DNA of 64,000 nt from Halorubrum salinum (GTDB lineage Archaea; Halobacteriota; Halobacteria; Halobacteriales; Haloferacaceae): NCBI RefSeq assembly GCF_024494575.1, contig NZ_JANHDO010000004.1:186001-250000 (forward strand), in the 5' to 3' direction. Numbering within the stretch: position 1 is the stretch's first letter; the number at the start of each line of letters is the position of its first letter. The translations under genes and the position numbers were made by a program. Of this stretch, positions 1 to 64,000 are shown piece by piece. The notes beneath the pieces are model-generated. The model was not told where the DNA came from. It saw only the letters and a program-made list of their open reading frames with translations, and made no database searches.

Positions 1-331
1 AAGGCTGAGACGAATATAACGGTCAGATTGTATTATACACAGATACATTAATAGTAAGAAAATATATTAAATTGCTGAAAGATATAATCGAAAAATCACA
101 CTTAGAGCCTAGCTCTAGTGATAAATAGATGGTATATCTTCCCATTATTTATTTCATTCAGTCGCTAGTCGTCAGAATCGCTGAGTCGTATATTCCCCAT
201 TCAGTCGACCAGTAAAGACTGATCAAGAGATGGACATATATCGGGGTTTAGAATATTTCTACCGACAATTTCATTATAAAATTGCCAACTTAACCAGTTT
301 TCAGTTCAAACCACTGCAGTCCTTCACAGTG
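1..331. other. AT-rich non-coding stretch
   Basis: This stretch is strongly AT-rich compared with the rest of the window. I see no ORF of convincing length or composition on either strand, no tRNA and no clear repeat. It lies downstream of the last minus-strand glycosyltransferase gene and probably belongs to the same low-GC glycan island, which likely continues to the left of the window. Confidence 0.6.
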
Positions 332-1393
332 TCACGTTCTACCGTTGTTACCCTGTTGTACCGTCTTAATTGCTCTGAGTAATCTTTGACCGGTATGATC
401 TGCCCAAAATCCAAACTTTTCAACAGTGTCAATACAATCCTTTCTCATATCCTCGATTTCTAATGGCTTCTCGGCGATGTGTGAAAGAACGTGTTCCCAG
501 CCTGTTTTGTTAACGTGATATCCATTCGTCCCGTCATCGATTAAGTATTGTAATAATCCGACTGGTGACACTGCTACTGGAATGCCAAGAGCGAGGCATT
601 CCACGACAGAGGTAAATCCACCTTTCGACTGTGCCCACTTATCGTCACGAAGAGGGCGTAATCCGACATCAACTGCAGATAAGTCCTCCACAGCGGACTC
701 AAGTGACCACGTTATATACTCTACATCTTTTCCTTCTCTATTTTTAAACGGGCGCACCGGTATTGAGTCTGCAGTAATAATTCGAAGCTGTAAATTTCCA
801 TGCTCATCTAAAACTTTTGATATTTCCGATTCTATATTCGACAGATAGTGAATATTTTCACGATTTCCAATCCAACCAAGAAGTACATTATTATCAGATC
901 TGTCTGAATATTTTTGATGTTTTTTATATTTACTTTTAGGTATACCAGTATGAATACACTGAACCTGATCTGAATACTTCTCGGCGTATTTGTACAAACT
1001 CTTACTTCCAGCTATCGTTAAATCACATCTCCTCAAGAGTTCGTTCAATTCCAATGTTGTTTTTTCAGGAATAGAAGTGCCTGGCGGAGACTCATAGAGT
1101 GCGTCATCAAAGTCGTAAATCATTTTTTTTGAGATGGTATCAAGTATCCGGGTAAACCAAATCGGGAGTGTTTGCTTTTGAATATACACTATATCATATC
1201 TCGGAGCATCAAATAAGATATTAATTGCAAACTTAATTTTTTGGTAAAGTGTGGGATTCTGGCTATCTAGTGTCGATGCAGGAATAACTTTTGTGTAAAT
1301 CCCATTTTTGTGTAGAGTTGGTAGATGCTGATAAACTCGCAGCCGAGAACTTGCTTTCTCTTTGTTACCAATTGTAATGAAAAGAACCTTCAT
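332..1393 (-). CDS. glycosyltransferase, GT4-like
   Basis: This 353-residue protein looks like a GT-B fold glycosyltransferase of the GT4 type. It opens with a Rossmann-like MKVLFITIGNKEKASSRLR segment. A C-terminal donor-binding region (about residues 240-285) reads VDVGLRPL...GFTSVVECLALGIPVAVSPVG, which is typical of the family. There is no signal peptide or obvious membrane segment, so it probably acts at the cytoplasmic face on a lipid-linked or nucleotide-linked glycan. The gene is AT-rich like its neighbours. The donor and acceptor cannot be inferred. An 11-T homopolymer (1405-1415) lies in its 5' leader, and an AT-rich box near 1440 may be its promoter. Confidence 0.8.
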   Translation of the reverse strand: MKVLFITIGNKEKASSRLRVYQHLPTLHKNGIYTKVIPASTLDSQNPTLYQKIKFAINILFDAPRYDIVYIQKQTLPIWFTRILDTISKKMIYDFDDALYESPPGTSIPEKTTLELNELLRRCDLTIAGSKSLYKYAEKYSDQVQCIHTGIPKSKYKKHQKYSDRSDNNVLLGWIGNRENIHYLSNIESEISKVLDEHGNLQLRIITADSIPVRPFKNREGKDVEYITWSLESAVEDLSAVDVGLRPLRDDKWAQSKGGFTSVVECLALGIPVAVSPVGLLQYLIDDGTNGYHVNKTGWEHVLSHIAEKPLEIEDMRKDCIDTVEKFGFWADHTGQRLLRAIKTVQQGNNGRT

Positions 1394-1404
1394 GAGTTTC
1401 TGTG

Positions 1405-1415
1405 TTTTTTTTTTT
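1405..1415. repeat. homopolymer of 11 T
   Basis: A run of eleven T residues lies about 12-22 nt upstream of the minus-strand glycosyltransferase start at 1393, so the leader carries an A tract. It could act as a terminator for rare plus-strand transcription, or be a phase-variable tract between promoter and start. Homopolymers this long are unusual in a high-GC haloarchaeon. Confidence 0.55.
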
Positions 1416-1455
1416 GAATTAGTCTTTGAAAGTTAGCACAATATATTAGACTTTT

Positions 1456-3273
1456 CTACTCGAATTCACTGTCTCGGTAATTATCATAAAGGACTGCATC
1501 AGTTTCTCGATCGAGTAATGTGAGAAGTGTTAGCAATAAAAAGACATGGTTTCGTGGGTATTCGTATATCCTATTTAAAAACACCTCTTCTATACTATCA
1601 AAATCGATCACCGTAGAGGACCCTGCAATCTGATCATTAATGCATTCAATTAGCGTCTGAGATGTTGTTGCATTAGTGCGCGTACCAATGATTTTCTTAG
1701 CGTATGGTAAGACGTACGCGAGGATCTTGGGATGGCGTTTGAGATTGTCATGAAGAGCATATCGAAGAGTGTGTGATCGGCTTGCTGGAGGCACACCGAC
1801 GTTTGCGTTCACTATTTTGGTTAATTCAGGCGCAAGCTCATTGAGAAATACAGTGAATAGCTTAAATCGATGTTTTTGTGAATCTGGACATTTCATCGCG
1901 TATGATAGTACTTCGGGAGCGTAGTAGGGAGAGGTTGTCCACATATAATTTCTATTCGTATCTGTTGCTTCAAACAGCCAAGCAAAACCTCGTTCAAACA
2001 TCTCGTAGTGAATGAATTGCTTGTTCAAAGACGCTTCTGGATATGACTCAAGTCGGTCGTTGATTGATGATCGAATCTCATCTTCTGTTACATTCGTTAT
2101 TTTTTCAACTTTATATTGATCGAAGTTAGACTCAGACTCAAGAATATAATCTATAAGATCATCAGTCGATTTTATCTGGATAGCTGGCGAAATATCTGGT
2201 AATATTTTATCGCCACCATCACCGGTATATCCCCATACTGTCTTAGAATTTTTCTCTACTATCTGTCCAAGAAACGATTGGATATGTGCGATGTTGAAAG
2301 GATCTGTGCCGGCAGTCATATCCAGATGAGTTAGTAGATCTCGGCCCGTCGGGGCAGGTGTCGATATACGCGTCCATTCTGCACTGACTGCGTCAGCTAG
2401 TTCTTCTGCGACTTCAATATCTGCGGAAGAATCATGTTTGTAGTCCCGTGTGACAGTCGTATATTCGGTATCTGTCCTGTCTAACGCACCGAGCACTCCT
2501 CGTGAATCCATACCACCACTTAACAACAGTATGTTCCTACCGGGACACGCATCAGCTCTACGGCGAGTCGCTTCCGCAAATCGGTCGGCAAGCTCAGAGG
2601 CATTTTTTCTGATTGATCGAGATTTGTGAGATTCTGTTGAAAAATCAAATTGGTGGTGACGTCTGAGATTAAGCTCACCTGACTGAGTATTAACTTGAAC
2701 TATTGTGCTATCAGGTACACGTCTGATATCAGCAAAGAGTGTTCTATCAGTAAGGGCATACCCTAGACGGAGATACTGTGCCATTGCTAACTGATCGAAT
2801 TTTACATCTGGTAAAAAGCGTGACAAAACAGACTTATTTCGGCCAATTAACGCGTAGTTGCTTTTATTAGTTACGTAAAATAACGGCAATTGACCGAGGA
2901 GGTCTGGTATTATTGTCAATTGATCTGCTTGATGATCATGCAGATAAAAAATGAACTCCCCGTCGAGAGAACTGAGCCATTTCGTGATAGATTCAAAGCT
3001 GAGATTCGTGACTAGATGCTGTTCTATCTCTTCGGCCAGCGTCTGACGGGTACGGTTGTAGATCTTACCTTCTAGTATTACGGTCACTGGATTATCTTGG
3101 AACTCATAAGTTGTTATCGGGTAGCTTGGGTATGTGGCTGATACAAAGTAAAATGAATCATTGACAGATATGTCGATATCATATCTATCATCGTATAGTG
3201 AGGGCTCATGTGCTTCTATAATCGTTGTAGTGTCTGGCATATTTGATCCAGCAACTACTGTCACTCCGGGCAT
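1456..3273 (-). CDS. asparagine synthase-like amidotransferase
   Basis: The 605-residue protein has the two-domain layout of AsnB-type asparagine synthases. The N-terminal glutaminase-like domain (about residues 1-190) begins MPGV where active enzymes have MCGI, so the catalytic Cys2 is missing. The C-terminal ATP-pyrophosphatase domain keeps the PP-loop SGGMDS at 252-257 and a GDGGDK motif further on, where AsnB has a GSDE-like sequence. In glycan clusters such homologues usually amidate sugar acids or other groups rather than make asparagine; here the target is unknown. The lack of Cys2 suggests use of free ammonia or another role. A TATA-like box at 3297-3304 is about 27 nt upstream of the ATG, implying a leaderless mRNA. 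Confidence 0.8.
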   Translation of the reverse strand: MPGVTVVAGSNMPDTTTIIEAHEPSLYDDRYDIDISVNDSFYFVSATYPSYPITTYEFQDNPVTVILEGKIYNRTRQTLAEEIEQHLVTNLSFESITKWLSSLDGEFIFYLHDHQADQLTIIPDLLGQLPLFYVTNKSNYALIGRNKSVLSRFLPDVKFDQLAMAQYLRLGYALTDRTLFADIRRVPDSTIVQVNTQSGELNLRRHHQFDFSTESHKSRSIRKNASELADRFAEATRRRADACPGRNILLLSGGMDSRGVLGALDRTDTEYTTVTRDYKHDSSADIEVAEELADAVSAEWTRISTPAPTGRDLLTHLDMTAGTDPFNIAHIQSFLGQIVEKNSKTVWGYTGDGGDKILPDISPAIQIKSTDDLIDYILESESNFDQYKVEKITNVTEDEIRSSINDRLESYPEASLNKQFIHYEMFERGFAWLFEATDTNRNYMWTTSPYYAPEVLSYAMKCPDSQKHRFKLFTVFLNELAPELTKIVNANVGVPPASRSHTLRYALHDNLKRHPKILAYVLPYAKKIIGTRTNATTSQTLIECINDQIAGSSTVIDFDSIEEVFLNRIYEYPRNHVFLLLTLLTLLDRETDAVLYDNYRDSEFE

Positions 3274-3296
3274 ATTTGTGATACCTTATGAGGTGG

Positions 3297-3304
3297 TATA
3301 TAAT
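3297..3304 (-). promoter_or_regulatory. TATA box for asparagine synthase-like gene
   Basis: On the minus strand this reads ATTATATA and is centred about 27 nt before the start codon at 3273. That is the spacing expected of a leaderless archaeal promoter. Confidence 0.5.
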
Positions 3305-3339
3305 TAGTTGTGATGTCTACTGGTCACCAGTGACTAGAA

Positions 3340-4284
3340 TCATGGGAGAACTGTTCGATAAATATCGATAATCTGATCTCCAATGTGATCCCAACTCACT
3401 TCTACAACTTTTTCTCGCCCGTTAGAGCGTTCTTGTGAGCGAAGCACTGAGTGCAACTGCTTGGCTAACTCTGTTTTAGTGGAACCTACACCAGAAGGAG
3501 TTACCCCTTCCAGTCGGCTGCGAACATCCCCAACATCAGTTGAAACCACAGGAACGTTACACGCCATAGCCTCTTTGACGGTGTTCGGAGAACCCTCGTG
3601 ACTAGAAGTCAATAGCAATGCATCAGATGCATTCATATAATTCGGCATCTCAGAATGATCGACACCAGAAATTGTTTGGAGGTGTATAGTGCGATCAAAC
3701 TCCTCTTGTACCTGTTCAACAACTTTCTCAGCCAATGAATAATTCTTTCTCTTATAATCTGGAGAATAAGGAAACAACACGTGTAAGTCGTTAAGATCCC
3801 ATTGAACGTGCTGTCGCGCAGCCGTTTGATCTAAAGGCTGAAATAAATCCATATCAATTCCACTAGGGATTATGTATGCATCTTCTCTCCCTAGTAACTC
3901 TCTCATTTCGGTTGAACGAACCGTTATCGCGTCTGGCCTTCGAGAAAACAACCGTGTCACAAGGCCGTCTAGACCAATTACATCTGATCCCCACAGTGTG
4001 GCTACGACTGGATGCTGGAATTGCATAGCCGCAAACGGTATCGTCAACCCATAATTGGCATGCAGAATATCATAGTCACCACCGCGTACTGCTTTCTGTA
4101 CTTTTGGAAGATATTGTAAATATTCTCTGATACCCCGCTGAGAGGCCATATCACCATCAATCTGATCTGCGCCAGGAACTACACAGATATCGCATCTGAC
4201 TCCCTTTGATTCTAGTGTTGAGATCTGCTGACGAAAGAAAACCTCTTCCGCAGTCACAAGGTGTAGAACGCGAAGGTTAGTCAC
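3340..4284 (-). CDS. glycosyltransferase family 4
   Basis: This 314-residue GT-B glycosyltransferase starts at a GTG codon. The C-terminal donor site carries the EX7E motif, E230 and E238 within SSHEGSPNTVKEAM, followed by PVVSTDVGDV. The N-terminal half has an HANYGL segment and the usual Rossmann strands. No membrane segments are seen. It sits between a nucleotide-sugar epimerase and the asparagine synthase-like gene in the low-GC island next to aglB, so a role in assembling a lipid-linked N-glycan or surface polysaccharide is likely. The sugar specificity is unknown. A TATA-like box near 4319-4326 suggests an individual promoter. Confidence 0.85.
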   Translation of the reverse strand: MTNLRVLHLVTAEEVFFRQQISTLESKGVRCDICVVPGADQIDGDMASQRGIREYLQYLPKVQKAVRGGDYDILHANYGLTIPFAAMQFQHPVVATLWGSDVIGLDGLVTRLFSRRPDAITVRSTEMRELLGREDAYIIPSGIDMDLFQPLDQTAARQHVQWDLNDLHVLFPYSPDYKRKNYSLAEKVVEQVQEEFDRTIHLQTISGVDHSEMPNYMNASDALLLTSSHEGSPNTVKEAMACNVPVVSTDVGDVRSRLEGVTPSGVGSTKTELAKQLHSVLRSQERSNGREKVVEVSWDHIGDQIIDIYRTVLP

Positions 4285-4474
4285 AACAGGTTCTTATCGT
4301 CGATAAGCAGTAGTTGCCAATATATGTGTTGAATATAAAGATGAGAATGATTAGGAATCTTGGTGGTTAGATTACCCCAGAATGTCTTGAGTAATCGATC
4401 ACAGATCTGTCTTATTTGATTCTAGTGTACTAAATGTGGGTGAATATTTGATTATTTTTGGTTAATCACACATG

Positions 4475-5461
4475 TTAAGAATTTCGAACGAGTGGGTCGT
4501 ACCAGTTTTGATTTTCTTGGTACCACTGTGTGAATAGTTTTGCACCTTGTTTAATTGAGATATCTGGATTATAATCAAGCATTCGTTGAGCCTTCGAAAT
4601 GTCTGCATGTGTGTGTCTTGCATCGCCTTCGCGCGATTCTACATGTTCAATCGATAGGGTAGGATCGACTTCGTCTCGAATCACCTCCGCCAATTCTTGG
4701 ATTGTAATCCTTCCTCCGCTTCCGATATTTATGACTTCACCATCAGCGTCATCAATTTCAAATAATTGTTCATTGGCGTCAGCCACATCCTCAACGTAGG
4801 TGAAATCACGCGTTTGTTTTCCGTCACCGTATATGAGCGGTGGATCTCCGTTAATACAACGTGATACAAAATTCGTGAATGCCATATTCGGCCGCATACG
4901 AGGACCATAGACTGTGAAATACCGGAGCGATACAGTCGGAAGACCATACACTTCGTTGTATACACGAACATAATGTTCAGATGAACACTTAGAGGCGCCA
5001 TATGGACTTACCGGAGTCGTCGGATGTTCCTCATCGTACGGGAGATAATTGGGTTTCCCGTATACTGATGAAGAACTTGCGTTAACAACTCTTTTAACAT
5101 CGGTGTCTCTCGCAGCATCCAGTATGTTTAGTGTTCCATCAACATTGATCTGATGAGTTTTTCGTGGGTTGTCAACACTTACTCGAACACCGGCTTGGGC
5201 AGCATGATGGAAGATATAATCTGCATCTTCAACGAGAGTAGTAACCTGTTCAGAATCAGTAACACTCCCTTCTACAAACTCGTATGTCCCTCCACTTTTT
5301 TTCGCAGTTTGGCGAGCAACATCGATATTTCGCTGTTTTATACCGAGATCATAGAAGGGTTCGAGTGAATCGAGAACTGTCACATCCCGACCACGATCTA
5401 CAAATTGCTTGGAAAGATGTCCGCCAATGAAGCCTGCCCCTCCCGTAATAAGTACACTCAT
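4475..5461 (-). CDS. NAD-dependent nucleotide-sugar epimerase (GalE/UDP-glucuronate epimerase type)
   Basis: This 328-residue extended short-chain dehydrogenase has the N-terminal NAD-binding glycine motif GGAGFIGG (residues 7-14). It has the active-site SSSSVYG region near 129-135 and the YxxxK pair Y154/K158. The segment RYFTVYGPRMRP and the GDGKQTRDFTYVEDV motif are typical of UDP-glucose or UDP-glucuronate 4-epimerases and related dehydratases. It should supply an epimerised nucleotide sugar for the glycosyltransferases around it. The exact substrate cannot be read from sequence. A TATA-like element at 5486-5493 lies about 28 nt before the ATG, consistent with a leaderless transcript. Confidence 0.85.
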   Translation of the reverse strand: MSVLITGGAGFIGGHLSKQFVDRGRDVTVLDSLEPFYDLGIKQRNIDVARQTAKKSGGTYEFVEGSVTDSEQVTTLVEDADYIFHHAAQAGVRVSVDNPRKTHQINVDGTLNILDAARDTDVKRVVNASSSSVYGKPNYLPYDEEHPTTPVSPYGASKCSSEHYVRVYNEVYGLPTVSLRYFTVYGPRMRPNMAFTNFVSRCINGDPPLIYGDGKQTRDFTYVEDVADANEQLFEIDDADGEVINIGSGGRITIQELAEVIRDEVDPTLSIEHVESREGDARHTHADISKAQRMLDYNPDISIKQGAKLFTQWYQENQNWYDPLVRNS

Positions 5462-5485
5462 TGAGAATAATGCGATTACTAATAG

Positions 5486-5493
5486 TTAAAAAT
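5486..5493 (-). promoter_or_regulatory. TATA box for epimerase gene
   Basis: The minus-strand sequence is TTTTTAAC, centred about 28 nt upstream of the epimerase start at 5461. The spacing matches haloarchaeal leaderless promoters. Confidence 0.45.
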
Positions 5494-5534
5494 CATTCGT
5501 GTCGACACATGCTTACTACTGGTTTTTAAGTATG

Positions 5535-6476
5535 TCATATCTCGTCTGTTTCTCGAAGTATATCTTGTCGTAGCAGGCCATATCCATACCCGAAACCAAC
5601 TGATATAGTAAAAACAAGAATTGCTGCAATTTGCTTTAGTTCTTCTATTGATTGATTAACAATAGCATTCTGTGCTCTATCTGGGATATATTCCGCGAAT
5701 ATTCGATATAAATACTCGCTCTCGTTCTCCTGCGCACCTGGATACAGCATCTCCATCACTCGTTTTGAGAAACCTTGCCAGAATGACCGAAACACGAGCC
5801 ACCTGAATTCGCCCCGGTAGTCGAACAGGGTGTGGTGGACAACAGCATCTTCGGCATAAACAACGCTTCGTCCGTACTTATCGTGAATCCGAATACCGAC
5901 CGGTGCCTCGTGTGCTTGGATATGCCTATCTCCCTTTCGACCCGTGTTCACGTCGTATCCCCCGACATCAAGGAATACATCTCGTTTGTACGAGACATTT
6001 GATCCGTACCCATTTCGGATCTCCTCGCCGTCCTCTGCGAACCCCAACTCGGTGCATCCGACGAGCCAATAGAACTCCTCGGGAAAAAAATCGGGCTTCT
6101 TGCTGACCCAATTCGGTGCAACGTATCCCGCGACGGCAACCGCGTTCGTTTGCTTGTATGTCTGCACATGGTTTTCGATCCAATCTTCTTCGGCCACTCC
6201 ATCGTCGTCGATGAACGCGACGATCTCCCCCGATGCCAGTTCGGCACCTTTCGTCCGACTGTAGGAGATTCCACGATTCTCCTCGTTGTTGTGCACGACT
6301 ACGTTCTCGTGGTGACCAAAGTCGTCAACGGCATGTTGGTACACTTCGAGGTTCCCATCAATGACCAACACGATCTCGATTGGCTTGTATGTCTGTGACA
6401 ACGCGCTTGTCACGGCCTCCGTGAACACCTCGTAGCGATCCATCGTATAGGTACAGACAATCACGGAGACCTGCAT
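5535..6476 (-). CDS. aglG: AglG-like dolichyl-phosphate glycosyltransferase (GT2)
   Basis: The 313-residue protein is a GT2 enzyme closely resembling haloarchaeal AglG, which adds glucuronic acid to glucosyl-dolichyl phosphate. It starts QVSVIVCTYTMDR, has the metal-binding aspartates D90-D92 in IDDDG, and contains an ENRGISYSRTKG segment. A hydrophobic stretch near residues 283-302 probably anchors it in the membrane with the GT-A domain facing the cytoplasm. Its position next to aglB fits a step in building the lipid-linked N-glycan precursor. The symbol rests on family resemblance; the sugar may differ in this strain. It is transcribed divergently from aglB. Confidence 0.75.
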   Translation of the reverse strand: MQVSVIVCTYTMDRYEVFTEAVTSALSQTYKPIEIVLVIDGNLEVYQHAVDDFGHHENVVVHNNEENRGISYSRTKGAELASGEIVAFIDDDGVAEEDWIENHVQTYKQTNAVAVAGYVAPNWVSKKPDFFPEEFYWLVGCTELGFAEDGEEIRNGYGSNVSYKRDVFLDVGGYDVNTGRKGDRHIQAHEAPVGIRIHDKYGRSVVYAEDAVVHHTLFDYRGEFRWLVFRSFWQGFSKRVMEMLYPGAQENESEYLYRIFAEYIPDRAQNAIVNQSIEELKQIAAILVFTISVGFGYGYGLLRQDILRETDEI

Positions 6477-6668
6477 AGATCTCAGTTGTGTGAATCACCG
6501 AATAAGCATTGTGTTTCATTTCATCCGTCACAGAAGACACTCAACGCACAACCGATAGCGTTTAGATACCTCCCGGTGTTTAATTTCCGTCAACGTAGCA
6601 CCAATCGATCTCCTGTACCGATTGTCTGTACTTTTGGCGTCTTAGGCTCACTTGGCTTATTTGCCACC

Positions 6669-6675
6669 TATATAA
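6669..6675 (+). promoter_or_regulatory. TATA box for aglB
   Basis: The sequence CTATATAA lies in the 235-nt divergent region between the AglG-like gene and aglB, about 40 nt before the aglB ATG. This predicts a start site near 6698 and a short leader. Confidence 0.55.
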
Positions 6676-6711
6676 CAAGCCTTAAGCACGTTTTCCAAGT
6701 CCTGTTCGGTA

Positions 6712-9700
6712 ATGAGCCAGCAACAAGACTCGTCCGAGGATTCGAGTGTGTCCCCACTCGATCTCCTCGAACGCTGGTATCACGTTCCAGCACTTCTCGG
6801 CGTACTCGCCGCTATGCTGTGGACGCGACTCCAGTCGTACGGTAACTTCGTCGTGGACGGACAGGTGTACTTCCGTGGGAACGACCCATGGTATCACCTT
6901 CGCGAGACGAACTACCTTCTCGAAAATTGGCCGAACACGATGACATTCGATCCGTGGACTGGCTTCCCCATCGGAAACTACGTCGGCCAGTTCGGTACTC
7001 TCTGGGACCATATCATGGCTATCAGTATCTGGATCGCCGGTCCGATCATGGGCGGTCCCGAGGAGGTCATGCTCGTCATGTCTCCCATCGTCGGATCGCT
7101 CGTCTCGATTCCCACGTACCTCATTGCGAGACGCTTCGTCTCTCGGCCAGCCGCTATCGTCGGTGCCGGCGTGCTTGCGCTCCTCCCAGGGACGTTCTTC
7201 AGCTACTCTCTAGTCGGCTTTCCCGACCACAGCGCAGCGGAGGTGTTCTTCCAGAGCCTTGCCGTCCTCGCGTTCCTCGTCGCCTTCGCGGTTGCAGAGC
7301 ACGAGGCTCTCGTTTGGGAACTGGTCGTCGATCAAGACTGGGACACTCTGAAGCGGCCACTCGTGTACGCCGCGGCCGCCGGTGTCGCACTCGGACTCTA
7401 CATCTGGACGTGGCCGCCAGCCGTCCTCATGGTTGGGTTCACGGGTGTCTTCCTCGCCGTCAAGATCACGAGTGACACTGCCCACGGAACGAGCCCGGAA
7501 CCGATCGCGTTCGCCGGCGCAGTCGCGATGGCGCTTACCGGTCTAATGCAGTTGATTCCGCTCGACACGTTCTCGTTCTCGCCCAGCCAGACATCGCTCC
7601 TCCAAGTCGTCCTCCCGCTCGGCGTCGCTGTCGGCGCAGTGTTCCTCGCGTGGCTCGCTCGCCAGTGGGAGTCGCGCGACCTCGATACCACGACTTACCC
7701 GCCTGCGGTCGGCGGGCTCATCCTCGCGTCCGCGGGAGTCATTTGGCTCGCGCTTCCGTCGCTCTGGGGAACACTCACGAACAATCTCCTCAACTTCGTC
7801 GGCTTCAGCGCCCGCGCCACCTTCCGCACGATCGGCGAGGCCCAACCGCCCCTCCAGAACGCCTCCTTCGCGAACTTCGTTCTCTCCCAATACGGCCTCG
7901 CCTTCTTCCTCGCGCTCGCGGCGATCCTCTATATTGTCGCGCGCCCCCTCTACCGCTCTGACGACACCAACCACACGCTCTACATCCCGGCCGCGCTCGC
8001 GGTCGTCGGCTCCGTCTACGCGGTCCCCCAACTCTACGACACCATCGGCGGCGTCGTCGGCGTGAGCTGGCAGGTGGTCGGCCTCGCGCTCGCCGCCGCC
8101 CTGCTCGTCGGCGCGACGTTCCTCGTCGAGTACGACGCCGAAGAGCTGTACTTCGTCGTGTGGGCGGCGTTCATCGGGAGCGCGGCGTTCACCCAGACCC
8201 GGTTCAACTACTACCTCGCCGTCATCGTCGCGGTCGGCGCGGCGTATTTCCTGCAGGTCACGCTGGACGCGATCGACCTCACCTCGCTCGCGGCGCTCCG
8301 CGACATCGAGGGGTGGCAGGTGATGACCGCGCTCGCGGTGATCGCGATCCTGATCGTGCCGCTCGTCGGCGTCGCCACGCCGGTCTGGACCGCGGGCAAC
8401 TCCACCGGCCCCGGAAGCGTCACACAGTGGGACGGCAGCCTCCAGTGGATGAACGACGAGACGCCCACGCCGGGCGAACTCGAGGGCGCAGACAACGCGA
8501 TGGAGTACTACGGCACCTACGAGCGCCCCGCTGACGGCGACTTCGAGTATCCCGACGGGGCGTACGGCGTGCAGTCGTGGTGGGACTACGGCCACTGGAT
8601 CACCACGCGCGCAGAGCGCATCCCGAACGCGAACCCGTTCCAGCAGAACGCGGACGAGGCGGCGAACTACCTGCTCGCACCGAGCGAGGAGGAGGCCCGC
8701 GAGGTGCTCGCAAGTCAGAGCACCGAAGGTGAACACACCCGCTACGTGATGGTCGACCGGCAGATGGCGTCGCCGAACTCCAAGTTCAACGCCCCCGTCA
8801 CCTTCTACTCGGGCAACGAGACGACGGAGGACTTCAACCGCGTCCTCTACCAGCAGACCGAGCAGGGCGGGTTCCGGACGCTGATGCAGGTGAACACCCA
8901 GCGCTACCACGAGAGCCAGATGATCCGCCTGTACGAACACCACGGCAGCGCGGTCGAGCCGCGGCCGGTCGTCGTCGACTGGAACCAGCAGGCCGCACGG
9001 GCGGCGAGCGGCGAGCGGATCGACATCTCCGTCGCGCCGAGCAACACGAGCGCGGTCGTCCGCCAGTTCGACACGATGGAGGAGGCCCGCGCGTTCGTCG
9101 AAGAGGACGGCAGCGCGCAGGTCGGCGGCGTCGGCGGCGTCCCCTCCGAGCGCATCGAGGCGCTCGAACACACGCGGCTCGTCCACGCCAGCCAGTCGCA
9201 GGGGCAGTCGCCCTCGGCGCTGCAGGTGAGCGTCCTCCAGCAGCTCGGCATCAACGTCCAGAGCGCGCTCGGCGAGAACGCGCTGCGGGCGTTCCAGGAC
9301 GACTGGGTGAAGACGTTCGAACGCGTCCCCGGCGCGACGATCGAGGGCTCGGGCGCGGAGCCCGGTCAGGAAGTCACGGCGACCGTCGAGATGCAGAAGG
9401 CCTCGGGGCGGACGTTCACGTACACGCAGTACGCGACCGCCGACGACAGCGGGAACTTCGAGCTGACGGTGCCGTACTCGACGACGGGCTACGACGAGTT
9501 CGGCCCCGAGAACGGCTACACGAACACGAGCGTTCGCGCGACCGGCCCGTACCAGCTCTCGACCGGCCTCTCGATCGATAACGGCACCGCGAGCGCGCTC
9601 ACGGGCACGGTGAACGTGACCGAAGGGCAGGTCGTCGGGGCAGATGACACAGCCGCCACGGTCGAACTCGAAGAGACGACGCTCGGCGGTGGGAGCGAGG

Positions 9701-9840
9701 ACGGTAGTGACGGCGGCGACGCCGGAGACGGATCGAGTGACGGAACCACCGGCAACGACACGAACACGACGAACGCGGTGACCGCGAGCGATGCGCTCGC
9801 CGTCGGCGCATCCGCACGTTCCGCGTCTGCGAGCGCGTAA
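6712..9840 (+). CDS. aglB: oligosaccharyltransferase AglB
   Basis: This 1042-residue protein is the archaeal STT3/AglB oligosaccharyltransferase, which moves the dolichyl-linked glycan onto Asn-X-Ser/Thr sites of exported proteins such as the S-layer. The N-terminal half has about 13 membrane segments with an acidic loop containing FRGNDPWYH, which matches the first catalytic DxD-like motif. The hallmark WWDYG is at residues 623-627, followed by the outward-facing C-terminal domain. The last ~60 residues are a low-complexity Asp/Gly/Ser/Thr tail. GC content rises along the gene: the first kilobase resembles the AT-richer island, while the 3' half matches the chromosome. Confidence 0.97.
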   Translation: MSQQQDSSEDSSVSPLDLLERWYHVPALLGVLAAMLWTRLQSYGNFVVDGQVYFRGNDPWYHLRETNYLLENWPNTMTFDPWTGFPIGNYVGQFGTLWDHIMAISIWIAGPIMGGPEEVMLVMSPIVGSLVSIPTYLIARRFVSRPAAIVGAGVLALLPGTFFSYSLVGFPDHSAAEVFFQSLAVLAFLVAFAVAEHEALVWELVVDQDWDTLKRPLVYAAAAGVALGLYIWTWPPAVLMVGFTGVFLAVKITSDTAHGTSPEPIAFAGAVAMALTGLMQLIPLDTFSFSPSQTSLLQVVLPLGVAVGAVFLAWLARQWESRDLDTTTYPPAVGGLILASAGVIWLALPSLWGTLTNNLLNFVGFSARATFRTIGEAQPPLQNASFANFVLSQYGLAFFLALAAILYIVARPLYRSDDTNHTLYIPAALAVVGSVYAVPQLYDTIGGVVGVSWQVVGLALAAALLVGATFLVEYDAEELYFVVWAAFIGSAAFTQTRFNYYLAVIVAVGAAYFLQVTLDAIDLTSLAALRDIEGWQVMTALAVIAILIVPLVGVATPVWTAGNSTGPGSVTQWDGSLQWMNDETPTPGELEGADNAMEYYGTYERPADGDFEYPDGAYGVQSWWDYGHWITTRAERIPNANPFQQNADEAANYLLAPSEEEAREVLASQSTEGEHTRYVMVDRQMASPNSKFNAPVTFYSGNETTEDFNRVLYQQTEQGGFRTLMQVNTQRYHESQMIRLYEHHGSAVEPRPVVVDWNQQAARAASGERIDISVAPSNTSAVVRQFDTMEEARAFVEEDGSAQVGGVGGVPSERIEALEHTRLVHASQSQGQSPSALQVSVLQQLGINVQSALGENALRAFQDDWVKTFERVPGATIEGSGAEPGQEVTATVEMQKASGRTFTYTQYATADDSGNFELTVPYSTTGYDEFGPENGYTNTSVRATGPYQLSTGLSIDNGTASALTGTVNVTEGQVVGADDTAATVELEETTLGGGSEDGSDGGDAGDGSSDGTTGNDTNTTNAVTASDALAVGASARSASASA

Positions 9841-9872
9841 CACCGCTCTCCGCCGCACCCCGCGTCCACCCG

Positions 9873-9878
9873 TTTTAT
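9873..9878 (+). promoter_or_regulatory. TATA-like box upstream of His-rich uORF/DUF368 gene
   Basis: The TTTTAT element is centred about 24 nt before the ATG at 9899. If used, the transcript would start almost exactly at the upstream ORF start codon, about 70 nt before the DUF368 ATG. Confidence 0.4.
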
Positions 9879-9898
9879 CACTCGGCCGACTGTACTGC

Positions 9899-9976
9899 AT
9901 GAGTATCTCGTCGTACGAATCTGTCCCGCACGAGCCGCATTCCGCACCCCACACGACCGTGGTAGCACATGAGTGA
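9899..9976 (+). CDS. 25-codon His-rich upstream ORF overlapping DUF368 start
   Basis: A short ORF begins MSISSYESVP and has His at residues 11, 14, 18 and 24. It ends at TGA 9974-9976, so it overlaps the start of the DUF368 gene (ATG 9969) in another frame by 8 nt. The TATA-like box at 9873 would make it leaderless. The overlap means ribosomes finishing the peptide could reinitiate on the DUF368 ATG. I do not recognise the peptide. It may be a regulatory leader or a chance ORF. Confidence 0.35.
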   Translation: MSISSYESVPHEPHSAPHTTVVAHE

Positions 9977-10913
9977 CCGCCGCGACTGGATCACGCTGTA
10001 CCTGAAGGGGATCGCGATGGGCAGCGCCGACGCCGTCCCCGGCGTTTCTGGAGGTACTATCGCGCTGATCGTCGGGATCTACGAGCGGCTGATCGCGGCG
10101 GTCACCGCGGTCGACCCGGACCGCATCCGACGCGTGCTCGCGGGCGTCCGTCCGGCGAACCTCCCCGACGCGCGCGCCGCATTTCGGGAGGTCGACGGCG
10201 CGTTCCTGCTGGTGCTCGGTGCCGGCATCGCCACCGCGGTCGTGGTCGTGTTGAGCGGCGTCGACTACCTGCTCGCGACGCGCCCGGTCGCCACCTACGG
10301 GTTCTTCTTCGGCCTGATCGCCGCGTCTGCAGCCGTCTTGCTCGGCGACGTCGCGCTCGACACGCCGCGCCGGAAGGCGGCCGCGCTGGCCGGCTTTGCG
10401 CTCGCGTTCCTCGCCTCCGGGGCGGCCGCGACGTCGCTCGGGAACCCCCTCCCGATCGTGTTCGTCGCCGGCGCGGTCGCGGTCAGCGCGATGGTGCTCC
10501 CGGGGATCTCCGGGTCGCTCCTGTTGGTCGTGCTCGGCCAGTACGAGTACATGTCCGGGACAGTGGGCCGGGCGATCGACGGGCTCGCCGCGCTCGCGCT
10601 CGGCAACGGGACCGACGCGCTCGTCGAGACGCTGCCACCGGTCGCGACGTTCCTCGCCGGGGGCGTCGTCGGCCTCTTCACGATCGCGCACGCCGTGCGC
10701 TACGCCCTCGAACGCGCCCGCGCCGCGACGCTCGCCTTCCTCGTCAGCCTCGTGGTCGGCGCGCTGCGCGCCCCCGTCGTCGAGGTGTCGGTCCGGCTGG
10801 CCGAGAGCGGCGAGTCCTGGCGGGCCGCCGCGCCGCGGTTCGCGCTCGCTGCGCTCGTAGGCGCGACGCTGGTGCTCGTCTTGGACCGGTACTCGGCGGC
10901 GATCGAGTACTGA
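9969..10913 (+). CDS. DUF368 family polyprenyl-phosphate transporter
   Basis: The 314-residue, multi-spanning membrane protein belongs to DUF368. It begins with the family signature region KGIAMGSADAVPGVSGGTIA (residues 14-33) and has about eight hydrophobic segments, with a second PGISGS motif near residues 179-184 that marks an internal repeat. Bacterial DUF368 proteins (PopT) return undecaprenyl phosphate to the cytoplasmic leaflet. Here the gene directly follows aglB, whose reaction leaves a dolichyl phosphate or diphosphate on the outer face, so recycling of the archaeal lipid carrier is a natural inference. This has not been shown from sequence alone. Confidence 0.85.
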   Translation: MSDRRDWITLYLKGIAMGSADAVPGVSGGTIALIVGIYERLIAAVTAVDPDRIRRVLAGVRPANLPDARAAFREVDGAFLLVLGAGIATAVVVVLSGVDYLLATRPVATYGFFFGLIAASAAVLLGDVALDTPRRKAAALAGFALAFLASGAAATSLGNPLPIVFVAGAVAVSAMVLPGISGSLLLVVLGQYEYMSGTVGRAIDGLAALALGNGTDALVETLPPVATFLAGGVVGLFTIAHAVRYALERARAATLAFLVSLVVGALRAPVVEVSVRLAESGESWRAAAPRFALAALVGATLVLVLDRYSAAIEY

Positions 10914-11002
10914 GCGTCGGGGTCCACTCCGGTTGCCGGGGAGAACGACCCGCGTGCTGCTGGTGTCCAAACGCTATTTTCCCACCCTGTCCAATTGCGG
11001 CC

Positions 11003-12028
11003 GTGACGACCACCAACCGCGAGTGGATTCTCGCCGAGCGACCGGACGGCGAACCCGACCTGGACTGTTTCGAACTGCGCGAGACGGACGTGCCCGCTCC
11101 CGACCCCGGAGAACTCCTCGTTCGGACTCGGTACCTCTCCGTCGACCCATACATGCGCGGCCGGATGCGCGACGCCGAGTCGTACGCGGAACCGTGGGGT
11201 GTGGGCGACGCACTCCGAGGCGGCGTCGTCGCCGAAGTGGTCGAGAGCGAGAGCGACGCCTACGACGCGGGCGACCTCGTGACGGGCGAGGGGGCGTGGA
11301 GCGACTACGCCACGCTCGACGCCGCCGACGTCGCGCCGGTCGACCCGAGCGTCGCCGACCCCGAGGCGTACCTCGGCGTGCTCGGAATGCCCGGCCGGAC
11401 GGCGTACTTCGGCCTGTTGGAGGTCGGCGAGCCCAAGCCCGGCGACACCGTCGTCGTGTCGGGCGCGGCGGGCGCGGTCGGCTCCGTCGTCGGCCAGATC
11501 GCCAAACGAAACGGCTGCCGCGTGATCGGCTTCGCGGGCACGGACGAGAAGACCGACTGGCTCACCGATGATCTCGGCTTCGACGCGGCGATCAACTACA
11601 CAACGACGGGCGACTACCGCGACGCGCTCGATTCGGCCGCGCCCGAGGGCGTCGACGTCTACTTCGACAACGTCGGCGGCCCGATCACCGACGCCGTCTT
11701 CACGCGACTGAACCTCGATGCGCGCGTCGCCGTCTGCGGGCAGATCTCCCACTACAACGACGAGGAAGTGCCGACGGGACCGCGGAAGCTCCCGCAGATC
11801 ATCGCGCCGCGCGCGAAAGTCCAAGGGCTCCTCGTGAGCGACTTCGCGACCCGGTTCGAAGAGGCGAGCGAGCGGCTCGGCGAATGGGTCGCAACCGGGG
11901 AGTTGGAACATCGAGAGACGGTCGTCGACGGCCTAGAGAACGCGCCCGACGCCTTCCTCGGGCTCTTCGCGGGCGACAACATCGGCAAGCAGGTGGTGCG
12001 GGTGACCAACGACGCCGCCGGTGAGTGA
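11003..12028 (+). CDS. NADP-dependent MDR oxidoreductase
   Basis: This 341-residue protein starts at GTG and is a zinc-free medium-chain dehydrogenase/reductase of the leukotriene B4 12-hydroxydehydrogenase/CurA type. The N-terminal GroES-like domain carries RYLSVDPYMRGRM, a family signature. The nucleotide-binding loop reads VSGAAGAVGSVVGQIAK (about 150-166). The structural and catalytic zinc cysteines of alcohol dehydrogenases are absent, as expected for this branch. It probably reduces alpha,beta-unsaturated carbonyls or quinones in the cytoplasm. The gene stands alone, and its neighbours do not hint at a pathway. Confidence 0.88.
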   Translation: MTTTNREWILAERPDGEPDLDCFELRETDVPAPDPGELLVRTRYLSVDPYMRGRMRDAESYAEPWGVGDALRGGVVAEVVESESDAYDAGDLVTGEGAWSDYATLDAADVAPVDPSVADPEAYLGVLGMPGRTAYFGLLEVGEPKPGDTVVVSGAAGAVGSVVGQIAKRNGCRVIGFAGTDEKTDWLTDDLGFDAAINYTTTGDYRDALDSAAPEGVDVYFDNVGGPITDAVFTRLNLDARVAVCGQISHYNDEEVPTGPRKLPQIIAPRAKVQGLLVSDFATRFEEASERLGEWVATGELEHRETVVDGLENAPDAFLGLFAGDNIGKQVVRVTNDAAGE

Positions 12029-12087
12029 CGCCGCTGTACCCGACCGCTCCGGTGGGTTGAAATCTGCGCCCGGCGAACGGCCGGTCG

Positions 12088-13251
12088 ATGCAGACGCGCA
12101 GGAGCCTGCTGGCCGCGGGCGGTACCGGAGCCGCGGGACTTGTCGGTCTCGCCGGATGTTCGGCTACCCCCTCGGGATCGAGCGGGACCGGTGCCGGCGA
12201 GGCGGGCGAAAACGGAGACGACACCGCCGGCGGCGACGCCGATGACGACACCCACATCGGGTTCGTCGGCGACCTGATGCTCGGCCGGAGCGTCACCGAC
12301 CGCTGGGTCACCGACGAAAATATCGACACGACGAGCGTGTGGGGGTCGACGCTCTCGCGGCTGGAGGCGCTCGACGGGCTCGTCGCGAATCTGGAGGGGT
12401 GCATTTCCGACCGCGGCGAGCGCTGGCCCGAGAAGACGTACTACTTCCGCGCGCCGCCCGCGTTCGCGGTACCCGCCTTGGAGGCCGCCGGCGCGTCGTT
12501 CGTCTCGCTCGCGAACAACCACATTCTCGACTATCGTGAGCAGGGACTTCGGGACACGAAAACGCACCTCGCGGACGCGGACATCGCCCACGCGGGCGCT
12601 GGGACGGACAGAGAGACGGCGCTCGAACCGGCGGTGTTCGAGGCGGGAGACGTGCGGGTCGCGGCGTTCGGGCTCACCGATCAGTCCGCGGCGTTCGCGG
12701 CGACGGACGAGGATCCGGGAACCGCGTACGCGACGCTCGACCCCGGACGTCCGGGGACGCGCGCGCTCGTCGACGACGTGCTCGACGGCGTCGAGTCCCT
12801 AGAGCCGGATCTGATCGTCGCCTCGCTGCACTGGGGGCCGAACTGGGAGACCGAACCGCGGGCCGTCCACGAGCGGTTCGGTCGGTTCCTCGTCGACCGC
12901 GGCGTCGACGTCGTCCACGGGCACAGCGCGCACGTGCTGCAGGGCGTCGAGGTGTACGACGGGTCGCCGATCATCTACGACGCCGGCGACTTCGTCGACG
13001 ACTACGTCGACTACATCGATCGTCAGGGCGTCCACAACAAACGCAGCGCGCTGTTCGAGCTGACCGTGCGCGACGGCGACCTCCACGAGATCGAGGTCGT
13101 CCCGATCCGTATCGTCGACGAGGCGGCGACGCTCGCCGAGGGCGAGGTCGCGACGTGGGTCCGCGACACCGTCGCCGAGCGCTCGCGGCCTTACGGGACA
13201 CCCGTCGAACGCGAGGACGGTCGGCTGACGATCCCGCTCGGAGGAGATTGA
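12088..13251 (+). CDS. CapA-family lipoprotein, putative metallophosphatase
   Basis: The 387-residue protein starts with a twin-arginine signal (RRSLL, residues 4-8) followed by a lipobox LAGC with Cys24. It should therefore be exported by Tat and lipid-anchored outside the cell. The mature part is a PGA_cap/CapA domain with a metallophosphatase-like fold: GFVGDLMLGRS, NLEGC, LANNHILDY, SLHWGPNWE and HGHSAHVLQG. In bacteria CapA homologues take part in poly-gamma-glutamate capsule handling. No capBC genes are nearby, so the role here is unknown. An Asp/Gly-rich linker follows the lipobox. Confidence 0.88.
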   Translation: MQTRRSLLAAGGTGAAGLVGLAGCSATPSGSSGTGAGEAGENGDDTAGGDADDDTHIGFVGDLMLGRSVTDRWVTDENIDTTSVWGSTLSRLEALDGLVANLEGCISDRGERWPEKTYYFRAPPAFAVPALEAAGASFVSLANNHILDYREQGLRDTKTHLADADIAHAGAGTDRETALEPAVFEAGDVRVAAFGLTDQSAAFAATDEDPGTAYATLDPGRPGTRALVDDVLDGVESLEPDLIVASLHWGPNWETEPRAVHERFGRFLVDRGVDVVHGHSAHVLQGVEVYDGSPIIYDAGDFVDDYVDYIDRQGVHNKRSALFELTVRDGDLHEIEVVPIRIVDEAATLAEGEVATWVRDTVAERSRPYGTPVEREDGRLTIPLGGD

Positions 13252-13346
13252 CATCTTCCGGTGTCTGAAGGCGCCGGAATCGCGATCACAGATGAAAGAT
13301 CATACAGAACAAAGATTACACCGGCACGGACGCAACAGCAAATCGA

Positions 13347-13835
13347 ATGGCTGACTCATTCTGGTATCCCTCCGTCGACGATGTCTGCACCATCCATGAT
13401 GACATCGTGTCGGAGTATTCTGACACACATACCGGAATCCAGAACTCCGGCGATATCGAGTTCGCTCTGCACTACATCGAAGCGGGTCGCTTTGGGACAG
13501 CACCAGAGACGGTTCACGAGAAGGTGTACCATCTGCTTCGACTGCTGGTTGCGAATCACCCGTTCGTGGACGCAAACAAGCGTACTGCGCTCAACACGGC
13601 GGTCGTGTTCTACTTCCTCAACGGATACCGCTTCGAATACGACGACGAAATCAGGTCGATTCTCAAGCAATTCGGTACTGACGAAGCCGCCGTCGATGAA
13701 GCTGCAGTCATCGAATACCTTCGCTCACATACCAAGGCGATCGACCTCCCCGGCGCAATCGAGGAATGGCGTGAGGATCTCATCAGGTTCGGGGTGGACG
13801 AACTGACCGGTGACTCGTCGGACCCGAACGATTAA
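13347..13835 (+). CDS. doc: Doc/Fic-family death-on-curing toxin
   Basis: The 162-residue protein belongs to the death-on-curing (Doc) branch of the Fic superfamily. The active-site motif HPFVDANKRTA (71-81) matches Doc, which phosphorylates elongation factor Tu in bacteria. Start ATG 13347 gives the usual N-terminus. GC content is clearly lower than in the flanking genes, suggesting recent transfer. No antitoxin precedes it: only 95 nt separate it from the CapA-like gene. A 46-codon acidic ORF lies 25 nt downstream and could be a partner. The residues needed for activity look intact. Confidence 0.88.
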   Translation: MADSFWYPSVDDVCTIHDDIVSEYSDTHTGIQNSGDIEFALHYIEAGRFGTAPETVHEKVYHLLRLLVANHPFVDANKRTALNTAVVFYFLNGYRFEYDDEIRSILKQFGTDEAAVDEAAVIEYLRSHTKAIDLPGAIEEWREDLIRFGVDELTGDSSDPND

Positions 13836-13860
13836 CGGCGCTCGGGACGACAGGTGAGAT

Positions 13861-14001
13861 ATGGCGACCGAGGACAGAGTGGAATCCAGCTCCCCGCTCG
13901 ACGAAGTGATGGAAGATATCCGACGGGAACTAGTCCGCCGAGTCGCGGCGGGCGATCGAGACGCGAACCGAGACATCTACGACGCGCTCGAAAACGAGTG
14001 A
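13861..14001 (+). CDS. 46-aa acidic small protein downstream of doc
   Basis: This ORF begins MATEDRVESSSPLDEV, ends DIYDALENE and is rich in Asp, Glu and Arg. It starts 25 nt after the doc stop codon on the same strand and so is probably co-transcribed. A predicted helix (EVMEDIRRELVRRVAAG) could form a toxin-binding segment, as Phd-type antitoxins use a short helix in the Doc groove. I do not recognise a family, and the antitoxin idea is inference. If it is only noise, the Doc gene is an orphan. Confidence 0.45.
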   Translation: MATEDRVESSSPLDEVMEDIRRELVRRVAAGDRDANRDIYDALENE

Positions 14002-14083
14002 GGTCAACGGCTTCAGCTTTCTAGCTGTCGGGCGTTGAATAGTCTGTTTCCTCGATAACAAGTGCTGGCTATACTCTCTGTAT

Positions 14084-15391
14084 TCAGAGCCCGTACTGCT
14101 CGCGGACGACACTGTCGAGTCCGCGGTCTTCGAGCAGGTCGAGCGGCGCGAGCATGTCGAGCTGGACGACGCCCGGCAGCCGACCGATCTGGACGCCGCC
14201 GGTGAAGGTGCACCGCGCGCGGATCTCGCCCTCGCTCATGTCCAGCAGCTGTCCGGCGCGGTCGAAGGCGTTCTGCGTCGCGTCGTTGACGGTCCCCCCC
14301 GACCCGACCACCTGAATCGGGGCCATCTCCGACTCCACGTCGACGCCGTGTTCCGCCCCGAGGTCGTTCCCGGCCTCGATCTCGTCGTCGCTGTACGGCT
14401 TGCTGATGAAGGGCAGGTCCTCCTCGTTCGGCAACAGGACGGGGCCGTCGAGTTCGAGCCCCTCGATCACCTCGACGTCGAACGTGACGGTCCCGCTCAC
14501 GTCGGTGGTGTGCAAAGAGAGTTCGCCGTCGCCCTGGTTCGCGTGGAGGTCGCCGACGTATACCCCGCCGCCGTCGACGTCGACCGGACAGATCAGCGTC
14601 GCGCCAGCGCGCACCTCGGGGATGTCCATGTGGCCGTCGGTCCGCTTGTTGAGGTCTTCTGCGGTCTCGACGCCGTAGTCGTGGTCCGCGCCGATCAGGC
14701 TCTGTCCGAAGTCGCCCGCGTTGTGCGAGTCGGGCATCGTCACCGACGGCGTCGTGCCGATGTTGCCGATGAACGGCCGGAGGCGGCCGAGCGTGCCGGG
14801 CATCCCGTCGGGCTCGTACAGCAGGATCGGGTGTTGGCGGGCGTTCTCGGGAATGTCCATCACCCGCTCGGCGTCGAGCGCCAGCTCGTGGGCGCCCTCC
14901 TTGTCGAGGGTGATCCCGACGGCGTTCTCGTGGTCGAACGCGACGGTGTAGCCGTACTCGAAACCGAACGAGGAGGCGTTCGCGCCGCACTCGGCACAGC
15001 GGATCGCGTCCTCGCCGGTGCCCTCGACGACCGAGTCGGGCCACGTCGTCCCGCACTCCGGACAGCGGTGGTCGACGAACGGGTCGTCCTCGAACGCGCC
15101 TTCTCGTTCCGCCATCGACCCCGTGCTCGTCGCCATGCTCGTCACCTCGACGTCGCGGATGTGGATGGCGACGGCGTCGCCGACCGACGCGCCCTCGACG
15201 CGGATCGGACGCGTCACCTCGTGGCCGCCGCGGAACGACGGCGTGACCATCGGCCCCCAACATCCCGGCGGGGTGTACGTCGTGACTGTGCCCCCGTCCG
15301 CGACCGTCCCGGCCCACTCCTGATCGGGCCCGACCAGCCCGAGCGTGTACTGGTCGACGTACAGCTCCTCTTGAACGCCTTGCTGTGACAT
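14084..15391 (-). CDS. formamidase/acetamidase family amidohydrolase
   Basis: The 435-residue protein is an FmdA/AmdA family enzyme that hydrolyses small aliphatic amides to ammonia and the acid. I chose the ATG at 15391 (MSQQGVQEELYVDQY), because the upstream in-frame extension is arginine-rich noise. Recognisable segments are GPDQEWAGTV, the GCWGPMVTPSFRGGH region, GDLHANQGDGE with the conserved His, and SKPYSDDE. A CxxC...CxxC cluster (HRCPECG and IRCAECG) lies around residues 110-140 and probably binds zinc, an insertion relative to short bacterial forms. It is a cytoplasmic nitrogen-scavenging enzyme and is not in an operon. Confidence 0.9.
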   Translation of the reverse strand: MSQQGVQEELYVDQYTLGLVGPDQEWAGTVADGGTVTTYTPPGCWGPMVTPSFRGGHEVTRPIRVEGASVGDAVAIHIRDVEVTSMATSTGSMAEREGAFEDDPFVDHRCPECGTTWPDSVVEGTGEDAIRCAECGANASSFGFEYGYTVAFDHENAVGITLDKEGAHELALDAERVMDIPENARQHPILLYEPDGMPGTLGRLRPFIGNIGTTPSVTMPDSHNAGDFGQSLIGADHDYGVETAEDLNKRTDGHMDIPEVRAGATLICPVDVDGGGVYVGDLHANQGDGELSLHTTDVSGTVTFDVEVIEGLELDGPVLLPNEEDLPFISKPYSDDEIEAGNDLGAEHGVDVESEMAPIQVVGSGGTVNDATQNAFDRAGQLLDMSEGEIRARCTFTGGVQIGRLPGVVQLDMLAPLDLLEDRGLDSVVREQYGL

Positions 15392-15455
15392 ACCACGTTG
15401 TCGTACGTGGCTCACCCGAATAACGCTAGTGTTCGCGGAACCGGCCGCAGCGGAG

Positions 15456-16346
15456 TTACAGGTGCTCGCCGAGCAGCGGCTCGACGCGCTCGCGAGTCTC
15501 CTCGGGAATCGCCTCGGTCGGCGTGTTGACGGTCCCGTCGAGGGCGGTGTGCGCTTCACACACCAAGTCCGCTGGGAGCGTCCGGATCGCCTCCTCGACG
15601 GCGGCTTTGATCGCCGCCTGATTCTGCTCGGCATTTTCGAGGACCTCCGCGAGCGTCACCTCGCTGTCCTCCTTCCAGACGTCGTAGTCGGTGACGCCCG
15701 CGATCGTCGCGTACGCGATCTCCGCCTCGCGCGCGAGCTTCGCCTCCGGGATCGCGGTCATCCCCACGAGGTCCCAGCCCTGCGACTTGTAGAACGTCGA
15801 CTCCGCGCGCGTCGAGTACTGCGGCCCCTCGATACAGACGTAGGTGCCGCCCTTCACGACGGGCGTGGCGTCGCCGTCGTCAGCGTCGCTGTCGCCGCCG
15901 ACCGCCGACTCCGCGGCCGCGGTGAGGTGGTCGACCAGTTCGGGGCTGTACGGGTCCGCGAAGGGCTGGTGGACGACGACGCCGTCGCCGTAGAAGGAGA
16001 GGTCGCGGTGTTTGGTCCGGTCGTAGATCTGGTCGGGGACGACGAGCGTGCCGGGCTCGAGCTCGTCTTTCAGGCTGCCCACCGCGTTCGACGCGAAGAT
16101 GTGGGTGACGCCCGCCTGTTTTAAGGCGTACATGTTCGCGCGGTACGGCAGGTCCGTGGGCGAGACGCCGTGGTCGGAGCCGTGCCGCGGGAGGAAGGCG
16201 ACCTCGCGGCCGGTGTCGCCGAACTCGCCGATCGTGATCGCGTCGCTGGGCTCGCCGTAGGGCGTGTCGTACTCGACCTCGCGCACGTCGGAGAGCGGGA
16301 GCGCCTCGTAGATGCCGCTGCCGCCGATGAAGCCGATTGTGCTCAT
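15456..16346 (-). CDS. mtnP: S-methyl-5'-thioadenosine phosphorylase
   Basis: The 296-residue enzyme is a purine nucleoside phosphorylase family 2 member that splits methylthioadenosine into adenine and methylthioribose-1-phosphate for methionine salvage. It begins with TIGFIGGSGIYEALP, has the phosphate-binding PRHGSDHGVSPTDLPYRANM segment, and the SNAVGSLKDELEPG, EGPQYSTRAES and GMTAIPEAKLAREAEI motifs of MTAP-type enzymes. The length is normal. A short Asp/Ser insertion near residues 150-160 is typical haloarchaeal decoration. It is monocistronic as far as I can tell. Confidence 0.93.
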   Translation of the reverse strand: MSTIGFIGGSGIYEALPLSDVREVEYDTPYGEPSDAITIGEFGDTGREVAFLPRHGSDHGVSPTDLPYRANMYALKQAGVTHIFASNAVGSLKDELEPGTLVVPDQIYDRTKHRDLSFYGDGVVVHQPFADPYSPELVDHLTAAAESAVGGDSDADDGDATPVVKGGTYVCIEGPQYSTRAESTFYKSQGWDLVGMTAIPEAKLAREAEIAYATIAGVTDYDVWKEDSEVTLAEVLENAEQNQAAIKAAVEEAIRTLPADLVCEAHTALDGTVNTPTEAIPEETRERVEPLLGEHL

Positions 16347-16388
16347 GACGGGAGTGTGGCCGCTCGGTACTTATGCGGCGTGAATCGC

Positions 16389-17396
16389 TCAGAGCAACCA
16401 CTGGACCGCCACGAGCGCGAGCGCGCTCACGACGAGCAGGTGGAGTAAGACGGCCCCGACCGCCGCACCGCCGACCTCGCGCATCTCCCGGAGCCGGATC
16501 GAGAGGCCGAGGCCGACGAACGCCAGCGTGAACAGCGCGTCCGAGACGCGGCCGATGGAGTCGAGCGCGGCGGGCGAGAGCACGCCGCTGTTCGCGACCG
16601 CCGCGACGAGGAGGAACCCGAGGAGGAACTTCGGGAACTCCGACCACAGTCGACGCACGCCCGGATCGGTCGCCGACCGGGCCGTGTACGCGAGCGAGTA
16701 CGCGATCGCGACGCCGCCGAGAAGCGAGTTGCGCGCGAGCTTCGTCACCGTCGCCCACTGGCCCGCCTCCGGGGAGTGCGCGAAGCCCGCGGCCGCGACG
16801 GGGCCGGTCGAGAACATGCTCACGCCGGCCCAGACGCCGAACTGGCGGCTCGTCAGGCCGAGCCACTCGCCGGCGAGCGGGAACGCGACGAGCGTGGCGG
16901 CGTCGAAGAGCAGGACGGTCGCGGCCGCGAAGGTGATAGCCGACCCGCGCGCGTCGAGGACGCGACCGATCGCGACGACGGCGGAGACGCCGCAGATGCT
17001 CGCGCCGGCGGCCAGAAGCGACGGCGTCGCGCCGTCGAGCCGGAACAGCAGCCGGGCGATCGCCTCCGCGAGCAGGAGCCCGCCCGCGACCGCGAGGACG
17101 ACGAGACCGAGGACGGTCGGTCCGGCCGCGACGAACTCCTCGACCACCACCGCCGCGCCGAGGAGGACGATCCCGGTCTCTAAGAAGAGCTTGTCGACGC
17201 TGACGCCCGGCTCTACGGCGGGGGGCGTGCCGACCGTGTTGCCGACGAGCGCGCCGACGCCGACGGCGACGACGAGCGGCTGTAAGCCGTCGACCGCGCC
17301 GGCGACGACGTTCGCGAGCAGCGCGCCGGCGACGAGCAGCGCGAACCCGGGAAGGTAGGGTCGAACCACGTCGACGGCGATCGCGGCGCGCCGCAT
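16389..17396 (-). CDS. UPF0324/YeiH-type putative sulfate exporter
   Basis: This 335-residue integral membrane protein belongs to UPF0324 (YeiH, putative sulfate exporter). I use the ATG at 17396 rather than an earlier one because the added N-terminus is arginine-rich and the ATG overlaps the stop of a small upstream gene. There are about ten hydrophobic helices, with family-typical segments LLAAGASICGVSAVVAIGRV and LGLTSRQFGVWAGVSMFSTGP. It sits in the cytoplasmic membrane. The transported substrate is not certain for any member. Translation is probably coupled to the 51-aa gene before it through a TGATG overlap. Confidence 0.85.
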   Translation of the reverse strand: MRRAAIAVDVVRPYLPGFALLVAGALLANVVAGAVDGLQPLVVAVGVGALVGNTVGTPPAVEPGVSVDKLFLETGIVLLGAAVVVEEFVAAGPTVLGLVVLAVAGGLLLAEAIARLLFRLDGATPSLLAAGASICGVSAVVAIGRVLDARGSAITFAAATVLLFDAATLVAFPLAGEWLGLTSRQFGVWAGVSMFSTGPVAAAGFAHSPEAGQWATVTKLARNSLLGGVAIAYSLAYTARSATDPGVRRLWSEFPKFLLGFLLVAAVANSGVLSPAALDSIGRVSDALFTLAFVGLGLSIRLREMREVGGAAVGAVLLHLLVVSALALVAVQWLL

Positions 17397-17551
17397 CACA
17401 GCGAGCCGACCGCGAACTGGATCGCGAGGTGAACGGCGACGATACCTAATCCGAGGACGAGCGCCTGCCAGCCCCGGTCGAGTGCAGTCCAACGGTCGAC
17501 GAGCGGTGACGCGGGTCGGTCGGCGGCGGACGGTCCGGCGTCCGAGGTCAT
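17396..17551 (-). CDS. 51-aa single-span membrane peptide coupled to UPF0324 gene
   Basis: The reading frame starts ATG at 17551 (MTSDAGPSAADRPASP) and stops with a TGA that shares its A with the UPF0324 start codon, giving a TGATG junction. After a soluble Ser/Pro/Asp-rich head comes one hydrophobic helix (about residues 28-50, ALVLGLGIVAVHLAIQFAVG). The overlap and the membrane helix argue for a real small subunit or translational coupler of the transporter. I do not recognise a named family. Confidence 0.6.
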   Translation of the reverse strand: MTSDAGPSAADRPASPLVDRWTALDRGWQALVLGLGIVAVHLAIQFAVGSL

Positions 17552-17647
17552 TGTGTGTCCGTCATCACGGCACTACTTACCGATATCGCTCGCGGCACGA
17601 CTCCGCGGCGAGCGAAGCGAACGAACGAAGAGAACGGGCGTACGGAC

Positions 17648-19069
17648 TCAGTCGTCGGCTTCGGCGGCGATGGGGTCGTCGTCAGCGGACGATCCGTCTG
17701 CACCAGACGCGGCAGAATTTTCACCTTCCTCGTCGAGCCGGGGGAAGTTCTCGATCGTCTCGTCGCGGAAGGCGGCCTCGTCGAACGCGTACTCGCCGTC
17801 GAAGAAGTCGAGCACGGTCTGGACGTCGGTCATCGCGCTCTTCAGCGCCGTCGACGCGCCCGGGGAGGGCGTGATGTTGAACAGGATGCCGTCGCCTTCG
17901 ATCTTCGCTTCGCCCATGTCGAGCGTCTTGTTCTCGGTGTCGACGATCTGCGGGCGCACGCCGCCGTACCCCTTCGCGCGCTGGATGTCGTCGACCTCGA
18001 CGGTCGGCACGACCTTCTGGACGTGCGGGAGGAACGCGCGCTTGCCGAGCGCGGGGACGTCGTACGCGAGGTTCCGTACGACGAACGGGAAGAGGATGGG
18101 GTCGGCGAGGATGTTGGCGTAGCTCAGGACCGAGGAGACGTTGAGTCCGAACACGTCGGCGAAGTCGCTCACGGTCGAGATCTCGCCGCGTTCGAGCGCG
18201 GGCACGACCTTCGCGGTCGGGCCGAACCGCGTGACGCCGTCGTCGTGGACGTCGGCGTCGCCGTGGACCGCGGCGAAGGGGAGCTTCTTCATCTGGAGGG
18301 TGTACACCTTCCCGTTCAACAGGTCGCCGGCGAGGAAGAAGCTGCCCGCGACGGGCAGAAGCGACAGGTCCTCGCCGTAGCCCATCTCCTTCGCGAACTG
18401 GAGGCTGTGGGAGCCGGCGGTGACGACGACGGCGTCGGCCGCGAAGTCGCCGTCGTCGGTCTCGACGGTGAACCCGTCACCGCCCTCGTCGACGTTCCTT
18501 ACCTCGGTCCCGAGGTGGACGGAGACGCCGTCTTCCTCGCGGGCGTCCTCGACGAACGACCGCGCGACCGCGCCGTAGTCGACGACGTACCCGTCGGGCG
18601 TCTGGAGCGCCTTGAGTTCGGTTCCGGGGTCGCGCCCCTCGACGACCTTCGGCTCCAGCTCTTCGATCTCCTCGCGGCCGATCTCGCGCAGCTTCGGGAA
18701 GAGGTCGCCGAACCCCTCCTCGCGGTACCGCTGTTCCAGCTTCTCGACCTCCTCGTCGCCGACGCCGAGCACCATCTTGCTCCGCTTGCTGTGCATCTCG
18801 CGGTCCGGATCCGTGCCTTCGAGGTAGCCCGCGAGCAGCTCCGCGCCCTCCTTGACCTCCTCGGCCTTCTGAAGGGTGTAGTTCGTCTCGATGTCGCCGA
18901 AGTGCAGCGTCTGGGAGTTGTTCGTCCGGTGGGAGTTGACCGCCGCGATCTCCCGCTCTTTCTCGATCAGCGTCACGTCGTCGACGTCGGTGAACTTCGC
19001 CACCGTGTACAGAAGCGACGCCCCGCTGATCCCCCCGCCGACGATGATAAGGTCAGTGTTCTCGGACAT
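17648..19069 (-). CDS. mqo: malate:quinone oxidoreductase
   Basis: The 473-residue FAD protein matches malate:quinone oxidoreductase (Mqo), which oxidises malate to oxaloacetate and reduces menaquinone at the inner face of the membrane. It starts with the FAD dinucleotide motif LIIVGGGISGASL and continues NSHRTNNSQTLHFGDIETNYT, a signature of the family. The C-terminus contains ITPSPGASTALKSAM. An acidic Glu/Asp tail ends the protein. The length is close to the usual ~500. Minus-strand AT-rich sequence near 19125-19132 may be the TATA box about 60 nt upstream. Confidence 0.88.
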   Translation of the reverse strand: MSENTDLIIVGGGISGASLLYTVAKFTDVDDVTLIEKEREIAAVNSHRTNNSQTLHFGDIETNYTLQKAEEVKEGAELLAGYLEGTDPDREMHSKRSKMVLGVGDEEVEKLEQRYREEGFGDLFPKLREIGREEIEELEPKVVEGRDPGTELKALQTPDGYVVDYGAVARSFVEDAREEDGVSVHLGTEVRNVDEGGDGFTVETDDGDFAADAVVVTAGSHSLQFAKEMGYGEDLSLLPVAGSFFLAGDLLNGKVYTLQMKKLPFAAVHGDADVHDDGVTRFGPTAKVVPALERGEISTVSDFADVFGLNVSSVLSYANILADPILFPFVVRNLAYDVPALGKRAFLPHVQKVVPTVEVDDIQRAKGYGGVRPQIVDTENKTLDMGEAKIEGDGILFNITPSPGASTALKSAMTDVQTVLDFFDGEYAFDEAAFRDETIENFPRLDEEGENSAASGADGSSADDDPIAAEADD

Positions 19070-19211
19070 GCGTGGTGAAAGCTCTCACGTCCCGTGACGA
19101 CCTCCCCCGTTAACCATTTTACCATATACGCGCGGAATATGGCCGTAGAAGGCCTACAAACGTCGTTTAGAGTATACGACGATCGTCGAACCCCGCCGCG
19201 GCTGTGGCGGC

Positions 19212-19853
19212 TCACTCGTCCCGAGCGATCCGGTACCGCTCTCGGAGCCGTTCGAACAGGTCGCGGCCGGTGTCGGTCCGAATCCGCGGCTCGGTCGTCG
19301 CGAAGAACTCGTCGAGGTCGTCATACTCGTGAAACGCGTCCGGGTCGCCGGCGGCGGGGTCGTACCGATCGCCGCGCTCGTAGACCACGGCCTGTAGACA
19401 GACGTCGAGCAGATCGCACTCCTTGACGAGGACCGCCTCGGGCGACTCGCGGACCTCGTACTCTTCCCACGCGTCGCGAACGCGATCGGGGAGCGGTCCG
19501 GCGAGGGCGACCATCGCCTCGCGTTCCGCCGCCTCCTTGGCGTCCGAGTCCGGCGGCTCGGCCGTCGAGTCCGCGCGTGTCGCCACGTCGCCCGTCTCCG
19601 CCTCGGCGACGTCGTGGACGACCGCGAGCCGGAGCGCGCGGTCGAGGTCGACGCCCGGGAGGTCGGCGCGGAAGCGGTCGCCGAGCGCCACCACGAGGTA
19701 GGCGACGCCCCACGTGTGGGCGGCGACAGACTCGGGCGCGTCGACGCCGCGGAGCTGCCACCCCGTGCGCCGCTCGTCTTTGAGCGCGTAGGCGTCACAG
19801 AGAGCGTCGAGCGCGTCTTCGTCACCGTCTGCGGCGGAGTCGTCCGAGTCCAT
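19212..19853 (-). CDS. HD-domain hydrolase, 5'-deoxynucleotidase-like
   Basis: The 213-residue protein has an HD domain of the YfbR/HDDC2 type. The metal ligands are visible as AAHTWGVAYLV, the LAVVHDVAEAETGD HD pair, and a downstream KECDLLDV aspartate. Relatives dephosphorylate deoxyribonucleoside 5'-monophosphates. The gene follows a purine-type phosphoribosyltransferase by 13 nt on the same strand, so the two are likely co-transcribed and a nucleotide-salvage role fits. The N-terminus is an acidic disordered leader. Confidence 0.82.
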   Translation of the reverse strand: MDSDDSAADGDEDALDALCDAYALKDERRTGWQLRGVDAPESVAAHTWGVAYLVVALGDRFRADLPGVDLDRALRLAVVHDVAEAETGDVATRADSTAEPPDSDAKEAAEREAMVALAGPLPDRVRDAWEEYEVRESPEAVLVKECDLLDVCLQAVVYERGDRYDPAAGDPDAFHEYDDLDEFFATTEPRIRTDTGRDLFERLRERYRIARDE

Positions 19854-19866
19854 CGTCGAGTGCGGG

Positions 19867-20562
19867 CTACTCGGCGAGGGTCCAGCTGTCCTCGCCGACG
19901 GGCGCAGCCACGTCTCGCCGGACCATCTCCTCGATCACCTCGCCGAGCCGGTCGGGCTGGGCGACCTCCATCTCGATGCGGCCGATACCGTGATACTCCT
20001 CGAGGTAGTGACGGATGGCCTCCCGGTCGAAGACGGTCTCGTCGGCGCGCTCCATCGCCCCCTCGGTGAGGTCGATCATGTCCTCGACGAAGTTCCACGG
20101 GTAGACGACCCACGTCCACTGTTCGAGCCGTTCGCCGACGAAGTCCGGCTGGAACTCGGAGGTGCCGAGAAGCTGGAGCGTGGCGGTGCGCACGTCGCCC
20201 GCGTCCCGGTCTTCGACGTACTCTTCGGCCCGACGGATCGACCCGCCCGTGTCCGCGATGTCGTCGATGATCAGGACGTTCTTCCCCTCGACCGAGCCCT
20301 CCGGCATGGGGTAGCGGATCTGCGGCTCGTCGGTCTTCTCCGCGGCTCCGACGTAGTGTTCCATCTTGAGGCTCGTCAGGTCGTCGAGCCCGAGGAAGTC
20401 GCAGATACATCGGCCCGCGAACCAGCCGCCGCGCGCCAGCGCGACGACGACGTCCGGCTCGAAGTCGGCGCGCTTCACCGCGTTCGAGACGTTGCGGCAG
20501 AGCCCGTAGATGTACTCCCAGTTGGTGAGGGTGCAGTCGAAGTCGTCCGGGAGGTCGCTCAT
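19867..20562 (-). CDS. phosphoribosyltransferase
   Basis: The 231-residue protein is a type I phosphoribosyltransferase with the PRPP-binding loop VLIIDDIADTGGS and an N-terminal VVVALARGGWFAGRCICDFLG segment typical of xanthine/hypoxanthine-type enzymes. Start ATG 20562 (MSDLPDDFDCT) is chosen because a TATA-like CCTTATCA lies 27 nt upstream and the longer form adds unrelated residues. The C-terminal ~90 residues extend past the core fold. The precise base is not evident. It is divergent from gatB and precedes the HD hydrolase. Confidence 0.83.
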   Translation of the reverse strand: MSDLPDDFDCTLTNWEYIYGLCRNVSNAVKRADFEPDVVVALARGGWFAGRCICDFLGLDDLTSLKMEHYVGAAEKTDEPQIRYPMPEGSVEGKNVLIIDDIADTGGSIRRAEEYVEDRDAGDVRTATLQLLGTSEFQPDFVGERLEQWTWVVYPWNFVEDMIDLTEGAMERADETVFDREAIRHYLEEYHGIGRIEMEVAQPDRLGEVIEEMVRRDVAAPVGEDSWTLAE

Positions 20563-20584
20563 ACGCCCGTTCGTCCCACCCGCG

Positions 20585-20635
20585 CGCTGATAAGGGTTTA
20601 GCAACGTCCCCAGAGCGGTCCCGACACGATTTAGG
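20585..20635. promoter_or_regulatory. divergent leaderless promoters, phosphoribosyltransferase / gatB
   Basis: The minus-strand CCTTATCA (20585-20592) lies about 27 nt before the phosphoribosyltransferase start. The plus-strand ATTTAGG (20629-20635) lies 28 nt before the gatB ATG. Both spacings fit leaderless archaeal mRNAs. Confidence 0.5.
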
Positions 20636-20659
20636 TGGCCCGCTCACAACGGGTCGGTA

Positions 20660-22147
20660 ATGAGTACGCAGGCCGCGACGGCGGAGCGAACCGTCGTGAT
20701 CGGGCTGGAGGTCCACGTCCAGCTCGAGACCGACACGAAGATCTTCTGCGGCTGCTCGACGGAGCCCGGAGACGACGAGGAGCCGAACACGCGCACCTGT
20801 CCGACCTGTCTCGGGCTGCCGGGCGCGCTGCCGGTCCTCAACGAGGGGGCGGTCGAGGCCGCGGTGAAGATCGGGAAGGCGATCGACGCCGAGATCCCGG
20901 AGACGACGACGTTCCACCGGAAGAACTACTACTACCCCGATCTGCCGAAGAACTTCCAGCTCACCCAGTACGACGCGCCGATCTGTCAGGCCGGCGAGCT
21001 GGAGGTCCGCGCCGACGACGAGACGCGCACCATCGGGATCACCCGCGCGCACCTGGAGGAGGACCCCGGCAGCATCCAGCACGCCGGCGGCTCCATCGAG
21101 AACGCCACGCACACGCTCGTCAACTACAACCGCGCGGGCACCCCGCTCATGGAGATCGTCACCGAGCCGGACTTCCGGTCGCCGGCCGAGACGCGAGCCT
21201 TCCTCGCCAAGCTGGAGGAAGTGCTGGAGTATCTCGGCGTCTTCGACCCCACCCGTGACGGGAGCCTGCGCGTCGACGCCAACGTCTCGCTCGTATCGGA
21301 GGAGGACGTCGCCGACGACGGGACCATCACCGACGAGGCGCTCGCCGCCGCCAACCGCGCCGAGGTGAAGAACATCTCCAGTCACAAGGGCGCAGAGCAG
21401 GCGCTCGCGTACGAGGTCACCAGACAGGAGAACGTCCTCCGGCGCGGCCGCGAGATCGAACAGGAGACCCGACACTGGGACGAGGCGCGCGGCGTCACCG
21501 TCTCGATGCGCTCGAAGGAGGCCGAGAAGGACTACCGCTACTTCCGCGAGGCGGACCTGCCCGCGCTGGAGGTGGCGGACTGGAAGGACCGGATCGCGAT
21601 CCCGGAGCTTCCCGACGCCCGCCGCGAGCGCTTCCGCGAGGAGTACGGGCTCGACCGCGAGGCCGCCTCGAAGCTCACTTCCACGAAGGCGGTCGCGGAC
21701 TTCTTCGAGGACATCGCGGGCGAGTTCGACCCCGACCTCGCCGCGACGTGGGTCGCGGACAACCTCCTCGGCGAGCTCAACTACCGAGAGATGCAGATTA
21801 CGGACGTCGAGGGTCGGCTCGGCGAGTTCACGCGCCTGATCGAACTGGTCGCGGCGGAGGAGCTGACGGTGAAGAACGCCGAGGAGGTCGTCCTCCGCGA
21901 GATGCTCGACGAGGGCGACGACCCCGAGACCGTCATCGAGCGCGAGGGGCTCGGCAAGGCCGAAAGCGACGAAGTCGAGAGCGCGGTCGAAGCCGCCATC
22001 GAGGAGAACCCCGACGCGGTCGCCGACTACCGCGACGGCGACGAGGGCGCGATCAACTTCCTCGTCGGGCAGGTGATGCAGGCGACCGGCGGCAGCGCCG
22101 ACCCCGGCGACGTGAACGGGCTGCTCCGCGAGGAGCTGGACGGGTAA
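20660..22147 (+). CDS. gatB: Asp-tRNA(Asn)/Glu-tRNA(Gln) amidotransferase subunit B
   Basis: The 495-residue protein is GatB, which phosphorylates mischarged Glu-tRNA(Gln) or Asp-tRNA(Asn) and transfers ammonia from GatA. It shows VVIGLEVHVQLETDTKIFCGC with the zinc-binding CPTCLGLPGALPVLN, the YYPDLPKNFQLTQYD motif and RAGTPLMEIVTEPD. The C-terminal GatB/Yqey domain (about 350-495) binds the tRNA. The length is normal. gatA and gatC are not in the window. A SAMP2-like gene starts 34 nt downstream. Confidence 0.97.
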   Translation: MSTQAATAERTVVIGLEVHVQLETDTKIFCGCSTEPGDDEEPNTRTCPTCLGLPGALPVLNEGAVEAAVKIGKAIDAEIPETTTFHRKNYYYPDLPKNFQLTQYDAPICQAGELEVRADDETRTIGITRAHLEEDPGSIQHAGGSIENATHTLVNYNRAGTPLMEIVTEPDFRSPAETRAFLAKLEEVLEYLGVFDPTRDGSLRVDANVSLVSEEDVADDGTITDEALAAANRAEVKNISSHKGAEQALAYEVTRQENVLRRGREIEQETRHWDEARGVTVSMRSKEAEKDYRYFREADLPALEVADWKDRIAIPELPDARRERFREEYGLDREAASKLTSTKAVADFFEDIAGEFDPDLAATWVADNLLGELNYREMQITDVEGRLGEFTRLIELVAAEELTVKNAEEVVLREMLDEGDDPETVIEREGLGKAESDEVESAVEAAIEENPDAVADYRDGDEGAINFLVGQVMQATGGSADPGDVNGLLREELDG

Positions 22148-22181
22148 TCGCCGTGCCCAGCAGCGTCGAGGCGCGCCGCCG

Positions 22182-22430
22182 ATGAACGTACGCGTGCGGG
22201 TCGTCGGCGGGGAGACGGAGCGGATCGACCTCCCCGACGACGCCACCTACGACGACCTGATCCGCGCCGCGGGCTACCATCCCCAAGAGGCGTCCGCGCT
22301 CGTCGACGGCTCGCCCGTCCCCGGCGACCGCGTCGTCGACGCCGACGAAGTCAAGCTCCTGCGGCTGATCAAGGGCGGCTCGACCGACCGACCGGCGCAG
22401 TCGCACGCCGCGACCGGCGACGACGCGTGA
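22182..22430 (+). CDS. samp2: SAMP2-like ubiquitin-fold modifier with C-terminal extension
   Basis: The first 66 residues match haloarchaeal SAMP2, a beta-grasp protein used both for tRNA thiolation and as a lysine-linked protein modifier. They start MNVRVRVVGGE, continue LVDGSPVPGD and end at the LRLIKGG diglycine (G65-G66). Unlike typical SAMP2, the frame continues 16 residues (STDRPAQ...GDDA) past the diglycine. A protease would have to expose GG before activation by UbaA, which is also encoded in this window (44729-45541). The stop overlaps the next gene's GTG by 3 nt, so the frame looks genuine. Confidence 0.85.
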   Translation: MNVRVRVVGGETERIDLPDDATYDDLIRAAGYHPQEASALVDGSPVPGDRVVDADEVKLLRLIKGGSTDRPAQSHAATGDDA

Positions 22431-22912
22431 GCGGAGAGCGCGATCCGGGCGGTCCGCCGCGAGACCCTCCCGACGGGTTCGCTGTGGAACCCGCCACTCC
22501 TGACGACCGGCTCGACGTCCTTCGCGTGCTCGACGCCGCGATGTTAGAGACGGACGCCGCGGCCCTCGACGACGCAGTCGACCGCGGCGACGCGCTGGTG
22601 GCGAGCTTCGATCGGACGGACGCGGTCGTCGGCGCGCTGGTCGCGGTGCGACGGGGGCCGGAACAGCTCCACGTCGACGCCGTCGCGATCCGTCGGTCGC
22701 GTCGCGGTCGCGGGATCGGTTCCGCGCTCGTCGCGACCGCGGTTCGGCGGGCCGAGCGAGACCCGGAAGTCGGGGTCGTCACCGCCGAGTTCGACGCCGA
22801 ACTGGAGGAGTTCTATCGCGACCTCGGGTTCGAGGTCGTCACGGAGAGAGACGGCGAGTCGGGCGGTCGGCTCCGGGGCAGTCGTCGAGTCGACGAGGGG
22901 CCCTCCCGCTGA
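22427..22912 (+). CDS. GNAT family N-acetyltransferase
   Basis: The 161-residue protein is a GCN5-related acetyltransferase. The acetyl-CoA pyrophosphate loop appears as RRSRRGRGIGSALV, and the C-terminal FYRDLGFEVV segment is typical. Its GTG start overlaps the stop of the SAMP2-like gene (GTGA), so translation is coupled. The N-terminal ~20 residues are Pro/Asp-rich. The acetyl acceptor is unknown. Coupling to a protein modifier is suggestive, as both touch amino groups, but this is only context. Confidence 0.85.
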   Translation: MSGERDPGGPPRDPPDGFAVEPATPDDRLDVLRVLDAAMLETDAAALDDAVDRGDALVASFDRTDAVVGALVAVRRGPEQLHVDAVAIRRSRRGRGIGSALVATAVRRAERDPEVGVVTAEFDAELEEFYRDLGFEVVTERDGESGGRLRGSRRVDEGPSR

Positions 22913-22934
22913 TCGGTCCCCGCCCCGTCGCCGC

Positions 22935-23729
22935 TCACGCGCGAACGACGAGCACGGAGAGGTCGGAGAAGGCGGTGTCGTCGGGGCCGTCGCCCCCGGC
23001 CCCGTCGGCGAGCGTTCCGAGGTCGGTCCGAGTGATCCGCTCGTCGGGGTGTGTCAGCCGCTCGCAGACGATTGCTTCGCGGGTCCGGTCGGCTCCGGCG
23101 TCGACGAGGTCGGCCGCAACGTCCTCGGGCATCCAGTCGTACGGCCGCGGGATCACGATCAGGTGGCGGTCGCCGACGGCCTCCCGGAGGCGCGCGAGCG
23201 CTGACGAGAGGTCGCCTCTGACGTGGAGCGTCTCGAAGACCGAGTCTTCGAGCGGCGTGCGGGCGCGGCTCGCGGCCATCTGCACCGAGGAGATGCCGGG
23301 GACGACGCGGACCGGCGCGTCGACCGCGGCCTCGACCTTCCCGAGGAACTGGTAGCCTGAGTGGTTCGGGTCGCCCATGAGCACGGCGACGCCGCGCGCG
23401 CCGTCGGCGACGCGGGCGGCGAACCGGCCGAGCGCCGCGGGCTCGTCGCGGTACCCGCAGGTGATGAGCTCCGCGTCGGTCTCGTCGGCGACGAACTCGA
23501 CCACGGTCTCGAAGCCGACGACCACGTCCGCCTCGCGGAGCAGCCGCCCCGCGCGCCGGGTCAGGAACTCGGTGTTGCCGGGACCGATCCCGACGGCGTG
23601 GACCGGCGGTTCACCGTCGGACTCCGCGTCGCGTCGCGACGGCTCGGGCGCTGCGCTCGCCGCCTCGGCCGGGGAGTCGGGGAGGTCGGGGACGGGGTCG
23701 TCGGAGCCGTCGGAGTCGTCGCCGGTCAC
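22935..23729 (-). CDS. cbiE: cobalt-precorrin-7 C5-methyltransferase CbiE
   Basis: The 264-residue protein has an acidic N-terminal leader (about 40 residues) followed by a tetrapyrrole methylase fold: AVGIGPGNTEFLTRRA, the SAM-binding GDPNHSGYQFL, and VPGISSVQMAASR. This pattern is that of CbiE, which methylates C5 of the corrin ring. The partner CbiT (C15 methylation and decarboxylation) is separate at 39417-40031, unlike the fused CobL. The GTG start overlaps the cbiC stop by 4 nt. It is the last gene of the cobN-cbiC-cbiE operon. Confidence 0.85.
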   Translation of the reverse strand: MTGDDSDGSDDPVPDLPDSPAEAASAAPEPSRRDAESDGEPPVHAVGIGPGNTEFLTRRAGRLLREADVVVGFETVVEFVADETDAELITCGYRDEPAALGRFAARVADGARGVAVLMGDPNHSGYQFLGKVEAAVDAPVRVVPGISSVQMAASRARTPLEDSVFETLHVRGDLSSALARLREAVGDRHLIVIPRPYDWMPEDVAADLVDAGADRTREAIVCERLTHPDERITRTDLGTLADGAGGDGPDDTAFSDLSVLVVRA

Positions 23730-24472
23730 AGGTCGATCTCCCCCTCCCGGGCGTCGCTCGCGACGTGGACTAGCTCGTTCGTCAGCCCGGCGGCGAGGCC
23801 GCTGCCGCCGCGCCGGCCCACGTTGGTCACGGCGGGCACGCCGTGTGCGGCGCAGACCTCGCGGAGCCGCTCGCGCGAGTCCGCGGCCTTCACGAAGCCG
23901 ACGGGCGTGGCGACGACGACCGCCGGCCGCGTGCCGTCCTCGATGCAGTCGGCGAGCGCGAGCGCCGCGGTCGGCGCGTTCCCGACGACGGCGATCGCGC
24001 CGTCGTAGACGCCCTCGCTGTCGAGTTCGAGCACGGCCGCCGCGGTCCGGGTCATCCCGGTCTCGGCGGCCAGCTCCGCGCCGTTGCCGATCGCCTTGCG
24101 CACCGCACAGTCGTGGCCGCGGCCGGTGATCCCGGCTTTCACCATCGTGATGTCGGTCACGATCGGCCGCTCGTCGAGCACCGCTCTCGCGCCCGCGCGG
24201 ACCGGTTCGCTCTCGTCCGCGCCGATGAAGCGAACGAGGTGCTGGAACTCCGGATCTCCGGTCGCGTGGACCGACTTCGCGCGCAGGCGGTCCGCGAGCG
24301 TCTCCTGCGGAACCAGCTCGTGGACGCGGTCCATGCTGGTCTCGGCGATGTCCATCGCCGCCTCGGTCGTCGCTCCGAGGTCGGCGTACGCCTCGCGGTC
24401 GCCGGAGCCGCCGTCATCGGCCGTTTCGGGCGTCGTTGCCGTCGCGTCGGGTGTCTCTGGTGTGTCGCTCAT
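23726..24472 (-). CDS. cbiC: cobalt-precorrin-8 methylmutase CbiC
   Basis: This 248-residue protein is CbiC/CobH, which moves the methyl group from C11 to C12 to give cobyrinate. After an acidic leader it reads DIAETSMDRVHELVP, then FQHLVRFIG, DITMVKAGI, and NAPTAALALADCIEDG with PVGFVKAADSRERL, all typical of the family. The active-site His in the FQHLVRF region is present. It lies 41 nt downstream of cobN on the same strand and overlaps cbiE by 4 nt. Confidence 0.93.
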   Translation of the reverse strand: MSDTPETPDATATTPETADDGGSGDREAYADLGATTEAAMDIAETSMDRVHELVPQETLADRLRAKSVHATGDPEFQHLVRFIGADESEPVRAGARAVLDERPIVTDITMVKAGITGRGHDCAVRKAIGNGAELAAETGMTRTAAAVLELDSEGVYDGAIAVVGNAPTAALALADCIEDGTRPAVVVATPVGFVKAADSRERLREVCAAHGVPAVTNVGRRGGSGLAAGLTNELVHVASDAREGEIDL

Positions 24473-24473
24473 G

Positions 24474-24513
24474 ATGAGATGATGGTGGTCGGAATGAGGT
24501 GATGGTGGTCAGA
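24474..24513. repeat. 20-nt tandem duplication between cobN and cbiC
   Basis: Two adjacent, imperfect ~20-nt copies (TGAGATGATGGTGGTCGGAA and TGAGGTGATGGTGGTCAGAT) fill most of the 41-nt gap between the cobN stop and the cbiC start. On the coding strand each copy ends near a CTCAT, so they look like a slippage duplication in the leader of cbiC. Confidence 0.7.
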
Positions 24514-27500
24514 TCAGTCGTCGTCGCCGGCGCGGCCCGCGAGCGCGTCCGCGTCGCCCCGCGATTCGCGCTCCTCGATCGCCCCCTCGGCGCGGAGGTT
24601 CAGGTCGCGCAGGCGCTCTTCCGTCTCCGCGTCGGCGTCCCACAGCCCGCGGTCTATCGCCTCTCCAAGCGTGTCGGTGATCGAGTCGAGCGCCCACGGG
24701 TTCACGTCCGAGAGCCACTCGCGGCGGTCCTCGTCGAAGGCGTACGCGTCCGCGACGGCCTCCCAGAGCGCGTCGCTCACGACGCCGGTGGTGGCGTCCC
24801 AGCCGAGCACCACGTCGACCGTCGAGGAGAGGTCGCCCGCGCCCTTGTAGCCGTGCTCCTCCATCGAGTCGAGCCAGCGCGGGTTCAGCACGCGCGAGCG
24901 CAGCGCCTTGCGGACCTTCTCCTCGTTGGTGTAGACGCGCACGTCGTCGGGGTCCGCGGAGTCGCCGACGTAGGAGGCGGGCTCTTCGCCCGCGTGCTCC
25001 GTGACCGCGGTGATGAACCCGCCGTGGAACGCGTACCAGTCCGAGGAGTCGAACTCGTCCTGCTCGTCCGTGTCCTCGATCTTCACGGTCGCCTCGACGC
25101 CGGAGAGCCGGCGCTCGAAGGCGTCGTGCGTCTCGGTCACGCGGCCGCGCTTGCCGAGCGCGTAGCCGCCCCACTGAGTGTACACGTCGGCGAGGTCGGA
25201 GCGGTCCTCCCACTCGCCCTCGTCGACCGCCTTGTTCGTCCCCGCGCCGTAGCCGCCGGGCGTCGTGGTGAACACCCGGTGCGTCGCGGCCGACTCGGGG
25301 TCGTCGACGCCCGCGGCCGCGAGCTCCTCCGTCTCCTCCTCGACGTGTTTCTTCACGTAGTTCATCGCGTGGGACTCGTCGAGGTCGACCACGGCGTCGA
25401 CCGCGTCGTGGATCACGCCCGCGGCCGCGGGGAAGGCGTCGCGGAAGAGCCCGGAGACGCGCGTCGTCACGTCGATCCGCGGCCGGTCAAGCACCTCCAG
25501 CGGGATCGGTTCCACGTCCTCGACGCGGCCGGCGTCGGACCACACCGGCTCGACGCCCATCAGCGCGAGAACCTGCGCGATCGTCTCGCCGCGCGTCCGG
25601 ACCGTCGGCGTCCCCCACGCGACGACGCCGATCTCCTCGGGGTACGCTCCTTCGTCATCCAGATGTCGATCCAACACGCCCTCCGCGACCTCCCGGCCCA
25701 CGTCCCACGCGGCGCGCGCGGGCACCTTCCGCGGGTCGAGCGTGTAGAAGTTCCGGCCGGAGGGGAGGAGATCGACGCCGCCGCGGGTCGGCGCGCCGCT
25801 CCCGCCCGGCGGGACGTACTCGCCGGCGAGTGCGTCGGCGACGTTGCCGACCTCGGCGCGAGCGCCGCCGACGCGCGGGGCGGCCTCCTCGCAAATGTAC
25901 GCGAGCGCCTCGCGGAGGTCGTCGTGCGCGCCGGACCGCGCCCGGGCGTCGCCGATCGTGTCGACGTCGACGACGAGCAGATTCATGTTCACCTCGTCGT
26001 CCGGTCCCGCCTCCCGCTCGGACTCCGGCACGTCGAAGCCGCGCTCGGCGAGCGTCGCGACGAGGTCGCAGCTCACCTCGTGGACGCGGTCGGCCGCCTC
26101 CGCGTAGGTCATACCAAGCTCATCGTCGTACGCGCCGGGGCGCTCGCGCATCTGATCGTAGTCGACTCCCAGCACGCCGGCGACCGATTCGCGGAGGCTC
26201 GGCGCGCCGGGGTTCTCTAACCGGGTGAGCGCGACGAGATACTCCACGAGCCGGTCGTCCGCGGGCGGCTCGCCGAGGGTGTGCAGCCCCATCCGGATCT
26301 GAGTGGTCTTCACGTCGGTCAGGTACGCGTGGATCCGCTCGATCAGGTCGTCGATGGCGAGGTCTGCGCCCGCCACCTCGCCCTCCGCGAGCGTCGATCC
26401 GGCCTCGTCGGGGCCGCGCACGTCCGCCTTCTGCTCTATCTCGCCGTCGATCCCCAGCTCGACCGCGAGGTCCAGTTCGTCGACCGTCTCCCGGATCCGG
26501 CGTTCGAGCCGCTCGCCGTCGTCGGGGCGCGCGTCGGTCGTCCCGGCCTCGCGGTACTGGTTCGCCAGCTCCTCCAGCTCCGCGAGGTCGTCGTAGGTGC
26601 CGGCGTTCGCCATCGGCGGCGTGAGGTGGTCGACGACGGCGGCGTACGACCGGCGCTTCGCCTGCGTCCCCTCGCCGGGGTTGTTGATCACGTAGGGGTA
26701 GACGTTCGGGAGATCAGAGATTAGCTGGTCGGGCGCGGACGACGCGTCCAGTCCGACGGTCTTGCCCGGGAGCCACTCCAGCGAGCCGTGGGTGCCCATG
26801 TGGACGACCGCGTCGGCGTCGAACGACTCGCGGAGCCAGCGGTAGAAGGCGACGTAGTCGTGGGGGGGTTGCAGGTCGGAGTCGTGGTACACCTTCGAGG
26901 GGTCCATCCCGAACCCGCGCGGGGGCTGGACCGTGACGAGCACGTTCCCGAACTCGACGCCCGGGATCGCGAACGGGCGGTCGGGCGGGTCGCCCCACTC
27001 GTCGAGGACCGCCTCGCGGAAGCCGTCGTCGAGGCCGTCGAACCACTCTCGGTAGATTGCGGGCGAGACGGTGTCGACGCTCAGCTCGCGAACGTCCTCG
27101 GGCGCGACCCAGCGGTCGTCGAGGGTGAGCTGCGAGGTGAGCGCGTCGATGAGCGCCGCGCCGTCAGTCGGGGGGCCCGCCTCGGCGTCGCCGGCGCCCG
27201 CCGCTCCCGTTTCGCCCGCTCCGAGGTCGTACCCCCGCTCGTCGAGCTCTCCGAGCAGGTTCGCGGTGCTCGCGGGCGTGTCGAGGCCGAACGCCGTGCC
27301 GATGCCGTCGTCGCTCGGCGGGTAGTTGTGGAGGACGACCGCCACGCGCGCCTCGTCGGTCGGGCAGTGTCGGAGCCGCGCCCAGTTGGCCGCGAGCGAC
27401 GCGACGTGGTCGACCCGGTCGTCGATCGGGTAGTGCTGTTTCGGGGCCGAGCCGATCCCCGCCGCGTCGTCCGCGCGCTCCTTTCCGGAGATGGGGTGGG

Positions 27501-28467
27501 TGATCACGTTGCCGTCGAACTCCGGGAGCGCCACCGACAGCGCCAGTTCGAACCCCATCACGCCGGTGTCGCTGGCCGCGTAGCGCGACCGCGACCGCAT
27601 CGTCGTCACCGTCTGGAGCACGGGGACGCCGAGCCGGTCCAAGAACACGTCCTGCGCGCTCGCGCCCTCGTCGTCGGCGTCGCGGCCGCGCTCGTCCATC
27701 GAGAGCGCGAACATGAACGACGAGCACATCGCGTCGACCACGGGGTCGCCGTCGGCGTCGAGAAGCCACTCGTCGGTGACGCGCTCGGCGTCCCAGCCGT
27801 CCTCGTCGCCGGCGGGTTCACAGAAGATCGGGAGCGCGTCGACCCCGCGTTCTTCGAGTGCGCGCACCTGCGCGTCGACGTACCGCGTGTTCTCGTGCGT
27901 CCAGTGGGACTCGTAGAACCACACGCCGACGGTCGGCGTATCGGGGTCGAACGTCGCGACCAGCTCCTCGTACCCCGCGCCCGGGTGGTCGGGGTGGTAG
28001 ACGCCCTCGGACGGGAGCGCGACCGGCTCGTCGTACGCGTACCCCTCGGGCGGGGCGTCGCTTGGAGCGCCGTAGGTGTCGGCCAGATATCGCAGGAGGT
28101 TCGCGAGGTTCGCGGTCCCGCCGCGCTCCAGGTACGCGCGGACGCTCGATGCGACCGCGTCGTCGGCCGTCGTGTCCTCGGCGGCGAAGGCGTCGCCGGT
28201 CGCCTTCACGACGACGGGAATCCCCGCCTCGCGGAGCCGGGCCGTCGCCCGCTCGTAGCCCGGCATGCTGTCGGTGCCGCCGTGGAGCCACAGCACGACC
28301 GCCGCGGCGTCCGCCTCGACCACCGCCGAGAGGAACGCGTCCACGTCGGCCGGGTCGTCGAGGTCGCCCTTCGAGCGCGCGAGCAGGTCGGCGTCCGTCT
28401 CGCCCGCGGCGGCGGCCACGGACCCGAGTTCGTTCTCCGTCGCCGTGTAGAGTCCGAGTGTCGTCAT
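24514..28467 (-). CDS. cobN: cobaltochelatase subunit CobN
   Basis: The 1317-residue protein is the large CobN/BchH-type chelatase subunit, which binds the corrin and inserts cobalt with ATP-driven partners. ATG 28467 (MTTLGLYTATENE) is preferred; an earlier in-frame ATG would run into the divergent gene. Family segments include LWLHGGTDSMPGYE, MGTHGSLEWLPGKTVGLD, LVTVQPPRGFGMDPSKVYHD, GTKAKRR-like GEGTQAKRRSYAAVVDHLTPP, and the C-terminal TPGGYGAGTNKAVDE and RLSGVEATVKIEDTDEQDEFDS. The length matches known CobN. The partner AAA+/VWA subunit is divergent at 28502. Also in the operon are cbiC and cbiE. Confidence 0.95.
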   Translation of the reverse strand: MTTLGLYTATENELGSVAAAAGETDADLLARSKGDLDDPADVDAFLSAVVEADAAAVVLWLHGGTDSMPGYERATARLREAGIPVVVKATGDAFAAEDTTADDAVASSVRAYLERGGTANLANLLRYLADTYGAPSDAPPEGYAYDEPVALPSEGVYHPDHPGAGYEELVATFDPDTPTVGVWFYESHWTHENTRYVDAQVRALEERGVDALPIFCEPAGDEDGWDAERVTDEWLLDADGDPVVDAMCSSFMFALSMDERGRDADDEGASAQDVFLDRLGVPVLQTVTTMRSRSRYAASDTGVMGFELALSVALPEFDGNVITHPISGKERADDAAGIGSAPKQHYPIDDRVDHVASLAANWARLRHCPTDEARVAVVLHNYPPSDDGIGTAFGLDTPASTANLLGELDERGYDLGAGETGAAGAGDAEAGPPTDGAALIDALTSQLTLDDRWVAPEDVRELSVDTVSPAIYREWFDGLDDGFREAVLDEWGDPPDRPFAIPGVEFGNVLVTVQPPRGFGMDPSKVYHDSDLQPPHDYVAFYRWLRESFDADAVVHMGTHGSLEWLPGKTVGLDASSAPDQLISDLPNVYPYVINNPGEGTQAKRRSYAAVVDHLTPPMANAGTYDDLAELEELANQYREAGTTDARPDDGERLERRIRETVDELDLAVELGIDGEIEQKADVRGPDEAGSTLAEGEVAGADLAIDDLIERIHAYLTDVKTTQIRMGLHTLGEPPADDRLVEYLVALTRLENPGAPSLRESVAGVLGVDYDQMRERPGAYDDELGMTYAEAADRVHEVSCDLVATLAERGFDVPESEREAGPDDEVNMNLLVVDVDTIGDARARSGAHDDLREALAYICEEAAPRVGGARAEVGNVADALAGEYVPPGGSGAPTRGGVDLLPSGRNFYTLDPRKVPARAAWDVGREVAEGVLDRHLDDEGAYPEEIGVVAWGTPTVRTRGETIAQVLALMGVEPVWSDAGRVEDVEPIPLEVLDRPRIDVTTRVSGLFRDAFPAAAGVIHDAVDAVVDLDESHAMNYVKKHVEEETEELAAAGVDDPESAATHRVFTTTPGGYGAGTNKAVDEGEWEDRSDLADVYTQWGGYALGKRGRVTETHDAFERRLSGVEATVKIEDTDEQDEFDSSDWYAFHGGFITAVTEHAGEEPASYVGDSADPDDVRVYTNEEKVRKALRSRVLNPRWLDSMEEHGYKGAGDLSSTVDVVLGWDATTGVVSDALWEAVADAYAFDEDRREWLSDVNPWALDSITDTLGEAIDRGLWDADAETEERLRDLNLRAEGAIEERESRGDADALAGRAGDDD

Positions 28468-28501
28468 AAGGTTTGTAAATCCTCGTTGCTGTAAGTCAAC
28501 T
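28468..28501. promoter_or_regulatory. compressed 34-nt divergent promoter cobN / chlID
   Basis: Only 34 nt separate the two start codons. The core TTTGTAAAT (28472-28480) is 21-30 nt before the chlID GTG, which fits a leaderless plus-strand promoter. A cobN promoter must lie inside or beyond this region, so the two transcripts may overlap. The 9-mer TTGTAAATC recurs upstream of cbtB at 41558-41566. Confidence 0.45.
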
Positions 28502-30802
28502 GTGCTTGATGAAGGCAGCGACAAAAACCCACCGACGCGAACCGCGGAGTTCGGCGACGTGGTCGGTCAGACCGAACTGAAGCGGGCGCTCTCGGCCGTC
28601 GGCGCGAACGACGACCTCTCGGGCGTGCTGGTCCGCGGCGAGAAGGGGACCGGCAAGTCGACGCTCGCACGCGCGCTCGCGTCGTACCTGCCCGAGCGGC
28701 GCGTGGTCGCCGACTGTCGGTACGGCTGTCCGCCCGGCGACGCGAGCCGGCAGTGTCCCTCGTGTCGCCGGCGGGCGAGCCTCCCGGTCGCGACCCGGCC
28801 GGCGCCGTTCGTCACGCTGCCGCTCGGCGCGACCCGCGAGGCGGTCGTCGGATCGCTGTCGGTCGCGGACGCGCTCGACGGCGAGGCGTCGTTCGACCCG
28901 GGGCTGTTGGCGCGGGCGAACCGCGGCGTCCTCTACGTGGACGAGGTGAACCTCCTCGACGACCACCTCGTCGACGTGGTGCTCGACGCGGCCGCCTCCG
29001 GCGTGAACACCGTGGAGCGCGACGGCGTCTCGCTGACCCACCCCGCCGAGTTCACGCTTATCGGGACGATGAACCCGGAGGAGGGCGCGCTCAGGCCGCA
29101 GCTCCGCGACCGGTTCGACCTCGCCGTCGACGTGACCGGGCTCGACGCGACCGAAGATCGGATGGCGGTGGTCGACCGGGCGCTCGGCCGAGACGCCGGA
29201 GCGGCCGCCCGGAGCGGCGGCGACGCGACCCGAGAGAGCGGCGAGGACGACGCGGCGGGCGACAAGGGAGACGAGACCGGCGCGACGGCCGACGATCCGG
29301 CGTTCGGGGATCCCGCCGCAGCGATCGGCGACGCCCGCGGTCGGCTCGGCTCGGTGACGCTCCCAGACTCGTTCCTCCGCGACCTCGTCGAACTGTGTCG
29401 CGACGCCGGCGTCGACGGCCACCGGGCGGACATCGCGGCCGCGCGCTGCGCCCGCACCCTCGCCGCGCTGGACGGTCGCCGTCGCGTGATCGAGGGCGAC
29501 GTGCGCGAGGCCGCGTCGCTGGCGCTGCCGCACCGCCTGCGTACCGACCCGTTCGAGGAGACCGCCGACGCCGACGAGCTGATCGACGACCACCTCGGGG
29601 ACGACGGCGACGAACCGGACGCGGGCGAGGGAGACGCCGGCGAGGACGCCGACGGAACGACGGACGGCGAGGCCGGTGAGGGCGGCGAAGCAGCGGACGG
29701 CGAGGGGAAAGGCGGCCCGGGCGACCGCGACGGCAGGAGTGAGGGTGGCAGGGGCGACGCGGACGGCGGCGACGAAGAAGCGCCGGCCGAGACTGCGGGC
29801 GACGAAGGCGAGGACAGCGACGGCGACGCGGACGGCGGGGCACCCGACGGACCGAACCGCGACCCGGACGGCGGACGCGACCCCGAACCGCCCGAAACGA
29901 CGGCCGACGAGAGCGGCAGCGGGGCTGACTCCGCGGGCGACGACCCGGATACGGATTCCAGAGACGACCCGGACGAGTCCGCGGACGACTCCGCGGAGGC
30001 GACGCCGCTGGTACCGGGGTCTGACCGGGTCGGCGTCGGCGACGCGGTCGCGCCCGACATCGAGACGCCCGACGCCGGAACGACGGCCGGAGGGGACGGC
30101 GACGGGCGGTCGAGCGCGGCTCCCTCGACGCGAGGGACCGGTCCGCGGGTCCGAACCGAGCGTGCGCGCTCCGGCGACCGGGTCGACGCCGGCGCGTCGG
30201 TCCGCGCGGCGGCCGAGCGCGGCGGCCGGAGCGTCGAGGAGCGGGACCTCCGGCGGTCCGTCCGCGCCGGCGACGCCGAGACGCTCGTCTGTTTCGCCGT
30301 CGACGCCTCCGCCTCGATGCGCGGCCCGATGCGGGCGGCCAAGGGCGCGGCGATCGACCTGCTCCGCGACTCCTACGAACACCGCGACGCCGTCGCGCTG
30401 GTGGCGTTCGCCGGCGACGACGCCGGCCTCTTGCTCCCGCCGACGGACGACGTGGGGCGGGCGGCGCGCCACCTGAAGGAGCTTCCGACGGGCGACCGGA
30501 CCCCGCTCGCGGCCGGCGTCGACGCCGCGGCCGACGCGATCGCGCGCGCCGACGCCGACGCGTCGCTCGCGGTCGTCGTCACCGACGGCGGCGCGAACGC
30601 CTCGGAGCGGCCGACCGCGGCCGTCCGGGAGGCCGGCGGGCGACTCCGCGAGGCCGGCGACCGAACGCTCGTCGTCGACGCGGGCGACGCCGGTGGCGTC
30701 GTCCCGACGCTCCTCGATTCGACGGGGGGCGAGCGCGTCCCGCTGTCGTCGCTGTCGGCGGAGCGGGTCGAGCGGGAACTCGGTGGAACGGCCGGAAAAT
30801 AG
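28502..30802 (+). CDS. chlID: ChlI/ChlD fusion, AAA+ and VWA chelatase subunit
   Basis: The 766-residue protein fuses the two small subunits of a magnesium/cobalt chelatase. An AAA+ domain (1-~360) has Walker A GEKGTGKST (46-54), a Cys-rich insert with CRYGCPPGD and CPSCRR (72-89) that may bind zinc, and Walker B VLYVDEVN (143-150). A long acidic Asp/Glu/Gly linker (~365-560) follows. The C-terminal von Willebrand A domain has the MIDAS DASASM near residue 601. With CobN it should form the ATP-dependent late cobaltochelatase. The start is GTG 28502. Confidence 0.93.
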   Translation: MLDEGSDKNPPTRTAEFGDVVGQTELKRALSAVGANDDLSGVLVRGEKGTGKSTLARALASYLPERRVVADCRYGCPPGDASRQCPSCRRRASLPVATRPAPFVTLPLGATREAVVGSLSVADALDGEASFDPGLLARANRGVLYVDEVNLLDDHLVDVVLDAAASGVNTVERDGVSLTHPAEFTLIGTMNPEEGALRPQLRDRFDLAVDVTGLDATEDRMAVVDRALGRDAGAAARSGGDATRESGEDDAAGDKGDETGATADDPAFGDPAAAIGDARGRLGSVTLPDSFLRDLVELCRDAGVDGHRADIAAARCARTLAALDGRRRVIEGDVREAASLALPHRLRTDPFEETADADELIDDHLGDDGDEPDAGEGDAGEDADGTTDGEAGEGGEAADGEGKGGPGDRDGRSEGGRGDADGGDEEAPAETAGDEGEDSDGDADGGAPDGPNRDPDGGRDPEPPETTADESGSGADSAGDDPDTDSRDDPDESADDSAEATPLVPGSDRVGVGDAVAPDIETPDAGTTAGGDGDGRSSAAPSTRGTGPRVRTERARSGDRVDAGASVRAAAERGGRSVEERDLRRSVRAGDAETLVCFAVDASASMRGPMRAAKGAAIDLLRDSYEHRDAVALVAFAGDDAGLLLPPTDDVGRAARHLKELPTGDRTPLAAGVDAAADAIARADADASLAVVVTDGGANASERPTAAVREAGGRLREAGDRTLVVDAGDAGGVVPTLLDSTGGERVPLSSLSAERVERELGGTAGK

Positions 30803-30844
30803 CACGGAGCTAGGTGCCGGGAGCGGCCCGGTGGCTTCGAGGAG

Positions 30845-32332
30845 TCACCGCCGCCAGCGGTGGACCTGATACGCGCCGCGTTCGTCGCCGTCGCCGTCGT
30901 GGTACGCGACCGGCTCCTCGACCGCCGCGACCGCCTCGTCGGTCAGCGCGACCGCGGTCGCGACGCCGTCGGTGTCCGCGGCCGACACCGCACCGGTTCC
31001 GAGGTCGAACAGGCGTACCCCGTGAACCGACGGGTCGCGGTCCCGGAAGTGCTGTGCCGCCGGCACCGCCAGCGCGTCGTCGGTCCCCGCGACGTGGTGC
31101 GCGAAGCCGCCCACGTCGGCGCGCCAGCGCTCCGTGCCCGCGAGGTCGACGCCGACGGCGGTGTGTTCGGCGGGGTGGCGTGCGGCCGTCTCGCGGCCCT
31201 CCTCGGGGAAGGTGTTGCCGACGACGAACGCGACGCCAGCGGGGCCGGCGTGGACGTGGTTGGGGTAGGCGTACACCCGGTCCGTCGGCGCGTCGGCGTC
31301 CGCGTCGCCGCCGTCGCGCGCCCGATCGACGGGCGTGCCGAGGTCGACCGACGCCCGGACCGTCCCGTCGCGGTCGAGCAGATAGCCGCGGTAGTCGGCG
31401 TGACTCGCGACCGCGTAGCCGCCCGGGGTGAGCGCCACGTCGCCGACGGGCCGGGCCGCGTCCGGATCGCCGCGCTCGCCGCCGGCGTCGGGCGCGCGGC
31501 GCGGGTCCCACCGCAGGCGGACCTCGCCCGTCTCGGGGTCGAGCGCGACCAGCCCGTCGTCGTGGGCGTCGGGTTCGGGACAGCGGTTGTACGCGACCGC
31601 GACCCGGTCGCCGTCGGCCGCCACCGCGATCGGAGAGGCGGCGGCCGCGTACCGCCACGCGACGGTCCCGTCCGGGTCGATCGCGTAGACGACGCTCTCG
31701 AAGCGGCGGGCGGTCGCGTCGCCCTCGGTCTCTCGACGCTCGTACCGTCGCGCGGCGGCGTACCCCCGGTCGCCGTGCGTCTCGATCGCGGCGACGAACG
31801 GGTACCAGAAGCGCGTCTCCTTCGCGGGCGGCCCCACGTCGTCCGCCGTCGACAGCCGCCAGCGCTCGTCGCCGTCTGCGTCGACGAGGCGGACGAACCC
31901 GTGCTCCCCCCGAGTGCCGACGAGAACTCCGTCGTCGAACGGCGTCAGCGCGACGACCGGCTCGTCGCCGGAGAGCCGCCAGCGCTCGGGGGCGAACTCG
32001 CCGGCGGTGTCGTCCTCGGCGGGGTGGCGGAGCGCGTCGCTCTCGCCGCGACCGGCGTCGTCGTCACGCTCGAACGCCCGGAGGTCCCCGTCGGCGGTGC
32101 CGACGACGACCGCCTCGTCGGTCAGCGCGACCGCGGAGCGGCGTCCCCGCTGACGCGAGCCGCCGGGATCGATCTCGCCCAGCGAAGCGACGGCGTGGGC
32201 GGAAAGCGCGGGGTCGATCCGCGGGGGATCGGTCGTCGAGGGATCGGTCGTCGAGGCGTCGGTCCGCGAGTCGGCGGTCGTTCCGGGGTCGTCACCGTCG
32301 CCCTCGCCCTCACTCCTCGACGGGGAAGGCAT
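30845..32332 (-). CDS. cytoplasmic beta-propeller (PQQ-like repeat) protein of the cobalamin operon
   Basis: The 495-residue protein begins MPSPSRSEGEGDGDD, an acidic leader without a signal peptide, so it should stay in the cytoplasm. The body is made of about seven repeated blade segments with VVVGTADGDLRAF, VVALTPFDDGVLVGTRG, YAIDPDGTVAWRY, VALDPETGEVRLRW and VALTPGGYAVASH, as in PQQ-type propellers. It is the last gene of the cbiT operon, overlapping the DUF3209 gene by 23 nt. No catalytic residues can be assigned. A scaffold or corrinoid-handling role is only a guess. Confidence 0.75.
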   Translation of the reverse strand: MPSPSRSEGEGDGDDPGTTADSRTDASTTDPSTTDPPRIDPALSAHAVASLGEIDPGGSRQRGRRSAVALTDEAVVVGTADGDLRAFERDDDAGRGESDALRHPAEDDTAGEFAPERWRLSGDEPVVALTPFDDGVLVGTRGEHGFVRLVDADGDERWRLSTADDVGPPAKETRFWYPFVAAIETHGDRGYAAARRYERRETEGDATARRFESVVYAIDPDGTVAWRYAAAASPIAVAADGDRVAVAYNRCPEPDAHDDGLVALDPETGEVRLRWDPRRAPDAGGERGDPDAARPVGDVALTPGGYAVASHADYRGYLLDRDGTVRASVDLGTPVDRARDGGDADADAPTDRVYAYPNHVHAGPAGVAFVVGNTFPEEGRETAARHPAEHTAVGVDLAGTERWRADVGGFAHHVAGTDDALAVPAAQHFRDRDPSVHGVRLFDLGTGAVSAADTDGVATAVALTDEAVAAVEEPVAYHDGDGDERGAYQVHRWRR

Positions 32333-32681
32333 CGTGGAGGTCGTGGTGGGTCTCGCCGAGCCCGTCGAGCAGGTCGTCGCCGTGGGTCGCGAGGCGGGCG
32401 AGGCTCCGCTCCGCGTCGCGGACGGCGACGAGCCGGCCGCGGACGTAGTCGGCCTCGGGGTCATCAGCGTCGAGCGTCGCGACCTCCTCCTCCAAGTCGA
32501 CGAGCGCGGCGTCGAGGTGGCGACGGAGCGTGTCGAGCGTCTCGGCGGTCGCGAGCCCCTCGATGGGGCCCGCGAGCTCGCCGTCCAGTTCCTTCTCGGC
32601 GTGCTCGCGCGCGGCGCGGTCGTCGGTGCCGAGGACGTTCATTAAGCCGAGTCGTAGCGCTTCGAGTTCGTGGCAGCTCAT
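32310..32681 (-). CDS. DUF3209 family protein
   Basis: The 123-residue protein begins MSCHELEALRLGLMNVLG and is almost entirely helical and acidic. I believe it is DUF3209, a family of unknown function that I associate with haloarchaeal cobalamin clusters. Cys3, His4 and the C-terminal HHDLHD pattern (GETHHDLHDAF) could bind a metal, which would suit cobalt handling. It starts 1 nt after the cbiX stop and overlaps the propeller gene, so it is firmly in the operon. Confidence 0.75.
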   Translation of the reverse strand: MSCHELEALRLGLMNVLGTDDRAAREHAEKELDGELAGPIEGLATAETLDTLRRHLDAALVDLEEEVATLDADDPEADYVRGRLVAVRDAERSLARLATHGDDLLDGLGETHHDLHDAFPVEE

Positions 32682-32682
32682 G

Positions 32683-33912
32683 TTACTGTAGGGTGTCGTG
32701 GACGAGATCGGAGACGATGCGCTCGCGGTCGAGGTGCGAGGAGACGATGCGGTCCGCGTCGGACTCGTCGACGCCGCCGTACCAGACGCCGTCGGGATAG
32801 ACGGCCACCATCGGGCCGTCGCCGCACTGGTCGAGACAGGAGGTCCGCGTGACGCGCGCGTCGCAGGCGTCGGAGTCGCGGACGGCCTGCCGGAGCCGCT
32901 CCAACACCGCGGGAGACCCGGCGGCCGCGCAGGTCTGGTTCGTGCAGACGGCGACGTGGTTCGCGGGCGCGTCGTGGGCGTGCGGGTCGTCGTCGACGTC
33001 CTCGCGGTCGGCGTGGGCCGCGCTGTGGGTCATCGCGCGCAGCATGGCGCGAGCGCCCCCCTCGTCGGCCTCGTACCCGTCGAGTTCGACCTTGTACTTG
33101 CAGGTGTCACAGGACATCTCGACGCTCCCGGTCCGGGCCTCCTGCCAGCGGTCCGCGAGCACGTCGAGCAGCCGCGGGTCCGTCCCGAGGGGCTCGCCCG
33201 GGGCCGCGTCGACGTAGGGGTACTCGGCGTCGAACGACTCCGCGCCCTCCTTGATCCGGCCCGTGAGCACGCCGTCGCCGAGCATGTACGGCACCACGAC
33301 GACCGCGTCCGGCCGCCCGCGAGCGACGCGGTGGAGCGTCTCGTCGAGCGTCGGGTCGGTGACGCCGATGAACGTGGCGCGCGCGTCGGCGAACTCGCGG
33401 CCCTCGTACAGCAGCCGCGCGAGCTTGTGCACGTCGGCGTTGGCGTCGGGGTCGGAGGAGCCGCGGGCGCACAGCACGACCACCACCTCGTCGTCGGCGC
33501 GGTCGACGCCCAGCTCGCGCTCGACGGCCGCAGCGCGGTCGTCGAGCAGGTCGAGCAGCGCGGAGTGGACGCCGAGGTGCGAGCCGTTGCGGATCTCTAG
33601 GTCGGGGTGGTCGGCCCGCGCCCGTTTCACCGCGAGGGGCACGTCGTTCTTGACGTGGCTCGCCGCGAAAAGCGAGAGGTGGACGACCGAGACGCGCGAG
33701 ACGCTCCCCGCGAGCCCCGCGATCGCCTCGTCGATGGCGGGCGAGGCGAGTTCGAGAAACGCGGCGTCGACCGGGATCCCGAGCCGCGACTCGAGGTCGG
33801 CCGCGAGCGTCCGCACCTGCTCGTTCGACTTCTCGCGGCGCGAGCCGTGCCCGACGAGCAGCACCGCCTCGTCCGAGAGCGCGGCCGGCGTCGGGGCGGT
33901 CTCGCTGCTCAC
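32683..33912 (-). CDS. cbiX: sirohydrochlorin cobaltochelatase CbiX with C-terminal 2Fe-2S ferredoxin domain
   Basis: The 409-residue protein starts at GTG 33912. Two CbiX-type domains (about 15-135 and 143-260) carry LLVGHGSRREKSNEQ (His22) and LFAASHVKNDVP (His86), the metal-binding histidines. Then comes an MXCXXC motif, MSCDTC at 266-271, as in the long bacterial CbiX, and a His-rich linker (295-320). The tail (~318-409) is a thioredoxin-like [2Fe-2S] domain with Cys323, Cys328, Cys359 and Cys363. It inserts cobalt early into sirohydrochlorin. It overlaps the preceding gene by 4 nt. Confidence 0.93.
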   Translation of the reverse strand: MSSETAPTPAALSDEAVLLVGHGSRREKSNEQVRTLAADLESRLGIPVDAAFLELASPAIDEAIAGLAGSVSRVSVVHLSLFAASHVKNDVPLAVKRARADHPDLEIRNGSHLGVHSALLDLLDDRAAAVERELGVDRADDEVVVVLCARGSSDPDANADVHKLARLLYEGREFADARATFIGVTDPTLDETLHRVARGRPDAVVVVPYMLGDGVLTGRIKEGAESFDAEYPYVDAAPGEPLGTDPRLLDVLADRWQEARTGSVEMSCDTCKYKVELDGYEADEGGARAMLRAMTHSAAHADREDVDDDPHAHDAPANHVAVCTNQTCAAAGSPAVLERLRQAVRDSDACDARVTRTSCLDQCGDGPMVAVYPDGVWYGGVDESDADRIVSSHLDRERIVSDLVHDTLQ

Positions 33913-34655
33913 GCGCGCTCCCCCTCGCCGACGCGCTCGACGCTCTTTTCGGTCTTGGTCCGCCGCTGCGGCGCGAACAGTCCGGACTCCCCGCTCCCCT
34001 CGTAGAGCCACTCGCCGAGGGCCGGGCCGACGTCGTCGTCGACGCCGAACCAGTACCCGCCCGACGACGACTCGTTCAGATCGCCGTAGGGGGCGTCGAC
34101 CGGCGCGGCGTCGAGGTGCGCCCTGACGGTCGCGAGCAGCGCCTCGTCGTCGTGGACGACGGAGATGCCGACGGCGTTCGCGTCCGACTTGTAACACACC
34201 GTCCCGCAGCCCTCGATCAGCCCGCGGAGGAGCTGGCGGCGGTGGTCGGCGAGCGCCGAGAAGCGGTAGCCGCCGTCGGGGATGTCCGAGGCGTCGTCGG
34301 CGTCACCGCCGGAGTCGACCCCGCCGGTCGGGAGTCCGAACGCCGCGGCCGCCCGCCGGGCAGCGGGCGTCTCGACGGCGACGACGTACTCGTCGCTCGT
34401 GCGGGTCACGTCGGTGTCGTGGGCGTACTCGCGTTCGGTCACCTCGCGCTCGCGGTCCACGTCTCGCGCGCCGAACAGCGCCGCGACCCGCTCCGCCGCC
34501 GGCGCGCCGCCGACCCGAACGCGCACCTCGTCTCCGTCGATCGCGCCGTCGGCGGCCACGCGGCCCCACAGGTACGCGGCCTCGGGCGTCGAAGCGAGGA
34601 GATCGTCCGGAGCCGTCGGCAGCGGGGCGTCGGTCCAGTCCGCGCGCCCGCTCAT
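33909..34655 (-). CDS. LAGLIDADG-fold-like protein of the cobalamin operon
   Basis: The 248-residue protein is not a known cobalamin enzyme by motif. It has two segments resembling LAGLIDADG helices: YLWGRVAADGAI (28-39) and LLRGLIEGCGTV (142-153). After the second comes ISVVHDDEALLATVRAHL and a GEWLYEGSGESGLFAPQRR tail, as in DOD homing-endonuclease domains. Asp36 is kept in the first motif, but the matching acid in the second is Cys150, so DNA cleavage is unlikely. Overlaps of 4 nt with both the ferredoxin and cbiX genes show it is a fixed operon member. The function is unknown. Confidence 0.65.
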   Translation of the reverse strand: MSGRADWTDAPLPTAPDDLLASTPEAAYLWGRVAADGAIDGDEVRVRVGGAPAAERVAALFGARDVDREREVTEREYAHDTDVTRTSDEYVVAVETPAARRAAAAFGLPTGGVDSGGDADDASDIPDGGYRFSALADHRRQLLRGLIEGCGTVCYKSDANAVGISVVHDDEALLATVRAHLDAAPVDAPYGDLNESSSGGYWFGVDDDVGPALGEWLYEGSGESGLFAPQRRTKTEKSVERVGEGERA

Positions 34656-34906
34656 TCGCCGTCCCCCTCCGCGACCGTGATCGCGTCGAGCGGGCACGCC
34701 GCGGCCGCCTGCTCGGCGTCCGCGATCCGGTCGTCGGCGAACGTCGCCCTCACGCTCGCTGCCGTCCGCTCGACCGACTCGGCGTCGTCGGCGTCGATCC
34801 CCGCGAGCCCCTCGTCGTCCTCCACGAACCGGGGGTCGCGGACGAGGCACGCGAACACGCCGTCGCAGGCGTCGCGGTCGACCGTCACCGTGTAGCGTTC
34901 GCTCAT
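34652..34906 (-). CDS. 4Fe-4S/3Fe-4S ferredoxin
   Basis: The 84-residue protein resembles single-cluster ferredoxins. Cysteines appear as CDGVFAC (14-20) and ACPLDAI near residues 70-75, so the middle Cys of the usual CxxCxxC is Val. That pattern is typical of [3Fe-4S] or flexible clusters, as in P450-type ferredoxins. It follows cbiH2 by 1 nt and overlaps the LAGLIDADG-like gene by 4 nt. It may supply electrons for a corrin-ring step such as the ring contraction or cobalt reduction, but the partner is not shown. Confidence 0.8.
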   Translation of the reverse strand: MSERYTVTVDRDACDGVFACLVRDPRFVEDDEGLAGIDADDAESVERTAASVRATFADDRIADAEQAAAACPLDAITVAEGDGE

Positions 34907-34907
34907 C

Positions 34908-35942
34908 TCAGTAGTCGTACTTGCTCTCGTAGCCGCGTGGGGTGACCATCCGGCCGTCCCACACGTAGGTGTCCTCGTTGCCGACGACGACGGTCGTCGT
35001 CATGTCCACGAGGTCGGTCTCGCCGTACGCCTCCAGCTCGCCGAGCGTCGTGATCTCCGTGGCCTCGTCGTCGCGGCCGGCCCCGTGGACGATGCCGACG
35101 GGCGTGTCGTCGTCGCGGTGCTCCCGCAGGATCTCGCAGGCCGTCTCCCAGTTCTCGCGGCGCTTGCGGCTCCACGGGTTGTAGATGGTGATCGTGAACC
35201 CCTCGCCGGCGACGGCGTGGAGCCGGGACTCGATCTCCTCCATGGGCGTGAGGTGGTCGGACAGCGACACCGACACGGAGTCGTTCACGAGCGGCGCGCC
35301 CAGCCGGGCCCCGCAGGACTGCGCGGCGGGGACGCCGGGGACGACCTCGAAGTCGACCATCGAGGCGGTCGCGCCCTTCGATTCGAGGATCTCCAGTGCG
35401 AGCCCCGAGAGCGCGTAGACGTTGGGGTCGCCGGAGCCGACGATCGCCACGTCGTTGCCGGCGAGCGCGCGGTCGATCGCCTCCTCGGTGCGCGAGACCT
35501 CGCCGCACATCGGCGTGTCGTACAGCTCGTCTGCCCCCTCCGTGATCTCGTCCGGGATGAGGTCGATGTAAGTGGTGTAGCCGACGATGTGCTCGGCGTC
35601 CGACAGCGCCGCCTTCGCCCGCGCGGTCATCCCCTCTGCGTGGCCGGGACCGAGCCCGACCGCGACGAGCCGCCCGGGGTCGGCGTCGAACTCGTCGACG
35701 GTCGCCGCCACTTTCTCTTTCGTGTCGCTCGACGCGCCGCCGCCGCAGGCGCTCGCCCCGCTCGCGTCGGCGTCGTCGCCCGCGGGAGTCGACGACGCCC
35801 CGCACGCCGATTCCGACGAGCCGGCGGAAGAGCCGGCCTCCGCGGCCGCCCCGCCGTCGGTCTGTGCGCCGCACGCGCTCGTCTCGGTGTCGTCCGTGCT
35901 GTCCTCCTCGTCCGTCGAACCGCCGCAGGTGGTGTCGCTCAT
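34908..35942 (-). CDS. cbiH2: cobalt-precorrin-3B C17-methyltransferase, CbiH paralogue 2
   Basis: The 344-residue protein has an unusual ~80-residue acidic Ser/Asp/Ala leader with four Cys-Gly motifs (Cys6, Cys24, Cys48, Cys66). Then comes a tetrapyrrole methylase: VAVGLGPGHAEGMT, GSGDPNVYALSG, VPGVPAAQSCGARLGAPL, SDHLTPMEEIE and ITIYNPWSRKRREN. These match CbiH, the C17-methylating ring-contraction enzyme. A second CbiH copy lies immediately upstream in the operon (16 nt gap). Division of labour between the copies is unknown. ATG 35942 is chosen over a noise extension. Confidence 0.85.
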   Translation of the reverse strand: MSDTTCGGSTDEEDSTDDTETSACGAQTDGGAAAEAGSSAGSSESACGASSTPAGDDADASGASACGGGASSDTKEKVAATVDEFDADPGRLVAVGLGPGHAEGMTARAKAALSDAEHIVGYTTYIDLIPDEITEGADELYDTPMCGEVSRTEEAIDRALAGNDVAIVGSGDPNVYALSGLALEILESKGATASMVDFEVVPGVPAAQSCGARLGAPLVNDSVSVSLSDHLTPMEEIESRLHAVAGEGFTITIYNPWSRKRRENWETACEILREHRDDDTPVGIVHGAGRDDEATEITTLGELEAYGETDLVDMTTTVVVGNEDTYVWDGRMVTPRGYESKYDY

Positions 35943-35958
35943 TGTGTTGATATGGTCG

Positions 35959-36846
35959 CTAGAAGTCCTCCACGTCACGCCCGCCGCGCGGGGTGACGAG
36001 GTAGTCGCGGTAGTCGTTCTCCCAGACCTCGGTCTCGTGGGTGCCGACGAGGATGGAGGTGCCCATCCCGCCGACCTCCTCGTCGTGCTCGGTCGCCTCG
36101 CCGAGCGTCGTCAGGGTGTACGTCTCGCCGTCGACGTTGCGGCCGGCGTCGCCGCGGCCGGCGTCGTTGACGATGGCGACGGGCACGTCGTCGTGGCGCG
36201 CCTCGCGGATCGCCTCGATCGCGCGCTCGTAGTCGCGCCAGCAGTTGTACAAGACGATCACGAAGTCGGCGGTCGCCGCGGCGTGGAGCTTCTCCTCTAT
36301 CTCCGCCCAGCCGCGCCACTTGTCCGACAGCGAGACCGTACAGAAGTCGTTCGACAGCGGCGCGCCGAGCGTCGCCGCGAGGCTCAGCCCCGCGGTGACG
36401 CCGGGGACGATCTCGATCGGCACGTCCGTCGCCGCCTCCGCCTCGGCCATCGTGAACAGCAGGTCAGACTTGCCGTACACGTTCGGGTCGCCGCCGGAGA
36501 CGTGCGCCACGTCCTGCCCGTCGCGGACGCGCTCGAACGCCTCGCGGGCCAGCTCGACCTGCTTGCCCATCGACGAGCGGACCAGCTCCTGGTCGGCCTC
36601 CGCCTGCTCGTCTTCCGGCGGGAGCGTCCCGTCGTCGCGCAGAAACGCCTGATACAGGTTCGAGGCGATCACGCAGTCGGCCGTCTCGATGACGCGCCGG
36701 GCGCGCTCGGTCATCTCGCCCGGCAGCCCCGGGCCGATGCCGACGACGTACAGCGTGCCGTACCCCTCCGGCGCGTCGTCAGCGGGGTCGCCGCCGGCGG
36801 CCGAACGCGAGTCGGGGAGCACACCACCCGTCCCGTCGTCGCTCAT
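35959..36846 (-). CDS. cbiH1: cobalt-precorrin-3B C17-methyltransferase, CbiH paralogue 1
   Basis: The 295-residue protein has a short acidic leader, then VVGIGPGLPGEMTERA, SGGDPNVYGKSDLL, VPGVTAGLSLAATLGAPLS, SDKWRGWAEIE and VLYNCWRDYERA. This is a CbiH-type SAM-dependent methyltransferase that methylates C17 and drives ring contraction in the anaerobic pathway. The start (36846) overlaps the cbiG stop by 4 nt. It shares a closely similar downstream core with cbiH2, so the pair probably arose by duplication. Confidence 0.87.
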   Translation of the reverse strand: MSDDGTGGVLPDSRSAAGGDPADDAPEGYGTLYVVGIGPGLPGEMTERARRVIETADCVIASNLYQAFLRDDGTLPPEDEQAEADQELVRSSMGKQVELAREAFERVRDGQDVAHVSGGDPNVYGKSDLLFTMAEAEAATDVPIEIVPGVTAGLSLAATLGAPLSNDFCTVSLSDKWRGWAEIEEKLHAAATADFVIVLYNCWRDYERAIEAIREARHDDVPVAIVNDAGRGDAGRNVDGETYTLTTLGEATEHDEEVGGMGTSILVGTHETEVWENDYRDYLVTPRGGRDVEDF

Positions 36847-37847
36847 CGCCCCACCGCCACGGTGACGCTGTCCTCGTAACCGATCTTCTCGACGACGAGC
36901 TCGTGGTCGCGGCCGCCGGCGATCGCCGACGCCTCCGAGATCCCCGGCCAGCCGATCAGCTCCTTCGAGCGGGACGGGGTCGGGCCCTCGTGGGCTTCGA
37001 GAGTCTCCTTCTCGAAGCTCACGACGCCGAGGCCGCGCTCTTCGGCGGCCGCGAGCAGCCCCGGCTCCTCCTCCTTGCGGGTGCCGGTGGCGACGAACTC
37101 CACGTCGCTCCAGTCGGCGTCGGCCGCGTCGAGCGCGAGCGACCACGCCGCCTCGAACTGCTCGGCGGTCGCGCCCGACACCGATCCCGTCCCGAGGACG
37201 ACTCCCTCGTCGGCGTCGCTGTTCCGTTTGAGGACCGTCACGTCGTCGCCGACGAGCACCGCGCGCGGCCCGTCGAGGCGCGCGACCGGGCCGAGGTCGT
37301 CGTCGAGGACGGCGAGGTTCGTCGCGACCGTCGAGTCGCCGTTGACGACGTGGGCGTCGAGCGCCTTCGCGCGCTCTTCGACGCCCTGCTTGCCCGCCGC
37401 CTCGCTCGCGGTCGTCATCGCCGGCACCGCGCCGAGCGACGCGAGGTCGTCCGCGACCTGGTTCGCGCCGTGGTGGCCGCCCGTGAGCGGGATGGCCCAC
37501 GTCAGCTCCTCGTCGACGACGACGACCGCGGGGTCCTCCCACTTGTCGTCGAGGAGCGGCGCGGTCTTGCGCATCGCGATGCCGCTCGCCATCAGCCCGC
37601 AGAACACGTCGTACTCGCCCCAGTGCTCGGCGAACACGTCGCCGTGGTACTCCAAGAGGTCGATCCGCTCGTAGCGGTCGGCGAGCCCGGCCTTGATCTC
37701 CTCGGCCGTGTCGCGCTTGCGCTCGAAGGTGACGATCCCGAGCGTCTCCGCCACCTCGCCGTCGGAGTCCGCGGTCGAACAGTGCCCGCCGCCGGAGTCG
37801 TCGTTCGCGTCGCTCGATGCCGTCGCCGTGTCGTCGTCGGTGCTCAT
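36843..37847 (-). CDS. cbiG: cobalt-precorrin-5A hydrolase CbiG
   Basis: The 334-residue protein is CbiG, which opens the delta-lactone of cobalt-precorrin-5A and releases acetaldehyde. After an acidic leader it shows FCGLMASGIAMRKTAPLLDDKWEDPAVVVVDE, then the LTGGHHGANQVADDLA motif, and a C-terminal CbiG domain with IGWPGISEASAIAG. The length is normal. ATG 37847 overlaps the cbiF stop by 4 nt, and the stop overlaps cbiH1. Confidence 0.93.
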   Translation of the reverse strand: MSTDDDTATASSDANDDSGGGHCSTADSDGEVAETLGIVTFERKRDTAEEIKAGLADRYERIDLLEYHGDVFAEHWGEYDVFCGLMASGIAMRKTAPLLDDKWEDPAVVVVDEELTWAIPLTGGHHGANQVADDLASLGAVPAMTTASEAAGKQGVEERAKALDAHVVNGDSTVATNLAVLDDDLGPVARLDGPRAVLVGDDVTVLKRNSDADEGVVLGTGSVSGATAEQFEAAWSLALDAADADWSDVEFVATGTRKEEEPGLLAAAEERGLGVVSFEKETLEAHEGPTPSRSKELIGWPGISEASAIAGGRDHELVVEKIGYEDSVTVAVGR

Positions 37848-38725
37848 TGTGCGGATTCCTCCGTGATCGCGTCGGCGTCGTCGTCCGCGTCTGTTTCGCT
37901 CACTTCTGCGTCTCGCTCCTGCTCGTCCTCGCCTCCGCCGTTCGCCCAGTCGCCGTAGAGGTAGGAGCGCTCGTAGCCGCCGCCGGTGACGGCCTCGCCG
38001 ATGACCACGAGCGCCGAGGCGCGGTAGCCCGCCTCCTCGACCGCGTCGGCTATGTCGGCCACCGTCCCCGAGATCACGTCCTCGTCGGGCCACGAGGCGT
38101 GGTAGACGACGGCGACGGGCGTGTCGGGGTCGACGCCGTCGTCGAGCAGGCGGTCCATCGTCTCGCGGACCGCGTGGGTGCCGAGGTAGATGCAGGTCGT
38201 CACGTCGCCCATCCGGACGAACTCCGAGATGTGATCTTCTTCGGGGTCAAGCGTCTTCCCCTGCGGCCGGGTGAAGGCGACGTGGTTCGCCACCTCGTTG
38301 AGCGTCAGTTGGGTGTCGAGCGTCGCGCTCGCGGCGAACGCCGAGGTGACGCCCGAGACGAAGTACGTGGAGATGCCCTCGGATTCGAGCGCGTCCATCT
38401 GCTCTAGGGCGGCCCCGTAGATCGACGGGTCGCCGGAGTGCAGTCGGACGACCGTCCGCCCCGCCTCGTGGGCGTCCCGCATCAGCGGGATCAGCTCTTC
38501 GAGGTCCTTCCCGACGGAGTTCACCTGTTCGGCGTGGTCACAGAAGGCGTCCAATAGCTCGCTGTTCACGAGCGACCCCGCGTGGACGACGAGGTCCGCG
38601 TCGGCCAGGAGCGCCCGCCCGCGCACCGTCAGCAGTCCGGGGTCGCCGGGGCCGGCACCGACGAAGGGGATCCCCTCGCGGTCGTCCAACACCTCGGTCG
38701 CGGGGTCGGGGAGCGCGTCGCTCAC
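37844..38725 (-). CDS. cbiF: cobalt-precorrin-4 C11-methyltransferase CbiF
   Basis: The 293-residue protein begins at GTG 38725. Core motifs are PFVGAGPGDPGLLTVRG, LHSGDPSIYGAALEQ, VSGVTSAFAASATL and the FTRPQGKTLDPEEDH segment, all typical of CbiF, the enzyme that methylates C11. The C-terminal ~35 residues form an acidic tail. It overlaps cbiL and cbiG by 4 nt each. The assignment is firm for the CbiF/CobM family. Confidence 0.94.
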   Translation of the reverse strand: MSDALPDPATEVLDDREGIPFVGAGPGDPGLLTVRGRALLADADLVVHAGSLVNSELLDAFCDHAEQVNSVGKDLEELIPLMRDAHEAGRTVVRLHSGDPSIYGAALEQMDALESEGISTYFVSGVTSAFAASATLDTQLTLNEVANHVAFTRPQGKTLDPEEDHISEFVRMGDVTTCIYLGTHAVRETMDRLLDDGVDPDTPVAVVYHASWPDEDVISGTVADIADAVEEAGYRASALVVIGEAVTGGGYERSYLYGDWANGGGEDEQERDAEVSETDADDDADAITEESAQ

Positions 38726-39420
38726 GCGTCGCCCACCTCCGCGAACGCCGCGGTCGCCGGCTCCTCTCCGGCGTCGGGGCGGCGGGCGTACGCGAGCGTG
38801 TAGTAGTCGCGGTCCGCGATCGCCTCGGGGTCGTCGGTGACGACCGTCTCGCCCTGCTCCATGTACAGCCGGCGGCCGTACGTCACCTCGTAGCCGGCCG
38901 CGACGAGCCCCTCGTGGGTCGCCGGCGCGTCGGTCACCTTGAACAGCACCATTCGATCGGGTCCCGTCGGCGATTTCCCGGCGTCCGCCTCGCGGAGCGC
39001 CAGCCCCGCGCCGGCCTCGACCTCGACGCCGAGGGCGGTCGTGAACGCGGTCGTCGCCGAGACGCCCGGAACCGTCTCGACGCCCACGTCCGAGTGGAAG
39101 GCGTCGAGCGTGCGCCGGAGGTGGCCGAACGTCGAGTAGACGTTCGGGTCGCCGAGGGTGACGAACGCCGCGTCGCCGTCGCGGGCGACGGGCGCGACCG
39201 CGTCGGCGGCCTCGCACCACGCGCGCCGGAGCTCGTCGGGGTCGCGCGTCATCGGGAAGTCGAGGTCGCCGAGCCGCGACTCGGGGACGTGCTCGACGGC
39301 GACCGACCGAGAGAGCCGTCCCGGCGTGTAGACGGTGTCGGCGGACTCCAGGACGCGCTTCCCGCGGAGCGTGATCAGGTCGGCCGCGCCGGGACCGAGG
39401 CCGACCCCGTACAGCGTCAC
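38722..39420 (-). CDS. cbiL: cobalt-factor II C20-methyltransferase CbiL
   Basis: The 232-residue protein begins at GTG 39420 (MTLYGVGLGPGAADLITLRG). It shows the tetrapyrrole methylase motifs TLGDPNVYSTFGHL and VPGVSATTAFTTALG, together with the YGRRLYMEQGETV segment of CbiL/CobI, which methylates C20 of cobalt-factor II. Overlaps of 4 nt on both sides place it second in the cbiT operon. Confidence 0.92.
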   Translation of the reverse strand: MTLYGVGLGPGAADLITLRGKRVLESADTVYTPGRLSRSVAVEHVPESRLGDLDFPMTRDPDELRRAWCEAADAVAPVARDGDAAFVTLGDPNVYSTFGHLRRTLDAFHSDVGVETVPGVSATTAFTTALGVEVEAGAGLALREADAGKSPTGPDRMVLFKVTDAPATHEGLVAAGYEVTYGRRLYMEQGETVVTDDPEAIADRDYYTLAYARRPDAGEEPATAAFAEVGDA

Positions 39421-40031
39421 GCGTCACCTCCCGCGCCCGGCGCGTCGGGCGCCGATTCGGGCTCGTCGCCCGTGCCGCTCTCGACGCCGCCCGCGATCAG
39501 GTACACCGGGTTGTCCGAGTCGAAGCTCGTCGCGCCCGCGAGCTCGTACCCGCGGCTCGCCTGAAACTGGACGACCTCGCCGAGGATCCCCCGGTCGCGG
39601 AACGCCTCGACCGCGCGCCCGGCGACCTCCAGCCGCGAGACGTTCATCACGACCCGGGAGACGCCCGTCTCGACCGCGTGGTCGAGCACCGCCTCGAAGT
39701 TGCGCGACCCCCCGAGAAACAGCGCGTCCGCGTCGTCCGGGAGCCCGTCCGGTGCCTCGGCCTCGACGAGGTCGACGTCCGCGTCGACGGGCGCGTTCGC
39801 CGCGAGGTTCTTCTCCGTCACCGCCAGCCGATCGGGCTTGCGTTCAAGCGCGGTGACGCGGCCCGCGCGTCGGGCCGCTTCGATCGTCACCGCGCCGGTG
39901 CACGAGCCGACCTCGACGAAGTGGTCCTCGGGCGTGAGACCCAGCTTCGATACGGTCACGGCTCTGATTTCGGGCTTCGTCGGGCCCGCTTTCGCGTCGT
40001 GGGGAAGGCGTGTCGACGGCGTTCGAGGCAT
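39417..40031 (-). CDS. cbiT: cobalt-precorrin-6B C15-methyltransferase (decarboxylating) CbiT
   Basis: The 204-residue protein is a class I SAM methyltransferase: GLTPEDHFVEVGSCTGAVTIEAARR, then VTALERKPDRLAVTEKN, LFLGGSRNFEAVL and VVMNVSRLE. It matches CbiT, which methylates C15 and decarboxylates the C12 side chain. ATG 40031 (MPRTPSTRLPHDAKAGPTKPE) is chosen because the usual PTKPEIRA segment follows. It is the first gene of the eleven-gene operon, and its promoter lies within 40032-40094. Confidence 0.92.
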   Translation of the reverse strand: MPRTPSTRLPHDAKAGPTKPEIRAVTVSKLGLTPEDHFVEVGSCTGAVTIEAARRAGRVTALERKPDRLAVTEKNLAANAPVDADVDLVEAEAPDGLPDDADALFLGGSRNFEAVLDHAVETGVSRVVMNVSRLEVAGRAVEAFRDRGILGEVVQFQASRGYELAGATSFDSDNPVYLIAGGVESGTGDEPESAPDAPGAGGDA

Positions 40032-40059
40032 CGGTTCCACGAGAGGAAGCCCGCGTAAT

Positions 40060-40094
40060 AACAATTTGGGTTGTTCTAAGAAAAGTTATATTGA
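40060..40094 (-). promoter_or_regulatory. promoter and inverted repeat of the cbi operon
   Basis: On the minus strand a TATA-like CAATATAA (about 40086-40093) is followed about 22 nt later by the inverted repeat AACAA-N6-TTGTT (40060-40075). The repeat covers the predicted start site, about 30-44 nt before the cbiT ATG. The same ACAA-N6-TTGT layout appears at cbtB. Confidence 0.5.
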
Positions 40095-40187
40095 ATTACG
40101 GCGCACAGACCGGTCGGTACGCGTCCGCGGGGACGGCGGAACTCGGGCCGTGTCGCGCCGACGATCCGCGTCGGAGACGGGAGCCGG

Positions 40188-40547
40188 TCAGTCGGCGTCG
40201 GCCGAGGACGCAGACGGTCCGCGGCCGAGGTCCGTCGCGTCGGGGCCGAACACGTCCGCCATGAGCTCGTAGACGTCCGCGGGCGTCACCTCGGTGAACC
40301 ACCGCCCGCGCGGGTGGACCGCGACCGCGGCCCCGTCGGCGCTACACAGTCCGAGACAGCCGGTCTCGGCGACGTACACGCGCGACCAGAACACGTCGCG
40401 GTCGCGGAGCCACGACCGAACCGCGTCGGCGACCGCGTCGGCGTCGCCCTCCGCACAGGCGGCGTACTCCGAGTCGCGGGCGTTCGTACAGACCAGCACG
40501 TGGTCGGTGAAGCCGGCGTCGCGAACCGCCGCGCTCTCCTCGTTCAC
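40188..40547 (-). CDS. thioredoxin-like [2Fe-2S] ferredoxin domain protein
   Basis: The 119-residue protein starts at GTG 40547, overlapping the cbtA stop by 4 nt. It resembles the C-terminal domain of CbiX: VLVCTNARD with Cys20, Cys31, then ETGCLGLCSADGAAVAVHP with Cys64 and Cys68, the four likely cluster ligands, and RGRWFTEVTPADV. The Cys20-Cys31 spacing is longer than in the CbiX domain. It probably binds a [2Fe-2S] cluster and serves cobalt reduction or transfer after CbtAB uptake, which is inferred from its place. Confidence 0.8.
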   Translation of the reverse strand: MNEESAAVRDAGFTDHVLVCTNARDSEYAACAEGDADAVADAVRSWLRDRDVFWSRVYVAETGCLGLCSADGAAVAVHPRGRWFTEVTPADVYELMADVFGPDATDLGRGPSASSADAD

Positions 40548-41341
40548 GGGCTCCCCGCGGTCGCGTCGTCCGCGAATCCGGGGTCGGTCAGTCCCGCGTC
40601 CGCGCCGCCGGGGTCGTGGAACCGCGCGTGCGCCCCGGCAAGCACCAGCCACGTGAGCGCCTGCCCGAACACGACGAGCCCGGCCAGTCCGTTCGCGAGC
40701 GCCGTCGACATCCCGGCCGGCGTCGCGACTGTCGGCACGCCGGCGAGGGCGACCGCGCCGGCGACGAGAAGCGCCCACGGGAGGACCCCGACGGCGACGG
40801 CCGCCGCCCGGCCGCGGGCGTCGCGGAGCCGGTCGTAGGCGAACATGCCGGCGACGGACGCGACCGCGCCCGCCGCGACGGCCCCGCAGTAGAGCAGGGT
40901 CGCCGCGTTCGGGTCGAGCGCCCGCGTCACGCCGGGCGGCGCGGGCGGGAAGACGAGCCACGGCGCGACGGAGGCCGTGAGAAAGCCCGCACCGCCGAAG
41001 ACGTAGCTCCGGACCGCGCCGGAGCCGGGGACGATCGGTTCGAGCAGGTAGAAGGCGATGCCGAACCCCGCGACGCCGAGGAACACGCCCCAGAGCACGC
41101 CGGAGAGCACGCTCACCCCGTTCGACACGACCGCCGGGAGCCCGCCGCCGTGGTCGTGGCCGCCTGCGTCGGCGCTGCCGTGATCGTGGCCGTCCGCGGT
41201 CGCGCCCGCGTCGTGTTCGACCTGTGCGCGCTCCTCCGCGAACGCCACGAGCGGGTTCGCAACGAGCGCCACGAGGAGCCCGAACGCGACGCCGGCGACG
41301 ACGCCGGCCTTGACGCCGTTCACCACGTAGGCGGCGATCAT
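40544..41341 (-). CDS. cbtA: cobalt transporter subunit CbtA
   Basis: The 265-residue protein is a CbtA family membrane protein with about six hydrophobic helices. Between helices 1 and 2 is a His-rich loop with DGHDHGS and GGHDHGGG (about residues 50-66), a likely metal-binding site. FLGVAGFGIAFYLLEPIVPG and the C-terminal LVVFGQALTWLVLAG fit the family. With the tiny CbtB it forms a predicted cobalt uptake system in organisms lacking CbiMNQO. It starts 1 nt after cbtB and is followed by the ferredoxin-like gene. Confidence 0.9.
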   Translation of the reverse strand: MIAAYVVNGVKAGVVAGVAFGLLVALVANPLVAFAEERAQVEHDAGATADGHDHGSADAGGHDHGGGLPAVVSNGVSVLSGVLWGVFLGVAGFGIAFYLLEPIVPGSGAVRSYVFGGAGFLTASVAPWLVFPPAPPGVTRALDPNAATLLYCGAVAAGAVASVAGMFAYDRLRDARGRAAAVAVGVLPWALLVAGAVALAGVPTVATPAGMSTALANGLAGLVVFGQALTWLVLAGAHARFHDPGGADAGLTDPGFADDATAGSP

Positions 41342-41342
41342 C

Positions 41343-41525
41343 TCAGTGACAGACGACGCCCGCCGCGTGCCGGAAGTTGTGCATCGCCTCGTGGGCCGTC
41401 GGCTCCTGAAGCATCACGAGCGTGAAGCCGAGCGCCGCCACCGCGAGGAGGGCGGAGAGCACCTGCGTGGGGGTGAGGGTCGTTCGCGCGAGCGCCAGCC
41501 GATCGTGAACCGTGTTCGCCGTCAT
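41343..41525 (-). CDS. cbtB: cobalt transporter subunit CbtB
   Basis: The 60-residue protein has one membrane helix (about residues 21-40) and a C-terminal His-rich motif HEAMHNFRHAAGVVCH, the hallmark of CbtB. ATG 41525 gives the normal length of this family. It is the first gene of cbtB-cbtA-ferredoxin. The ACAA-N6-TTGT repeat lies immediately upstream. Confidence 0.92.
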   Translation of the reverse strand: MTANTVHDRLALARTTLTPTQVLSALLAVAALGFTLVMLQEPTAHEAMHNFRHAAGVVCH

Positions 41526-41527
41526 TG

Positions 41528-41566
41528 ACAATCTGATTTGTACGAGAGAAAGCCCACTTGTAAATC
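41528..41566 (-). promoter_or_regulatory. promoter and inverted repeat of the cbtBA operon
   Basis: The minus-strand TATA-like TTTACAAG (41557-41564) is centred about 36 nt before the cbtB start. The inverted repeat ACAA-N6-TTGT (41528-41541) covers the predicted start site and has the same spacing as the repeat at cbiT. Confidence 0.5.
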
Positions 41567-41711
41567 TTTCCGAGTCACGCGGGGTCGGCGAGTCGCTCGC
41601 CGATCGCCCGTTCGACGTATCTTTCCGGTTCCGCGACGTGTGCTCCCGTATGAACGCGAATTCGCCGGCGATCCGGACTCGGACCGCGGCACGGAGCGGG
41701 GTGCGGTGCCG

Positions 41712-42557
41712 ATGAGCGGCAAAGACGACTACTACAACCGATCCAAACAGCAGGGGTACCGGAGCCGGGCCTCCTACAAGCTGAAACAGCTCGACGAGGA
41801 AACGGACCTCTTCGAGCGCGGCGACACCGTCGTCGACCTCGGGGCCGCGCCGGGCGGCTGGCTGCAGGTCGCGGCCGAGGAGGTCGGGGAGTCGGGTACC
41901 GTCGTCGGCGTCGACCTCCAGCGCATCGACGGGTTCGACGAGCACGACGTGGAGACGATCCGCGGCGACATGACCGAAGAGCGCACCCGCCACTACCTGC
42001 GCGAGGCGGTCGGGGAGGGCGGCGCGGACGTCGTGGTCTCCGACATGGCACCGAACATGACCGGCGAGTACGGGCTCGACCACGCCCGATCGGTCCACCT
42101 CGCGCGACAGGCGTTCGACGTGGCGGAGGAGCTGCTCGCGCCGGGCGGCGACTTCGTGGTCAAGGTGTTCCAGGGCGACGACCTCGACGCGTTCCGCGAG
42201 GAGGTGCGCGCGGAGTTCCAGTACCTCAGGACCGTCTCGCCGCCCGCCTCGCGTGACTCCTCCTCTGAGGTGTACCTCGTCGCCAAGGGGCTGAACACGG
42301 CCCCCGTCGCGGCCGGCGACAGGCTGGAAGTGACCGTCGAGGAACTCGGCGAGGAGGGCGACGGGATCGCCTACGTCGAGGGGTACTCGCTCTTCGTCCC
42401 CGACGCCGCCGTCGGCGAGACGCTGACCGTCGAGGTCGTCGACGCCAAACCGCGGTTCGGGTTCACGGAGCGCGCGGGCGGGACGGCAGCGGGGGAAAGC
42501 GACGCGGACGACGAGACGAAAGGCCACGCGGCCGACGAGACGCAAAGCGGAGCGTAG
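41712..42557 (+). CDS. rlmE: 23S rRNA 2'-O-methyltransferase RlmE with TRAM domain
   Basis: The 281-residue protein is RlmE/FtsJ, which methylates the 2'-O of the A-loop uridine of 23S rRNA. Motifs are YYNRSKQQGYRSRASYKLKQ with the first catalytic Lys, the SAM site VDLGAAPGGWLQVA, VVVSDMAPNMTG with the catalytic Asp, and FVVKVFQG with the second Lys. A C-terminal TRAM domain (about 195-260), AAGDRLEVTVEELGEEGDGIAYVEGY, is an RNA-binding addition common in haloarchaea. ATG 41712 starts at the usual place; the in-frame extension upstream is noise. Confidence 0.95.
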   Translation: MSGKDDYYNRSKQQGYRSRASYKLKQLDEETDLFERGDTVVDLGAAPGGWLQVAAEEVGESGTVVGVDLQRIDGFDEHDVETIRGDMTEERTRHYLREAVGEGGADVVVSDMAPNMTGEYGLDHARSVHLARQAFDVAEELLAPGGDFVVKVFQGDDLDAFREEVRAEFQYLRTVSPPASRDSSSEVYLVAKGLNTAPVAAGDRLEVTVEELGEEGDGIAYVEGYSLFVPDAAVGETLTVEVVDAKPRFGFTERAGGTAAGESDADDETKGHAADETQSGA

Positions 42558-42562
42558 CGACC

Positions 42563-42817
42563 ATGAGACGCGACGTCGACATCTTCGGATCGCTGTCGGT
42601 CGTCGGTCTGTTGAGCCTCTGTTGTCTCGGCGTCGGCGGCATCGCCGGCGCGGCGGCGATCGCGGGCGGCGGCGCGTCGACGACCGCGATCGCGACCGGG
42701 GCGAGCACCGTCCGCGGCGCGGCGATCACGGGAGTCGTCACGTTCGGGACCGTCTTCGTCCTCGGACTCGTCGCTCGGTGGTGGCTGCGTCACACCGCGG
42801 ACGCCGACGCGGAGTGA
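42563..42817 (+). CDS. 84-aa two-span membrane protein
   Basis: The 84-residue protein begins MRRDVDIFGSLSVVGLLSLCCLGVGGI. It has two hydrophobic helices (about 8-36 and 52-73) separated by a Ser/Thr/Gly loop, and a charged C-terminus. The Cys19-Cys20 pair in helix 1 recalls small metal or mercuric transport-like proteins, but I cannot assign a family. It starts 5 nt after rlmE and may be co-transcribed. Confidence 0.6.
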   Translation: MRRDVDIFGSLSVVGLLSLCCLGVGGIAGAAAIAGGGASTTAIATGASTVRGAAITGVVTFGTVFVLGLVARWWLRHTADADAE

Positions 42818-42820
42818 CGG

Positions 42821-43429
42821 TCAGGGCTCGCCGTCGCGGCGGACCCACTCGCGGAGCGTGAACCGGTCGTAGTCGGTCTCTGCGACCACCGCCCACTCGT
42901 CGTCGTCCCACGCGGGGTACGCCGTGTCCCCCTCGTACGCGCCGTCGACGTGGCTCAGGAACATCCGGTCGAGGTGGGGCTGGAACAGGTCGTAGATCGC
43001 GCCGCCGCCGAGCACGTAGACGAACTCCGCGGGGTCGGCTCCGCCGGGATCCAGTGACGGCTCCGGCGGCGCGTCGGGGTCGGCTGCGACCGGGTCGGCC
43101 TCGGCCGCGACCGGGTCGGCTTCGATAGACGATCCGCGACCCCGACCCACGGCGATGTCGCGAGCCAGTTCGACCGCTTCCTCGACGCCGCTCGCGACGA
43201 CCGCGGTCGGGACGTCGACCGAGTCGACGCTGCGGCTCACGACGATCTGGCGGCTGCCGGGGAGGTCGTCGCGCATCGAATCGAACGTGCGGCGGCCGAG
43301 GATGACGGGAGCGTCGGCGACGCGCTCGCGGTACTGCCGCACGTCCGCCTCGATGTGCGGCCACGGGACCTCGCCCTCGCGACCGATCACCCGGTTCTCT
43401 GCAAGCGCCGCGACACTGGCGAGTTGCAC
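42821..43429 (-). CDS. folA: dihydrofolate reductase
   Basis: The 202-residue protein is DHFR, which reduces dihydrofolate with NADPH. It starts at GTG 43429 ([23 protein letters not shown]). [26 protein letters not shown], and the [25 protein letters not shown] segment, are typical. Between beta strands there is a ~35-residue Ala/Asp/Pro insertion (about 100-130) with tandem ADPVAA repeats. Haloarchaeal DHFR is usually ~160 residues, so the insert explains the extra length. Confidence 0.92.
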
Positions 43430-43522
43430 GAGGGCGCGTACGGGACCGACGGTGAAAAGTCCGCGCGTGGCCCGGCGGTCTGCGACGATCGGCGGCGGGG
43501 CAGTCGGCGACGGCTATCCCCC

Positions 43523-44605
43523 TCAGCCGTCGAGACCGAGCAGGTCGAACGGATACCCGTTGTCGTTGTCGTCGGCCTGCGCGTAGACGACGCGGGCGGC
43601 CGCCACGTCCTGGATCGCGAGGCCGGTCGAGTCGAAGACGGTGACGCCCGTGAGGCCGTCGTCCGCAGAAGTCTCGTCCCCGTCGTCGCCCCGGCGTTCG
43701 CCGTCGGCCCCGACCCGCCCGGCGAGCCGCCCCACGACGATCGCGCCGAGTTCGCCGTAGATGTCGTCGTCGGTGAGGGTGCCGGCGGCGTAGGGGACGT
43801 TGATCTCGCCGGAGTGGGTGCACTGCTCGCGGTCGTCGATGACGATCGCGGCGTCGGCGAGCAGCTCGTCGGCGAGTTCGTGTTTGCCGGCGGCGTCCGC
43901 GCCCATCGCGTTGACGTGGGTGTGTGCGCCCACGTCGTCGGGATCGACGATCGGATCTTCGACGGGGGTCACCGTCGACAGCACGTCGCAGTGGCCGGCC
44001 TCCGCGACCGAGCCGCCCCGCACGTCGAACCGGTCGCCGAAGGCGTCGACGAAGGCCGCGACGCGCTCCTCGTCGAGGTCGCTCACGACGACCTCCTCGA
44101 TGTCCCGCACCTCCGCTATCGCCTCCAGTTGGGTGTACGACTGGACGCCCGCGCCGACGATCCCGAGCGAGGTCGCGTCGGGGACCGCGAGGTGGTCGGT
44201 GGCGACCGCCGCGGCCGCGCCCGTGCGCTTCATCGTGAGCGTCGTGCCGTCGAGGATCGCGAGCGGGAACCCCGTCTCGGGGTCCGAGTAGATCATCGTC
44301 CCCATCACGGTCGGGAGGTCGCGGTCGGCGGGGTTGCTCGGGTGCGCGTTCACCCACTTGACCCCCGCGGCGTCCCACCCGCCGCCGTCGGCCGTCGACT
44401 CCGCGGTGTCCGCCTCGCGCACGTCGAGGTACGCGGGCATCGAGCGGAAGTCGCCGTCGTACTCCGGCAGATCGACGTACGACTTCGCCGGCATGATCGC
44501 GTCGCCGCGCTCGTAGGCTGCGAACGCGCCGCGGACCGCCTCGATCACCCGGTCCGTCCGGGCGTTCTCGTCGACGTCGTCGGCGTTGAGAAGCAGCGTC
44601 TGCAT
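43523..44605 (-). CDS. ornithine cyclodeaminase / alanine dehydrogenase family protein
   Basis: The 360-residue protein belongs to the ornithine cyclodeaminase/mu-crystallin family. It contains IMPAKSYVDLP, GVKWVNAHPSNP, the TMKRTGAAAAVATDHLA motif and the NAD-binding loop LGIVGAGVQSYTQLEAIAEV. It ends with a FDSTGLAIQDVAAARVVY segment. Family members act as alanine dehydrogenases in archaea or as cyclodeaminases; sequence alone does not separate them. A Gly/Asp insertion near residue 310 is lineage decoration. It is divergent from ubaA. Confidence 0.88.
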   Translation of the reverse strand: MQTLLLNADDVDENARTDRVIEAVRGAFAAYERGDAIMPAKSYVDLPEYDGDFRSMPAYLDVREADTAESTADGGGWDAAGVKWVNAHPSNPADRDLPTVMGTMIYSDPETGFPLAILDGTTLTMKRTGAAAAVATDHLAVPDATSLGIVGAGVQSYTQLEAIAEVRDIEEVVVSDLDEERVAAFVDAFGDRFDVRGGSVAEAGHCDVLSTVTPVEDPIVDPDDVGAHTHVNAMGADAAGKHELADELLADAAIVIDDREQCTHSGEINVPYAAGTLTDDDIYGELGAIVVGRLAGRVGADGERRGDDGDETSADDGLTGVTVFDSTGLAIQDVAAARVVYAQADDNDNGYPFDLLGLDG

Positions 44606-44728
44606 GTCGCAAGCTTTGCCGGTCCGGTATTTATACTCTTGCGAATCGGCGGGAGGGAGCGAGGAGGGCATCCGCGCCCGCGGTCGGTCGGGAACACGGT
44701 TATACCGGCTCACGCTCCACGGTACCAC

Positions 44729-45541
44729 ATGGACCTCTCGCTCGACGCGACGCAGCTCGACCGCTACTCCAGACACATCATCATGGACGAGGTCGGCCCG
44801 GAGGGACAGAAGCGGCTCCTCGACGGGCGCGCGCTCGTGCTGGGTGCGGGCGGGCTCGGCGCGCCGGTCATCCAGTACCTCGCGGCCGCGGGGGTCGGCA
44901 CGCTCGGGATCGTCGACGACGACGTCGTCGAGCGCTCGAACCTCCAGCGACAGGTGATTCACGGCGAAAGCGACATCGGCGAGCCCAAAGTCGAGTCGGC
45001 CGCCAGATACGTCGACCGGCTCAACCCCGACGTCGACGTGGAAGCGCGCGAGACGCGGCTCGACGAGACGAACGCCCGCGAGCTGATCGGGGAGTACGAC
45101 GTCGTCGTCGACTGCGCGGACAACTTCCGCACGCGGTACGTCGTCAACGACGCCGCCCGGATCGAGGGGGTGCCCGTGGCTCACGGCGCGATCTACAAGT
45201 TCGAGGGACAGGCGACGACGCTCGTCCCGGACGGCCCCTGCTACCGGTGTCTGTTCCCGGAGCCGCCGGAGCCGGGGACGGTTCCCGACTGCGCGGCGAC
45301 CGGCGTGCTCGGCGTCTTACCCGGAACTCTCGGCTGTGTCCAGGCGACGGAGGCGGTCAAGCTCCTCCTCGCCGCCGGCGAGCCGCTGGCCGGCCGGCTC
45401 CTGTTTTACGACGCGATGGAGATGTCCTTCGAGACGGTGTCGTATCAGCGGAACCCCGACTGTCCGGTGTGCGGCGAGGACGGCATCGAGACCATAGAGG
45501 GGATCGACTACGCCGGCGGCTGTCGGATCGAGGCCGACTGA
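44729..45541 (+). CDS. ubaA: ubiquitin-like activating enzyme E1 UbaA (MoeB/ThiF type)
   Basis: The 270-residue protein is the haloarchaeal E1-like enzyme that adenylates SAMP C-termini for protein conjugation, molybdopterin synthesis and tRNA thiolation. It has RYSRHIIMDEVGPEGQ, the nucleotide loop VLGAGGLGAPVIQYLAAAG (37-55) and the VDDDVVERSNLQRQV segment. Zinc ligands are Cys171/Cys174 and Cys245/Cys248, and Cys188 in PDCAATGVLG is the expected thioester cysteine. There is no C-terminal rhodanese domain, as is usual for UbaA. The SAMP2-like substrate is at 22182-22430. Confidence 0.94.
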   Translation: MDLSLDATQLDRYSRHIIMDEVGPEGQKRLLDGRALVLGAGGLGAPVIQYLAAAGVGTLGIVDDDVVERSNLQRQVIHGESDIGEPKVESAARYVDRLNPDVDVEARETRLDETNARELIGEYDVVVDCADNFRTRYVVNDAARIEGVPVAHGAIYKFEGQATTLVPDGPCYRCLFPEPPEPGTVPDCAATGVLGVLPGTLGCVQATEAVKLLLAAGEPLAGRLLFYDAMEMSFETVSYQRNPDCPVCGEDGIETIEGIDYAGGCRIEAD

Positions 45542-45588
45542 GGCGACCGCCGCGTGCCGGGTGCTCGGCCGCGGCGACCGGACAGAGG

Positions 45589-45960
45589 TCACATCGACCG
45601 CTCGGTCATCGTCGGCCCGGCGGTCGCGTCCGACCCCTCGCCGGCGAAGCCGGAGCGGACGCACCAGCGGCAGTAGCTGAACGTCGGTCGGTTCTCCGCG
45701 CCGCAGTGCCGACACGCCACGGTCTCACCGTCGACGTCGAGCGGCGGCGGCTCGCCTTCCGCACCCTCCGCGGGAGGAACTCCGGCGCGAGACGCCGACC
45801 CGGTCGCCGCTCCGCCGTCGTCGGCCGACTCCGGCGGCGTGCCGCCGAGGACCGCGTCCGACCCGGGTTCGCGCCGGAGCAGGAACCACGCGGACGCGAG
45901 GGTGAGCGCGACCGTCCCGGCGAACACCGCGGCGATAGGCAGGAGGAACTCCCCTGTCAT
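45589..45960 (-). CDS. membrane-anchored zinc-ribbon protein
   Basis: The 123-residue protein starts with one membrane helix (about residues 5-27), then a Gly/Ala/Pro linker, and ends with a single zinc ribbon VACRHCGAENRPTFSYCRWC (Cys82, Cys85, Cys98, Cys101). It faces the cytoplasm or outside depending on helix orientation. The family is unassigned. Such proteins are common small haloarchaeal genes of unknown role. Confidence 0.75.
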   Translation of the reverse strand: MTGEFLLPIAAVFAGTVALTLASAWFLLRREPGSDAVLGGTPPESADDGGAATGSASRAGVPPAEGAEGEPPPLDVDGETVACRHCGAENRPTFSYCRWCVRSGFAGEGSDATAGPTMTERSM

Positions 45961-46095
45961 GTGACGTATGTTAGCAGGCCAGAAGTAAATGTGCGTCGGT
46001 GAGCCATACCACAGCGATCCGCGCCGATGAGCCTAGGGGCGTAGGCGGCGGTAGTCCCGGGTACTCTTTGTGGCTCCCGCCGAACCGGCGGACGC

Positions 46096-46476
46096 ATGAA
46101 AGAGATCGTTCACACCGACGACGCTCCCGAGGCGGTCGGCGCGTACAGTCAAGCGACGACGACCGGCGAACTGGCGTTCACGGCCGGGCAGATCCCGCTC
46201 ACGCCGGACGGCGAACTGCTCGACGACGCACCGATCGCCACGCAGACCGAACAGGCGCTCGACAACCTCCTCGCCGTGTTGGCGGAGGCGGGCGCGTCGC
46301 CCGAGGACGTGCTCAAGACGACCGTCTTCCTCGCCGACATCGACGACTTCGACGCGATGAACGAGACGTACGCGACGTACTTCGAGGCGTCGCCCCCGGC
46401 CCGGTCGGCGGTACAGGCGGGCGCGCTCCCCAAGGGCGTCGGCGTCGAGATCGAAGCGGTCGCCCTCGTCGAGTAG
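46096..46476 (+). CDS. ridA: RidA family deaminase
   Basis: The 126-residue protein is a RidA/YjgF-type enzyme, which hydrolyses reactive enamine and imine intermediates such as 2-aminoacrylate. Motifs are APEAVGAYSQATTTGELAFTAGQIPL, with the VLKTTVFLADIDDFDAMN segment and the PARSAVQAGALPKGVGVEIEAVA tail with the conserved Arg. The length is normal. It is followed without a gap by a small membrane protein. Confidence 0.93.
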   Translation: MKEIVHTDDAPEAVGAYSQATTTGELAFTAGQIPLTPDGELLDDAPIATQTEQALDNLLAVLAEAGASPEDVLKTTVFLADIDDFDAMNETYATYFEASPPARSAVQAGALPKGVGVEIEAVALVE

Positions 46477-46728
46477 ATGAAGAGCCGCGACGGAGCGGAG
46501 ACCGGCGGGGCCGCGACCGTCAGCGCTCGCGCGAAATCGGCCGCGCTGTGGGGGCTCGTCGGCGGGTTCTCCTTCCTCGCGCTCGCGCAAGGGTATCGGC
46601 TCGTGGCCGGGGGCGACCTCCCCGTCTCGGTCGCCGGACTGGCCGCCATCGCGGCGGGGATCGCCGTCGCGTCCGGCGGGATCGCGTACGCGACCGAACA
46701 CCGACTCCACGCGAAAAGAAGGACTTAA
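46477..46728 (+). CDS. 83-aa membrane protein following ridA
   Basis: The ATG directly follows the ridA stop codon. The 83-residue protein has a soluble Gly/Ala head, then two hydrophobic helices (about 24-42 and 50-70) and a basic tail HRLHAKRRT. No family is recognised. It is probably translated from the ridA transcript. Confidence 0.65.
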   Translation: MKSRDGAETGGAATVSARAKSAALWGLVGGFSFLALAQGYRLVAGGDLPVSVAGLAAIAAGIAVASGGIAYATEHRLHAKRRT

Positions 46729-46755
46729 CAGTCCCACCGAATTACCTCGACACGG

Positions 46756-46837
46756 GCCAGGATGGCCGAGTGGTAAGGCGCACGCCTGGAAAGCGTGTTC
46801 CCATCCGGGATCGGGGGTTCAAATCCCTCTCCTGGCG
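46756..46837 (+). tRNA. trnS: tRNA-Ser (anticodon GGA)
   Basis: The acceptor stem GCCAGGA pairs perfectly with TCCTGGC, and the discriminator base is G. The anticodon loop CTGGAAA sits on stem CACGC/GCGTG, giving anticodon GGA for UCC codons. The T arm contains GGTTCAAATCC, and a long variable arm (about 46798-46815) marks a class II tRNA, as expected for serine. No intron is seen. CCA is not encoded. Confidence 0.95.
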
Positions 46838-46972
46838 TTCTGTCGACGCCGACTACGAGCGAGGAGCGACAGCGACGGCGTTCTGCCCTTCTAAGCGAAA
46901 GACGGACCCCACGGACAGATCGGGTTCCCGACACAAGACTCATATGTGTGGGTAGTGTTGACACGGGTGACG

Positions 46973-47140
46973 ATGCCAGACACGAAAGCAGGCCGCGAGC
47001 GGAAGGGGAAGAACAAGCGCCGGCAGTTGGAGAGCCGGCTCAACCGACGTGAACTCGACGCCGACGACGAACCGCCGGAGCCGGTCGTCGACGCGGCCGA
47101 CGCCGAGTACCTCGCGGCCGACGACGAACGAGCCCGGTGA
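46973..47140 (+). CDS. 55-aa highly charged small protein
   Basis: The ORF begins MPDTKAGRERKGKNKRRQLE with a strongly basic N-terminal half and an acidic C-terminal half ending AADDERAR. It resembles short conserved haloarchaeal proteins of unknown function, but I do not recognise a named family. It lies between tRNA-Ser and the thermosome gene, on the same strand as both. Confidence 0.55.
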   Translation: MPDTKAGRERKGKNKRRQLESRLNRRELDADDEPPEPVVDAADAEYLAADDERAR

Positions 47141-47453
47141 GCTCGCGGCCGAACACGTTCCTTTTCGATTCACTTTCTGTGACGACCGCCGCGCGGTGAG
47201 CGTCACGCTTCGCGTCCGCGTGCGAGCGCCGGGGAAGCCCGGCCCAGAAGAGTCCGTCACGAGGAGCGATATATAAACCGTGGAGTGTACGGGGTCTGTG
47301 TGGCTCTCGGTGTCGTGCTAACTATTCTCATATAGAGTGCGAGAAACCGACCGAGTCCGGCGGTTTTGCCTGCAACGAACGTCGGGAGTTCGGAGTCTGC
47401 GGAACACCGATCAACGACACATTTATATAGAATCACAAACAATCAGACGCTGT
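47141..47453. other. intergenic region with two promoter-like boxes
   Basis: This 313-nt stretch holds the thermosome promoter (TATA box at 47422-47429) and a second strong TATA-like element GATATATAAACC at 47267-47278 that faces no obvious ORF. A short hairpin CCGGGGAAGCCCGG lies nearby at about 47229. No tRNA or clear ORF is seen. Confidence 0.5.
47422..47429 (+). promoter_or_regulatory. TATA box for thermosome gene
   Basis: The TTTATATA element is centred about 28 nt before the ATG at 47454, which fits a leaderless thermosome transcript. Confidence 0.6.
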
Positions 47454-49112
<1,659 letters not shown>

Positions 49113-49139
49113 GCGAGGTTCCGTCAAGAACCTCGCTTT
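49113..49139 (+). terminator. perfect 9-bp hairpin terminator after thermosome gene
   Basis: GCGAGGTTC and GAACCTCGC form a perfect stem with a CGTCAA loop beginning right after the thermosome stop codon, followed by TTTC. Placement and shape are those of an intrinsic-like terminator or mRNA-stabilising hairpin. Confidence 0.65.
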
Positions 49140-49234
49140 CGACGGCGAATCGCGATCCGAACACGCACGCTCCATCCCCCTTTTCAACGCGCGCTAAGCG
49201 TTCGACAGCCGCCGCGCTCGTCGACGGGAGACGG

Positions 49235-49660
49235 TCACAGCAGGTCGAGGAGCGCCGCGCGGCGGCGGTCGAGGTCGAATGCGGCGTCCGCGGCGTCGAG
49301 CCGGCCGAGGAACGCGAAGACGTCCGCACCCCCGCGCTCGGCGTGTTCGATCAGCGTCTCGACCGACTCGCGTTCGAGCGCGAGCGACTCCAGATGGCCG
49401 CAGACGAGCGCGAGCGCGACGCCGGCCTCGCCGCTCGGGAAGGCCGAATCGACCGGGGCGAAGTCGGCCGACTCGGCCGCGGCCACGTCGCGGGCGGAGA
49501 CGTCGGCCTCGGCGGCCGGCGTCGTCCGCAGACAACGCGTGCAGATCGCCGTCTCCGCCGCCGGCGCGTGCTCGCGGAGGTCGGGTGGAACCGCGAACGC
49601 GACGACCGCGGCGTCACAGTGTGGGCAGGTCACGGTCGGCGGTAGGGCGGGGACGTTCAT
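49235..49660 (-). CDS. DUF6276-like zinc-ribbon protein
   Basis: The 141-residue protein has two zinc-ribbon halves: VTCPHCDAAVVAFAVPPDLREHAP with Cys12/Cys15, and AICTRCLRTTP with Cys39/Cys42. The rest is acidic and helical. It resembles the haloarchaeal DUF6276 family, whose function is unknown; this naming is from memory and is tentative. It is convergent with the thermosome gene and divergent from the glycerol-1-phosphate dehydrogenase gene. Confidence 0.65.
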   Translation of the reverse strand: MNVPALPPTVTCPHCDAAVVAFAVPPDLREHAPAAETAICTRCLRTTPAAEADVSARDVAAAESADFAPVDSAFPSGEAGVALALVCGHLESLALERESVETLIEHAERGGADVFAFLGRLDAADAAFDLDRRRAALLDLL

Positions 49661-49744
49661 AAGCGGCCCGCGGACCCACGGGCGACGCCGACGTGGCCGG
49701 GGCGAATCCGCATCTTCTAGACGCTCCGGTCGCATTCGTGGCCT

Positions 49745-50797
49745 ATGTTCGAGAAGACCACGTGGATCAAGCTCCCGCGGAACGTGCTCGTGGGCCACGG
49801 CGTCCTCGACGACCTCGGGAAGGCGGTCGGCGACCTGTATCTCACGGGCCGCCCGCTGATAGTGACGAGCCCCACGCCGAACGACATCGCCGGCGATCGG
49901 GTGCGCGCCCAGTTCGACGACCCCGCGACGGCCGTGGTCAGGGACGCCTCCTTCGACGCGGTGGAGGACCTCACCGCGACGGCGGAGGCGGTCGACCCCG
50001 GCTACCTGATCGCCTTGGGAGGCGGCAAGCCCATCGACATCGCGAAGATGGCCGCCGACCACCTCGACGTGGGGTTCGTCTCCGTTCCCACCGTCGCGTC
50101 TCACGACGGGATCGTCTCCGGGCGCTCCTCCATACCCGAGGGCGACACGCGCCACTCGGTCGCCGCCGACCCGCCGCTCGCCGTCGTCGCGGACACGACG
50201 CTTCTCGCAGAGGCCCCGTGGCGGCTCACCACCGCGGGCTGTGCGGACATCATCTCGAACTACACCGCGGTGAAGGACTGGCGGCTCGCGCGCCGCCTGC
50301 GAAACGTCGAGTACAGCGAGTACGCGGGGGCGCTCTCCGAGATGACCGCGGAGCTGCTCGTCGAGAACGCCGACATGATCCGGCCGGGGCTAGAGGAGTC
50401 CTCGTGGGTGGTCGTGAAGGCGCTCGTCTCCTCCGGCGTCGCGATGTCGATCGCGGGGTCGTCGCGGCCCGCCTCCGGCGCGGAACACCTCATCTCACAC
50501 CAGCTCGACCGGATAGCTCCCGACAAGGCGCTCCACGGTCACCAGGTCGGCGTCGCCTCGATACTCACCGAGTACCTCCACAGCGGCGAGGACGGCCAGT
50601 GGGCGGCGATCCGCGACGCGCTCGGCGAACTCGACGCGCCGACGACGGCCGCCGAACTCGGGGTCGAGGACGCGGAGCTGATCGCCGCGTTGACCAGCGC
50701 ACACGAGATCCGCGATCGCTACACGATCCTCCAAGGCGGGATCAACGAGGAGGCGGCGATCGAGGTCGCGTCCGCAACGGGCGTCATCGACGGGTGA
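49745..50797 (+). CDS. egsA: glycerol-1-phosphate dehydrogenase
   Basis: The 350-residue protein is sn-glycerol-1-phosphate dehydrogenase, which makes the glycerol backbone of archaeal lipids from dihydroxyacetone phosphate with NAD(P)H. It has the VLVGHGVLDDLG start, the cofactor loop LIALGGGKPIDIAKMAA, PTVASHDGIVSGRSSI, and the zinc-site segments TTAGCADIISNYTA and HGHQVGVASI. The length is normal. It is a core archaeal gene and looks monocistronic. Confidence 0.96.
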   Translation: MFEKTTWIKLPRNVLVGHGVLDDLGKAVGDLYLTGRPLIVTSPTPNDIAGDRVRAQFDDPATAVVRDASFDAVEDLTATAEAVDPGYLIALGGGKPIDIAKMAADHLDVGFVSVPTVASHDGIVSGRSSIPEGDTRHSVAADPPLAVVADTTLLAEAPWRLTTAGCADIISNYTAVKDWRLARRLRNVEYSEYAGALSEMTAELLVENADMIRPGLEESSWVVVKALVSSGVAMSIAGSSRPASGAEHLISHQLDRIAPDKALHGHQVGVASILTEYLHSGEDGQWAAIRDALGELDAPTTAAELGVEDAELIAALTSAHEIRDRYTILQGGINEEAAIEVASATGVIDG

Positions 50798-50902
50798 GAC
50801 TCGCCGCGGACGGGACCCGCGAGAGGCGTTTTCGACCGGCGGCGACGGGTCGACACCGACCGGCCTCGAAAGCGAGTTAACCGTCCCGCGCCAATCGCGT
50901 GT

Positions 50903-51538
50903 ATGTCCACCGCGACCCTCCGCGATCGGGCCAAAGACCGGGCGGGCGCGATCACCCTGCTTCTCACCGTCGTCGGCTACGGCGCGGTCGGTGGAGCGTT
51001 TCTCGTTCCGGAGTTTCAGGCGCTGTTCCCGACGCTGACCAAGGGAACTGTCGATCTCCTCGCGCACGCCATCGCCGCGGTCAACACGGTCACCATCGTC
51101 ACCCTCTCGCTCGGCTGGTACTGGATTCGCAACGACGAGGTGAAGAAACACGCCGCGGCGATGACGACGTCGTTCGTGCTCATTCTGCTGTTCCTCGGGA
51201 TGTACCTCCCGAAAGTCGCCGGCGGCGGAACGAAGTACTTCGTCGGTCCCGATCCGGCGTACTACGCGTACCTGATCATGCTCGCGGTTCACATCCTGCT
51301 CTCTATCGTCTCCGTACCCGTCGTCCTCTACGCGCTCGTGCTCGGACTCACGCACACCGAGCGCGAGCTTCGCAACCAGACGCCGCACCGACGCGTCGGC
51401 CGGATCGCCGCGAGCGCGTGGCTGCTCTCTCTCGTCCTCGGCGTCGTCACGTACCTCCTGTTGAACCACGTGTACGACTCGACGTTCGAGGCGGCCTCGG
51501 CCGCCTCAGTGCTCCTCCCGGCTCTCCCGGGGCTGTAG
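50903..51538 (+). CDS. DUF420 membrane protein
   Basis: The 211-residue protein has about five hydrophobic helices and the DUF420 pattern: VDLLAHAIAAVNTVTIV, DEVKKHAAAMTTSFVLILLFLGMY, and AYLIMLAVHILLSIVSVPVVLY with His residues in helices. DUF420 proteins such as CtaM help assemble haem-copper oxidases in some bacteria. No oxidase gene is adjacent here, so the role is inferred from family only. Confidence 0.85.
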   Translation: MSTATLRDRAKDRAGAITLLLTVVGYGAVGGAFLVPEFQALFPTLTKGTVDLLAHAIAAVNTVTIVTLSLGWYWIRNDEVKKHAAAMTTSFVLILLFLGMYLPKVAGGGTKYFVGPDPAYYAYLIMLAVHILLSIVSVPVVLYALVLGLTHTERELRNQTPHRRVGRIAASAWLLSLVLGVVTYLLLNHVYDSTFEAASAASVLLPALPGL

Positions 51539-51617
51539 CCGGGTGCGGCGCACGCCGACCGCCCCGACCACCGCACGCCACCGAAACCCTTGAGCGCTCG
51601 CCGACGCATCCACACGC

Positions 51618-52970
51618 ATGACCGACTGGATCGGCGACACGTTCACCAGCGACGTCGGCTGGAGCCACCTCGAATCCCTCGTCGACGTCGGGAACCGAAT
51701 GGCCGGCTCTGACGGCGAGCGAGAGGCGCTCGAACGCACGCGCGACGCGCTCGCCGACGTCGGCGCGCGCGACGCTCGCATCGAGCCGTTCGACGTGCAG
51801 GGCTGGACGCGCGGCGACAGCGCGATCCGACGCGTCGCGGGCGGTGACGCCCCCGACGGCGACGAGGCCGCTACCGTCGCGAGCGGCGCGAACCAGTGTG
51901 TCGCGCTCCCGCGGAGCCCAAGCGCCGAGGCGTCCGGCGAGTTCGTCGACCTCGGACACGGGACACCGGAGGACTTCGAGACCGCGGGCGACCTCGACGG
52001 GGCGGTGGTGATGGTCTCCTCGGACACGCCCGACTCGCTCGACCGGTTCGTCCACCGGCGCGAGAAGTACTACCACGCCGTCGAGGCCGGCGCGGCCGCG
52101 TTCGTCTTCGCGAACCACGTCGAGGGGACGCTCCCGCCGACCGGAAGCGTCGGGACCGCCGACGAGCCGATCGGCGCGATCCCCGCGGTCGGGGTGAGCA
52201 AGGAGACGGGCGCTCGTCTCGCGCGCCGACGCGAGGGCGACGACCTCGCCGTCGCCGTCGACTGTGCGGCCGCCGAGGCGGAGAGCGGCACCGTCGTCGC
52301 CGAGGTCGGCCCCGCGACCGACGAGTACCTGATCGTCTCCGCGCACGTCGACGCCCACGACATCGCCGAGGGCGCGATGGACAACGGCGCTGGGACGGCG
52401 ACTGTCGTGGAGGTCGCCCGCGCGCTGGCCGCCCGAGAGGACGACCTCGACACCCGGGTCCGCTTCTGTGCGTTCGGCGCGGAGGAGGTCGGGCTGGTCG
52501 GGTCCTCGCGGTTCGCTGCCGACGTCGACGCCGACCGAGTCAAAGCCGTCGTCAACGTCGACAGCAACGTGTTCGGCCGTACGCTGCGGTTCGATCACCA
52601 CGGGTTCGACGCGCTCGAAGCGGCCGCAGAGCGCGTGGGTGACCGCTTCGATCACCCGGTCTCGCTCGGCGCGGAACTCGTTCCGCACAGCGACCACTGG
52701 CCGTTCGTCGCGCGCGGGATCCCCGGATACATGGTGTCCGGCGAGACCGCGGACCGCGGCCGCGGCTGGGGACACACCGGCGCGGACACGCTCGACAAAC
52801 TCGAATCGCGGAACCTCCGCGAACAGGCGATCGTGGTGACCGAACTCGTGACCGAACTCGCCGACGGAGCCGTGACCACGGAGCGACGCGATCCGGAGGC
52901 GATCGCGGCGGCGCTGGAATCGGAGGGGAAAGCGACCGGGATGAAGGTCACTGGCGACTGGCCGTTCTGA
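51618..52970 (+). CDS. M28 family zinc peptidase with PA domain
   Basis: The 450-residue protein is an M28 aminopeptidase-like enzyme. A protease-associated domain (about 100-215) sits inside the fold. The di-zinc ligands are seen in VSAHVDAHD, AMDNGAGTA, FCAFGAEEVGLVGS, NVDSN and RGWGHTGADTLDKLE. There is no signal peptide, so it works in the cytoplasm, probably trimming N-terminal residues from peptides. The substrate preference is not evident. It precedes the NAD-kinase-like gene. Confidence 0.9.
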   Translation: MTDWIGDTFTSDVGWSHLESLVDVGNRMAGSDGEREALERTRDALADVGARDARIEPFDVQGWTRGDSAIRRVAGGDAPDGDEAATVASGANQCVALPRSPSAEASGEFVDLGHGTPEDFETAGDLDGAVVMVSSDTPDSLDRFVHRREKYYHAVEAGAAAFVFANHVEGTLPPTGSVGTADEPIGAIPAVGVSKETGARLARRREGDDLAVAVDCAAAEAESGTVVAEVGPATDEYLIVSAHVDAHDIAEGAMDNGAGTATVVEVARALAAREDDLDTRVRFCAFGAEEVGLVGSSRFAADVDADRVKAVVNVDSNVFGRTLRFDHHGFDALEAAAERVGDRFDHPVSLGAELVPHSDHWPFVARGIPGYMVSGETADRGRGWGHTGADTLDKLESRNLREQAIVVTELVTELADGAVTTERRDPEAIAAALESEGKATGMKVTGDWPF

Positions 52971-53023
52971 CCCGCCGACCGCGAACCGGGAGGTTTTCAC
53001 GCGCCCCGGTCACACCCCCGAGC

Positions 53024-53869
53024 ATGGACGCGTCGGAACGCCGCGTCACGGTCGTCGGCCCCGACGACCGGACGGCGGAGATTCGGAGGGCGATCGACGA
53101 CGTCGCCGGCCGCGTCGGGGACGCTTCCCCGACCACGACAGCTACCGAGGCGCCGAGCGACGCGGCGGACGCCGCCGTCGTCGTCACCGTCGGCCGCGCG
53201 GCGCTCCGGGACACCGTCGCCGCCGCGCCGACCGGGACGGTGATTCCGGTCGGCCGCGATCGGTTCGCGCTCGACGTCGGCCGCCTGAAGGACGTTCTCA
53301 GCCGTGGGTTCGCCGCCGCCCCCGCCACGGCCGATCCGGCGGCTCCCGACTCGAACGACGCGGTCGACGCTGCGCTCGCGCCGGTCGACGGCGTCCGTCG
53401 CGCGACACACCCCGTCCTCGCGGTGGACGGCACGTCTGCGTCGCCGCGAGCCGTGTTCGACGTCGCGTTCGTCACCGATTCGCCCGCGCGGATCTCCGAG
53501 TTCGCGATCGAGTTCGCGTACGGAACGCCCGCGACGTTCCGCGCGGACGGCGTCGTGGTCGCGACGCCGTTGGGAAGCGCCGGATACGCGAACGCCGCCG
53601 GCGCACCGGTCGTGGAACCCGGCGGCGGACTCGCGGTGACGCCGATCGCACCGTTCAGGACGCAGACTGACTCGTGGATCGCCGCGTCGGAGCTGACCGT
53701 GACGGTGAAACGCGAGGAGGAGCCGGTCGCGTTGGTCGTCGACGGCGCGAAACGCGAGCTCGTCGAGCCGAACCGACCGACCGCGATCGAGGCGGTCGAT
53801 CGGGTCGACCTCGTGGTGGCGATACCGGGCTCCGAGCGCGACGATCGGAAACACTCTAATAACTCGTAA
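53024..53869 (+). CDS. NAD kinase-like protein lacking the GGDGT motif
   Basis: The 281-residue protein is a divergent member of the NAD kinase/ATP-NAD fold. The C-terminal domain keeps ADGVVVATPLGSAGYANAAGAPVVEPGG, matching the GLIVATPTGSTAY region. The catalytic GGDGT loop is replaced by VVTVGRAAL (about residues 53-61), and no catalytic Asp is seen there. It may be an inactive or regulatory paralogue, or use a changed mechanism. It sits just before a small membrane gene and the cytochrome b operon. A functional NAD kinase must be elsewhere. Confidence 0.7.
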   Translation: MDASERRVTVVGPDDRTAEIRRAIDDVAGRVGDASPTTTATEAPSDAADAAVVVTVGRAALRDTVAAAPTGTVIPVGRDRFALDVGRLKDVLSRGFAAAPATADPAAPDSNDAVDAALAPVDGVRRATHPVLAVDGTSASPRAVFDVAFVTDSPARISEFAIEFAYGTPATFRADGVVVATPLGSAGYANAAGAPVVEPGGGLAVTPIAPFRTQTDSWIAASELTVTVKREEEPVALVVDGAKRELVEPNRPTAIEAVDRVDLVVAIPGSERDDRKHSNNS

Positions 53870-53883
53870 CCGGATGTGTCGGT

Positions 53884-54327
53884 ATGGACCCACTGCAGTT
53901 CCTCGTTCCCCTCGGCTGGCTGTCCGCCGTCGGACCGGTGCTGCCGTACGCGATCTTCACCATGGCCGTTGCGAACCTCGTGACGCGCCACCTCGCGCAC
54001 AGGCGACACGTCGACCAGGGAACGGACGGCGACAGCGTCGAGCCGTACACGCCGCACGTGTTCACGAACGTCGGGCTCCTCCTGTTGGGCGTCCTGTTCG
54101 CCATCGACTCGCCGATCAGCGGCGTCATCATCTCCGTGATCGTCATCACGATGTTGATCGCCGACCTGTTCGAACTGGAGGCACGCAACGTCGAAGCCCG
54201 TAACGACATGACGATCGAGGCGCCCAAAAGCGCGATCGCCGCCTCGGTCCTGCTCATGGTGTTCGCCTCCTACTACGCGCTGTTCTTCCTCGTCGAGGGG
54301 ATCTGGAACCAGTTCATCGTCGCGTAG
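53884..54327 (+). CDS. four-span membrane protein near the cytochrome bc locus
   Basis: The 147-residue protein has four hydrophobic helices (about 5-32, 58-80, 82-98 and 118-142) and a short cytoplasmic loop HRRHVDQGTDGDS. It is uncharacterised. Similar small proteins recur at haloarchaeal cytochrome bc loci; I believe it belongs to the DUF7313 group but cannot verify this. It is followed by a terminator-like hairpin. Confidence 0.6.
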   Translation: MDPLQFLVPLGWLSAVGPVLPYAIFTMAVANLVTRHLAHRRHVDQGTDGDSVEPYTPHVFTNVGLLLLGVLFAIDSPISGVIISVIVITMLIADLFELEARNVEARNDMTIEAPKSAIAASVLLMVFASYYALFFLVEGIWNQFIVA

Positions 54328-54826
54328 GCGGTTTCAGTCCTCTCCGACGCGCGTCGTTCTCCGGCGGCCGACCGCCGCGGCTGTCGGCTGCCCGACTGCA
54401 GTGACACGAACCGCCGTCCCGCCGTCCCGTTTTCGCGGACACGCTCCGCGCTTTTTCTCACACCACCGGCTGGCCGCGGGCTCCGACAGACGGGACACCT
54501 CCCCGAGCGCGTGCACCAAACCGTCCTCCGCGTTCGCGGCGTCCGGTCTCCCGTCAAGACGGTGATCGCCACCACCTTGCTCCGACGTCGCCCGGAGACG
54601 GCGACCGGTGTCTACGCGTGGTTGCCGCCGAACGACCGGAGATAGTCGCGACTGCGCTGTGCACGTCGCGCTCGGTAGCCGCAGTTTACGCTCGACGTCT
54701 TCGGGGTGTCACATAAACGACATCACGCGACGAGACACGGACACGCTCACGACTGAGAGCGCGCGCAGCCACTGGCGTCTGCGAAAATCAAAAAACAGCC
54801 GTCCGCTCGGGACGCGGGAACGAAAC
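54328..54826. other. non-coding region between membrane gene and cytochrome operon
   Basis: These 499 nt separate two convergent units. Apart from the terminator hairpin at 54434-54456, I see no convincing gene. Reading frames on both strands lack a start and natural haloarchaeal composition. I looked for tRNA, RNase P and SRP RNA cores and found none. It may be 3'-UTR or a degraded remnant. Confidence 0.5.
54434..54456 (+). terminator. hairpin with T tract downstream of 53884-54327 gene
   Basis: CGCGGA and TCCGCG form a 6-bp stem around a CACGC loop, followed immediately by CTTTTT. This is a typical intrinsic-type terminator about 107 nt after the stop codon. Confidence 0.6.
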
Positions 54827-55111
54827 TCAGTTCGCGGCTTCGGCGTCGCCGTCGTCGTTCAGGGACTTTCGAAGCTCGCGGCTCGCGGGGATGAGCACCC
54901 AGAACACGATCGGACCCACGAACATGAGCCAGAAGGCGACGTCTCCCGCGAGGAGGCCGATCTGCCCGTAGGCGGTGTTGACGCCCTCTGCCGGGTTGAC
55001 AAGTTGGACGATCTCGTAGTACGACGGTGTCCGGTACCAGCCGCCGAAGGTGAACCAGGCGAGCGCCCCGATCGCGAACAGGGCGAACCCTTTGATGAAC
55101 TCGTCTGCCAT
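54827..55111 (-). CDS. 94-aa membrane protein of the cytochrome bc operon
   Basis: The 94-residue protein has two hydrophobic helices (about 8-25 and 51-75) with a loop containing TPSYYEIVQLVNPAEG, and an acidic tail. It is the last gene of the halocyanin-cytochrome b operon, 4 nt after the preceding gene. The function is unknown. A small accessory subunit of the b-type complex is the natural guess; I think the family is DUF7314 but could not check. Confidence 0.65.
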   Translation of the reverse strand: MADEFIKGFALFAIGALAWFTFGGWYRTPSYYEIVQLVNPAEGVNTAYGQIGLLAGDVAFWLMFVGPIVFWVLIPASRELRKSLNDDGDAEAAN

Positions 55112-55115
55112 TACC

Positions 55116-55553
55116 TCATGATTCGTCGGAGCCGTCTTGAGACTTTCCCATCCCGCGTCCGCGGAAGCGCGTCCCCAAGACGTACACCGCCGTTCCGGCG
55201 ACGATGAACCCGATTCCGGCGAGCGCGAGCGCCGCGACGAGCACGTCGTCCGGTGGACGAACGCCGACGCTGTCGAGCACGTAGATGATCACGTTCCGGA
55301 CGACGCTTAACTGCAGCGTCGCCGCGTCGATGAGCGTGAATCCGACGATGTACGCGAGCGCCGCCGCAAGGGTCGAGAACACCGTGACGGCCTTATAAAG
55401 CCGAAATGGAACGACGACCTCGCGGCCGGCGGGTCCCTCTCGGGGGCCGGTCGGTTCGTTCCGCGGGTCGTCTCGGTCGTCCGCAGCGACGGGATCGCCC
55501 GTCTCGTCGAACGCCTGCGGATCGTCATCGGCGGCCGATGGAGATGAGGACAT
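55116..55553 (-). CDS. 145-aa membrane protein of the cytochrome bc operon
   Basis: An acidic, disordered N-terminus (~45 residues) is followed by VVVPFRLYKAVTVFSTLAAALAYIVGF and a second helix near residues 103-125, with a basic C-terminal segment. It lies between the cytochrome b C-terminal subunit gene and the 94-aa gene on the same strand. Possibly DUF7315. The role is unknown but its place suggests an accessory subunit. Confidence 0.62.
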   Translation of the reverse strand: MSSSPSAADDDPQAFDETGDPVAADDRDDPRNEPTGPREGPAGREVVVPFRLYKAVTVFSTLAAALAYIVGFTLIDAATLQLSVVRNVIIYVLDSVGVRPPDDVLVAALALAGIGFIVAGTAVYVLGTRFRGRGMGKSQDGSDES

Positions 55554-55589
55554 GAAACGGTGGTGAGGCCGGCGGGAAGTGGGGTGTCG

Positions 55590-56378
55590 CTACTTCGGCG
55601 GCCGCAGCATGTAGTATCGCCGATTCAGGTCGTACATGTACCCTTCACGCATCGTCTTCAACACCGCGTAGGTGATGATGCCGCCGAGCGCCGGCAGCAG
55701 GAACGTGAGCGTGAAAAGCAGGTCGAGCCCGATGGGGAAGAAGTTCTGGATCGCGAGGGCGGCGAGCGTGAACGAGAGGACGACGCCCGTGACGCCGACG
55801 GCGCTCCAGAACGGCTGCTCGACGGGCCGCCGCGCGCTCCCCTTGTTGAGGAAGGGAACGAGGGTGATGGCCGCGAAGATGATACCGTGCGCGATGATCC
55901 CGAGGAACTCGTTACCGAGGAGAATGTTCCCGCCGAGCACTTCGAGGCCGGGGTTTATCGGGTTGAGCTTCAGCAGGCCGAACGACCAGTAGAGGTACCA
56001 GTCGGGAAGGATGACCGAGGGCGTCGAGCCGGGGTTCGCCGGCGACCCGAAGTGGACCGGCAACACGGCCGCGACGAGCACGATGATCCCGATGAAGAAG
56101 CTCGTGATAGCGAGGTTCCGGAGCGTCTCGTGTGGCCACGCCGGGAAGCCGAGCACGTCGCGCTCGACGTACGTCGACTCGGCGCGGAGGTCCTCGTCCT
56201 CGCGGCGCGAGCGCTCGAAGTACTGGTAGGTGAGCTGTGCGAGCCCCTGCGAGCGCTCCTTGCGCTCGGACCAGGTCGGCGTCTCGTCGTCCGGCGGAAC
56301 CGTCGCCGGCGGACCGCCGTCGGTGCGCGCTTCGCCGTCGGTGCCTCCGTCAGTCATGGGAGTGTGATCGTCGGTCAT
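55590..56378 (-). CDS. petD: cytochrome b C-terminal subunit (PetD-like)
   Basis: The 262-residue protein corresponds to the C-terminal part of split cytochrome b (subunit IV). After an acidic leader (~70 residues) come helices with the Qo-site motif PDWYLYWSFGLLK (Pro125-Tyr128; PEWY in most species). The PDWY variant is seen in other bc complexes. It starts 4 nt after the petB-like gene on the operon strand. It should form a quinol-oxidising complex with PetB-like and the halocyanin. Confidence 0.88.
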   Translation of the reverse strand: MTDDHTPMTDGGTDGEARTDGGPPATVPPDDETPTWSERKERSQGLAQLTYQYFERSRREDEDLRAESTYVERDVLGFPAWPHETLRNLAITSFFIGIIVLVAAVLPVHFGSPANPGSTPSVILPDWYLYWSFGLLKLNPINPGLEVLGGNILLGNEFLGIIAHGIIFAAITLVPFLNKGSARRPVEQPFWSAVGVTGVVLSFTLAALAIQNFFPIGLDLLFTLTFLLPALGGIITYAVLKTMREGYMYDLNRRYYMLRPPK

Positions 56379-56382
56379 TGGA

Positions 56383-57192
56383 TTAGTGCGGCTCCGCGAT
56401 GCCCTGCACCCAGACGATGCCGACGTGGAGCGCGATGAGACCGGTCACCACGAACGGCAACACGAAGACGTGCAGGATGTACATTCTCACGAGCGTCGCT
56501 TGGCCGAGCGTGAACCCACCGAAGACGAGCTGTGCGGCCCACTCGCCAATGATAGGCGTCGCGAGAGCCATCTCGACGCCGATCTGTGCCGCCCAGAAGG
56601 ACAGCTGCTTCCACGGGAGGACGTACCCGGAGAACCCGAAGAACAGCGTCAGCGCGATGAGGACGACGCCGAGCACCCAGTTGACCTCACGCGGCTCCTT
56701 GTACGACCCGGTGAAGTACACGCGGAGCATGTGCAGGAATACCGCCGCCGTCATGAACTGGGCGGCCCACTTGTGGATCGACCGGAGCATGAAGCCGAAC
56801 TGGACGTCGGTCATGATCAGTACGAGCGAGTCGTACGCGGCGGTCGGGTCGCCCTGCGCGGCTGCGCCCGCGGTTGACGGGGAGTAGTAGAATCCCAACA
56901 GCGCGCCGGTGATCGCCGCGACGAGGTACGCGATGATCGACAGCGATCCCAGCGAGTAGAGCGGGTACCAGTACCAGAACTTGTTGTCCAGATCGTACTG
57001 TTCGGTGTGGCTCTTCGGCATCTGGAGGTTCGCGCGGTAGTACATCGTCTCCAGCAGCTCGAGGTAGTCGACGATGCGAAGCCGCTTGTCAAGCCAGATG
57101 AGCGTGGTCAGGAATACGGTCTCGACGGCCGTCAGATCCTGCTTTTTGAGCCACGCGTTGTGGTCCATCTCGTCTTGTTTTTTGAGACTCAT
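56383..57192 (-). CDS. petB: cytochrome b6-like subunit (PetB-like)
   Basis: The 269-residue protein is the N-terminal half of split cytochrome b. Haem ligands are His140, His154, His241 and His256. Spacings of 14 and 15 residues match the cytochrome b6 pattern rather than mitochondrial cytochrome b (14 and 14). Other motifs are RSIHKWAAQFMTAAVFLHM and LTLFFGFSGYVLPWKQLSFWAA. The N-terminal ~75 residues form a soluble leader. It should transfer electrons between quinol sites within a membrane complex. Confidence 0.92.
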   Translation of the reverse strand: MSLKKQDEMDHNAWLKKQDLTAVETVFLTTLIWLDKRLRIVDYLELLETMYYRANLQMPKSHTEQYDLDNKFWYWYPLYSLGSLSIIAYLVAAITGALLGFYYSPSTAGAAAQGDPTAAYDSLVLIMTDVQFGFMLRSIHKWAAQFMTAAVFLHMLRVYFTGSYKEPREVNWVLGVVLIALTLFFGFSGYVLPWKQLSFWAAQIGVEMALATPIIGEWAAQLVFGGFTLGQATLVRMYILHVFVLPFVVTGLIALHVGIVWVQGIAEPH

Positions 57193-57199
57193 TGGGGGA

Positions 57200-57589
57200 T
57201 CACTTCTTGTAGTAGGGGTACACGGCGCGTTTGAGCGTCTCGACCGCGCTTCCGGTGTCCATCGTCACGCCGTCTTTTTCCTCTTCGCGGACGTACAGAT
57301 CCTCCCACTTGCGGCGGCGCTTCTTCACGATCATCACGTCGGGGAGGAACTCCTTGCGGTACAACATGAGGACGAACGCGAGGTCGAGGAAGATCATCGC
57401 CAGCAGCGCGCCGACGAACATGTTGCCGAACTCCGTCGAAGCCCACGCGGACATGAGCCCGTAGACGAAAAGCGAGACCAACACGACCTCGATGATCGTC
57501 AGTAAGACGATCGCGATCGCGGCGGCGGTGCTCTCTCTGGCGGGCTCGTATCGGTGGATGTCGCCGTACGAAGATTCACCGGAACTCAT
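57200..57589 (-). CDS. 129-aa membrane protein preceding petB
   Basis: The 129-residue protein has two hydrophobic helices (about 22-46 and 57-77) and a basic C-terminal region with VKKRRRKWEDLYVRE. It overlaps the halocyanin gene stop by 4 nt and precedes the petB-like gene by 7 nt, so it is part of the operon. I believe it is the DUF7318 group. The function is unknown but likely that of an accessory subunit. Confidence 0.65.
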   Translation of the reverse strand: MSSGESSYGDIHRYEPARESTAAAIAIVLLTIIEVVLVSLFVYGLMSAWASTEFGNMFVGALLAMIFLDLAFVLMLYRKEFLPDVMIVKKRRRKWEDLYVREEEKDGVTMDTGSAVETLKRAVYPYYKK

Positions 57590-58236
57590 CTCGCACCTCC
57601 GTGTCCGGTGTGTGCGGACTCACCGTACTTCAGCTGGTAGAACGTGAAGACGAACGTGAGCCCGACGCCGAGGATCGCTGCGAGGCCGACCCAGTGCGGG
57701 TGGAGCACGACGCCGACGTGCGCGATGTCTTCGGGCCATCCGTTCGACCCGCCTCCGCCGGTCTCGACGGTCGGGACGTCCTCACCGACGGCGATACCGG
57801 CGTGCATGCCGACGGCCGTGTGCGGAACGCAGTGGTAGTGGGTGATCCCGGCGTCCTCTTCGGTCACCTCGTACTCGTAGGTGTAGCCCTCCTCGCCGAC
57901 CGGGTCGCCGCTGTCGAGGCTCGCCGGACCGCCGCCCTCGACGGTCTGGACGTTGTGTGCGCCCCCGCTGCCCGTCCACTCCCACGTGATCGTCGTGCCC
58001 GTGTCGACCCACAGTTGGGTGGGGTCGAACGCGAGGCCGCTGTCGCCAGCGCCGACTTGGACGGTCACTTCGCTCTGGCCGCGGGCGTCGAGGTACGACC
58101 CGAGGTTTCCACTCGTGACCCCGCTCGGCCACTCCGGTTGCACTTCCTGTGCGGCGGCCGATCCGGTCGCCCCGGCCCCGGCCGCGACCGCGGCGGTCGC
58201 ACCGCCGGCCGTCCGCACGAATTCCCGCCTTTTCAT
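57586..58236 (-). CDS. membrane-anchored halocyanin-domain protein
   Basis: The 216-residue protein starts with a twin-arginine signal KRREFVRTAGG, so it is exported by Tat. A plastocyanin-like copper domain has the ligands His94, Cys136, His139 and Met144 (in GAHNV and HYHCVPHTAVGMHA). A C-terminal membrane helix (about 183-200) anchors it. It is the first gene of the cytochrome b operon and occupies the position where a Rieske protein or cytochrome c1 would be expected. It probably accepts electrons from the b6-like complex. Confidence 0.9.
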   Translation of the reverse strand: MKRREFVRTAGGATAAVAAGAGATGSAAAQEVQPEWPSGVTSGNLGSYLDARGQSEVTVQVGAGDSGLAFDPTQLWVDTGTTITWEWTGSGGAHNVQTVEGGGPASLDSGDPVGEEGYTYEYEVTEEDAGITHYHCVPHTAVGMHAGIAVGEDVPTVETGGGGSNGWPEDIAHVGVVLHPHWVGLAAILGVGLTFVFTFYQLKYGESAHTGHGGAR

Positions 58237-58260
58237 ACAGGTTCACTCAGGACGGGGTGC

Positions 58261-58267
58261 GCTTAAA
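58261..58267 (-). promoter_or_regulatory. TATA box for the halocyanin-cytochrome b operon
   Basis: On the minus strand this reads TTTAAGC, centred 28 nt before the halocyanin ATG at 58236. The spacing predicts a leaderless transcript and places the operon promoter here. Confidence 0.6.
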
Positions 58268-58331
58268 CCCACCGACTGAACCCGTAGACGCGGAGGGGTT
58301 TACAAGCCCTGTAACACTCGATATCGCCGGT

Positions 58332-59192
58332 TCACTCCTCCAGTTCGTCCTCGATCACGCCCCCCTCGTCGACCGGCACGAAGTCGGGGCGTTCCTTCGC
58401 CTCGCGGAGCGCCCGCAGACGGTTGCGATACTCCTCGGATCGGAAGCGGTCGGAGAGCCGCGCGTTCGCCACGATCACGAACAGGAACGCGCCGACGACG
58501 AGGAACAAGATTCCCATCGCCGGGGCGACGATCGTGGAGAGGTCGGTCGCGACGGTGGCGACGAGCAGCGCCGCGCCGGCGAGGACCTGCACGGTTGCGA
58601 TCACCTGTATCAACAGGTTCCCGAACTCGCCTGTCCCCTCCGGAACGCTGTCGGGGTGCGGAAGCGACCAGTCGCCCGGCGGCTCCGGTACCTCGTACGA
58701 CTCCATCGCGGCGAGCGCGACGATCGGCTCGACGTCTCTGAGGACCGTCCCCTGCCCTATCACCTCGCCGGTCGGACGGATGATCGCGTACCCCTCGTCG
58801 GAGTAGACGAGGAGGCGCTCGCCGTCGTCGGCGCGAACGCGTTCTAAGACCCCGAACACGTCTCGTCGAGCGATTCGGGACTTCAGCTCGTCTGCGGCCC
58901 GGTCGAGGAGCCGGTCACCCGTGATCCACGTGTCGGGATCGAAGGCGGCGTCCCACTCCTCGGCGCTCATCCGCGCCATGTCCGACGGCCCGAAGTCGTC
59001 GAAGTCGTACTCGGACTCGACCCGATCGCGGAGCTCGTCGAGCTCGTCTGACTCGTCGGCGTCACCGGCGGACTCGTCGGGGACCCGGTCGCGCTCCGAT
59101 CGAGCGTCGCCCTCCGGCCGGGGGCCTCGGTCCGGCTGCGCCTCCGGATCCGACCGAGACGCGGCGTCCGATCCCGTCGAGGTGTCCTCCAT
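58332..59192 (-). CDS. 286-aa two-span membrane protein near the cytochrome b operon
   Basis: ATG 59192 (MEDTSTGSDAASRSD) is used; longer forms are noise. The first ~60 residues are acidic and disordered. A soluble middle domain reads MARMSAEEWDAAFDPDTWITGDRLLDR and DGERLLVYSDEGYAIIRPTGEVIGQG. Two helices near residues 198-246 and a basic cytoplasmic tail follow. It lies just upstream of the halocyanin gene on the same strand. I believe it is DUF7319, with unknown function. Confidence 0.62.
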   Translation of the reverse strand: MEDTSTGSDAASRSDPEAQPDRGPRPEGDARSERDRVPDESAGDADESDELDELRDRVESEYDFDDFGPSDMARMSAEEWDAAFDPDTWITGDRLLDRAADELKSRIARRDVFGVLERVRADDGERLLVYSDEGYAIIRPTGEVIGQGTVLRDVEPIVALAAMESYEVPEPPGDWSLPHPDSVPEGTGEFGNLLIQVIATVQVLAGAALLVATVATDLSTIVAPAMGILFLVVGAFLFVIVANARLSDRFRSEEYRNRLRALREAKERPDFVPVDEGGVIEDELEE

Positions 59193-59349
59193 CGTCCCGG
59201 GGTACGGGCTCCGGACGCTAACTGTTTTCGTCCGCGGCCGAGCGGCCGGGCGTCGACCGCAGTCGGACGCGCTCGCGCGACCGGCGGCCGTCGGGAAGCT
59301 CGCCGGCCGATCGAGGAGTTTTACGCGCCGGAGTCCGTACCGACCCACG

Positions 59350-59832
59350 ATGGTAGACTCGTCGGTCGTCGCGGCGGGCGCGGGGCTGTCCGTGACGGCC
59401 AGTCTCCCGTTTCTCCTCTACGGGGCGTGGATCATGATCGACGCCGAGACCGTGACGTGGAACGTGCTCACACACCACCTGCGGTACATCGGCGTCGGGC
59501 TCGCGTTGACCACGGTTCCGGTCGTCGGATGGATGATCCCCCGGCTCTTCCAGCGGCTGACCGGGCTCGCCGTGATCCACGCGTTCTTCGGGCTCCAGGC
59601 GTACGCGCTGCTCGCGTTCGCGCTCACCGGGATCGTCCGCATCCTGCAGGCGAAGCGGAACGCCGACGCCTACGAGAACCCCGACGTGGACATCGACGAG
59701 ATCCACGAGGACATGGGCCACTGGCGGTCTCGGCTCCGCGTCGGCGTCGCCGGGTTCATGCTGCTCTGGCTCTGCGCGTGGGTCACCGGCCTCTACCGGT
59801 TCTACGCGATCCACGTCGCCCCGACGATGTGA
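59350..59832 (+). CDS. 160-aa four-span membrane protein
   Basis: The 160-residue protein starts MVDSSVVAAGAGLSV and has four hydrophobic helices. Histidines lie at helix ends (LTHHLRYIG, VIHAFFGLQ, YAIHVAP), a pattern often seen in haem- or quinone-binding membrane proteins. It is divergent from the 286-aa gene and shares an AT-rich promoter region with it (TTTTAC at 59317-59322). It may belong to DUF7321, another family near cytochrome bc loci. Confidence 0.6.
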   Translation: MVDSSVVAAGAGLSVTASLPFLLYGAWIMIDAETVTWNVLTHHLRYIGVGLALTTVPVVGWMIPRLFQRLTGLAVIHAFFGLQAYALLAFALTGIVRILQAKRNADAYENPDVDIDEIHEDMGHWRSRLRVGVAGFMLLWLCAWVTGLYRFYAIHVAPTM

Positions 59833-59915
59833 CCGATTCGCGTCGGCCCGGGGGCGGGTGAGCCGAGCGCGGCGACCGACAGCTTCAATCCCGGTTTGCC
59901 CCTATACCGTCCATC

Positions 59916-60536
59916 GTGGCAGTCACCTTCGATCTGTTCGGGACGCTCGTCGAGGTCGCGTACCCGTCCGACCCGGCAGAGGTCGTCGCGCGCGAGCTGG
60001 AGTCGCGCGGCGTGGACGTGCCCGACGACTGGCACGTCGCGTACGGCGAGCGACACGTGGACGCACCGGCCGGTGCCGAGGTCCCCCTCCCGGCGCACGT
60101 CGCACACGCACTCGAATCTCGGGGCGTCGACGCCGGCGGGAACGTCGTCCGACACGCCGTGGTCGCGGCGTTCGACCCGGACGTGACCCGGCGCGACGGG
60201 GCCCGGTCCGCCGTTCGCGACGTGAGCGAACAGGGACCGGTCGGCCTGCTCTCGAACTGCGCCGTCCCCGAACTGGTTCCGAAGACGCTGATCCGCGCCG
60301 GGCTCCGCGGCGAGTTCGACGCGGTCACGACGAGCGTCGGCTGCGGCTGGCGGAAGCCCCACCCGAAGGCGTTCGAGGCCGCGGCCGACGCGCTCGGAGT
60401 CGCCCCCGAGACCCTGGTCCACGTCGGCGACGACCCCGAGACCGACGGCGGCGTCGCCGACGTCGGCGGCCGGTTCGTCGACGTGACGGAGACGCCGCTG
60501 TCGGCGGTCGCGGGCGAACTCGAAGCACAGCAGTGA
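59916..60536 (+). CDS. HAD superfamily hydrolase
   Basis: The 206-residue protein starts at GTG 59916. The HAD motifs are FDLFGTLV (first Asp nucleophile), LLSNCAVPEL (motif II Ser), GWRKPHPKAF (motif III Lys) and HVGDDPETDGG (motif IV). The cap domain is short. It is a typical phosphatase of the HAD-IA type. The substrate cannot be inferred. It stands alone on the plus strand between the membrane gene and the MBL hydrolase. Confidence 0.9.
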   Translation: MAVTFDLFGTLVEVAYPSDPAEVVARELESRGVDVPDDWHVAYGERHVDAPAGAEVPLPAHVAHALESRGVDAGGNVVRHAVVAAFDPDVTRRDGARSAVRDVSEQGPVGLLSNCAVPELVPKTLIRAGLRGEFDAVTTSVGCGWRKPHPKAFEAAADALGVAPETLVHVGDDPETDGGVADVGGRFVDVTETPLSAVAGELEAQQ

Positions 60537-60551
60537 CCCCCTGAGCGCGAC

Positions 60552-61490
60552 TCAGCGCTCGTCGCCGCGGGCGATCCGTTCCGCCCACGCCTCGTCGATC
60601 CGTCTCTCCGCGAGGAGCTTTTCGAGGTGCGCGACGACGGTCGACCGGGCGAGGTCTTCGACGCCCGACAGGTCCTTGTCGTAGGCGGCGTCGAGGACGG
60701 CGTCGACGTCGCGTGCGCCTCCCTCGATCGCGGCGAGAACCGACCGTTCTCGGTCCACCCGGTGATCGATCAGTCGCTGACAGGTAGCCCCCGGGTCGTC
60801 GATCGGCGGCCCGTGACCCGTCCACAGTCGGTCGTAGCCGCCGTCGCGGACGCGTTCGAGGCTCGCGAGGTAGTGGGCGATCTCGCCGTCGGGAGCGCCG
60901 ACCACGACGCTCCCCTCCGCGACGGCGAGGTCGCCGCAGATCAGCTCGCGGCGATCGTCCGTGGCACCCCCGTCGCCGGTTCCGGCACCGCTTCTGCTGG
61001 CGACCGCGAACGCGAGGTGATCTGCGGCGTGACCGGGCGTCTCGATCGCGCGGACGGCGGTGTCGTCGATCCGGTCGCCGTCGCGGACGGTCTCGTCCGG
61101 CTCTATCCCCGTCGCGTCCGCGAAGCGCTCCGCGTGGTCGGCGTGGGCCACGACGGTCGCGTCCGTCAGTTCGGCGTACGCCGCGACCGCCCCGACGTGG
61201 TCCGGATGCGTGTGGGTGACGGCGATCGCGTCGACCGCGTGCGTCGTCTCCGCGTCGCGACCCTCGACACCGGTACCGCCTGCGTCGCCGCGTCCGTCCG
61301 CGCCACCGCCACCGACGGCGTCGCCGACGCCGACACCCGCGTCCAGCGCGTCCGTGCGGGCCGCGGGGTCGACGAGGACGCCGTCGACGAGGTACGCGTT
61401 CGTCGTCCCGCCGGGCGCGCGGGTGTCGACCGGCACCTCGACGCGGGTTATCGAGGGCTCCGACGGCGTCGGCCCCTCGTTCCCCGTCAT
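60552..61490 (-). CDS. MBL-fold metallo-hydrolase
   Basis: The 312-residue protein has a metallo-beta-lactamase fold: VTHTHPDHVGAVAAYAELT holds the HxHxDH zinc motif, a later TPGHAADHLAF gives a ligand His, and ICGDLAV the bridging Asp. The C-terminal region WTGHGPPIDDP ends the core and leads to a helical LACTB2-like tail. A Gly-rich insertion near residues 50-70 is decoration. It starts 2 nt after the radical SAM gene stop, so the two are likely one operon. Confidence 0.9.
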   Translation of the reverse strand: MTGNEGPTPSEPSITRVEVPVDTRAPGGTTNAYLVDGVLVDPAARTDALDAGVGVGDAVGGGGADGRGDAGGTGVEGRDAETTHAVDAIAVTHTHPDHVGAVAAYAELTDATVVAHADHAERFADATGIEPDETVRDGDRIDDTAVRAIETPGHAADHLAFAVASRSGAGTGDGGATDDRRELICGDLAVAEGSVVVGAPDGEIAHYLASLERVRDGGYDRLWTGHGPPIDDPGATCQRLIDHRVDRERSVLAAIEGGARDVDAVLDAAYDKDLSGVEDLARSTVVAHLEKLLAERRIDEAWAERIARGDER

Positions 61491-61492
61491 CG

Positions 61493-63370
61493 TCAGTCGC
61501 CGCGGCCGACCGAAGAGGAGTCTCGCCGGTCGAGAAGCGACCGCGCGGCCGGACCCGGACCGGACCCCGTCCGCTCGCGGCCGGGGATCGGGACGTCGAC
61601 GTCGTCGACGACGGCGAACCGCGAGAGGTCTGCGACGCCGGCGTCGACCTCGTCGATCGAGGCGTACGGGCGGCCGACGACGACGTCGCCCGCGGTGTTC
61701 CGGTTGATCCCGGGGATCGCGGTCAGCTCGTCCATCGACGCGGCGTTGACGTCGAGCGGGTAGGGGACGCCCGTGACGGACCGGTAGCCGTGGTCCGTGA
61801 TCGCCACGTCGATCGCGGTCCCCAGCTCGCGCTCACCGGGGACGGCGACGAGCAGCGCGTAGGTGCCGAGCTGGCGGCCGAACGTCTTCCCGTCCTGATG
61901 GTACTCCAAGTGGACGTCCGGCAGGACGGTTCCGGGCGGGACGACCCGGTCGAGCATCGGGTTGTCTATCGTCTCGCGCACCTCCCGTTTGTACGACTGG
62001 AACTGGTCTTTGTGTTCCTGTGCGATCTCGGCTCCCGTCTCGGCCATCTCGGTGCCCGCGAACGCCATCACCTGCCGGACGTTGATCCGGCGCAGCATGA
62101 GCCCCTCGTCGTAGACGCGCTGGAGGAACCGCTTGTTGTGCTCGTACGTCTCGGGTCGCTCGCCCGCGAGCCCGTGGACGAGGTTGATCCCGGGCAGGAG
62201 CTTCGGCAGCCGCGGCGAGGCGTCCGGCCCCGTGGAGGGACCGACGAGGCGGTCAGGGTCGCCCGGCGTCGACTCGGGCGCGTCCCCCGGCCGCCAGCCG
62301 CCCTCCTCGTTGACGACGCGGACCGCCTCAAGACACTCGTCGGCGGTGACGAGCAGGTTGTTCTGCTCCTGGACGACCGGGTCCGCGGACTCCAGCCCGA
62401 ACGCCGCCGTGTCGCCGGGGGTGTTGTGTTCGGCGATGACCCGGATCGCCTCGCGGGAGGCCTCGGGATACTCCGTGATCGTCACCGGGTTCATGTTGTC
62501 GAGGTGGAGCGTCCGGAGGTCGGGCGCGACCTCGCGGATGCCGCCGTACAGCTCCCGCAGGGCGTCCGGGTTCGGCGCCTCGCCGTCCCCGCCGAACGCG
62601 AGGATGTCGGCCTGTCGCCCGAGCCGGAAGTGCCTGACGCCCCTCTCGGAGAGCGCGTCGACCTCGCTCACGACGGAGCGGGCGTCGCGGAACGCCGGGT
62701 TCCCGTACAGCGGCTCCGTGCAGAACGAACACCGATAGGCGCAGCCGCGCGAGGTCTCCATCTCGCAGATGAGGTAGTCGGGGTGGTTGGGGTGCTGCTC
62801 GACGACGAACGCCCCCTTGCGGGCCCAGCGGTCGACCTCCTCGTTTCCTCGCATCCGGTTGCCGTACCCTTCCAACCCCTCGCGGACGAGGTCGTACGCG
62901 GCCGCCTCCACGTCGCCCATCGCGACGAAGTCGTAGTCGAGGTCGTCGCGCTCGGTCTCGGTCGCGCCGGCGTTCTCCTCGCCGACGCCGAACCGGACGG
63001 GCCCGCCGAGCAGGGTGACGCCCTCCGCGGTCCAGCCGAGCTCCCGCACCTCGTCGGGCTCGGCCGGGGTGCCGCCGACGTACTTGCCGGGCACCGTCAT
63101 CCCGCCGACGTAGACGAAGAGATCCGCGTTCGCGACGTCGGCGTGTTTGCTCCGGTCGTCACGGAGCTCGTCGATCGTGTGGTAGGTGATCTGCGAGGCG
63201 GGCACGCCGGCGTCGACGAGCGCGCCGGCCGTGTACCGCGGGTACGTCGAGATGTACGGCGGCACGCCGAAGTGCGCCGGCTCGTCGACGTACCCGTCGA
63301 CGATGGTGACGGACAGGTCGGCCGGGTCGGGCGGGAGGGAGCCGCGACCGGCCGCGGGCGAATCGGTCAT
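61493..63370 (-). CDS. radical SAM protein with B12-binding-like and HhH domains
   Basis: The 625-residue protein has a B12-binding-like Rossmann domain (about 20-150), then the radical SAM motif RGCAYRCSFC with Cys210, Cys214 and Cys217. It continues with EQNNLL and HGLAGE motifs of the barrel. A ComEA-like helix-hairpin-helix lies near residues 545-590 (LDVNAASMDELTAIPGINRN). The combination suggests a modifier of RNA or a nucleic-acid-linked substrate, but the target is unknown. It is followed 2 nt later by the MBL hydrolase. Confidence 0.87.
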   Translation of the reverse strand: MTDSPAAGRGSLPPDPADLSVTIVDGYVDEPAHFGVPPYISTYPRYTAGALVDAGVPASQITYHTIDELRDDRSKHADVANADLFVYVGGMTVPGKYVGGTPAEPDEVRELGWTAEGVTLLGGPVRFGVGEENAGATETERDDLDYDFVAMGDVEAAAYDLVREGLEGYGNRMRGNEEVDRWARKGAFVVEQHPNHPDYLICEMETSRGCAYRCSFCTEPLYGNPAFRDARSVVSEVDALSERGVRHFRLGRQADILAFGGDGEAPNPDALRELYGGIREVAPDLRTLHLDNMNPVTITEYPEASREAIRVIAEHNTPGDTAAFGLESADPVVQEQNNLLVTADECLEAVRVVNEEGGWRPGDAPESTPGDPDRLVGPSTGPDASPRLPKLLPGINLVHGLAGERPETYEHNKRFLQRVYDEGLMLRRINVRQVMAFAGTEMAETGAEIAQEHKDQFQSYKREVRETIDNPMLDRVVPPGTVLPDVHLEYHQDGKTFGRQLGTYALLVAVPGERELGTAIDVAITDHGYRSVTGVPYPLDVNAASMDELTAIPGINRNTAGDVVVGRPYASIDEVDAGVADLSRFAVVDDVDVPIPGRERTGSGPGPAARSLLDRRDSSSVGRGD

Positions 63371-63515
63371 GTTACCCACCGTAGTCGGCCGAGACGGGAA
63401 AAGCGTGCGGAACGCGCGGAGATCCGGCACGATTCGTGAGCGTGTCGTCCTCCCCGAGGCCCGCAGTGCGTGTCGGACCCCTAACTATTAGCACACCCAT
63501 CGAGAATGGGCGAGT

Positions 63516-64000
63516 ATGTCCGACGCCGTCGCGGATGAGATTGGCGTCCTCGCAGCGGGAGGCGACCCATCAGTCGTCGGCCGCGCCCTGCGTGACCTCG
63601 GAGACCGGGACTGCGACGTGCGCGTCGAAACCGTGACGACGACGTCGGCCGGACTCGAACGAGCCCGCTCGGCGTCGATCGACTGTATCGTCTCCGACCA
63701 CCGCCCGCCCGAGTGGGACGGGATCGAGTTCCTCGAACGCGTGCGCGAGGCCGTCCCGGACGTGCCGGTCGTCCTCTATACGGCCGACGGGTCCGAGCGG
63801 GTCGCCAGCGAGGCGGTCTCCGCCGGCGTCGCGGAGTACGTCCCGCGAGCGCGCGCCGCCGGGACTGGCGACGGCGCGGGAGACCACGCCGAGGCGGGTC
63901 ACGCCGCCGACGCGCTCGCGGAGGCGGTCCGGTCGGCGGCCGAACGGACCGAGGATCCCGACGGCGAGCCCGATACCGCGGAGCGCCACGCCGACCACGC
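63516..64000 (+). CDS. response-regulator receiver protein (cut by window end)
   Basis: The first 161 codons are seen. The start is ATG 63516 with a TATA-like AACTATTA 27-33 nt upstream. A CheY-like receiver domain (about 8-125) has Asp61 as the phospho-acceptor in CIVSDHRPPEWDG and Thr89 in VVLYTADGSE. The usual acidic pair near the N-terminus is reduced to Asp17. A CCCAT-N5-ATGGG inverted repeat (63496-63510) between promoter and start could be an operator. The output domain, likely a HTH-10 or kinase, is beyond the window. Confidence 0.8.
   Translation, partial: MSDAVADEIGVLAAGGDPSVVGRALRDLGDRDCDVRVETVTTTSAGLERARSASIDCIVSDHRPPEWDGIEFLERVREAVPDVPVVLYTADGSERVASEAVSAGVAEYVPRARAAGTGDGAGDHAEAGHAADALAEAVRSAAERTEDPDGEPDTAERHADH

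Follow-up and report, generated by a model that had tools for sequence, protein, structure and literature searches.

A gene in the cobalamin cluster of Halorubrum salinum encodes a protein that is modelled as a pseudo-dimeric LAGLIDADG fold and whose nuclease centre looks dead from its sequence. In haloarchaea that possess a haem-copper oxidase (COX+), the gene is a constant part of the de novo cobalamin set, in most cases translationally coupled or closely packed. We see about an even chance that the protein has been domesticated and, without cleaving DNA, assists cobalt-early corrin synthesis in haloarchaea that respire O2, and its role is probably biosynthetic rather than DNA-cutting.

Genomic setting

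The window, the whole stretch of 64,000 nucleotides that was analysed, contains the features collected in Table 1. The LAGLIDADG gene sits in a haloarchaeal cobalamin cluster, for which Halobaculum offers an annotated parallel. The cluster opens with a CbtA-like gene and a ferredoxin-like gene followed by cbiT, L, F, G, H1 and H2, and continues with the 4Fe-4S ferredoxin, the LAGLIDADG gene, cbiX-[2Fe-2S], DUF3209, the PQQ-like beta-propeller, chlID and cobN. The initial annotation had described an operon gene of 248 residues overlapping both neighbours by 4 nt, and this is what the open reading frame shows: it shares ATGA with the ferredoxin gene (34652-34655) and GTGA with cbiX (33909-33912). 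The real start of the beta-propeller frame probably lies nearer to the end of the DUF3209 gene than 32464.

Table 1. Features of the cobalamin cluster and of the LAGLIDADG gene, in window coordinates.
Feature	Position	Strand	Basis or remark
LAGLIDADG-fold gene, 248 aa	33909..34655	(-)	ORF, ATG start; AlphaFold pLDDT 88.1 and Foldseek LAGLIDADG matches
4Fe-4S single-cluster ferredoxin	34652..34906	(-)	Pfam Fer4_15 5e-16; ATGA overlap with LAGLIDADG gene
CbiX with C-terminal thioredoxin-like [2Fe-2S] domain	32683..33912	(-)	Pfam; GTGA overlap with LAGLIDADG gene
DUF3209 protein, HVO_B0053 position	32310..32681	(-)	Pfam PF11483 2e-51
PQQ-like beta-propeller ORF, HVO_B0052 position	30845..32464	(-)	Pfam PQQ_2 4.5e-6
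First LAGLIDADG-like motif, residues 28-39	34539..34574	(-)	Residue 36, the acid position, varies among orthologues (D, S, N or G)
Second LAGLIDADG-like motif, residues 142-153	34197..34232	(-)	Catalytic Asp replaced by Cys150
Near-invariant second-half strands, residues 151-168 (GTVCYKS...VGISVVH)	34152..34205	(-)	Per-residue entropy
Conserved CAA-N6-TTG element, directly upstream of cbiT	40058..40074	(-)	Operator-like; not needed by LAGLIDADG gene

By position, the gene is the orthologue of Haloferax volcanii HVO_B0055, which occupies the same place between ferredoxin B0056 and cbiX1 B0054 and is labelled 'function unassigned', with neither fold nor function given (PMC8305020); Haloferax orthologues are included in the family alignment. 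Searches of GTDB contigs yielded 166 confirmed relatives, the best 80 of which were used for locus analysis. Within these 80, the closest relatives come from Halorubrum and Halobaculum, and all names are haloarchaeal except one labelled 'Euryarchaeota' only. The ferredoxin stands upstream and CbiX downstream in 80/80 loci, which upholds the early view of a stable operon gene next to cbiX as opposed to a mobile insertion.

The B12 clusters of Thermus (pTT27, L152) and Leptospira (L153) likewise place DUF3209 straight after CbiX, so that DUF3209 could be a partner of CbiX in general. Unlike the haloarchaeal cluster, both of these have CbiD annotated; the Thermus and Leptospira plasmid records yielded no relative of the LAGLIDADG protein.

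A predicted pseudo-dimeric LAGLIDADG fold

Compared with Pfam, the window protein gives only a sub-threshold match to LAGLIDADG_3 (E=0.21), whereas 42 of 65 orthologues match this family at E<=1, the best at E=3.6e-5. In sequence searches of the PDB, neither the protein alone nor the family profile found a match, so that the relationship is visible only via the orthologue Pfam hits and fold comparison. The family profile has a distant similarity to an intein LAGLIDADG domain (E=0.0036); a profile-profile comparison with one intein group gave a weak match, the score being low because that group is nearly uniform.

The AlphaFold model of the window protein, built with 65 orthologues (pLDDT 88.1, pTM 0.88), has a helix-strand-strand-helix-strand-strand-helix topology that is present twice. 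The two LAGLIDADG-like helices with family-like segments recognized in the initial annotation recur in the model as predicted helices at residues 24-36 and 133-150, each followed by the expected strand-strand-helix-strand-strand-helix order. In a Foldseek comparison with the PDB, ranks 1-41 are all LAGLIDADG proteins, headed by archaeal I-Tsp061I (2dch, 5.2e-7), with intein endonucleases, I-SceI, I-DmoI, the bI3 maturase and WhiA at lower ranks; such agreement in structure goes far beyond what chance would give. L077, a Halonotius orthologue that shares 49% identity with the window protein, was modelled at pLDDT 90.2 and retrieved nothing but LAGLIDADG proteins among the 50 matches listed, the best at 2.1e-8. 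By query length, the best matches reach moderate TM-scores of 0.54 and 0.61.

Two alpha-beta-beta-alpha-beta-beta-alpha repeats in the models, and a profile match in orthologues that stays below cut-off for the window protein alone, place the family in the LAGLIDADG superfamily with a predicted pseudo-dimeric fold. A missing structural match or an orthologue of another fold would have spoken against this assignment; both models are LAGLIDADG. Pseudo-dimeric homing endonucleases (I-Tsp061I, I-DmoI, I-SceI, PI-SceI, PI-PfuI) likewise carry two repeats per chain with the same helix and strand order.

Loss of the catalytic positions and one-sided conservation

Homing endonucleases have a catalytic acid ending each LAGLIDADG helix. 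Here the first is variable and the second is replaced: Cys150, which had been noted at the second position from the window protein, is found in 65/65 sequences of alignment A2 and in 18/19 of A1; it is not universal, since L012 has Ala and G205 has Thr. Since the catalytic acids are lost or variable, DNA cleavage is presumably no longer performed, in agreement with the original proposal of a domesticated, probably non-cleaving protein. The fold and the distant similarity to the intein domain would suit an active or recently mobile homing endonuclease, a reading that we regard as almost inconceivable: the gene is free-standing and coupled to both neighbours, it is neither an intein nor an intron insert, it shows none of the varied sites expected of a mobile element but one operon place in 80/80 loci, and it is inherited together with the cbi genes.

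The two halves of the old DNA saddle differ in conservation. The second-half strands are far more conserved than those of the first half (mean entropy 0.62 vs 1.46 bits, p=1.4e-4). The second half includes the near-invariant segments GTVCFKS, VGISFVHD and SSGGYWFG as well as conserved Arg/Lys; half 1 is variable and bears acidic residues on its first strand. A reader of a long pseudo-symmetric DNA site should keep both halves, and the LAGLIDADG protein keeps one. All orthologues inspected retain Cys154 and His79, and Cys150 and His168 are nearly invariant, a set of residues that is compatible with metal or corrinoid binding.

Co-occurrence with de novo cobalamin synthesis

The genome survey comprised 242 genomes of the class Halobacteria, 127 of them CbiG+ and 115 CbiG-, with CbiG as the marker of de novo B12 genes. 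The LAGLIDADG gene is present in 123/127 CbiG+ and 0/115 CbiG- genomes, and this co-occurrence indicates that its function is tied to the de novo corrin branch. No homologue outside Halobacteria was found in the phylum sample, and the plasmid matches are all haloarchaeal. One genome (G044) retains a copy of about 30-35% identity although it is unlinked from cbiG. A protein that binds some other RNA or DNA target, for example a maturase-like helper that owes its operon place to linkage alone, could draw on the bI3 maturase among the Foldseek matches and on the richness of haloarchaea in LAGLIDADG inteins, a likely source. Linkage does not explain the strict co-occurrence with CbiG, which includes the unlinked copy in G044, and we consider such a helper quite improbable.

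The G044 copy (L116:9825-10421) is diverged, encodes 198 aa and adjoins a rhodanese-like gene, apart from the cbi genes. Another genome (G064, L148 and L149) has its cobalamin cluster in two parts ~1.5 Mb apart; the LAGLIDADG gene remains with cbiH1, cbiH2, cbiX and DUF3209, and its product carries a repetitive Ser-Asn-Ala-Thr insert between the halves.

The element before cbiT and the case for a regulator

WhiA (DUF199), a Foldseek match with a degenerate, host-fixed LAGLIDADG domain, is the nearest precedent for a LAGLIDADG domain that is both domesticated and dead. It has lost LAGLIDADG catalysis and binds DNA via a C-terminal HTH (PMC3781837). This precedent, the small 4Fe-4S protein encoded by the neighbouring gene and the strongly conserved operator-like element ahead of cbiT are what one would expect of a WhiA-like, DNA-binding transcriptional regulator of the cobalamin genes, perhaps redox-coupled to the adjoining 4Fe-4S protein as in WhiA-WhiB. 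The element, ACAAnCnnAATTGTTnT, is near-invariant and precedes cbiT in most of the 80 loci; its CAA-N6-TTG pattern is observed once in the window against zero expected, and Haloferax and Natrialbaceae apparently have it more than once. Possibly it is a B12 operator, so far uncharacterised, that overlaps the core promoter.

The element was first considered as the operator of the LAGLIDADG protein and then dropped from that role, since it persists where the gene is absent: in all four CbiG+ genomes without the gene (G043, G045, G060, G095) and in a further cluster that lacks it (G468). The LAGLIDADG gene is therefore not required for the element's upkeep, and a conserved operator confined to genomes with the gene is not what CAA-N6-TTG represents; a regulator might still act through a different operator. 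The gene's absence from every CbiG- genome, where a B12 regulator could have served salvage, also counts against a regulator, as does the variable and partly acidic half 1 of the saddle. No HTH domain was found in the Pfam scan or in the AlphaFold model, which ends in LAGLIDADG C-terminal helices; the neighbourhood and the phylum differ from those of WhiA as well. Of the two functions initially suggested, the regulator is thus weakened, and we judge it unlikely, whereas the corrinoid- or metal-related role fits better.

Two vacant pathway steps

The CbiD step (cobalt-precorrin-5B C1-methyltransferase) and the CbiJ step (cobalt-precorrin-6A reductase) are unassigned in haloarchaea, and the LAGLIDADG gene is one of four candidates for them (PMC8305020). 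CbiD is present in 0/242 genomes and CbiJ never rose above the cut-off. Scans of the window protein and its orthologues gave no match to the CbiD or CbiJ families, and none exceeded the cut-off in the genome. The absence of CbiD and CbiJ was rejected as a sign of gap-filling, the same gaps being present with and without the LAGLIDADG gene. Three genomes (G043, G045, G060) have CbiG yet lack CbiD, CbiJ and the LAGLIDADG gene, so the gene does not explain the gap unless these organisms use something else, and the Foldseek matches indicate a fold that differs from known methyltransferases or reductases. That the protein is the enzyme for either step strikes us as very improbable.

A module with a possible link to oxygen respiration

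Among the four CbiG+ genomes without the gene, G043, G045 and G060 are the sole CbiG+ genomes in the sample without haem-copper oxidase subunit I (COX1). Absence of the gene and absence of COX1 are associated among CbiG+ genomes (Fisher 1.2e-5), with only two lineages behind the association. Strictly anaerobic, cytochrome oxidase-negative haloarchaea are known (PMC5437934). The clusters of these three genomes retain cbiT-L-F-G-H1-H2-cbiX and cobN, and have also lost the ferredoxin, DUF3209, the beta-propeller and the [2Fe-2S] domain of CbiX; in the two loci read (L112 and L114), a His-rich CbiX tail replaces that domain. G468, a further genome of the G045/G060 genus, has the same module-less cluster.

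The ferredoxin, the LAGLIDADG gene, DUF3209, the beta-propeller and the CbiX 2Fe-2S domain (30845-34906) behave as a single module, and CbiG+ haloarchaea that have no haem-copper oxidase lack it (loci L112, L113, L114 and L151).

G095, the last of the four exceptions, is COX1+ and retains the rest of the module without the LAGLIDADG gene. Exactly where that gene would be, between the ferredoxin and the full-length CbiX, stands a second, short CbiX that carries a His-rich tail (L115:12202-13143). Either the gene is replaceable, or B12 synthesis is impaired in G095. The idea that the LAGLIDADG gene and a His-rich CbiX tail strictly replace each other was dropped, as locus L059 carries both.

A possible accessory of cobalt-early corrin synthesis

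The preferred reading, a non-cleaving accessory of corrin synthesis, draws on the fold in two orthologues, the co-occurrence with CbiG, the fixed place, the retention of the unlinked copy in G044, the joint loss of the module in three COX1- CbiG+ genomes and G468, the conservation in the second half of the saddle, and the short His-rich CbiX at the gene's place in G095. The LAGLIDADG protein would have its place in the early, cobalt-inserted part of corrin synthesis, beside the 4Fe-4S ferredoxin to which it is coupled and the cobaltochelatase CbiX-[2Fe-2S]. A small ligand, either cobalt or an O2-sensitive cobalt-tetrapyrrole intermediate, would be bound by the second half of the saddle together with His79 and conserved Arg/Lys; alternatively, these parts would serve as a docking site for another member of the module, for example CbiX. 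The requirement for the protein, or its usefulness, would be tied to running the cobalt-early ('anaerobic') B12 route inside an O2-respiring cell. Against the accessory role, conserved Arg/Lys at 231-234 near the C terminus could have a nucleic acid role, the oxygen link comes from two lineages, and COX1+ G095 does without the gene.

Significance

The sequence and position of this gene family were known before. A literature search turned up no earlier account of its fold, of the lost catalysis or of a connection with oxygen respiration. To our knowledge, the domesticated LAGLIDADG proteins described so far work on DNA or RNA or belong to transcription complexes. Among the four genes of the haloarchaeal B12 cluster without an assigned function, one gains a fold, an oxygen-linked phyletic pattern and candidate residues, and the idea that the LAGLIDADG gene fills the two vacant pathway steps is weakened. 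Tentatively, and at somewhat less than even chances, the LAGLIDADG fold may here have turned to a non-nucleic-acid task, as a cobalt- or corrinoid-handling or scaffold part that aids the O2-sensitive cobalt-early B12 pathway in air. A LAGLIDADG family fixed in a metabolic operon would widen the range over which this fold has been recruited.
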